The notes under the pieces were generated by a model. That model searched no databases and was not told the DNA's origin. It worked only from the letters and a program-made list of their open reading frames with translations. Positions 1-29,949 of a stretch of DNA of 29,949 nucleotides are shown here, piece after piece (position 1 is the first letter of the stretch; each line of letters opens with the position of its first letter). Source of the stretch: a virus; the IMG/VR virus record IMGVR_UViG_3300025154_002802, positions 1-29,949 of that record; one strand, written 5' to 3'. The position numbers were made by a program, and so were the translations under genes.

Positions 1-1542
1 TCATTGTGAACACTCTGCCTTAATCCAATAATCGTCCCAATTCTTACCCGTTATCGGCGCATTATCAAATTCTGAAGTGTGCGATATTTCGCACGCATAT
101 ACAAGTCCATCAGTGCCTCGAACCATATCTCCTACATTGTATCCACGACCTTCTTCCCAATATTGCACTTCAGGCAAGTTTGATGAAACAACAACCCTGC
201 CCCATACGCCTACATTGAATTCTGCATCGTGATTAGTAAAAAACACGCCTTCTTGAACCGGCAAACTACATTTTATTTTTGCCCAATACTCTTTCCAGTT
301 TGCATCAACTTCAGGAACATTAGGCGTGCTTTCAAGTTCCCAATATTCTGCCCAATTCTCACCCGTAACAGGCCGATTGTTTGAAAATGGAGCGTGGACT
401 TTGATACATTTATACCCATTGCCATCAGTACCTAATACTCTGCTTGTGCCTGCCGTTGCAAAAAGCGTATTACTGCTCCAATTCTTAAAAGTGTGATTAT
501 CTAATACTTCCCACCAATAATCGTAATGGCATTGCGAATTATGTACATCCGGTGTGTGTCCAACATTAGCGCCGGTGTAAATATATCGTGAACGCACAAT
601 ATAGCCATCGTAATGCACCGATGTTCCGTTGGGATAAGTCGTACTGCTGCTGTAGTCATTAACTAAACCCCATTTTCCTGCCCACGAACCACCCGAAACA
701 GGTCTATTAACTGTATCACTTGTATGAAGTGTTCTGCAATAATATTTTTTCCCATCCGTACCTTCAACAATATCACGGCCATGCGAGTAACTCAAGCTCG
801 GACTACCCCAATAATCATCCCAAAACTCACCAGTTACAGGCTTATTGTTTTCGCATGAAGTTACTGTTTGAATCTCTGTTTTGGCAATGTAAACTTTTCC
901 ATCTGTACCCCATACTTTAGCTCCGCCGTAATATTGGAAATCGCTTTGCCACTCTGCCACATTATCAAGATTTATGCCGTTCCATGTTCCGTAATCTGTC
1001 CACGCTCGCCTATCCTTTATACACAAATAGTCACCTTTACTACCCTCACCAATATTGCCGACAATAAAAGAAGCGTTGGCTACTATAGGGTTGTAACTAT
1101 CTGACCTCCAACTAAGAAAAAGACTTTCCCACCCGCACATAAATATCGGGCAATGACAATATCCTCCTTCATGCAAGTATCTGCGGTATAAATGAATATA
1201 AAAATATCTGGCATCACCGATGTATCTCATCGCAAGCATTGTCATAAAACTTGCATCATTACATTCATATGCAGCTAAACCCATTACATCCGAGATTTTG
1301 CTTAATGTGAAAGTTCTGTTTGGATTTACCCAAGGAAGTGAAAAACTGCAAGATTCCTCAGCCGCGTATGCGCATGGAAATTCGCTTTCCATTATACCCG
1401 AAAATGTCAGGGCTATTTTGTCAGGCAATTTACATGTAACAATAGGCTTTTGAGTCGATTCATCAAATTTTATCTTGCCAGTTGTTTTATCGACATGGAA
1501 CCCACGAGCAAAACTTCTCCAAATAGGAACACTATAAGCCAT
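1..1542 (-). CDS. Tail protein with repeated Trp-rich modules (putative tail fibre or receptor-binding protein)
   Basis: This 513-aa protein is the last gene of the tail module inside the window and ends with TGA at the edge. The ATG at 1542 is chosen because it overlaps the upstream stop (TAATG) and follows a strong GGAGGAG ribosome-binding site. The N-terminal ~200 residues carry no motif I recognise. The C-terminal half holds four clear copies and one degenerate copy of a ~40-residue module, at about residues 206-245, 255-291, 303-344 (degenerate), 364-401 and 467-506. The module pattern is G-T-D-G-x-x-Y, then N-x-P-V-T-G-x-x-W-x-x-Y-W. Conserved tryptophans and glycines in tandem small beta modules resemble carbohydrate-binding repeats (CBM5/12-like), which suggests binding to a host surface glycan. 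That role is inference. Its place downstream of the tape measure gene fits a distal tail or fibre protein. Confidence 0.6.
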   Translation of the reverse strand: MAYSVPIWRSFARGFHVDKTTGKIKFDESTQKPIVTCKLPDKIALTFSGIMESEFPCAYAAEESCSFSLPWVNPNRTFTLSKISDVMGLAAYECNDASFMTMLAMRYIGDARYFYIHLYRRYLHEGGYCHCPIFMCGWESLFLSWRSDSYNPIVANASFIVGNIGEGSKGDYLCIKDRRAWTDYGTWNGINLDNVAEWQSDFQYYGGAKVWGTDGKVYIAKTEIQTVTSCENNKPVTGEFWDDYWGSPSLSYSHGRDIVEGTDGKKYYCRTLHTSDTVNRPVSGGSWAGKWGLVNDYSSSTTYPNGTSVHYDGYIVRSRYIYTGANVGHTPDVHNSQCHYDYWWEVLDNHTFKNWSSNTLFATAGTSRVLGTDGNGYKCIKVHAPFSNNRPVTGENWAEYWELESTPNVPEVDANWKEYWAKIKCSLPVQEGVFFTNHDAEFNVGVWGRVVVSSNLPEVQYWEEGRGYNVGDMVRGTDGLVYACEISHTSEFDNAPITGKNWDDYWIKAECSQ

Positions 1543-2381
1543 TACAGCTCCTCCGAATCGCAGTCGCAGCTTATAACAGGAACAAATGGATTTATACATC
1601 TCCATTTTGTATCAACAAGTGAAACATAAATAGTGCTGCCAGTTTGAAGTCTTGGCATAACCTCATTTAGTTTATACACTCCGGTGTAAGAATCGCACAA
1701 AACTGAAATATTTGATTCCTCGCCCGATGTTTGCTCGACATTATCCCTGTAAAGATTTACGCGAATAACTGCGGTGTCTCCGGCATTTTCGATACACCTT
1801 GCTCGCCTGATAGGGTTCTCGGTTGCACCCAATTGTATGACTGCCCAATACTGTGTGCTGTTTATTCTGCCGCCGAAATAATCCAGGAACATAACTTTGG
1901 TGGAACTTGCGCTGATACTTGTTTTCATTTTTGTTGGGTCATTATTATTTATCTCTGCAAATCTGTTATATCTATCATCGTAAGCATTAGGCATGTATAT
2001 TATCATTGGCACGCACCCGCTTATATAAGCCCTGCCAACTGCATCAGTCTTAATTGGCTCTGCGGTAACTACAAACCTGCCGTTGCTGTGTCTGGGCAAT
2101 TGAGGTAAACCGCCCGTGAATATAACCGGTGAGCTTAAAAAACTTGGATTAGTTCCTGTAATCTCCATCCCTTCAATACCAAGAACACAAAAACGGTCAA
2201 CATTTACTCCGCTTTCATTTTTTACATAGACCATATTGGCAGGCAACGTATTACCTGAACCTGTTGTTAGGTTATTTTTTCTATTGATGTAATCGGCGGC
2301 AGCGTCAACCATCGCATTGTATGTACGGGCAGGTATCTTTAATTTCTCACCATCACGGACTTTTTTGAAAGTATCAACCAT
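1542..2381 (-). CDS. Putative distal tail or baseplate protein, unknown function
   Basis: This is a 279-aa protein of the tail module. I chose the ATG at 2381 because it follows the upstream stop with one base between (TAA-T-ATG), a junction also seen before the tape measure gene. A longer reading from 2438 would overlap the upstream gene. The N-terminus (residues ~1-35) is polar with an alpha-helical pattern (KKVRDGEKLKIPARTYNAMV). The rest is beta-rich with no signal peptide or membrane span. A C-terminal acidic tail with clustered Cys and Asp ends the protein. Similar 'tail attachment' style proteins follow the tape measure in many siphophages, but I do not recognise a named family. Its function is inferred from position only. 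Confidence 0.5.
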   Translation of the reverse strand: MVDTFKKVRDGEKLKIPARTYNAMVDAAADYINRKNNLTTGSGNTLPANMVYVKNESGVNVDRFCVLGIEGMEITGTNPSFLSSPVIFTGGLPQLPRHSNGRFVVTAEPIKTDAVGRAYISGCVPMIIYMPNAYDDRYNRFAEINNNDPTKMKTSISASSTKVMFLDYFGGRINSTQYWAVIQLGATENPIRRARCIENAGDTAVIRVNLYRDNVEQTSGEESNISVLCDSYTGVYKLNEVMPRLQTGSTIYVSLVDTKWRCINPFVPVISCDCDSEEL

Positions 2382-2382
2382 A

Positions 2383-3177
2383 TTAATCGCCCAGCCCCAA
2401 ATTTGTAAAACTGCCTGATTCATAAACCTGATGAACATAGACAGCCCTTGGAATTTGAATCAGGCAATTCTGGTCAGTACTTTTTTCATACCTGACCCAA
2501 AGGTATTCCCAGCCTTTTTTATCTATGCCTGATATTGAGCCTATCGTTATATTTGATTTGTTAGGGCTTGCAGCGAATTTGTAAGTTAACTCAACATCAC
2601 CAGTTCTGCTGTGCCTTGAACCTGATGCCCCCATAAATAAAACCTCTCCTGCCGCAAAACCGTGCCAGGCAGCATTATTAACTTTGCTGACAAGAGTAAA
2701 TATTGCAGATTTGAAACCATCATTTATCGAATCAAGACTTACCTGCCTTGTCTCACTAAAATTATATACAGGTACAATAATGTCTATCCCATTAACGCTA
2801 TTATCATCAACATTGATTGCCCCTTTAAAATCAGGCGGCTGGGTTCCATATGATCTAACTGTTAGAGGTGAGATAGTCTGCGTGATCTTTTGCGTTCCGC
2901 CGCCGGTATCAAAGTTATACTCAATATCATCGGTGTTTTTGCTGCCGTAGCCGTAAGTTACAGTGCCTATCCAGATTTTATCGGCGATTTGTTCGACGCT
3001 TCTGCCTGAACGAGGTACCTGGTTCCATGTATCAGGACAGCCTGCCAGCAGTGCATCCAACGCAGCAATATCATCATCGGTTCCCTGGATAATATATTCA
3101 ACGGTGCTTCCTTTACTGCTTCCGGTTGCAGTTTTCCTGAAAGACCATCTCTCAGCTACAGTAATTTCATCAGCCAT
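2383..3177 (-). CDS. Putative distal tail protein, unknown function
   Basis: This 264-aa protein starts at an ATG three bases after the tape measure stop. It is therefore probably translated by coupling, since its own ribosome-binding site is weak. The sequence is beta-rich and soluble, with no catalytic motif, signal peptide or transmembrane segment. In lambda-like order, the gene directly after the tape measure usually encodes a distal tail or tip component, so I suggest that role from position. The sequence alone does not prove it. It could also be a tail-tube-related protein, because its central part contains short alternating hydrophobic strands. Confidence 0.45.
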   Translation of the reverse strand: MADEITVAERWSFRKTATGSSKGSTVEYIIQGTDDDIAALDALLAGCPDTWNQVPRSGRSVEQIADKIWIGTVTYGYGSKNTDDIEYNFDTGGGTQKITQTISPLTVRSYGTQPPDFKGAINVDDNSVNGIDIIVPVYNFSETRQVSLDSINDGFKSAIFTLVSKVNNAAWHGFAAGEVLFMGASGSRHSRTGDVELTYKFAASPNKSNITIGSISGIDKKGWEYLWVRYEKSTDQNCLIQIPRAVYVHQVYESGSFTNLGLGD

Positions 3178-3180
3178 AAA

Positions 3181-5253
3181 CTAATCCCAAAACTCTGCAC
3201 CGCCGCCGGATGTATTATCTGCTATATCTTCAGTGGCCTGTGCTGTGCGCAGGGTTGCATCCGCAATTTTCTGCATCACACCGCCTGCCCCAAGCTGCGA
3301 TAAACCAAAAGCACTAAAAGTTCCGGTTGTAGATGCCTTTGTAAGACCACTCTCACCCTGCCAATCTTTTTTAGGCAGTAGGAGTGTTTTTGCTTTGGAC
3401 TCAACCGGCTCTTTAGCTTTTGCAATCGCTGCATTAAATTCATCTTTTGTTTTGGCAAGTTCATCGGCCACAGCTTTTTTCTCTGCAGTGTTGGAATCTA
3501 TTACATTTTTTAAGCTGTCTTCTACGTACTGATTAGCACCTGCCATACCGGAATCAAATTCAGCTTTTGATTGTTTGCGTCTGCCTTCTCTGCGGGCCTC
3601 AATTTCTCCTAATGAATCGTCTTTTTCTTTTTCAATTGCACTGCGCCTGGTATCAGCTTCTTTATCGATTTCTAAACGTTTATTATCCGCATCAACCTGT
3701 CGCTCTTGTTTATCCTGTGTGAAACTATCTTCTAATTGTTTTTCTGCAGATGCGGCGTCAAAACTGGAATCCGTGATTTTCTTCCACCATATCCATACCC
3801 GCATAAGTTTTTTTGCAACCCAATCAATAGTATCTGCCCACCACTGCTTAAAACCAACCCATATAGTTTTAAAAAACGCTACAGCATCGACCCATGCGGT
3901 TTTTAAAATAGCCCCAGCCCTTGTCCACACCTGGCCAATGAAGCCGACAGTTTCGGCCCAGGCTACTTCAATTCCATAAACTGCGCCGAACCAGGCAGCG
4001 GCAAGCGAATAAACAAGCGAGTACCAGACTTCCATAATAGTAAGTTTAATACTATTCCAGTAGCCAAGCATCCATTCTTTAGCTCTCAGCCATTCGGTTT
4101 TTACAAAAAGCCAGCCAATACGTGCAGCAAGACCCAAATCACCTTTCGCAAATGCAGCTGAAATACCGCCTATCGCATTTGTAGCATCCTGTTTTAATGT
4201 GTTGAAACATCCGCCAAGCCAATTAAGCAACCGACCGCCGTAACCTGTAAAATATAAAAACACTCCTGTCAAAGCGACAACAGCAGCAGTAACTAAACCA
4301 ATTGGTGACATTAAAAACGCCAGTCCTGTTTTCAAAGCAGTAAAGCTGCCTCTGATTATTGCAAACGATTTGCCCGCGAAGATCATGGCATTTCCAAATA
4401 CGACAAATGCTCCTCCTGCTGCAATCAGACCAGCGCCGACAAAAAGGGCTGTTTGAAACAAACCTCTATTCTCCTTGATCCAGTTAGATATTTTGCCAAC
4501 GATTATGGCAATTTTATTTGATAGATCCGTAATAATCGGGGCAATTGCAGCGCCGATATTTGCAAATGACATCTTTATTGTTCGCCACATACGATTTAAC
4601 GCATCATTAAGTTCCTCAGAAGCCATGGCATCTTCACTTGATAAAACAAGACCAAGCTGTTTAGCTTCATTCATCAATTCGTCTAAACCTGCTGCGCCTT
4701 TTTCAAGCATAGGCAACAGTGCCGTTCCGCTTTTGCCAAGTAATTTCATAGCTATCGCTGCACGTTTCGATGGATCTTCTATCTGGCTGATCCTATCGGC
4801 CAGAAGACGGAACTGCTCCTCCGGCTTCAAACCGGAAAATGACGCAGCACTAACACCGAGCATTGCAAAAATATCAGTCGTTGTTTTTAAGCCCATATTA
4901 GCGTCAAGGATACTCTGCTGCATTTTTCGGATACCTTTTTCGACAGTTTCCAGGCTGCTTCCTTCCTGTTCTGCCGCAAATCCAAGCGCACTTAAAGATT
5001 CAACTCCAACACCTGTCCGCTTAGACATTTTTGCAATATTATCGCCATATGTAGAAAAATATTTTGCAGCACCGATAAGAGGCCCCATTATCGCAGTTCC
5101 AATGCCCATCATTTGCCTGCCCATTGCCGAAACAGATTGCCCCCATTTTTTTACGCTAATCTCTGCTGCTCGCAATCCGCGAATTAATGGACTTCTATCT
5201 GCAAATAGTTCGACATATGCAGCGCCTGCTTTTATTGCACCTGAATTTGCCAT
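3181..5253 (-). CDS. Tail tape measure protein
   Basis: This 690-aa protein sets tail length and is the longest tail protein here. The ATG at 5253 follows the upstream stop by one base (TAA-T-ATG) behind GAGGGA. The N-terminus (~1-160) is helical and carries the segment TGVGVESLSALGFAAEQEGS, typical of the family. Residues ~265-350 are strongly hydrophobic and glycine-rich, the membrane-inserting part of tape measures. A Trp-rich helical stretch with imperfect repeats follows (~380-510). Residues ~520-590 form a highly charged predicted coiled coil (K/E/D/R-rich). The two-frame chaperone pair lies immediately upstream, as expected for siphophages. At about 0.15 nm per residue, the general rule predicts a tail of roughly 100 nm. 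The virion is therefore long-tailed and non-contractile, since no sheath gene is seen. Confidence 0.9.
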   Translation of the reverse strand: MANSGAIKAGAAYVELFADRSPLIRGLRAAEISVKKWGQSVSAMGRQMMGIGTAIMGPLIGAAKYFSTYGDNIAKMSKRTGVGVESLSALGFAAEQEGSSLETVEKGIRKMQQSILDANMGLKTTTDIFAMLGVSAASFSGLKPEEQFRLLADRISQIEDPSKRAAIAMKLLGKSGTALLPMLEKGAAGLDELMNEAKQLGLVLSSEDAMASEELNDALNRMWRTIKMSFANIGAAIAPIITDLSNKIAIIVGKISNWIKENRGLFQTALFVGAGLIAAGGAFVVFGNAMIFAGKSFAIIRGSFTALKTGLAFLMSPIGLVTAAVVALTGVFLYFTGYGGRLLNWLGGCFNTLKQDATNAIGGISAAFAKGDLGLAARIGWLFVKTEWLRAKEWMLGYWNSIKLTIMEVWYSLVYSLAAAWFGAVYGIEVAWAETVGFIGQVWTRAGAILKTAWVDAVAFFKTIWVGFKQWWADTIDWVAKKLMRVWIWWKKITDSSFDAASAEKQLEDSFTQDKQERQVDADNKRLEIDKEADTRRSAIEKEKDDSLGEIEARREGRRKQSKAEFDSGMAGANQYVEDSLKNVIDSNTAEKKAVADELAKTKDEFNAAIAKAKEPVESKAKTLLLPKKDWQGESGLTKASTTGTFSAFGLSQLGAGGVMQKIADATLRTAQATEDIADNTSGGGAEFWD

Positions 5254-5254
5254 A

Positions 5255-5488
5255 TTAAAATTTTCCCTCGAATGCTTCTTTAAACAATTTTCTGGATTCC
5301 TGGTCTTTGACTTCAATAACGTTTGAACGTTTGCGATTCTTTACGAAGTATGGATTAAAATCAGCCGGGCAGAATGTTTTCCCTTTTTTCGGGTCGCTGT
5401 TTATATTACATAGTAAAGCCATTAATGAAGAAACCCTGTTCCATTCCATGCGGTCGCGAAACTCAATTGCCTGGCTCATCCACCACAA
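5255..5488 (-). CDS. Tail assembly chaperone, T-like part, probably made by -1 frameshift from the upstream gene
   Basis: The interval given is the part after a possible TTG start, but the frame stays open upstream to beyond 5689 and lies at -1 relative to the upstream chaperone gene. No ATG with a good ribosome-binding site opens it. Downstream of the overlap it reads IWRTVYTIAGFLGVDPAP and then TLRELWWMSQ, followed by ALLCNINSDPKK and FCPADFNPYF. Patterns like these are familiar from small proteins encoded just before tape measure genes. In lambda the equivalent gpT segment is made only as a gpG-T fusion by -1 frameshifting and recruits tail tube subunits to the tape measure. Here the fusion would be 241 aa if slippage occurs at the T-rich heptamer. 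An independent weak start at TTG 5488 or the ATG at 5479 cannot be excluded. Confidence 0.65.
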   Translation of the reverse strand: MWWMSQAIEFRDRMEWNRVSSLMALLCNINSDPKKGKTFCPADFNPYFVKNRKRSNVIEVKDQESRKLFKEAFEGKF

Positions 5489-5532
5489 TTCACGCAGTGT
5501 CAGCGGCGCGGGGTCAACGCCGAGAAAGCCTG

Positions 5533-5979
5533 CTATTGTATAGACGGTGCGCCAAATATTTCCGTCAGCTTTTTGTCCAAGTCGATTTGAGCCAGATTCT
5601 GCGTCACCTGCGCAATCGCCAGATTTATCATCTTCTGCTGAGTCGCTGCCGCTTTGGCCCTGTCGGTTCGACCCCGTTTCTGGAAAAAATCGATCAGTTC
5701 GTCGTAAAAGACCGTCTGAGCAGCCAGTATCACATCACCGCCAATACTCTGGCCAAACTGCTCACTTGTTATATTTAATGAATCCGCCTGAGGCTTGATA
5801 AGACAATAGAGTACATCGCACAATAAAAATTCATCTGTGCCAAGCCTTGTTATCAGTGGCGGATCACCAGCCTCCGGTTCCAGAAGATTTATACCGAGTA
5901 AATCACGCACTCGCTTTGCGCTATCAATTGTCAAGCTAAGAGTCCATGTTCTGCCTGCGTTATCTGTAAAAGTTTTCAT
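5533..5979 (-). CDS. Tail assembly chaperone, G-like
   Basis: This 148-aa protein begins at ATG 5979 behind GAGG, just after the tail tube gene and a structured gap. The N-terminus (FTDNAGRTWTLSLTIDSAKRV) and the central LLCDVLYCLIKPQADSLNIT belong to a type of small phage protein that sits between tail tube and tape measure genes. By analogy to lambda gpG it would coat the tape measure before tube polymerisation. The C-terminal ~50 codons overlap the downstream frame, with the stop at 5533. Within this overlap there are two possible slippery sites. The zero-frame C-terminus is helical and looks like genuine coding sequence, so the overlap seems to code in both frames. Confidence 0.75.
   Translation of the reverse strand: MKTFTDNAGRTWTLSLTIDSAKRVRDLLGINLLEPEAGDPPLITRLGTDEFLLCDVLYCLIKPQADSLNITSEQFGQSIGGDVILAAQTVFYDELIDFFQKRGRTDRAKAAATQQKMINLAIAQVTQNLAQIDLDKKLTEIFGAPSIQ
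5569..5575 (-). other. Second candidate -1 slippery heptamer (C-AAA-AAG)
   Basis: Read on the minus strand in the chaperone frame, this is C AAA AAG, 12 codons before the G-like stop. The A-site lysine codon AAG could re-pair as AAA after a -1 slip; the P-site fit is imperfect (AAA to CAA). It is less canonical than the T-rich site at 5683-5689. It does lie where lambda-type slippage normally occurs, near the end of the first gene. Confidence 0.35.
5683..5689 (-). other. Candidate -1 slippery heptamer (T-TTT-TTC)
   Basis: On the minus strand, codons 97-99 of the G-like gene read GAT TTT TTC. This gives a perfect X-XXY-YYZ heptamer in register (T TTT TTC). From this point the -1 frame has no stop for 142 codons and runs through the T-like gene to 5255. 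A slip here would give a 241-aa fusion with a hydrophilic Gly/Ser/Asp-rich linker. Confidence 0.45.
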
Positions 5980-6016
5980 TTAAAACCTCACTAAATCTAA
6001 ACATCGTCAAATGGAC

Positions 6017-6091
6017 TTCGGTTTCGCAGCTCGTATCGTAAAACGACACACGTTAAACGTAACGAGCCTCGCAACCGCAACCGAAACCGAA
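6017..6091. repeat. Inverted repeat in the gap between tail tube and chaperone genes
   Basis: The arms TTCGGTTTCG (6017-6026) and CGAAACCGAA (6082-6091) are perfect 10-bp complements. A shorter inner pair, CTCGT/ACGAG (6030-6034 and 6062-6066), and a near-perfect palindrome ACGTTAAACGT (6050-6060) lie between them. The folded RNA would sit 103 to 38 nt before the chaperone start. It could be a processing site or a partial terminator that lowers chaperone expression relative to the abundant tail tube. No T-run follows, so it is not a standard intrinsic terminator. Confidence 0.5.
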
Positions 6092-6102
6092 ACACGTAAT
6101 TT

Positions 6103-6549
6103 CTAAGTACCTGCCACATCCACCCATGCAATATACTTTGCGAGTTTCGCTGTGACATCGACCGTGATGGCCTCCTCGAGGGATTCTTTTCTATCAAACT
6201 TTGTGATTGCAAAATTGCCGTGTGGGCCAGAGCTGTATTCAGCATCTTTAGCACCTGTCAATGCAGCAAGGCACAGTGTTGTGCTATTCAGCATGGCTGT
6301 TTTAACTGCTGTGAAAAAAGCATCACCGGGTTTCCAATTCATTGTGAATGACAATTCGCATTCGCGCAGCGTTGCCACTGTAGCTCGCCAACCGCTGTTT
6401 GCGCGCGTGCTAATATCAGCCTCCCCCGCGGAAACTGAAACAGTCAAATCTTTTACATTTGATGCCTCCGTCATTGCTGTTAGTTCAGCATCATTCGTGC
6501 CGTAATATAATTTAGCGTTTATGCCTAATACAAAATCTGCTGCTGACAT
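6103..6549 (-). CDS. Major tail tube protein
   Basis: This 148-aa protein starts at ATG 6549 behind a perfect AAGGAG, one of the strongest ribosome-binding sites in the window and suitable for an abundant virion protein. It has the beta-sandwich pattern of small siphophage tail tube subunits: an N-terminal 'GINAKLYYG' strand, then NVKDLTVSVSAGEADISTR, a conserved 'LSFTMNWKPGD' strand and a C-terminal acidic beta segment. Its position two genes before the tape measure and directly after a gp10-like protein matches the usual head-tail order. No signal peptide or membrane segment is present. The assignment rests on pattern and order rather than on a catalytic motif. Confidence 0.75.
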   Translation of the reverse strand: MSAADFVLGINAKLYYGTNDAELTAMTEASNVKDLTVSVSAGEADISTRANSGWRATVATLRECELSFTMNWKPGDAFFTAVKTAMLNSTTLCLAALTGAKDAEYSSGPHGNFAITKFDRKESLEEAITVDVTAKLAKYIAWVDVAGT

Positions 6550-6573
6550 TGTAAAAACTCCTTATAATTAAAA

Positions 6574-7038
6574 TTATTTTCTAACGCTGTTTTTCCATAA
6601 AGCTGCCATCTTCGGCTGATTCACTGTTAATGCCGGGGCCATAAATGGCCGTGCAGCGATATGAACATTCCTGCTGCCTTGTTTTGTTTTTATTTTTGCA
6701 GTGCCGCTGTATTCGAGTGTACGCGGAACATTTTTACCCTTGGCATTTAATGCTGCCGGGCCAATGACAACTGACCTCGACTGAGGATCGAACGAATAAT
6801 AGATATAATTTCGCAATAAGCCGGTATGGCTAAACGGCGGTTTGCCGGGTTTACTTATTGACCTGTGCGACGGTGCTTTCTTAATAGATCTTCGTGCTGT
6901 AAGTCTTATCATACCGCCAATTCGGTTTAGAACTTTCCGCGTTGCGGAATCTACCGAAGCTAAAACAGCCGGACTATCAAAGAACAAAGTTTTTACTTTG
7001 TAAATTGACTGACCAAAATTTGATACCGATTTCGTCAT
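6574..7038 (-). CDS. HK97 gp10-like tail completion protein
   Basis: This 154-aa protein begins at an ATG that overlaps the upstream stop (TGATG at 7040-7036). A longer reading would extend into the preceding gene. It shows the features of the HK97 gp10-like family: a basic N-terminal helix, then KPGKPPFSHTGLLRNYIYYS, which matches the family's proline- and glycine-rich 'PP...TG.L...I' segment. VVIGP follows, and near the C-terminus RPFMAPAL matches the family's 'RPFM.PA'. Members act in joining or completing the tail at the neck. The protein is strongly basic, which suits contact with DNA or with acidic neck proteins. Confidence 0.85.
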   Translation of the reverse strand: MTKSVSNFGQSIYKVKTLFFDSPAVLASVDSATRKVLNRIGGMIRLTARRSIKKAPSHRSISKPGKPPFSHTGLLRNYIYYSFDPQSRSVVIGPAALNAKGKNVPRTLEYSGTAKIKTKQGSRNVHIAARPFMAPALTVNQPKMAALWKNSVRK

Positions 7039-7535
7039 CAGCTGAAATATCCAAAAAATACATCCGCACGTGTCACATTGGTAAGCGTGATTACCTCCGC
7101 AGCGATCCATGCGATATCCAGACCATCAAAGCTAACCGCACATAATAGATTGTTGCCAGAATTAACTGCCTTTATATCCGTAGGCCAATAAGAAATAATC
7201 GCCGCCGTATCGGCATATCTTGTCAGATTGGTTTCAGCCTGTGTTTGCGGATCTTTATTGCAGGCCATTGTGCCAAGTGTAAATGTAATATCTGCAATAA
7301 GCTGAGCCGGGCCAGATTGGGAATTGCGTCCGCCCCAAAGACGAACAGCAACTGTGCCATTTTCATCGCCAATTCCGGCAAGTATTAATTCCAAACCTCT
7401 GATAGCAGAGGCATTAATGCCTTGGGCATATGCAGGTTTACTATCGAATGTACTTGCCGCCAGGGCTGGATTATCAACTGCCTCAACTGACCGCAAAACT
7501 TGCCAACCTGCATTATTCCGTAAATTGTTATTCAT
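7038..7535 (-). CDS. Unknown virion-region protein
   Basis: This is a 165-aa soluble protein, beta-rich and acidic, between the beta-helix gene and the gp10-like gene. Its ATG at 7535 has no clear ribosome-binding site, and a small hairpin lies 47-61 bases upstream. Sequence features are alternating hydrophobic strands (ELILAGIGDENGTVAVRLWG, AAIISYWPTDIKAV) and no conserved catalytic residue. The stop overlaps the next gene's start, which implies coupled translation with the gp10-like protein. A structural or decoration role is the simplest reading from its place, but I do not recognise the family. Confidence 0.5.
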   Translation of the reverse strand: MNNNLRNNAGWQVLRSVEAVDNPALAASTFDSKPAYAQGINASAIRGLELILAGIGDENGTVAVRLWGGRNSQSGPAQLIADITFTLGTMACNKDPQTQAETNLTRYADTAAIISYWPTDIKAVNSGNNLLCAVSFDGLDIAWIAAEVITLTNVTRADVFFGYFS

Positions 7536-7581
7536 TGTTTATTCGACCGTAAAATAATTTAAATTTTTTGTAAAATAAGTC

Positions 7582-7596
7582 TCGGCCATAGGCCGA
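7582..7596. other. Perfect short hairpin (TCGGCC-ATA-GGCCGA)
   Basis: A six-base-pair GC-rich stem with a three-base loop lies in the 99-bp gap between the beta-helix gene and the next gene. On the minus strand it is followed by AT-rich sequence but not a clean T-run. It may act as a weak terminator, an mRNA stabiliser or a processing site. Confidence 0.4.
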
Positions 7597-7634
7597 ATCA
7601 TTAGTTTTTCACTTTTAGTTTTAACTTATCACTA

Positions 7635-8540
7635 TCAAACAAACCTATTTAACCTTCTAAATGGACTTGCTGGTGATAAAGTTCCAGTTGTGTGACCGCT
7701 TACAACACCTTTTCTAATATTTGCCGAATCAGGCATAAGAACTAAAGTTGACATACCAGCCCCATTCCACATTTCATAATAATTATGCGGCTCTGGCGCG
7801 TAAGTTATATTCCCAGCTACCGGCATAGAAAATTCTGACCCTATAAGATTGCAGGCATTAAGAACTATCGGAAATGACAAACATTGAATCGCTTCACAAA
7901 AAAATCCTGCGCCTGCAATTAAAGTAGAATTCTCAATAATGCAGCAACTATCGTCCAGACGAATCGCATTTACATTGTAAGTTGTGCCGCCGATAAGAGT
8001 ACAATTATTGACGTACACGCTTGCTATATCATTATATTGAGGACTATATACACATGCCGCAAAATCGCCTTGGGCTATTAGTGTCCCATTATAGATATTT
8101 GCAAATGCAGTCAGGCCCGACAACTGCACACCAATCGCATATTCACCGGTAACTATAATGTCACCATACAAATTTAAAGTGGCATTGTCTTGATACATAC
8201 TTATTGCGCCGCTTTCAGTGCCGTTTGCTATTAAATCGCCGAAAATGGTGACATCGGAATTTGGCTGTATATCAAAGCTGCTGTACTGTGTATTGTTTTC
8301 AATATCTGCGTGTATGACAAGACCAGTGCCAATGAATCTGAAAAAATTCCAATCACATACTAATTTAGCACAAGTTAAATTTGTACTAATCAGAACGATT
8401 TTGCCATTTGAATAAAATGCATCTCCGCTGTAATCAGTTACCGCAGTATCAAGCCAATCGCCAGTACCATTCGCCAGAGAATTCCACTGGTGAAAGGTGT
8501 TGAAATTTTGGCTAACAAGTTGTGCGTACCAATTTGCCAC
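7635..8540 (-). CDS. Beta-helix virion protein (putative decoration or receptor-binding protein)
   Basis: This 301-aa protein uses a GTG start three bases after the preceding stop. Residues ~80-240 are built of irregular repeats of about 20-30 residues with the signature N-x-T/N-L-I-x-x-G (NGTLIAQG, NNCTLIGG, ENSTLIAG, NACNLIG). This is typical of right-handed parallel beta-helices of the pectate-lyase type. No acidic catalytic triad is evident, so binding is more likely than cleavage. The N-terminus (WYAQLVSQNF) and a mixed C-terminus flank the helix. It sits inside the neck and head-tail gene cluster rather than with the tail-tip genes, so it may decorate the capsid or neck. A side tail fibre is the alternative. 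Confidence 0.5.
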   Translation of the reverse strand: MANWYAQLVSQNFNTFHQWNSLANGTGDWLDTAVTDYSGDAFYSNGKIVLISTNLTCAKLVCDWNFFRFIGTGLVIHADIENNTQYSSFDIQPNSDVTIFGDLIANGTESGAISMYQDNATLNLYGDIIVTGEYAIGVQLSGLTAFANIYNGTLIAQGDFAACVYSPQYNDIASVYVNNCTLIGGTTYNVNAIRLDDSCCIIENSTLIAGAGFFCEAIQCLSFPIVLNACNLIGSEFSMPVAGNITYAPEPHNYYEMWNGAGMSTLVLMPDSANIRKGVVSGHTTGTLSPASPFRRLNRFV

Positions 8541-8542
8541 TG

Positions 8543-8842
8543 TTATATTGCTTTCCTGATAGAATTGATTGCTCCTATTACCGCTACAAGCCCATCAAAC
8601 AATGGCGCAACTTGCGGAGCTAAACTAACTAAATCAGCTGGCAGGTTCGTTATGTCCGGTATTCTTATGCTTGCGTGCTGTCCTGTTGCTTTTACCCAAG
8701 TGCCATCGGTATTGATTGCACCGGCCAGAATAATGTTTGCAGAAACTCGTAATTGACCATTTGCAATCCTTGACGATAAAACAATATTTGATGCATAAAC
8801 TGCATTTGGCGTTTCTATCTGTGTTTCAACTGGTAAAGGCAT
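8543..8842 (-). CDS. Hypothetical 99-aa protein coupled to the beta-helix gene
   Basis: This small protein starts at ATG 8842 behind AGGA. Its first 55 residues are beta-like (NIVLSSRIANGQLRVSANII), followed by a proline-rich segment and a C-terminal hydrophobic helix (VAPLFDGLVAVIGAINSI). It has no cysteine motif or signal peptide. It ends two bases before the GTG of the beta-helix gene, so the two are probably made together and may interact. I do not recognise a family. Confidence 0.5.
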   Translation of the reverse strand: MPLPVETQIETPNAVYASNIVLSSRIANGQLRVSANIILAGAINTDGTWVKATGQHASIRIPDITNLPADLVSLAPQVAPLFDGLVAVIGAINSIRKAI

Positions 8843-8861
8843 TTTATTTTCCTAAATAATG

Positions 8862-9281
8862 TTATTCAATTACTTTAAAATTTAATGTAACAACGCTTGT
8901 AAAAACACTTGGCGGCTGAATATGCTCAACTGAATATAATGGATCAACAGATTGCTTGAAACACACTGCGCCAATATCCTGATAAACTTTATTACGAAAA
9001 TTCTTGGCAATAGCTAAGACAAGTTCAGCTAGAACGGTAATTTCTGCGTCATCAGGCGTTTTCACAGCTTTTTGAATTGCGATATCTACCTGGTAGTCAT
9101 ATTCGCTGCTTGATCGGCTTGCAGTTGTGATATTTACGCTTTTAGGGACAACAGTTACCCGCAGAGTTGATAAGTCCTTCAGCTCATAGAATGGAAATAG
9201 CGTCCTTACGGCAGTAAACGGCAATACGAAACTACCGTCATTTAATGTATCAACAATTTTATCAGCTAATTGCAAAATCAT
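8862..9281 (-). CDS. Tail-terminator-like or neck protein
   Basis: The chosen ATG at 9281 gives 139 aa and follows the upstream stop by one base (TAA-T-ATG). A second ATG at 9293 overlaps the upstream gene but has a badly spaced ribosome-binding site. The order of elements resembles the siphophage tail-terminator or minor tail family: an N-terminal helix, LRVTVVPKSVNI, YDYQVDIAIQKAV, then a helix (ITVLAELVLAIAKNF) and a closing beta strand (SVVTLNFKVIE). Such proteins form a ring that caps the tail tube and joins it to the neck. Its position between the neck adaptor and the gp10-like protein supports that role. No enzyme motif is seen. Confidence 0.6.
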   Translation of the reverse strand: MILQLADKIVDTLNDGSFVLPFTAVRTLFPFYELKDLSTLRVTVVPKSVNITTASRSSSEYDYQVDIAIQKAVKTPDDAEITVLAELVLAIAKNFRNKVYQDIGAVCFKQSVDPLYSVEHIQPPSVFTSVVTLNFKVIE

Positions 9282-9282
9282 A

Positions 9283-9627
9283 TTACTCTTCATCCTTCTT
9301 TATAGCAGCCAAGCTGTCTGGGTTATCCATCTTAAATGCATTTGCATCTAATAAACACGGCCGCTCCCGGCATACCGCACAAAAAGTCTGAATTGCATTA
9401 ATGAGCCGCTCCTCCTGCGAGCTTTTTTCTTTAATAAGTTTTTGAAGAGAGGCAACCAGGCAGTAATTGCTGTACATTAAATATGCCACAAGTGCAAAAC
9501 AAAGTCCCAGTTCTCCGTATTTCATGAACTCATCAGCAATAGTTACCACTTCATTGGCCTGATTCGCCCCGGATGCAAGCATATAAAATGGAACTGCTGA
9601 TAAAACTATCTTAGTTGACAGAGACAT
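9283..9627 (-). CDS. Small membrane protein, holin-like
   Basis: This 114-aa protein has an N-terminal hydrophobic segment (IVLSAVPFYMLASGA, ~7-21) that could be a signal peptide or first membrane span. A transmembrane helix follows (LGLCFALVAYLMYSNYCLVA, ~41-60), then a charged cytoplasmic tail beginning LQKLIKEKSSQEERL. The order membrane helix then charged 'KEK..QEERLI' recalls BhlA/UviB-type holins. A C-terminal CAVCRERPC cluster could bind metal or form disulfides. It lies, oddly, between two neck genes and two bases after the adaptor stop. A role in lysis is an inference; no endolysin is seen nearby. Confidence 0.45.
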   Translation of the reverse strand: MSLSTKIVLSAVPFYMLASGANQANEVVTIADEFMKYGELGLCFALVAYLMYSNYCLVASLQKLIKEKSSQEERLINAIQTFCAVCRERPCLLDANAFKMDNPDSLAAIKKDEE

Positions 9628-9629
9628 AA

Positions 9630-9983
9630 CTAAATTTCCTTCGTATGGAGCCGAATAATTTTTCTATATGGATCACTGTAACGCCAGCATCCATCTTGTA
9701 AAAATAAAGCTTCGTATATTGCCGAATCCGTTTGAATCTGATCACCAGCTTTTGGAACCGTTAATAATCCGTCAATAATCAGGTCTTCTGCATCAAATAA
9801 AAAATCAGTAATCTGTCCGCCGATCTGAAAGCCCGAATCATCTTCTATCTGGTAATTTGTTTTTCCAAACGTAGCGCAGATAGTAACTGTATCTGCGCCC
9901 CGTTTGTAAATTACAGTTTCGGAGGCATGAGCTTTCAATTTATCCGCCAGAAACTGAATACCGGTTTTAAGAAGATTTGCCAT
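9630..9983 (-). CDS. Head-tail adaptor / neck protein
   Basis: This is a 117-aa protein from ATG 9983, chosen because AAGGAA precedes it, whereas the alternative start at 10007 has no ribosome-binding site. The pattern is one I associate with phage neck proteins: LADKLKAHASETVIYKRG, then a 'TDFLFDAEDL' segment, 'VPKAGDQI', and near the C-terminus WRYSDPYRKIIRLHTKEI. The closing tryptophan, the D-P-Y and the R-x-H-T-K motif are the strongest signs. It follows the capsid and decoration genes, as expected for the joint between the portal ring and the tail. Confidence 0.65.
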   Translation of the reverse strand: MANLLKTGIQFLADKLKAHASETVIYKRGADTVTICATFGKTNYQIEDDSGFQIGGQITDFLFDAEDLIIDGLLTVPKAGDQIQTDSAIYEALFLQDGCWRYSDPYRKIIRLHTKEI

Positions 9984-10030
9984 TGAAATAGATTCCTTGC
10001 ATCGCAACGCAAATTTTACATTTTAAATTG

Positions 10031-10768
10031 TTACGCTTCTTGTGCCCATGTTCCACGAATTGCCTTAATTCGGTAGCCATCGGTGCCATCAGCGGTAAAT
10101 GTGATAAAATCACCTTTCTTTGCCGTTAGCTTGGTATTTGAAAGCTTCTTGCCATCACCGCCTGCTGCGATACCCAAACCGCCGAGATTTTTATCAGCTG
10201 CCTGGAAATCAACTTCAACCAAAGCTCCACCATCGGCTGCCATGTTCATAATCGTAAATTCAAGTCCGACCGCAGTTGCAGGCAAAGTAATTACTGTATT
10301 ATCAGCGGTACAGTCGTAGCAAACGCCGGTTTCTGTCACCGCTGCATTTGCACTAGCCGCCTTAGTAATTCGAGCTGCATTCGTAAATGTAGGAATACGA
10401 GGGTCAAATTTATTTAAAGCGACATAAACGAACTGATCTGCTGCCGCTGCTACGACAACTGCATTTCCGAGCAGAATATCACCTGCTGCCTGTGCATCTC
10501 CGCCGATTTGTGTTGCAGCACCCGTCCCGGCAACACCGCCCTGCGGATTGCCATTTGCGTCAAACCAGACAGGCAGACCTTCAGCAAAGGCTTCGTTCTT
10601 TTTTGGAACTGCAAAGACTCCCTCAATAGCGAGTGCACCTTTTACATTCGCCGGGATATCAAGCTTTGTTATGCCGACAAGCCCTTTGAGGGCAACGATA
10701 GTACCGGCCGCTACATCAGCAGCCGGTGTGTAATCAATTGATTTTCCATTTTGATAAAAACTAATCAT
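10031..10768 (-). CDS. DUF2190 family capsid decoration protein
   Basis: This 245-aa protein begins at ATG 10768 after AGGAG. Residues 1-105 match the DUF2190 pattern: YxQNGKSIDYTPAADVAAGT, then VGITKLDIPANVKGALAIEG, and VFAVPK followed by 'GLPVWFDANG'. The family's usual length is about 110 aa, so this one has an extra C-terminal domain of ~135 residues. That domain (from ~115) is Ala/Gly-rich, beta-like and ends with a GTWAQEA tail. DUF2190 proteins are encoded next to capsid genes and are thought to decorate or stabilise the shell. The extended C-terminal part may be the exposed domain. Confidence 0.75.
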   Translation of the reverse strand: MISFYQNGKSIDYTPAADVAAGTIVALKGLVGITKLDIPANVKGALAIEGVFAVPKKNEAFAEGLPVWFDANGNPQGGVAGTGAATQIGGDAQAAGDILLGNAVVVAAAADQFVYVALNKFDPRIPTFTNAARITKAASANAAVTETGVCYDCTADNTVITLPATAVGLEFTIMNMAADGGALVEVDFQAADKNLGGLGIAAGGDGKKLSNTKLTAKKGDFITFTADGTDGYRIKAIRGTWAQEA

Positions 10769-10799
10769 TTTTTTTGCTCCTATTTTTAAAAAAGATATA

Positions 10800-12701
10800 T
10801 TATATTTCGCCCTTGAACTTTACAGCGCCGCGGAAATCTTGCTCACGAACACCGAAATCAATGAAGCCCCTGAACTGAATACCGAGTGTGTTAAAATCAG
10901 CATCAGTTTTCTCAACTATTGGCTGATCGATTCCATTGAGGAACGCAACTTCCAAAGCAGGAAGCCTGTTAGGATCTGCAAACAGATACCATGCCTTTGA
11001 GCTGTAGCCCGTAAATGATGAGTTACTCAAATAACTGCTCGATACCACATCATATTTGCCTATATGAGGATTGGATGATGGTTTACCTTTGTTTGCTGTG
11101 GTTGTTTCATTCAGCATTGGTGATTTCATCAGCAAATCAGCCGGAACGCGAAGAGCCGTCGGTACAAGAATTATTGATGGCTGAATGCCAAGCGGCTTGC
11201 CGTTTGGCTTAGTCTGTTCGCCAAATACAACTTCAGCATCTGTCAATGAATCACCGGACAATGCAGTATCTGCGCCATCCTTAAAGTTCTTATGTGCCGC
11301 CGAAAAGAAGCTCGATGGATTGGATAAAAGCAGTGCCCATACTGCATCTGCGATAGCCTCTGCTGCTCCCATACCAATTTGCCTTGGAACATCTGTAAAT
11401 GCAGCCAAGTCATCATTGATAATCATCTGGCGGGTTAGTGCAAACATGATACCATGGGTATCAGCCTTCTGGCCGTACTTCTGCTCATCAATTTTACCGT
11501 GTTTCAATTCCCCATCAGCGCCAACCTGCTCGAACTTAAAACTACCAGTCATCCGGTAGCGGCTGTGCTCTTTAAAGTCATTAACGCTTGCAATCTTGCA
11601 GATTTTACGCCAGGCATCCTCGATATAGCTATAACCTTCGAGTAACATTTTATTTGCTACATTGGAAAGTATCCCCGGAAGCGATGCAGTACTAAATGCC
11701 GCTGAAAGCCAGGCCGAAGCATCGCGCCTAAATCTTGGAAGCTGCATTGCACAAATCTGCTCACAGTATTCCTGGATACCAATGCCGCGGAGTTTATCCG
11801 CCTGCTCAAGTGTCTGATTGTCATAGAATTTTTCCAATCGCGAACCTGCAATACCTGAAGCCATCAATGCCACCGCTTCATAAACCTTTGGTGTTGCAGT
11901 GATTTTCTGCGAAGTGATAATATTTACATTGGGTCTCGACGCCCTCAAAACCTCAAGCTCGCATTTAGGCTGGTCCCAGCCTTCTGCAATTGCCTTTGCC
12001 TCGATATCATCGTACTTACCAGAGCAGATTTTTTTGATGGCGGTAATGCGAGTAGTTTCAGCTGCGGCCGCTGCGCGAATATCTGCAATTGTAGTTTCCG
12101 CGGTGATGGTTGTTTCTTCTTTTTTGTTTGTTTCCTGATTTTCCAAATTTTCCATAGTTTGCTCCTGAAAATTAGCGGCTATTGTTGCCGAAGTATTATT
12201 ATCTGCGCCGAGGGTTACAAAACTTATCTCACCCAACATTGATTTACGTGCGATATTCAGTGGTCCGGTAAATTCTTTACCGTTTACAGAAACATTTTGA
12301 CCTGCTTTTATATATTCAATCTGCTCTGCTCTTGCGCCAATCGATGCCTGCCAGTTAAAACCTTTATCAGCCAGTGCAATTACGCGTTGAACTCTGGGTG
12401 AGTCGCCGAGTACCACACCTGCGGCTACGAGATTGTTTTCCACAATATTCACATGGTCAGTCTGGCCGAGCAAATCATCAATATCCTGGTTATGGCTGAT
12501 AAATATCGGCCGCGATGAACTGCCTTTATTTAAACCTTGCAAATCAATAACCACTGGACACTTCCAGCCTTCGAGCATCATCGGCCCACCCGTATATGCA
12601 GTCATTGAGAACCGCCTATTCTTGGGTTTTTCGTTTTCGGCTAGTACCGCTGCTGCCTCGATACTGAAATTTGCTGTGATGTTTAATTTATTCTGACTCA
12701 T
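10800..12701 (-). CDS. Fused prohead protease and major capsid protein
   Basis: This 633-aa polyprotein starts at ATG 12701, overlapping the portal gene by 14 bases behind GGAG. Residues ~40-170 resemble the prohead serine protease (HK97/S78-like) fold. Candidate catalytic residues are H70 (ISHNQD), S120 (WQASIGA) and E158 (LGEISFVTLGAD). Their spacing is close to the His-Ser-Glu of HK97 protease. A charged linker at ~180-215 is rich in Glu, Lys, Thr and Asn. The remainder is a capsid domain with a conserved C-terminal region: PSIILVPTALRVPADLLM, YLFADPNRLPALEVAFLNG and DFGVREQDFRG. Mature capsid protein is expected after protease action. A separate internal start at 12155 may produce the capsid part directly. 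The fused arrangement is known in several phage families. Confidence 0.85.
   Translation of the reverse strand: MSQNKLNITANFSIEAAAVLAENEKPKNRRFSMTAYTGGPMMLEGWKCPVVIDLQGLNKGSSSRPIFISHNQDIDDLLGQTDHVNIVENNLVAAGVVLGDSPRVQRVIALADKGFNWQASIGARAEQIEYIKAGQNVSVNGKEFTGPLNIARKSMLGEISFVTLGADNNTSATIAANFQEQTMENLENQETNKKEETTITAETTIADIRAAAAAETTRITAIKKICSGKYDDIEAKAIAEGWDQPKCELEVLRASRPNVNIITSQKITATPKVYEAVALMASGIAGSRLEKFYDNQTLEQADKLRGIGIQEYCEQICAMQLPRFRRDASAWLSAAFSTASLPGILSNVANKMLLEGYSYIEDAWRKICKIASVNDFKEHSRYRMTGSFKFEQVGADGELKHGKIDEQKYGQKADTHGIMFALTRQMIINDDLAAFTDVPRQIGMGAAEAIADAVWALLLSNPSSFFSAAHKNFKDGADTALSGDSLTDAEVVFGEQTKPNGKPLGIQPSIILVPTALRVPADLLMKSPMLNETTTANKGKPSSNPHIGKYDVVSSSYLSNSSFTGYSSKAWYLFADPNRLPALEVAFLNGIDQPIVEKTDADFNTLGIQFRGFIDFGVREQDFRGAVKFKGEI
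12153..12166 (-). promoter_or_regulatory. Internal ribosome-binding site and ATG for the capsid domain
   Basis: On the minus strand AGGAG (12166-12162) precedes an in-frame ATG (12155) with a six-base gap. Initiation here would give 451 residues beginning MENLENQETNKK, i.e. the linker and capsid domain without the protease. The spacing and sequence are as good as those of many real starts in this window. Confidence 0.55.
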
Positions 12702-14106
12702 CGTCTTTCTCCGTAATTGAAGTAGATATTTTTTCTGGCGATATACCCAGTTCATTCATTAGCTTTTTTTCTCGCGCCCGCTGGTAAAGTTCGACTTCCC
12801 AGTCCTTGCCTTGCTTTGCATATTCATCCGCCAAGGTTGTTGTGTGATTGGAAAGCCTCATTTCCTGAGCTTTTGCCTCTTTGGCTGGATCGACATGCTC
12901 AGTGCCATCCCAAAACCACTGATGGGGGAAACGGCGGATTGTTCGCCAATTAAGCGGCAGGTAGTCAGAGATTAGAATCGCTTCATCGAGCCATGCCTGC
13001 AAAATGCGATCGAGTACAACCATCGCCATGTCAGCCTGATCCACCCGGATACTTTTGTAATATGTCTGATGATCAAGCCGGCCAGAGGCATAGTTGTAGC
13101 CCGATGAATTACACGCCGCTATATTAAATGGCATATTCAGACACCGAGCGATCTCATTTAGAATCTGGTTTTTAAATTCTCCGTATGTAGTCGTTGGCTG
13201 ATGCGCTTCTATCTGACCCAGCTTCCAACCATCAGGAAGCGTTGTTGCCATTCTTTTTTCAAGCTGAACTACATCCATCGGCTCTAAATTAGCAGCCTCG
13301 CCATTTGCCGGGCTATCCGTATATAAAACCGCTGCAAAATCTGCGGCTGTTTCCGCTGCGGCAATAACAGCAAGTGTATATCTTCTAAGCTGTGCAAATA
13401 ATGGCAGTGCTGGTGTGATTTCCGGAATCCCGCGGCTCTGGCCGGGTCTTTCAGCCCTGAACCAATGAACCATAGAGCCGGAATCGACAGTGTTATAATC
13501 CTGCTCAAAAGCAAGAGACATCGAACCCGGATGATTTTTGAGAACGAAATAATTGGCAGGATTGCCGAATTCATCAAATTCAATACCATCAACTTGTGAT
13601 TGCTGATTAAAATATTTCGACCAGGGTGTGGTTACCTGATCAGCTTCAACGAGTCGAAGGTCAAGTTTTACAGGCGAGTTTAAATTACGATTTATTGACA
13701 GGATTCCAAATGCCTCACCATCAGCGGCTCTCGCCATTCGCATAGTGCGAAGTTTTTGGGCAAGGCGGATTTGAGAAGCCCAGTTCATAAACTCTGTTTC
13801 GATGATCCTGTTGCCATGATCGTCATCAGTTAACATCTGAAGTCTTGGGCCTGTTCCAACTACATCATTTGCCAGAGTAGAAATTATTCCTTTGGCGTAG
13901 CTGTTATTTGCAACTTCATAGCGAGAGCGGTTGCGAAGTGTCTTGCGAACATCAATATTTGCAGCGCCATCAGCAGAAAGCGAATCAGCATTAGCCCAAT
14001 GCCGCTGATTATCAGCGGTGGTCTGGGCAGCATCGAACCTTGCCTGCAGGATTCGTCCTGCAGGATGATAAACCTTTTGCTTTTTATTTTTGCCGAAAAA
14101 CCACAT
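12688..14106 (-). CDS. Portal protein (lambda-type)
   Basis: This 472-aa protein forms the dodecameric ring at the capsid vertex through which DNA is packaged. It starts at ATG 14106, two bases after the preceding stop. The N-terminus has Y-H-P-A-G-R, then RKTLRNRSRYEVANNSYAKG followed by ISTLANDVVGTGPRLQ, a hallmark of lambda gpB-like portals. Later come VDGIEFDEFGNPANYFVL, then WFRAERPGQSRGIPEITPAL, and FNIAACNSSGYNYASGRLDH, all family-typical. Its length is slightly below lambda's 533 aa. It sits between the small gpW-like protein and the protease-capsid gene, the usual order. Confidence 0.93.
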   Translation of the reverse strand: MWFFGKNKKQKVYHPAGRILQARFDAAQTTADNQRHWANADSLSADGAANIDVRKTLRNRSRYEVANNSYAKGIISTLANDVVGTGPRLQMLTDDDHGNRIIETEFMNWASQIRLAQKLRTMRMARAADGEAFGILSINRNLNSPVKLDLRLVEADQVTTPWSKYFNQQSQVDGIEFDEFGNPANYFVLKNHPGSMSLAFEQDYNTVDSGSMVHWFRAERPGQSRGIPEITPALPLFAQLRRYTLAVIAAAETAADFAAVLYTDSPANGEAANLEPMDVVQLEKRMATTLPDGWKLGQIEAHQPTTTYGEFKNQILNEIARCLNMPFNIAACNSSGYNYASGRLDHQTYYKSIRVDQADMAMVVLDRILQAWLDEAILISDYLPLNWRTIRRFPHQWFWDGTEHVDPAKEAKAQEMRLSNHTTTLADEYAKQGKDWEVELYQRAREKKLMNELGISPEKISTSITEKDDESE

Positions 14107-14108
14107 TA

Positions 14109-14306
14109 CTAAACCGTTCCTGATGGAGATAACTTTGAAAACTTAATGCCCAGACCTTTACGCTGCGCCGCAGTTTTACTTGCCAGATATTTATCTGCCG
14201 CAATCTGCTCAGAGAGCGGATGCTGCTCGACGGAGACCCCGTCGCTGGAAACTTTTGCTGGTGAGTTTAAATTTTCTTGAATTATGTTTTCAATTTCATT
14301 CGACAT
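14109..14306 (-). CDS. Small gpW-like head-joining protein
   Basis: This 65-aa protein lies between the terminase block and the portal, where gpW or similar small connector proteins usually occur. The start ATG at 14306 lies 12 bases after AAGGA on the minus strand, a slightly long spacing. Features are an acidic N-terminal helix, a VSSDGVSVEQHPLSEQIAAD segment and KYLASKTAAQRKGLG near the end. It is the first gene after the 39-bp promoter-like element at 14318-14356, so the structural genes may be transcribed from here. The gpW assignment is inferred from size, order and the 'DGxSV' turn. Confidence 0.55.
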   Translation of the reverse strand: MSNEIENIIQENLNSPAKVSSDGVSVEQHPLSEQIAADKYLASKTAAQRKGLGIKFSKLSPSGTV

Positions 14307-14317
14307 AAAAAAAATTG

Positions 14318-14356
14318 TCCTTCTATATAGTTAGTCGAATGAGGATGGGTGAGTTT
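14318..14356 (-). promoter_or_regulatory. Phage promoter-like element, copy A
   Basis: This 39-bp element matches 26969-27007 at 35 positions. Read on the minus strand it contains TCACCC, a 17-bp spacer and TATATA, inside TAACTATATAGAAGGA, which is identical in both copies. It lies in the short gap before the gpW-like, portal and capsid genes. Both copies point leftward toward a gene cluster. The -10-like box and exact 17-bp spacing indicate a promoter; the -35-like TCACCC is not the usual TTGACA. Confidence 0.6.
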
Positions 14357-14360
14357 AACT

Positions 14361-14555
14361 CTACTTTGAAAAATTGTTACATATATGTAACGATTTTATA
14401 ATTACCTCTTTTGAAATAATTCGGTTTCCACAATTTCGGCATTGTTTGAGTCGAATTATTGATTTTTCCTTTGGTCGTGTATATATCGTTTGAAAATGCT
14501 TACAGCCACATTTTCTACATTCAAGTCCTTTATGTAATGAGATTGATTCTGACAC
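14361..14555 (-). CDS. Zinc-ribbon protein, 64 aa
   Basis: This small protein begins with GTG overlapping the terminase stop (TAGTG) and follows AAAGGA. It has two CxxC pairs, CRKCG (13-16) and CRNCG (39-42), separated by 22 residues. FQTIYTRPKEKSIIRLKQ lies between them, so one zinc ion is probably bound. The pattern resembles the zinc ribbons of NrdR-like or transcription-associated proteins. Coupling to the large terminase hints at a role in packaging or gene control, but function is not known. Its 3' end contains a 16-bp palindrome just upstream of promoter-like element A. Confidence 0.65.
   Translation of the reverse strand: MSESISLHKGLECRKCGCKHFQTIYTRPKEKSIIRLKQCRNCGNRIISKEVIIKSLHICNNFSK
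14376..14391. repeat. Perfect 16-bp palindrome GTTACATATATGTAAC
   Basis: It lies within the last codons of the zinc-ribbon gene and ends 19 bp upstream of promoter-like element A. Its length and perfect dyad symmetry suit a dimeric DNA-binding protein, or it could fold as an mRNA hairpin at the end of the terminase-zinc-ribbon transcript. Confidence 0.45.
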
Positions 14556-16798
14556 TATTTTTTCCTTTGTTGAATATCTGACAACTTAATTCTTTCTCTT
14601 TTCACAAATGTTTTTACATTGTGCCCGCTTAAACTGCATCCACACATCGATGCCGCAACTGAGCAACCAACCATGCAATCAAACCAGTGATTGTCTATAC
14701 CTCCTACCCTTGGTGACCATTGGTAAACCACTCTGCCGTGTCCTTCGGTGCGTACCCAGCTTTCCGAACCAGCCACGTGCTGCGCAAATAATGAATGCTG
14801 ATGACCGCTTTTGCCGAATAACGTCATACTGCCATGGTCTCCAGCTGCGACAAAGAATCTTTCATGGACAAATGTTTTCCAATAATTCGTATCAATCGCT
14901 ACATGCGTAAATTCTCCAGTCTTATTAATATTCGGTATATACCAATGATGACCATGCCGCTCACCTGGCTTTCGTTTATAAGTTGACATTGGTTTATTTG
15001 AAGCTTTAATACCCACACCTTTTGAAGCCATTAAGCAGGAGCCAAGTTTATGGCGGATATTTTCAACAATGCCGGGCATATAACCGCTGTCAATCAGACA
15101 GCGGTCAATTTTCATCACGCTAGTTCCTCGGTTCCAGTCTCGATTAAGGTAATCGCTGCATAGTTTTTCCAATCCCGCTTGTATTGCACCTTCTTTTTCC
15201 ATGCCGCGATAAACATCCTGTAGGCTAATTTGTGCTTTTCGCAATGTAAAAGAAGCCCTTCTCTGGTCAGGATATGTTCCGTAATCAACAACATACCCCG
15301 TAAAATCTTCGGCCCATGCGCATACTGAGTAGAAAAGAAGTTTATCATGCACATCAATAAACATCGTAAGATATTGACAAGAAAGTGGAACATCGCCCCG
15401 CTTTCTGCCATTGGTTTTTTCCATAACTTGCTCTATGGTCAAAACCTGCTCATCAGATTGTTCTGCAATAGGATCATTTTGATATTCCGCATAAAATGCA
15501 GCTTCATCTCGAATCATTAAATTCATAGCATGCTGAATTGCCGAAATCTCATCTTCGTTGTATCTTTGGGGCCAGGCTACACTGCTGCCGCTGTCCATGG
15601 CAGCTCTGTTTTTAATATAAAACTCTGTCGCTTCTTTTCCGCCGTTACCGCTGCGCAGACTTTCGGCCCGTATTTCTTCGTACTTTTCCCAGAGTTTAGC
15701 CTCTGTTGGAAATGCATAAACCATCTTTGAACACTGTCCCTGCCATTCGGGATTCTTATCAGGGTCGAGAACCTGATCGGCCAAATCATTGCAGTAAATC
15801 TTGGTACAGGTAAGCAATCCTGATATTTTTTTGCCCGGCCCGGCCATACCAAGAACATCGCCATTTAATGTACTTAGTCTCTGATTAGTCTGGTCCACTG
15901 ATTTGGCAGATTCTCTGGTTTGCGGATCATCTACTAAAACCAGATCAGGCCGAATGATCTTGCCATCAATGGTCGTATGAATCTGACCCCTGATATTTGA
16001 ATCCAAACTATCTACAGTGATCACAGAACCAGATGCAATACTGCCTTCGATAGTTGGAATCACAATTTTATGTGTTCCCCAGACAGGATATGTAAGCCGG
16101 CCTTCATGTCTTTGGCCCCTTTGTTTATGAGCAGAATTTTCTAAACACTGTATTGGATAAATTATTTCTGGGAAATCCGCCAACAGCAACTCATTTCCCA
16201 GCATAGCAGCCTGGACACTTTGAAATAGATTTAGAGACTGCCGCGTAGCGGAGCCAATAAGACACACATATCTGCGAGCACCAATCAAAATTGCCCAGAT
16301 CGCTGCCGATCTTGTCAGGGCTGACTTACCGCTGCCTCTGGGCATCGCAAATGCAAACAAGCCGCCTTCGAGAACCGATTGTTCTATTTTTGAAATTACT
16401 TTTAGGTGATCATCAGACCACGTTAAATAAAACACATCATTAAAATAAGTCTCGCAAAAGAATCTAAAATCTCTGCAGGCACGCTCACGCCTTTCGGTAT
16501 TTTCAATTGCAGGAATCTCACCTATATCCTGGGCTGCCTTACGCGCGGCATTTTTTGCAATCAAATCTTTAAGTCGCGATTCTTCAATAGATTGTTTTTG
16601 CTGTTTTGGTTTTTCATATTCGCGAGCAAGCCATGAAATGTACCTGATCAAATTAATATGTCTGCCATCACCAATTCTATATGCAGCGATATCCATCTGT
16701 CTTCGCAAATGCGAACGATCTAACACCGGCCCAAGCGGCGTGGCATTTATCAATTGCAGAAGCTGTGATTGCGAAAGTTTATTTACATCAATTGCCAT
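14555..16798 (-). CDS. Terminase large subunit
   Basis: This 747-aa protein is the packaging motor ATPase and nuclease. The start at 16798 overlaps the preceding gene by 11 bases. A DNA-interacting N-terminal part (~1-110) precedes Walker A (MPRGSGKSA, 152-160) and Walker B (LVLVDDP, about 286-292). In the C-terminal nuclease half there are candidate metal-binding aspartates at FIDVHD (D482), CLIDSGYM (D570) and IDNHWFDC (D692/D697). The C-terminal DNHWFDC-x-V-G-C-x-V-A-A-S segment is typical of gpA-like large terminases of this kind. It is longer than the ~600 aa of many large terminases because of an extended N-terminus. It is followed by a coupled zinc-ribbon gene. Confidence 0.93.
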   Translation of the reverse strand: MAIDVNKLSQSQLLQLINATPLGPVLDRSHLRRQMDIAAYRIGDGRHINLIRYISWLAREYEKPKQQKQSIEESRLKDLIAKNAARKAAQDIGEIPAIENTERRERACRDFRFFCETYFNDVFYLTWSDDHLKVISKIEQSVLEGGLFAFAMPRGSGKSALTRSAAIWAILIGARRYVCLIGSATRQSLNLFQSVQAAMLGNELLLADFPEIIYPIQCLENSAHKQRGQRHEGRLTYPVWGTHKIVIPTIEGSIASGSVITVDSLDSNIRGQIHTTIDGKIIRPDLVLVDDPQTRESAKSVDQTNQRLSTLNGDVLGMAGPGKKISGLLTCTKIYCNDLADQVLDPDKNPEWQGQCSKMVYAFPTEAKLWEKYEEIRAESLRSGNGGKEATEFYIKNRAAMDSGSSVAWPQRYNEDEISAIQHAMNLMIRDEAAFYAEYQNDPIAEQSDEQVLTIEQVMEKTNGRKRGDVPLSCQYLTMFIDVHDKLLFYSVCAWAEDFTGYVVDYGTYPDQRRASFTLRKAQISLQDVYRGMEKEGAIQAGLEKLCSDYLNRDWNRGTSVMKIDRCLIDSGYMPGIVENIRHKLGSCLMASKGVGIKASNKPMSTYKRKPGERHGHHWYIPNINKTGEFTHVAIDTNYWKTFVHERFFVAAGDHGSMTLFGKSGHQHSLFAQHVAGSESWVRTEGHGRVVYQWSPRVGGIDNHWFDCMVGCSVAASMCGCSLSGHNVKTFVKRERIKLSDIQQRKK

Positions 16799-16994
16799 AA
16801 TTTTCTCTGCTGTTTAACCAGGCTGCATAAGAAATAAGACTGATAGTTCCATCTGCCGCCGTAGGCGCACCTTGCGCGATATGTTTCTGGACAATCTCAA
16901 CTTGCAATCCAAGCATTTTAGCCGCTGTTTCGGGCGTTATTGCCGCCGGATTTATCGCGTTTTTAACAGGTTTAACATTATCAATCGGGCACAT
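16788..16994 (-). CDS. Small terminase-like DNA-binding protein
   Basis: This is a 68-aa protein from ATG 16994; a GTG at 17027 would add 11 residues, and neither start has an ideal ribosome-binding site. Residues ~15-60 form a compact helical unit (ITPETAAKMLGLQVEIVQKHI) followed by GAPTAADGTISLISYAAWLN. This looks like a winged or HTH-type unit and ends in a 'YAAWLN' segment. Being coupled by an 11-base overlap to the large terminase, it is the best candidate for the small subunit that recognises phage DNA. It is much shorter than classical small terminases, so the role is inferred mainly from position. Confidence 0.5.
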   Translation of the reverse strand: MCPIDNVKPVKNAINPAAITPETAAKMLGLQVEIVQKHIAQGAPTAADGTISLISYAAWLNSRENYGN

Positions 16995-17027
16995 AAAATT
17001 TATTATAAATCCTTTAAAATAATGCAC

Positions 17028-17104
17028 TTAATTACTTGCTATTACATATTTTTGAGATATTACATGCATGTTCTTAAAGACAAATTTTTTTTGAAAGGGA
17101 AAAC
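17028..17104. promoter_or_regulatory. Divergent promoter region between terminase and the plus-strand small-gene operon
   Basis: This AT-rich gap separates genes transcribed in opposite directions. It contains a 10-bp palindrome ACATGCATGT (17062-17071), two copies of TATTACAT and a GAAAGGG ribosome-binding site for the first plus-strand gene. A convincing -35/-10 pair is not evident, so promoters here are inferred from gene layout. Confidence 0.4.
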
Positions 17105-17311
17105 ATGGAAAACACGGAAGAAAAGGCTGCCAAGTTCGATATCGCAAACCTAATCGCATGGTTTGAATGCGAATTGGAAAAAGAATCAAATATCGGCTCG
17201 CCAATCGACGCACGACGCGAATTGATCCGGGCACTGGCGCTATACAGCGGCATATCAGAAAAACAAATCCAGGAGTCACTCGAAGATCTAAACGAAAAGG
17301 GAAACAAATGA
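17105..17311 (+). CDS. Small acidic protein, unknown
   Basis: This is a 68-aa protein, first of five genes on the opposite strand to the surrounding modules. The ATG follows GAAAGGG. It is helical and acidic at both ends (MENTEEKAAKF; ESLEDLNEKGNK), with a central W-F-E-C-E-L-E-K segment. The stop overlaps the next start (ATGA), which indicates translational coupling. No family is recognised. Small acidic phage proteins in such islands sometimes act against host defences or regulators, but nothing in the sequence shows this. Confidence 0.6.
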   Translation: MENTEEKAAKFDIANLIAWFECELEKESNIGSPIDARRELIRALALYSGISEKQIQESLEDLNEKGNK

Positions 17312-17463
17312 AGATCGAAATCACAAAAGGAAAATACAAAGGAATCAGAGGCAGAGTCGTTGGAGTTTACACCGATGGCCGATACGACATCAACGTTATC
17401 AAACCGAAACCTACACAACCGAAAATTATGATCATTAAAATAAATAATTGCAGGGAGATATAA
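17308..17463 (+). CDS. KOW-like miniprotein, 51 aa
   Basis: Beginning at an ATG that overlaps the previous stop and follows AAAAGGG, this very short protein is basic. It contains GKYKGIRGRVVGVYTDGRYD followed by INV. The glycine-centred 'G.YKG..G.V......G.Y.V' pattern matches a KOW motif, the RNA-binding turn found in ribosomal protein L24 and the NusG family. In isolation it could bind RNA or ribosomal or transcription-elongation components. The rest (NVIKPKPTQPKIMIIKINNC) is basic and beta-like. A stand-alone KOW unit in a phage is unusual. The match is by pattern only. Confidence 0.55.
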   Translation: MKIEITKGKYKGIRGRVVGVYTDGRYDINVIKPKPTQPKIMIIKINNCREI

Positions 17464-17466
17464 ATA

Positions 17467-17718
17467 ATGAAAGTTAAAAGAATCACACTTGAAGGTGACA
17501 CAGAATACATAGCAACAATCAGCAGAGAAGAAAAAAGCATCGTCTGTCATATCGCAGATAAAACCGGAAATTGCATAAACATCCATCTTGTATCGCCGGA
17601 TGATAAAGACGACCAATACAGCCTTGCTGAATGTATTCAGTTCCAACTTGATGGCTGCCGTGGCACCAACAGCATGAAGCATGATTACTTCAGGTTTATA
17701 ACACTTTTTGCAGATTAA
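17467..17718 (+). CDS. Hypothetical protein, 83 aa
   Basis: This third gene of the plus-strand operon starts at an ATG three bases after the preceding stop, behind GGGAG. It is beta-rich and acidic in the middle (VSPDDKDDQYSLAEC), with two cysteines near each end of the second half and a C-terminal FRFITLFAD. No signal peptide or known motif is seen. Spacing suggests co-transcription with its neighbours. Confidence 0.55.
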   Translation: MKVKRITLEGDTEYIATISREEKSIVCHIADKTGNCINIHLVSPDDKDDQYSLAECIQFQLDGCRGTNSMKHDYFRFITLFAD

Positions 17719-17730
17719 GGAGATTTCACA

Positions 17731-17901
17731 ATGAACGAACAAATGTTTGAAGAATTTATGCAGGAAATTTTGGGCCAGCAGGATGAAATAAAATCTATTC
17801 TGACTTTTGATGAAGCAGGGATGCTCACAAATGATAAAGGACTTGTTGTCCGAACAAACGATGGCAGCGAATTTCAAATAACAATAATTCAAAATAGATA
17901 A
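17731..17901 (+). CDS. Hypothetical small protein, 56 aa
   Basis: This ORF is shorter than usual gene-calling cut-offs but has a near-perfect AAGGAG ribosome-binding site nine bases before its ATG and lies in the operon register. The protein is acidic and helical at the N-terminus (NEQMFEEFMQEILGQQDEIK) and beta-like at the C-terminus (GLVVRTNDGSEFQITIIQ). Good translation signals and tight placement between two genes support it as real. Its function is unknown. Confidence 0.65.
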   Translation: MNEQMFEEFMQEILGQQDEIKSILTFDEAGMLTNDKGLVVRTNDGSEFQITIIQNR

Positions 17902-17928
17902 TAAACAATTTTTAAAAAGGAAATCACA

Positions 17929-18396
17929 ATGCAAAACGAAGAAATCAAAATCAGCAAAGTTTACGCAATGAAGGTTGGCAAAAATACCGTTGGAGTTCGT
18001 ATCATGAGCGAAGATAAAGCTGGTGGCTGGATTGGCGTTAACGTCAACACCGATAAAGAAGTTATCATCAGATCCGCCGACAGACTCATCGGTCTGTATC
18101 AAGCCAAACAAGAAAATGTTAATCCCTCCGAAACCGAACCGAGCAAAGATGCCAATCCCGCAAAGGTCAAAAAACTCGGTGGTCTTCTGGCAGCCTTCAT
18201 GATCCTGGCTGATGCCAAAGAGCCGCTTGATTGTCCAGAGATTGTCAAGCGAATGATCGATCAGGGGATGTGGAAGACAGGTGGCAAGACACCTGCTTCC
18301 ACGCTTCATTCCGCAATCTCGCGCGAGATCAAGGAAAAAGGCACTGAATCGCGGTTCGCGAAAACAGAGCGAGGTAAATTTACGGTTATTAAATAA
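17929..18396 (+). CDS. HARE-HTH domain protein, putative DNA-binding regulator
   Basis: This 155-aa protein starts at an ATG after AAAGGA and ends 22 bases before an intrinsic terminator. Its N-terminal part (1-55) is beta-rich (KVYAMKVGKNTVGVRI; GGWIGVNVNTDKEVIIR). A proline/glutamate-rich linker follows at ~63-78. Residues ~83-155 match the HARE-HTH (HB1/ASXL) winged-helix pattern: AFMILADAKEPLDCPEIVKR, then MIDQGMWKTGGKTPASTLHS, and a final basic FAKTERGKFTVIK. The domain occurs in RNA polymerase delta subunit and in restriction or chromatin-linked proteins. It may bind DNA, and the nearby methyltransferase is a possible partner. The link to methylation is an inference. Confidence 0.7.
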   Translation: MQNEEIKISKVYAMKVGKNTVGVRIMSEDKAGGWIGVNVNTDKEVIIRSADRLIGLYQAKQENVNPSETEPSKDANPAKVKKLGGLLAAFMILADAKEPLDCPEIVKRMIDQGMWKTGGKTPASTLHSAISREIKEKGTESRFAKTERGKFTVIK

Positions 18397-18418
18397 CGCA
18401 ACCATTACTTTACTCCTC

Positions 18419-18442
18419 AACCCCGGCTGATACCGGGGTTTT
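18419..18442 (+). terminator. Intrinsic terminator of the plus-strand operon
   Basis: An eight-base-pair GC-rich stem (AACCCCGG / CCGGGGTT) with a six-base loop ends in TTTT, starting 22 bases after the last stop codon. It closes the five-gene operon. An outer pair TAACGC/GCGTTA (18394-18399 and 18444-18449) could extend the structure. Confidence 0.85.
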
Positions 18443-18464
18443 GGCGTTACACATTATCAAAACG

Positions 18465-18517
18465 CTAGTAAAGTTTTCTTTACTTAAGTTTTTAGCTAGG
18501 TAAGTTTCATTTACTAG
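18465..18517. repeat. AGTAAA/TTTACT repeat cluster between convergent genes
   Basis: CTAGTAAA at 18465-18472 and TTTACTAG at 18510-18517 are perfect inverted copies, and 18467-18484 forms a seven-base-pair hairpin AGTAAAG-TTTT-CTTTACT. A further TTTACT lies at 18409-18414. The half-site TTACTA/TAGTAA also occurs in the operator array at 27037-27150, so one regulator could bind both. Confidence 0.4.
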
Positions 18518-18519
18518 TC

Positions 18520-19701
18520 TCATATATCCCTCTTTGCCTTCTTGCCTGTAAACTTTTCCCATCTGTCTTTTATGACATCACAATATGCAGGATCAATTTC
18601 AACACCATAACATCTCCGCCCAATCTGTTCACAGGCAATCAACGTACTTCCGCTGCCAAGAAAGCCATCAAATACAATCGTACCAGGTATTGAACTATTA
18701 GTTATACCTTTAATGCATAATTCAACAGGTTTCATTGTTGGATGAAGTTTTGAATTCAGCGGACGATTAACTTCCCAGACTTCTGTTTGTGTACGGTCAT
18801 CACCGAAGCTGCTTTTTTCCGCCCAGCCGTAAAAACATGGTTCATACATTCTCTGGTATTTTGCCGGGGATAAAACAAGCTGCTGTTTTTTCCAGATGAT
18901 CGTTGCCGACCAGTGAAAGCCCATCTCCACAAGCCACAATCTCATTCTCATACCCTCTGGGCCTGAAGCTCCCCACATGTAAATATCTCCAGTATTAAAT
19001 TCCCGGAATATCTCGTACATTTTATGACAGAAAATGCTCCACTCATCAGTAGACATGGAATCATTTTCAATTGAGCGTATTTTATGACGGGGATTTTTCG
19101 AACTTCCATAATTGCAATTATAAGGAGGATCACAGAAAATCATACCTGCCTTGTCGTCTTTCATTAACTTAATTACATCATCACGATTGGTGCTGTCACC
19201 GCATAAAAGTCTATGCTCACCTAATATCCAAATATCGCCGGGTTTTGTTATAGGTTCCGCAGGCGGCTCAGGAACATCGTCGGGGTCGGTGAGTCCTCCC
19301 TTTATGCCTGGATCAAGTATTTTAGCAATTTCATCACTATCGAAGCCAAGTAATTCCAAATCAAAGTTCGCATCCTGCAGTTGTGATAATTCAAGCGGCA
19401 ATAATTCATAATCCCAGCTTGATAGTTCGTGCAGTTTATTATCTGCAATTCGAAATGCCCGGACCTGATCTTCAGTCAGATCATCTGCCCGGATTGCCGG
19501 GACAGTTTCCAAGCCAAGCTTTTTCGCTGCCAATACTCTCGTATGGCCAGCAACGAGAACATTGTTTTTATCAACAATCACCGGCACCTTAAAGCCGAAT
19601 TGCTTTATTGATTGAGCCACAGCGTCAACCGCCCCGCTGTTATCACGAGGATTGTTTTCATAACTTTTTACTTCTTCTATTTTGAGCATTTCAATTTGCA
19701 T
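18520..19701 (-). CDS. ParB-like nuclease domain / DNA methyltransferase fusion
   Basis: The ATG at 19701 follows AAAGGAAG and gives 393 aa; a longer reading into the repeat-rich gap is unlikely. Residues 1-90 form a ParB/Sulfiredoxin-like domain with the GHTRVLAAKKLG motif (52-63). Residues ~155-393 are an S-adenosylmethionine-dependent DNA methyltransferase. DPPY is at 191-194 (FCDPPYN), and the cofactor-binding FLGSGST lies near 347-353. The order DPPY before FxGxG is that of the beta class, which methylates adenine N6 or cytosine N4. No restriction endonuclease is seen, so it is probably an orphan enzyme that protects phage DNA or marks it for regulation. Such ParB-methylase fusions are common in prophages. 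Confidence 0.9.
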   Translation of the reverse strand: MQIEMLKIEEVKSYENNPRDNSGAVDAVAQSIKQFGFKVPVIVDKNNVLVAGHTRVLAAKKLGLETVPAIRADDLTEDQVRAFRIADNKLHELSSWDYELLPLELSQLQDANFDLELLGFDSDEIAKILDPGIKGGLTDPDDVPEPPAEPITKPGDIWILGEHRLLCGDSTNRDDVIKLMKDDKAGMIFCDPPYNCNYGSSKNPRHKIRSIENDSMSTDEWSIFCHKMYEIFREFNTGDIYMWGASGPEGMRMRLWLVEMGFHWSATIIWKKQQLVLSPAKYQRMYEPCFYGWAEKSSFGDDRTQTEVWEVNRPLNSKLHPTMKPVELCIKGITNSSIPGTIVFDGFLGSGSTLIACEQIGRRCYGVEIDPAYCDVIKDRWEKFTGKKAKRDI

Positions 19702-19912
19702 ATAAATACTTCCTTTTAAAATATGTTCACTTGCGACCGAATCTCTTTTATATGGGGACCGTTCCCTCAGGGGTATATCTTCTTTTTGATGCCGGGAGGA
19801 CCCAAAACGTCGCAGCACGTTGCGCCACGTTGCGAGATGTTCGGAGATTTATACAAAGTTCCTACTCTTAAGACCTGACGCAACGTGGGCAAACGTGAAC
19901 GTTTCTTGTTAA
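19702..19912. other. Non-coding gap with CACGTTGCG repeats
   Basis: This 211-bp gap has no convincing gene. Two tandem copies of CACGTTGCG lie at 19816-19824 and 19826-19834, and its inverse CGCAACGTG at 19879-19887. A G-rich stretch with a GGGA/TCCC pair lies near 19755-19766. It may hold the methylase promoter and a protein-binding site, or the packaging (cos/pac) recognition site. Neither is proven. Confidence 0.45.
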
Positions 19913-20176
19913 TCAACTTAAGTCACAAACACCTGCCTCTGCACAACCGAACACCGTAAAAGCTGCATGAATCTTTTCGCTAATTGTCAGCCCACAGCCA
20001 TATCTTCGCAGCATATTGCGCATATGTGATGATTGATAGGCTGCCAGTTTTTGCTCGTATCTTTTTTCACTTTCTTTGGTGCACTTGTGATTATCTGCAA
20101 GTGGCGTGTCACAAATAACACATTGACAGTCATAATCTTCTTCAAAAAGGTTAAATTCAAAAGAACACACGGACAT
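19913..20176 (-). CDS. Small cysteine-rich protein
   Basis: This 87-aa protein from ATG 20176 has AAAGG upstream. The N-terminal segment CQCVICDTPLADNHKC (18-33) could bind zinc, and three more cysteines lie in the second half (RRYGCGL, FGCAEAGVC). A helical central region is basic. The gene is coupled closely to the lipoprotein gene upstream, with 16 bases between. Function is unknown; a nucleic-acid-binding zinc protein is the mildest suggestion. Confidence 0.55.
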   Translation of the reverse strand: MSVCSFEFNLFEEDYDCQCVICDTPLADNHKCTKESEKRYEQKLAAYQSSHMRNMLRRYGCGLTISEKIHAAFTVFGCAEAGVCDLS

Positions 20177-20192
20177 CGCTTTCTACCTTTAA

Positions 20193-20822
20193 TTAAATCT
20201 GCTTTGATAATCTTGCATCGCCAATATTCTGATATAACTGTGTCTCAACAGCTTTGACTTCGGGCACTGTTGATTGCGACACCTGCTTCATAGTCAGCTC
20301 AACTCCTTGCTTGTGTGCATCGTACTTGGCCTTGGCTTCTGCTGCTTTCTGTGCGTTTCTTTTTGCGAGTGCTGTTGCTGTCGCTGCTGCAAGACCAAGG
20401 CCAATTTCAATCAGCGGTGCATAAGGATTGAAAGGTGCACTTGCTGCATTTGCCGCTCTCGCTCCTTCAAGCACTGTGGTCAAACCATCAGAACCGCTGT
20501 ATTGTGCATTTTTAACAGCAGTTGCAATTGCAGCGGTTTTGGTTTGCACCGAATCGATACTGCTCTGAAGCTTTTCAACTGTGGCAAGTGTGTTGCTATC
20601 AAAGCTGCCATTTTGCTTTAATATTTCAAGAGTTGCTTTTGTCTGCTCCTGAAACGCATCGATCTGTCCGCTTAACTGCTGTGTTTGATCAGCCAAACTT
20701 TGAAGTTGCTCTGGCTGAACATTTGGCATTTGACATCCACCAAGCCACAAGGACAAAGCTGTAACAACTACAATTACTGCAATTGCCAGATCCCATTTAC
20801 TAAATTGTTTTAATGATTTCAT
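20193..20822 (-). CDS. Phage lipoprotein with coiled coil
   Basis: This 209-aa protein starts at ATG 20822 behind AAGGAG. An N-terminal signal sequence (IAVIVVVTALSLWLGGC) ends in the lipobox LGGC, cysteine at residue 30, so it should be exported and lipid-anchored. Residues ~36-110 are Gln/Ser/Lys-rich and predicted coiled coil. A short hydrophobic stretch (IGLGLAAATATALA, ~140-153) is followed by a charged helix. Possible roles are superinfection exclusion or a spanin-like lysis component in a Gram-negative-type envelope. Both are inferred from architecture. It is not homologous to a spanin that I recognise. Confidence 0.6.
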   Translation of the reverse strand: MKSLKQFSKWDLAIAVIVVVTALSLWLGGCQMPNVQPEQLQSLADQTQQLSGQIDAFQEQTKATLEILKQNGSFDSNTLATVEKLQSSIDSVQTKTAAIATAVKNAQYSGSDGLTTVLEGARAANAASAPFNPYAPLIEIGLGLAAATATALAKRNAQKAAEAKAKYDAHKQGVELTMKQVSQSTVPEVKAVETQLYQNIGDARLSKQI

Positions 20823-20845
20823 TTCCGTACTCCTTAAAAAAAATA

Positions 20846-21037
20846 TTAATAATTAACCAGCAACGCTGCCGATTTTTCTTTTGAATTCACAAGCGGGCCA
20901 TTGAGAACATTTTTGCTGCCACAGCGAATACAAGGTTTGATTACATTTAGCTCTCTTCCAAAATACATCATTTCGCAATCCAGACAGTAGTGAGCATAAA
21001 AATGTTTTATTTCGTTTTTGATTGTTGTTGTATTCAT
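20846..21037 (-). CDS. Small zinc-ribbon protein, 63 aa
   Basis: Two CxxC pairs, CLDC (18-21) and CIRC (36-39), are joined by EMMYFGRELNVIKP, the pattern of a one-zinc ribbon. ATG 21037 has an AGG close by, at a short spacing. The protein is the first gene after the gene-free segment 21038-21351 and may be transcribed from it. Its function is unknown; similar ribbons bind DNA or act as adaptors. Confidence 0.55.
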   Translation of the reverse strand: MNTTTIKNEIKHFYAHYCLDCEMMYFGRELNVIKPCIRCGSKNVLNGPLVNSKEKSAALLVNY

Positions 21038-21351
21038 ATCCTTTTTTCTTTGTTATTTTGTAACGCCTTTTTGAATCCTTCCCTTTTCACCCCGCTCCTA
21101 TACGCGCGTGCGTGTATCATGTCGCGTGTGTGCGTGTGGGGTGAATAGGTGAAAGATTATTATTATTTTTTATATATACTTTATTTTTCATATACTTATG
21201 ACTTTTGAATCTTTCCCCAAATGCTTCACCCTGACTATTGGCACTTTTCACTTTTTGAAAATTTATTGGCCTGAAAATGCCCTTTAACCTGTCATAACTC
21301 TTAATCTTTCACCCTTTGGTGAAATATTCATTATGACGTGTGAATACATAT
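21038..21351. other. Gene-free control segment, candidate replication origin
   Basis: This 314-bp gap contains a GC-rich alternating pyrimidine-purine block (21099-21138), an AT-rich block (about 21158-21200) and several repeats. GGTGAAAGATT (21148-21158) and AATCTTTCACC (21303-21313) are an 11-bp inverted pair. TTTCACC-CTTT-GGTGAAA (21307-21324) is a hairpin. GAATCYTTCCC occurs near 21073 and 21207. TTCACCCC/GGGGTGAA (21086-21093, 21138-21145) encloses the GC block. It lies beside the primase-polymerase gene. These are origin-like features but not proof. Confidence 0.45.
21099..21138. repeat. Alternating pyrimidine-purine tract (Z-DNA-prone)
   Basis: Two runs of strict alternation, 19 bp (21099-21117, TATACGCGCGTGCGTGTAT) and 16 bp (21123-21138), are almost contiguous. 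Such CG/TG runs readily adopt left-handed DNA under negative supercoiling. They stand out against the AT-rich surroundings. Confidence 0.7.
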
Positions 21352-23646
21352 TTATTCCTCCACCAGGTGATAGCCTGTTCCCTTATTAGTTTTAGTGGGA
21401 ATAGCTATTATTTCGATATCTCCTTGTTCACTAAGTGTATCTATGATATTGCGGAAATTGGCCTTATCGATTTTCATGCGTTTCATAAGCACACTATGCA
21501 ACAGTGTTCTTTGATCCGCTTGGCGAAGTTTTTGCTTTAGTTTCAAACAAAGTGCATGAAAATCATTATCAGCAACATAGCATTGAGAAAGATAAAGCAT
21601 TCTTCGAAGCTGGTGTGTCATAAGTGCAACAGACCATTTTGCAGCAGCGGCGCTGATTAAGGGTGATAAATGGCTTTCACTGCAGGCATAAATCAGCGCC
21701 AGCTTGCGGGCATTTTCATTTGCCCTTCCCCAAACGGTTTTTGAGACTTCATCATTACCATCCTCTGCTTTTGAATACTCCTCGTCGGCAAATACTCTAA
21801 AATCATCGAGAATGCGTTTGCCCTCATCAGAATAATCCACGATTACCGGAATAGGATTTACATCGATAAGATTATTAGGTTTGCCTGGATTAAAATCCCT
21901 CCACCATTTTGCAATCTCGAGAATTTCATTGGGCATCGAATCAATAAGACCTGCATCCTTGCCCGTTGAGCGTTTGCCCACATCGATAGTTACCATTCTT
22001 GCGATAAAACCATTGGTAAGCATTCTTTCACTAAGAGCAGCGTAATAGTAAGTGGGTGTAGCAGTGCCAAAAATAGTCAGATGAGGCTGGTTTATAAATC
22101 CAGCCTGCTGTTTCCCGGCTTTTCGGCGCATGGGGTAAACTGAATTGCTGGATGTGTACATTGTCAGAAGCGTTCCCATGATGCTCTCTAAATGACCATC
22201 ACGGCTCTTGTTGAATGATTGCAGCATGGTATCAATTTCATCATTCTGAAAAAGCATGCACGGTGTTTGAAACATCGCATCCTGTAAACCCTCGCCGGAA
22301 GCGAATTTATCTCCAAGGCTGTTCATCTCGCCTATTTGATTAAGGATATAAGCATTAATTTTTCTGGGATAATCTTTACCGGTTGATGCACCGGCAAGAG
22401 CCAGGATATAAATATTGGGCCGAAGATCGCCTTTTTCGCGAACCTTTCGGCCGCATAGATAAGACTGCCCTGCCAAACTGCCACAAAATGCCATAGGCTG
22501 ATTTGGATATGCCGAGATTTGCATGCAAAAATCCATTACCCGTGACATAAAGCCAGGCACACGCAAAAGCTCAACTGGTATTGGACCCGGATCGATAAAA
22601 CGCTGTATTTGCTTATCTTCTTTTTCAAATGATTTGACCAGTGCGGAAATGTTTACATCGGTTGGCACTTCAATGTTTTTTTCACCGAAACCTTTTGTTG
22701 CCAGTGTCTGTGCTGCCTTGCTGTAATCACCATTATGTTCCAAGAGCGTATAAACACTGAAAGGCGAGTATGCCTTTTCGCTTTCAAATGGATGTGCATT
22801 GGTAGAAAATACATAAAAAACTCTGTTTTTAAGTGTTGCGGAAGTTCCGGTTGTTTTACCTGGCCTGCACCAATGCTCATTTTCACCTGCCTGGTAACAT
22901 TGCCAGTCATGTTGCAATAAAACAGCCCTTAAATCGCCGTTGAAGTTATAATCGTCACCTGGTCGAAGCGAACCGCTTGGTGATGATTGCGTTTGCTGAG
23001 GCTCAAGCGGTTCTGGAACATACTCGTTTAAAGATAATGCCGCACCAAGAAGTATATCCCGCTCCTCAGGCGATATTACAGGTATATTTATAAAATCATT
23101 TTGAACCAGTTCATAACCCGGTGTTGGCGCACATAGAAATAATCCACCTTCGCCGCGAGTTTCAATATATGTTGGCAGGATATACCATGTTCCATCTTTG
23201 TTCTGGATTGGCTTAAATGTCTTACCGCATAAAATTACTTCATCGCCAGTGTCTATTGTTATTTTGCGTTTGGCAAGCTTAAGGCTTTTGCATATCTCTT
23301 CCTCGCAGCGGTAAATAACATGTCGACCGCCCGATTGAGATTTTTCGATAACAAGCCGGCCAAGTAGATCGGGCAATTCTTTTTTGACTATTGCCTGCCA
23401 TGGATCGAACATCTCAGCCGCAATATCAAAATCTATCATCTCAAGGTTGCGGGAGACTTTACCAGTCACGATACATACACCATTATTTTCGTTGTTGAAC
23501 CAGCTTTGCAGTTCACAGTCGTATGGAAGCCGCTGCTGATATTGTTTCCATTGTGATAATGCGGCGAACTTAAGCTGTACGTTAGCCGGCAGAACTGAGA
23601 GACCAGTATGTAAATATGAAAAAGATATTTCTTTAAGGTTGGGCAT
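21352..23646 (-). CDS. Primase-polymerase with C-terminal ATPase (DUF3987-like) domain
   Basis: This 764-aa replication protein starts at ATG 23646. The N-terminal domain has the bifunctional primase/polymerase pattern: SQWKQYQQRLP, then GVCIVTGKVSRNLEMIDFD with the metal-binding D72/D74, and SGGRHVIYR with H109. The central part (~200-350) links to an ATPase of the DUF3987 type. Its nucleotide-binding loop is ALAGASTGKD (416-425), and FQNDEIDTM (~466-474) is a Walker B candidate. The usual Ser/Thr after GK is replaced by Asp, a pattern I believe is tolerated in this family. Helicase and primase functions are thus fused, as in satellite and phage replication proteins. It likely initiates phage DNA synthesis, possibly at the adjacent 21038-21351 segment. 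Confidence 0.8.
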   Translation of the reverse strand: MPNLKEISFSYLHTGLSVLPANVQLKFAALSQWKQYQQRLPYDCELQSWFNNENNGVCIVTGKVSRNLEMIDFDIAAEMFDPWQAIVKKELPDLLGRLVIEKSQSGGRHVIYRCEEEICKSLKLAKRKITIDTGDEVILCGKTFKPIQNKDGTWYILPTYIETRGEGGLFLCAPTPGYELVQNDFINIPVISPEERDILLGAALSLNEYVPEPLEPQQTQSSPSGSLRPGDDYNFNGDLRAVLLQHDWQCYQAGENEHWCRPGKTTGTSATLKNRVFYVFSTNAHPFESEKAYSPFSVYTLLEHNGDYSKAAQTLATKGFGEKNIEVPTDVNISALVKSFEKEDKQIQRFIDPGPIPVELLRVPGFMSRVMDFCMQISAYPNQPMAFCGSLAGQSYLCGRKVREKGDLRPNIYILALAGASTGKDYPRKINAYILNQIGEMNSLGDKFASGEGLQDAMFQTPCMLFQNDEIDTMLQSFNKSRDGHLESIMGTLLTMYTSSNSVYPMRRKAGKQQAGFINQPHLTIFGTATPTYYYAALSERMLTNGFIARMVTIDVGKRSTGKDAGLIDSMPNEILEIAKWWRDFNPGKPNNLIDVNPIPVIVDYSDEGKRILDDFRVFADEEYSKAEDGNDEVSKTVWGRANENARKLALIYACSESHLSPLISAAAAKWSVALMTHQLRRMLYLSQCYVADNDFHALCLKLKQKLRQADQRTLLHSVLMKRMKIDKANFRNIIDTLSEQGDIEIIAIPTKTNKGTGYHLVEE

Positions 23647-23663
23647 AGTTTTTTTTCTTTGGA

Positions 23664-25340
23664 TTAAAAAGGAATTTCATCGTTAAGTGGAACAAACTCC
23701 GGTAAAGGCTTGTTGAACTGCCAGTCAGAAGCTTCTGTATCTTCGAATTGATAGCCGGCTATTTTGTCGAACTTCTGGCCTGGTACATTTTTTACTGTTA
23801 TTTTTAGAGGTTCTCTGAGCCTTCCATTTTGCGCAAAAAATACTGCCATATCAGATTGGTCAGGCACAGTTTCATTGGACCTTTGGTTCCACCAAACTTC
23901 AGCTTTCTGGCGTGCGAAGCCACTGTGCTCAAAACAGATCCATTCAGAAATATAGGTAGCAAAAGCTATTTTATATTGCACTCGCATGGTTCGAGGCGAT
24001 TCGGTTTTAGCACTTTTCTTGGTATGCACATTGTAGAGAACCTCCTGAACCTCGTATTCATTGACACTTGTTTGGTCGGACAATATTCCTTCGGTACTGG
24101 CAGTGGTTTCATGTTTGGCTTTCTCCGGCGGTGGAAACTCGTATCCACAAGCGGGACATCTTGCATAGGCAGCATGGATGATTTCAGAACATCCGGGACA
24201 TTCTTTCGCAGGTGCCTCTCCACTGCCCCTGACCGCTGTATCTGTGACCCGCAGGCAATCGACAGGACCATGACGAAGAATATTCCCACCAAAATCAAGA
24301 ACGAGACAATCTTTTTTATTTTCATGTAATCTAAAACCCCTTCCTACCATTTGGTAATAAAGGCCCGGTGACATCGTCGGGCGCAACATTGCTATACAAT
24401 CGATATTAGGTGCATCAAAGCCTGTTGTTAAAACATTTACATTGCAGAGATACTTGAGATTTCCGCTTCGGAAATCATCAATCATCTTCTTTCGCCAGCC
24501 ATCTGGACTATCGCCGCTGACGAAACCACAATCAATATTATGATTTTCCTGGAAAATTCGCTGAATATGTTTTCCATGATCAACACCTGCGGCAAAGACG
24601 AGAACCGCATTTCTATCCTGTGTATATTCGAGTATTTCAGAACATGCGGTCCTGACACGAGTGTCGGTATCCATCAAATCTTCAAGCTCAGTTGAGATAA
24701 ATTCGCCCCCGCGAATATGAAGACCGCTTGTATCAATGCGAGTTTTTGACGCTTTGCTGCGTAGTGGACATAAATAGCCATCTCGAATAAGCTCTTTGAT
24801 GCCTACTTCGAAGCAAATTGAATTTAGAAAATGATCAGCCTGACATATCAGACCTGTTGTCATTCTAAACGGTGTTGCTGTTAAACCGACGACTCGCAGA
24901 TTAGGATTAACGACATGAGCATCACTAAGAAAACCTTGATACATTCCCTCGCCTTCCGGTGGAATCATGTGGGCTTCGTCAATAATGACCAAATCAAATG
25001 GATCGAGCTCAAAAGCTTTGCGATATATAGACTGAATTCCTGCTATAATTATCGGGTGCTCTGTGTCTTTTCTTTTCAGCCCCGCTGAATGAAGCCCGAC
25101 ATGCAGCTGGGGTGCTATGCCGGCAAGAGTATTATATGTCTGCTCTAAAAGTTCTTTAACATGCGCCAATATTAAAACTCTGCCGTTCCATATATTGACA
25201 GCGTCATTGCATATCGTCGCCATCACAGGCGTTTTACCGCCACCTGTCGGGATCACGATGACGGGATTGTCATCGTGATTCCGCAAATGACTATAAACAG
25301 CATCAACTGCTTGCTTTTGATATGGACGAAGTTCTATCAC
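23664..25340 (-). CDS. DEAH-box superfamily 2 helicase
   Basis: This 558-aa protein starts at GTG 25340 behind AAGG and overlaps RusA by 38 bases. Motifs are in order: Q-like RPYQKQAV (5-12), motif I PTGGGKT (31-37), motif II DEAH (121-124), motif III GLTATPF (~153) and motif VI QMVGRGFRL (~346). A C-terminal four-cysteine zinc motif (CPGC...CPAC) follows, resembling RadD/SSL2-type helicases. After it comes a ~140-residue tail ending in PEFVPLNDEIPF. It probably unwinds or remodels branched DNA in replication or recombination, next to a Holliday junction resolvase. Confidence 0.9.
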   Translation of the reverse strand: MIELRPYQKQAVDAVYSHLRNHDDNPVIVIPTGGGKTPVMATICNDAVNIWNGRVLILAHVKELLEQTYNTLAGIAPQLHVGLHSAGLKRKDTEHPIIIAGIQSIYRKAFELDPFDLVIIDEAHMIPPEGEGMYQGFLSDAHVVNPNLRVVGLTATPFRMTTGLICQADHFLNSICFEVGIKELIRDGYLCPLRSKASKTRIDTSGLHIRGGEFISTELEDLMDTDTRVRTACSEILEYTQDRNAVLVFAAGVDHGKHIQRIFQENHNIDCGFVSGDSPDGWRKKMIDDFRSGNLKYLCNVNVLTTGFDAPNIDCIAMLRPTMSPGLYYQMVGRGFRLHENKKDCLVLDFGGNILRHGPVDCLRVTDTAVRGSGEAPAKECPGCSEIIHAAYARCPACGYEFPPPEKAKHETTASTEGILSDQTSVNEYEVQEVLYNVHTKKSAKTESPRTMRVQYKIAFATYISEWICFEHSGFARQKAEVWWNQRSNETVPDQSDMAVFFAQNGRLREPLKITVKNVPGQKFDKIAGYQFEDTEASDWQFNKPLPEFVPLNDEIPF

Positions 25341-25692
25341 GTTGCATACACCTTATTTTTACTATTGTTTTCCCGCCTTTGATTGGTTCTTTCATAACGG
25401 TGGTCAGATGTTTAATCTGGCAATCATTAAAAAAGGCCCTACCTTTTTCCAAAGCATCAAGGAGTGGCTTTTGAATATTGTCAATATCGCGCTTTCGCCT
25501 ATCCGGCGGGTATGCCCTTACCTTCATTGCGAGCATACCCGTCATCGGTCGAACCTTCGCTGCCATAAGGGCTATGCAAACTTTTCTGCGAAACCTGATG
25601 CCATCAGCCCCTATAAACGTCCTATTCCCCCGCCGCTTAAAATAATGATTAATACTTGGCGGATATGGCAGCTCTATTGTCAGCGTTTCCAG
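25303..25692 (-). CDS. rusA: RusA-type Holliday junction resolvase, probable CTG start
   Basis: No ATG, GTG or TTG exists between an in-frame stop at 25746-25744 and position 25567. A CTG at 25692 follows a strong AAAAGGAG with a seven-base gap and gives METLTIELPYPPSINHYF, aligning with the N-terminus of E. coli RusA (ITLPWPPSNNRYY). From this start the catalytic aspartates are D69, D71 and D90. E. coli RusA uses D70, D72 and D91, a constant offset of one. Lysine 75 and the RDIDNIQK motif also match. The ATG at 25566 would remove 42 conserved residues. Total 129 aa, near the family's 120. It cuts four-way junctions during phage recombination. The CTG overlaps the end of the DUF669 gene by 13 bases. 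Confidence 0.9.
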   Translation of the reverse strand: METLTIELPYPPSINHYFKRRGNRTFIGADGIRFRRKVCIALMAAKVRPMTGMLAMKVRAYPPDRRKRDIDNIQKPLLDALEKGRAFFNDCQIKHLTTVMKEPIKGGKTIVKIRCMQRDRTSSISKASS

Positions 25693-26132
25693 GGAGCGAC
25701 TCCTTTTGCAGCTGGAGGATTTTGAGCAGCAGCGTTTTCGCGTTTACTGAAAGCCTTGATTTCATTGGCAGGTTCACCGGTATCGTTTCGCTTCTTTACC
25801 ACAACTTTGATAACTAGCGGTAAATTATGCAACTCTGTGCTATCCTTGGGCACCATCACTCCGACGGCTTTGCAAATTGCAGCCAACTGACTCTTTGCGA
25901 TTTTCACTGTCGTATCATTCTGATTTTCAAGGCTTAGCCTTGACCAGAGCAGGCGATTCTTGTAGTCGCCTTCGATGATCTCAAATTTCAATTCGAGATA
26001 GCTGCCATTTCCGTTTTTGGCCGCTTTCATTTCACTGTCCACAATCACTGCAGGATATTTTCCCGCTGGTATCGGATCAAAATCGGTTGCTGCTTCGACA
26101 TTATTTGCATTAAAATTATTCAGATTAGCCAT
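25680..26132 (-). CDS. DUF669 family protein, putative single-strand DNA-binding partner
   Basis: This 150-aa protein overlaps the Sak4-like gene by eight bases at its start. It shows DUF669 features: FDPIPAGKYPAVIVDSEMK, then GNGSYLELKFEIIEGDYKNR, LLWSRLSLEN and a C-terminal 'LVIKVVVKKRND..EPANEI' beta region. A Pro/Ala-rich basic tail ends in APWKR. Proteins of this family are encoded beside phage recombinases and are thought to act as single-strand-binding or annealing partners. Its place between a Sak4-like ATPase and RusA supports a recombination role. Confidence 0.85.
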   Translation of the reverse strand: MANLNNFNANNVEAATDFDPIPAGKYPAVIVDSEMKAAKNGNGSYLELKFEIIEGDYKNRLLWSRLSLENQNDTTVKIAKSQLAAICKAVGVMVPKDSTELHNLPLVIKVVVKKRNDTGEPANEIKAFSKRENAAAQNPPAAKGVAPWKR

Positions 26133-26925
26133 TGTTTACATTCTCCAGATTGGTAGTTTCTTGATTTGAATTGCTATTGAGCGCGTTGATAAACGCATCC
26201 CACGAGAGAGGAATTTCGTACGGAAGATTGTAGCGGTTTTTGGCAATACAAGATGGACCGCCAACAGTACGAATAACCCGCTCACCGCCATCTTTGCCAA
26301 GGCCTACAGCAATGGTTCTCTCTTTTCCAAAACCTATATTTTCAGATTCGGTTCTGAACTTGCGGGTTGCAAATAATACTGCATCCGCCCATTCGGTTAA
26401 AAGTGCTGTGGCATGTTTGTGCATACGTGGCGTATATCTATCGTAAGCACTGGATTCCGGGTCTTCAAATCTCTCGACCTTTGCGTGCGCGATAAGTATC
26501 ACTGCCATATTCCGTTCAGTTCGCAATGAATCTAAAGCATCGACAATCTGTCGCCAGAAAGCTAAAGCAGCGGTGTAACCACGAGCAAAACCACCATCAA
26601 CTTTTTCAATCGAACTTACCCCGGACAATCGACACAGTTCCTCCCAAATAAGCTGCTCCAGCCAATCGCATGAATCTACAATTACTGTTTGATAATCATG
26701 TTTCTCGATTGCTAATGCCGAAAGATATGCTTCCACATCGCTGTATTTTTTCGCAATTGGAAAAGATGCACAATCTATTTCACCTAAACCATCTTCTGTA
26801 GGAATAAAGATAGGATTAGGTGCATTTGCTCCGAACGTGCTTTTGCCGACACCCTCAACACCATAGACCATCAATCTGGGAGGCATTTGGCGTTTTCCTT
26901 TATGGATTTGATTAATTACTGACAT
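26125..26925 (-). CDS. Sak4-like RecA-type recombination ATPase
   Basis: This 266-aa protein is the first gene of the leftward replication operon, with ATG 26925 behind AAAGGG. It has Walker A GVEGVGKST (22-30), Walker B-like TVIVDSCD (about 80-87) and a later ILIAHAKVERFEDPES that is a RecA-fold sensor strand. This pattern (AAA_24 / Sak4-like) is common in phage single-strand annealing or recombination modules. The DUF669 gene overlaps its end by eight bases, the usual pairing. It is preceded by a 16-bp palindrome and promoter-like element B. Confidence 0.85.
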   Translation of the reverse strand: MSVINQIHKGKRQMPPRLMVYGVEGVGKSTFGANAPNPIFIPTEDGLGEIDCASFPIAKKYSDVEAYLSALAIEKHDYQTVIVDSCDWLEQLIWEELCRLSGVSSIEKVDGGFARGYTAALAFWRQIVDALDSLRTERNMAVILIAHAKVERFEDPESSAYDRYTPRMHKHATALLTEWADAVLFATRKFRTESENIGFGKERTIAVGLGKDGGERVIRTVGGPSCIAKNRYNLPYEIPLSWDAFINALNSNSNQETTNLENVNNG

Positions 26926-26954
26926 AAAAACCCTTTCATTCGATTATTGGTTTT

Positions 26955-26970
26955 GAAAGCTGCAGCTTTC
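26955..26970. repeat. Perfect 16-bp palindrome in the leader of the replication operon
   Basis: GAAAGCTGCAGCTTTC lies just downstream of promoter-like element B and 30 bases before the Sak4-like start. In RNA it would fold into a hairpin close to the 5' end, and in DNA it has the symmetry of an operator. No T-run follows on the minus strand. Confidence 0.5.
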
Positions 26971-27007
26971 CTTCTATATAGTTATTCGAATGAGATTGGG
27001 TGAGATT
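26969..27007 (-). promoter_or_regulatory. Phage promoter-like element, copy B
   Basis: This is the second copy of the 39-bp element (35/39 identical to 14318-14356). On the minus strand it has TCACCC, a 17-bp spacer and TATATA within TAACTATATAGAAGGA. It directs leftward toward the replication genes. CATTCGA at 26937-26943 and its inverse at 26986-26992 flank the box, as in copy A. Confidence 0.6.
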
Positions 27008-27036
27008 GAAACAACATTAAAATTTTTTTGAAAATC

Positions 27037-27150
27037 ACGTTAGTAATACATTAGTAATATTACTAACGTTTTACTAACGTTGGCGATTTTTCCGTCAATG
27101 TTTTACTAACGTTAGTAATAATTCACCAATGTTGGCACTAACGTTATTGT
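27037..27150. promoter_or_regulatory. Operator array of TTACTAACGTTAGTAA-like palindromes
   Basis: Half-sites ACGTTAGTAA/TTACTAACGT recur in this AT-rich segment between divergent genes. Copies are ACGTTAGTAATA (27037-27048), the 16-bp palindrome TTAGTAATATTACTAA (27051-27066), TTACTAACGTT (27071-27081), the perfect TTACTAACGTTAGTAA (27103-27118) and CACTAACGTTA (27136-27146). Such arrays usually bind a dimeric repressor or an initiator protein cooperatively. Confidence 0.75.
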
Positions 27151-27243
27151 TTTCACAAACGTGATGTCCTACATACTCACACCTTTAAATCCTGCATAAT
27201 CCATCCAGTCGTTAACAACAAAATCTTAAAGAAAGGTAAAGTT

Positions 27244-27762
27244 ATGAATGCAAAAGAGATTGTGCAGAATTACAAAGATGTCATTAGTCCAACCAAAATA
27301 GCAATTATCATTGCAAGAGCCAAAAAGAATGGATTGCCGGAAGACATGGTTGAAGATGTCATTCAGGATGTAGCATTGGAAATAATTAATTTTAATTATG
27401 ATCCTGAAAAATCTAATGGTGCCACTGAAACGACTGCACTTACCGCAATAATTGATCACAAAATCATAGATATAGTTCGGCGAATTGAATTCGAGAAAAA
27501 TTTTTGGGAAAGAGAATCTCATACCATCGAAATGGAAGCTGATGAGCTTAGACCTCTGCAAATGTCAATGGACATACAATCAGCGTTAAAAGCATTATCT
27601 CCAATTGAACGGCAAATATGTATGAAGCTTATAAACTGCATGACTATCAATGAAATTGCACAAGAAGAAAAATGGGGGTATGCAAAAGCAAAAAAGATTG
27701 TTGCAGGCATTAGAAGCAAATTAGCAGGGATGAATTTGAAGAATTATATTGATGAAAAATAA
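27244..27762 (+). CDS. Phage sigma-factor-like protein (ECF type)
   Basis: This 172-aa protein is transcribed rightward from the operator region, with ATG 27244 behind AAAGG. Residues 31-82 resemble sigma region 2: LPEDMVEDVIQDVALEIINF and TALTAIIDHKIIDIVRR. Residues 117-160 resemble region 4: ALSPIERQICMKLINCMTIN then EIAQEEKWGYAKAKKIVAG, a helix-turn-helix. No region 3 or anti-sigma domain is present, which is the ECF layout. It may direct host RNA polymerase to phage promoters such as copies A and B. A simpler DNA-binding regulator with a sigma-4-like HTH is the alternative. Identity is by pattern; function is an inference. Confidence 0.75.
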   Translation: MNAKEIVQNYKDVISPTKIAIIIARAKKNGLPEDMVEDVIQDVALEIINFNYDPEKSNGATETTALTAIIDHKIIDIVRRIEFEKNFWERESHTIEMEADELRPLQMSMDIQSALKALSPIERQICMKLINCMTINEIAQEEKWGYAKAKKIVAGIRSKLAGMNLKNYIDEK

Positions 27763-28326
27763 TTCTAAAATGAGTTATTTCAAAGCAAAGACTCTTTTAG
27801 TAACAAAAATTGCATAAGCATTTCAAATATTCGATTTTAGTCAAAATGCGACAAATATGGCATGGTTCCAGTATTTTGAAAAAAACAAGAACTTTTAAAA
27901 GAAGAGGACAGTGGAGTGATTTGGTTGTGGCCAGGGCTTTGATTATTCCAACATCGGTAAAGAAAAATGGGAAATTATAAAAATAAAAATTGCAACGACA
28001 GATTTAACTGGAAAGTTAAAATATCATTTTACCCATTTGAAAATGATATTCAAAGAAACCAAGCATATCTTACTTGGGTTAGGGCATTTCTAAAAGGATT
28101 ATCTAACAAACAATGCAAGAGAATGAAATAATTATCACATCTTGTATGTATTTGATTACATGTTTTAGTATCTTTTTACGAAACCACTCAGATCCTGGCT
28201 TTTTTGAAACGCCCTTCTTTATTACATATATATGCTCATTCTCCCATTTTGAGACTAGGTAACAATTAAACTTGATTACCTTGATAATGATGGTTACATG
28301 CAACAATATAGATTAAAGGATTAAAA
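27763..28326. other. Gene-poor segment before the integrase
   Basis: Between the sigma-like gene and the integrase lie 564 bp, with one supported ORF at 27967-28131. The remainder is AT-rich. A weak inverted pair AGGTAA / TTACCT lies in the last 80 bases before the integrase, and AAAGGA lies at its ribosome-binding site. A leftward reading of 28103-28306 (67 aa) has no ribosome-binding site or family and is not called. No tRNA or clear attachment site is seen. Confidence 0.5.
27967..28131 (+). CDS. Small protein upstream of integrase, 54 aa
   Basis: This short ORF starts at ATG 27967. It encodes a basic N-terminus, then WKVKISFYPFENDIQR and AYLTWVRAFLKGL. The aromatic 'ISFYPF' followed by a Trp-containing helix looks like the small proteins that I have seen encoded beside serine recombinases. 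I am not certain of this family. The ribosome-binding site is weak (GGTAAAG), so expression is less sure than for the operon genes. It could be an excision-associated factor. That is speculation from position. Confidence 0.45.
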   Translation: MGNYKNKNCNDRFNWKVKISFYPFENDIQRNQAYLTWVRAFLKGLSNKQCKRMK

Positions 28327-29949
28327 ATGAATGTTGGCTTATATATTCGTGTATCTACTCTTCAACAAGTAGATAAGGATTCATTGGAATTACAGGAATC
28401 AATGCTCAAATCGTACTGTAAAACTCATGGACATAAAGTCATTAATTTATTTAAAGACGCAGGGCTAAGTGCAAAAAAAGATAATGTGAGACCTGCTTTG
28501 AAACAATTAATTCAGTTTGTTAAAGAGAAGAAAATAGAACTTGTACTTGTAACTAAGATTGATCGTATCAGTCGTTCACTGAAAGATCTGCTTGATATGA
28601 TATGCCTTTTCCATGAACATGATGTAGCATTTGTTGCCATAACTCAAAATATTGACACTTCTGGTTACATGGGAAGATTTACTTTGAATTTGCTTGGTGC
28701 AATTGCAGAGCTGGAACGTGAAATGACTGCCGAACGTGTATCTGAAGTAATGCGGCATCGGGCATCGAATGGCAAATGGAATGGAGGCGTTATACCATAT
28801 GGCTACACCACTCAGCAGCGAATCTACAAACAGTCGATTAAAGAAAAAAAATCCAAAGCCGAAGCTATGGGAATTGCAAGCAAGTTAGCACCACAACCGA
28901 AGTTGCTCTATACTGATAAAGATGAAGTTATAATCTTAAAACAAATCTTCAAAACATATATCGAGACAAAAAGTATCAGAGAAACAACAAGACAATTATA
29001 TCTTGCGGGTTATAAAAGCAGGTCAAATAAAATATGGGCAACAACAACCATTTCACGTATCCTAAATAATCCAACATATACAGGAAAAGTGCTATATGGA
29101 AAAAGAAAAACAGATTCAAAAACCGGAAAATTAAAAAAGGCAGAGGTAGCGAACCAGACCTTTGTTGATGGATTGCATGAAAAATTGATTGATGACGAGA
29201 CTTTTAAAACTATTCAACATATTCTTTCAAATACCTCGTTAAAAAAGAGCAATGCTGAAAAGCAGTATCTTTTATCGCGATTATTGAAATGTGGCAAATG
29301 TGGCGGTTCGATGAATGGACATACATATAACAAATCTAAAAATGAAAAGTCATATGCTTACTACAAATGTTCTAACCATTTCAAAGTTCCTTCCAAATGC
29401 GAAGGCTTAACAATTCCATCTGACAAGCTCGAAGATTTTGTTATTAAAACCTTAACCAATCTCTCTAAAGATGAGGTTTTCCTTAAAGATAAAGAAAAAA
29501 TGATGAAAACCCTTGAAAAAGAAGCATCCCCGGACGAATCAAAAACAAAAGAAGACTTGGTAAAACTCACCTCAACCGAAAAGGACTTATTATCCCGTCG
29601 TGACAACCTTCTTGAAGCAATGGAACGAAAACTGCTAGATGATAAGGATTTCCAAGAGCGATATGAGAAGCTCAAAGTTGACCTTGAAAATAATCGTGCA
29701 ACACAACAGAAATTGCATTCATTCGTAGACAATGTAGATATTATGAAGAACGCTCTAAATGCATCATTTGAAGAAATCTCTTCTTTTGGTTTAAATTGGG
29801 AATATCTTGATTTTGAAGGCAAAGTAGCTAAAACGAGAGCTATTATAAAAGAAATCAATGTTACAGAGGAAGATATCAATATTCAAATCTACCTTGATAC
29901 TGAGTCTAGTTCATCATTGTCAGTTGTGCCCCGCACGGACACGGATTAG
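28327..29949 (+). CDS. Large serine integrase
   Basis: This 540-aa site-specific recombinase ends at the window edge with TAG. The ATG follows AAAGGA. The N-terminal catalytic domain has YIRVS with nucleophile S10, then VTKIDRISRS (~78-87) and a DTSGYMGRFTLNLLGAIAEL segment. The middle carries the recombinase domain (PYGY, then ISRILNNPTYTGKVLYG). A zinc ribbon (CGKCGGSM ... YYKCSNHF) follows at ~320-355, and the C-terminal ~120 residues form a charged coiled coil. This architecture is that of large serine integrases that insert phage DNA at attP/attB without host factors. Excision usually needs a partner protein. The attachment site probably lies just beyond the right edge. Confidence 0.95.
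   Translation: MNVGLYIRVSTLQQVDKDSLELQESMLKSYCKTHGHKVINLFKDAGLSAKKDNVRPALKQLIQFVKEKKIELVLVTKIDRISRSLKDLLDMICLFHEHDVAFVAITQNIDTSGYMGRFTLNLLGAIAELEREMTAERVSEVMRHRASNGKWNGGVIPYGYTTQQRIYKQSIKEKKSKAEAMGIASKLAPQPKLLYTDKDEVIILKQIFKTYIETKSIRETTRQLYLAGYKSRSNKIWATTTISRILNNPTYTGKVLYGKRKTDSKTGKLKKAEVANQTFVDGLHEKLIDDETFKTIQHILSNTSLKKSNAEKQYLLSRLLKCGKCGGSMNGHTYNKSKNEKSYAYYKCSNHFKVPSKCEGLTIPSDKLEDFVIKTLTNLSKDEVFLKDKEKMMKTLEKEASPDESKTKEDLVKLTSTEKDLLSRRDNLLEAMERKLLDDKDFQERYEKLKVDLENNRATQQKLHSFVDNVDIMKNALNASFEEISSFGLNWEYLDFEGKVAKTRAIIKEINVTEEDINIQIYLDTESSSSLSVVPRTDTD

Follow-up and report, generated by a model that had tools for sequence, protein, structure and literature searches.

The question raised by this locus is whether a sigma-like protein encoded by a phage reads two near-identical promoter-like elements in the same genome, one of them adjoining its own gene. 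The window, which is the whole stretch of DNA analyzed here, comprises 29,949 bases and is a record of IMG/VR. The hosts of this phage are Planctomycetes bacteria: the assembly of Planctomycetes bacterium GWF2_41_51 holds a prophage essentially identical to the window, with a sigma-like protein that is 100% identical, and the GWF2_42_9 assembly (G002) holds a related prophage, C71, whose sigma-like protein is 62% identical to that of the window. The reading we favor, at a probability of roughly 0.85, is that the phage makes an ECF-like sigma factor with two dedicated bipartite promoters, and that sigma and promoters are exchanged jointly as one specificity set. The features on which this reading is built are collected in Table 1.

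Table 1 Positions of the genes, elements and repeats considered in the window
Feature	Position	Strand	Evidence and role
Capsid/protease fusion gene	10800..12755	-	Downstream of element A; PHROG 4523, E 1e-87
Portal gene	12688..14106	-	Second gene after element A; PHROG 21 portal, E 2.3e-61
65-aa conserved gene	14109..14306	-	Directly 3' of element A; anchor for site A in relatives
Element A	14318..14356	-	Probable; candidate sigma-dependent promoter of the 65-aa, portal and capsid genes; lineage-specific element at the same site in relatives
Remaining replication cluster (DUF669, RusA-like, helicase, primase)	21352..26132	-	Read from element B
Sak4-like AAA ATPase	26125..26925	-	First gene after element B; PF13479, E 1.1e-47; PHROG 124, E 3.6e-45
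Element B	26969..27007	-	Probable; candidate sigma-dependent promoter of the replication/recombination operon; same place in relatives, adjoining the sigma gene
ACTAACGTT / TTAGTAAT repeat cluster	27040..27145		Between element B and the sigma gene
Sigma-like gene	27244..27762	+	172 aa, ECF-type, two domains; TIGR02937, PHROG 1740, AlphaFold model

The sigma-like protein and the two elements of the window

The initial annotation had called the 172-aa product sigma-like from its letters, and both profile comparison and the predicted fold bear this out, placing the protein with the ECF-like sigmas. The TIGR02937 sigma70-ECF profile matches residues 25-160 with an E-value of 4.7e-8 and 32.8 bits, below the curated cut-off of 42.9, which is reached by the sigma-like proteins of ten relatives' records; PHROG 1740, an RNA polymerase sigma factor family, matches with an E-value of 2.2e-5, and Pfam offered no family for the product. 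A moderately confident AlphaFold model (five sequences, mean pLDDT 67.9) contains two helical domains and a low-confidence linker. The leading PDB matches of this model are sigma factors, mostly of the ECF type, with Foldseek probabilities of 0.96-1.00 in the top 15, and the C-terminal domain gave Z 8.2-8.4 and 1.4-2.5 Å over 56-61 residues; the TM-scores against PDB entries are low, which may reflect a different arrangement of the domains. As the profile matches and the leading PDB matches are all to sigma factors, assignment of the predicted protein to the ECF-like class is well supported even though the curated cut-off is missed. No match to the window sigma was returned by tblastn against cultured phages, and searching viral contigs by profile with the sigma relatives brought up nothing new.

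The two 39-bp elements are near-identical as had been described, with 35 of 39 positions agreeing on direct reading of 14318-14356 against 26969-27007, and the string TCACCC-N17-TATATA occurs without mismatch exactly twice in the window, at these two elements and both times on the minus strand. A scan of the entire contig with the 300 bp that lie upstream of the 65-aa gene gave 33/36 for the best 36-mer repeat in the window, compared with about 23-25/36 by the same scan in relatives without a repeated element. Across the 4.8-Mb host genome with the essentially identical prophage, the element core is found only at these two sites with up to 3 mismatches allowed; genome-wide, the core is confined to the prophage in G001 and to the prophage and a satellite-like element in G002. 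Both copies are kept in the closest relative, prophage C71 of GWF2_42_9, and copy B is also kept in contig L003. Rfam contained no family matching either element, and an exact scan of viral contigs gave no matches because the element is lineage-specific.

Two details of the initial annotation need correction. Each element had been placed in front of a leftward gene cluster, which holds for copy B, upstream of the replication cluster that runs from 26925 to 21352; copy A lies inside the structural cluster, in a 54-bp gap that follows TerL and a 64-aa Zn-ribbon gene and precedes the 65-aa, portal and capsid genes, so that these head genes may already be transcribed from upstream across the cluster. 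TCACCC and TATATA had also been read as the promoter hexamers in general terms, and they do not constitute a fixed consensus, since both differ in C71, the nearest relative, which has GAGACC or AAGACC at the first position and TATGTA or TATACA at the second. Exact -35 and -10 hexamers cannot be assigned, as the lineages differ from each other and conservation continues to about +20 of the alignment anchor.

Several further sequence features surround the elements. Inverted repeats are present at both copies: TCATTCGAC/GTCGAATGA at copy A (14300-14348), where they overlap the beginning of the 65-aa gene, and TCATTCGA/TCGAATGA at copy B (26900-27000). A translational hairpin was considered on account of such inverted repeats in the start regions of the window copies and was rejected, as the nearest relative (L003) preserves them only in part. 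A resemblance to CTATAGAGGG had suggested a T7-like promoter; this was set aside, as conservation extends upstream by about 40 bp and a single-subunit polymerase was not noticed. The ACTAACGTT and TTAGTAAT repeats, similar ones of which occur in L003, form a cluster that is possibly an operator array or a set of iterons, controlling the sigma gene or replication.

Co-occurrence of the sigma gene and the second element in related phages

Site A was located in relatives by way of the 65-aa gene, which served as anchor in the 39 phage contigs or prophages that carry it, many of them fragments, and the 90 bp upstream of each such gene were compared with the rest of its contig, that is, with long stretches or whole contigs. 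A second copy of the contig's own lineage-specific element was found beside the sigma gene in 19 of the 19 contigs with a sigma and in 0 of the 20 without. The 19 do not amount to 19 independent events, since several lineages contribute sets of close relatives; distinct element types among them number about a dozen. Element A precedes the 65-aa gene, with the portal gene downstream, in all 19 of these phages by sequence. A search of related phages for joint presence of gene and element had been proposed at the outset, as had the converse search for the element in relatives that lack the gene, and among the contigs checked no counterexample was seen.

The individual cases are consistent with each other. 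For the 17 contigs whose sigmas were found by profile or tblastn, the best repeat reached 21-24/24 in 16, in the same orientation and 39-275 bp from the sigma gene, and in the seventeenth (G035) the second copy lies just after its sigma with 3 mismatches in 22. In G030 the order of discovery was reversed: a strong second copy was noticed first, and a divergent sigma gene missed by the profile was then found there, at 4717-5244, oriented as in the window and encoding a protein 24% identical to the window's; L196, a further relative of the G030 sigma, likewise has its element at that place. In prophage G001:C100 the A half was examined first, and the sigma and copy B predicted from it were then found in the remainder: the sigma is 50% identical to that of G004, and the second copy of the prophage's own element lies between this sigma and Sak4. 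A further copy, the third in this prophage, stands in front of AlpA-like and integrase genes. The best match in the 20 contigs without a sigma was 17-19/24, which serves as the empirical background.

A sigma-type copy A stands without a sigma gene in G013, G019, C31, G021, G023, G034 and G042, and the copy-B region is absent from these contigs; G039 is a similar case, in which the contig begins just past the copy-B region. Where the copy-B region is present without a sigma, as in G005, G006 and G051, there is no repeated element, and a tRNA-Met gene occupies site A. A phage sigma factor had been regarded as unusual for a temperate siphophage; it is no rarity of this one phage and recurs across the group in many specificities.

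Other observations were made in these genomes. A tRNA-Met(CAU) gene takes the place of element A in the sigma-less contigs L025, L027, L029, L031-L035, L038 and L039, and in sigma-less relatives this gene ends a few bases before the 65-aa start codon. G046 (2448-3700) has two sigma-like genes in tandem, of which only the second is close (43-44%) to the sigma of G028/G031, and its element type resembles theirs. Elements also lie before AlpA-like/tyrosine integrase genes in G004 and C100 (G004 35008, plus strand; L227 3171, minus strand), and a broken copy of such a cassette with its element is found in G001:C125 (L123 1470, minus strand). The G004 helicase (L115 7227-9938) has about 345 additional residues in its N-terminal part compared with the window helicase, a segment that by placement and shape looks intein-like.

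Footprint, joint exchange and competing readings

The A/B pairs of 11 lineages were aligned on the downstream block, with registers set by eye. Identity between the two copies is concentrated in blocks at -20..-11 and -2..+20 of the anchor, with 33% between them, and this two-block footprint with a spacer has the layout of a bipartite promoter. Sigmas and elements differ wholly between lineages while the two copies within each phage are alike, such that in 11 of 11 lineages a phage's own B was the best partner of its own A. In a comparison of 18 phages, the similarity of the elements tracks the identity of the sigmas (Spearman 0.67; Mantel p 0.0002 with permuted labels) and does so equally when portal identity is held constant (partial 0.67, 18 phages), compared with 0.14 for element similarity against portal identity and a partial value of -0.11 in the same 18 phages.

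Natural replacements point the same way. Between G032/G035/G041 and G033/G036/G037/G038/G040, portals are 93-99% identical over aligned residues, sigmas are 22-24% identical, and the elements are unrelated at both sites. Pairwise DNA alignments of G041 with G037, G032 with G038 and G035 with G040 are colinear at about 87-88% identity; each is broken for 170-200 bp at site A, with the match returning at the start codon of the 65-aa gene, and at the other side the colinear match starts close after copy B. The window and G004 are a further example, in which Sak4 is 89% and the portal 85% identical, the sigmas are unrelated, and both elements have changed.

From these data we strongly infer that each sigma recognizes the promoters of its own phage. 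The pairing of sigma and elements proposed in the initial annotation is thus backed by co-occurrence (19/19 against 0/20), co-variation and natural swaps; binding of core polymerase by the 172-aa protein, the start of transcription at the elements and its timing are what we infer beyond this. In the mechanism we propose, the ECF-like sigma made by the phage would redirect host core RNA polymerase to the two dedicated promoters. Copy B would start the replication/recombination operon, and copy A would provide additional transcription of the head genes (65-aa, portal and capsid) from within the structural cluster. These bipartite promoters would each be specific to the sigma of their phage lineage, and recombination would replace the sigma gene and both promoters as one set while the rest of the genome stays.

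The most serious competing reading, which we consider improbable, is that the sigma-like protein is a DNA-binding activator behaving like ArpU or RinA, which recruits host holoenzyme with the host sigma kept. Late-gene activators with sigma-like or HTH folds exist in other phages, co-variation of a protein with its sites would look the same for an activator, and the TIGR02937 match of the 172-aa protein falls below the cut-off. Against this, both sigma domains are predicted in the model, and the footprint consists of two blocks at promoter-like spacing followed by a conserved start region. In addition, a constant host-type -10 would be expected across lineages if host sigma were reading the core promoter, and no such -10 is present.

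A reading that is much less probable still takes the elements for duplicated promoters of the ordinary host type, or duplicated ribosome-binding leaders, and the position of the sigma beside copy B for coincidence. While TATATA does resemble a -10 and GAAGG/GAGGG stands at the position of a ribosome-binding site before the start codon at site A, this reading is at odds with the presence of a second copy next to the sigma-like gene in all 19 cases and its absence from the 20 contigs without one, with elements that change completely between phages and stay alike within one, and with the satellite-like contig, where most of the elements have no start codon of a real gene after them. Finally, the location of copy A between the terminase and portal genes and the many copies in the satellite-like element could suggest packaging, origin or recombination sites whose recognition protein is exchanged with the sigma cassette, a reading with hardly any credence left, as both copies have the same direction relative to the genes that follow and lie shortly before the first of them, no gene other than the sigma adjoins copy B in all cases, and the third copy in C100 precedes AlpA-like and integrase genes and therefore fits transcription and not packaging.

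A satellite-like array and the relation to known systems

The phage-encoded sigma with its own promoters may also be of relevance to a second kind of mobile element. Contig G002:C191 (L106), 10.4 kb from the GWF2_42_9 genome, encodes an integrase that is cut by the contig end and 83% identical to that of G004, an AlpA-like protein (68%), a primase of Prim-Pol/D5 type, a WYL-type regulator and two sigma-like proteins, and comparison of the window structural proteins with the 10.4 kb of this incomplete contig gave no match. On this gene content, drawn from one incomplete contig, C191 is probably a satellite of the P4/PICI kind. Eight elements stand in tandem at 4900-5960, with a divergent sigma-like gene on one side of them and the AlpA-primase genes on the other; they are about 100-200 bp apart and all face the AlpA-primase genes. 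Six of the eight are best matched by the types of the window phage, C71, G004, G019 and C31/C100, scoring 28-40 points against shuffled maxima of 7-12; prophages C71 and C31 share a genome with C191. Among the host-genome relatives of the C191 primase that were examined, no clear repeat excess was found except in G106:C330, which has a single 20-nt repeat pair of a different kind.

The satellite P4 uses promoters that answer to the activator of its helper. C191 is like P4-like satellites and PICIs in its integrase, AlpA-like regulator and primase, and probably also, going by the 10.4 kb, in the absence of structural genes. It differs in the row of eight elements that precedes a single operon, six of these elements being best matched by those of several phage lineages. 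The array would be suited to sensing several helpers, in that the replication genes of C191 would be switched on whichever of several phages infected the cell, every one of them with a sigma of its own, and phages would escape by swapping sigma and promoters as a set. That such listening satellites drive the diversification of sigmas and promoters, with joint exchange as the escape, is a tentative suggestion to which we give slightly less than an even chance.

Phage late sigma factors such as SPO1 gp28, T4 gp55 and PBSX Xpf are the closest point of comparison for the main reading, as there too a sigma-type protein encoded by a phage redirects host polymerase to phage promoters, which for the window phage is a prediction; the kinship of the window sigma to this group rests on the PHROG 1740 match. 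The differences are that the window phage is temperate, that its protein is ECF-like with two domains and has two or three candidate promoters, one of them predicted to serve replication genes, and that specificity varies among close relatives and is exchanged as a set. Bacterial ECF (group IV) sigmas share the short length, the restriction to domains 2 and 4, the bipartite promoters and a gene adjoining one of its own target promoters, whereas no anti-sigma gene was recognized beside the window sigma, the targets here are phage operons, and sigma and targets are exchanged jointly. Another parallel is heteroimmunity in temperate phages, where groups of related phages are distinguished by a regulator that is exchanged together with its scattered sites, there a repressor and operators and here a sigma factor and promoters. 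Among open papers, a limited sample and hence weak evidence, we found neither an account of related phages exchanging a sigma together with its promoters nor one of such a promoter array in a satellite. Phage sigma factors are treated there in other settings, for example the sporulation-like sigmas of phages in PMC9429907.

In total, these related phages offer about a dozen predicted sigma/promoter pairs, all distinct from one another, as a naturally occurring panel from a phylum of bacteria whose known phages are very few. With such a panel one could trace the evolution of sigma specificity in a setting where no more than two or three target sites need to be altered. If the satellite reading is true, C191 would in addition document directly how a parasite evolved the ability to sense several hosts simultaneously, and how phages altered their transcription code in reaction to it.
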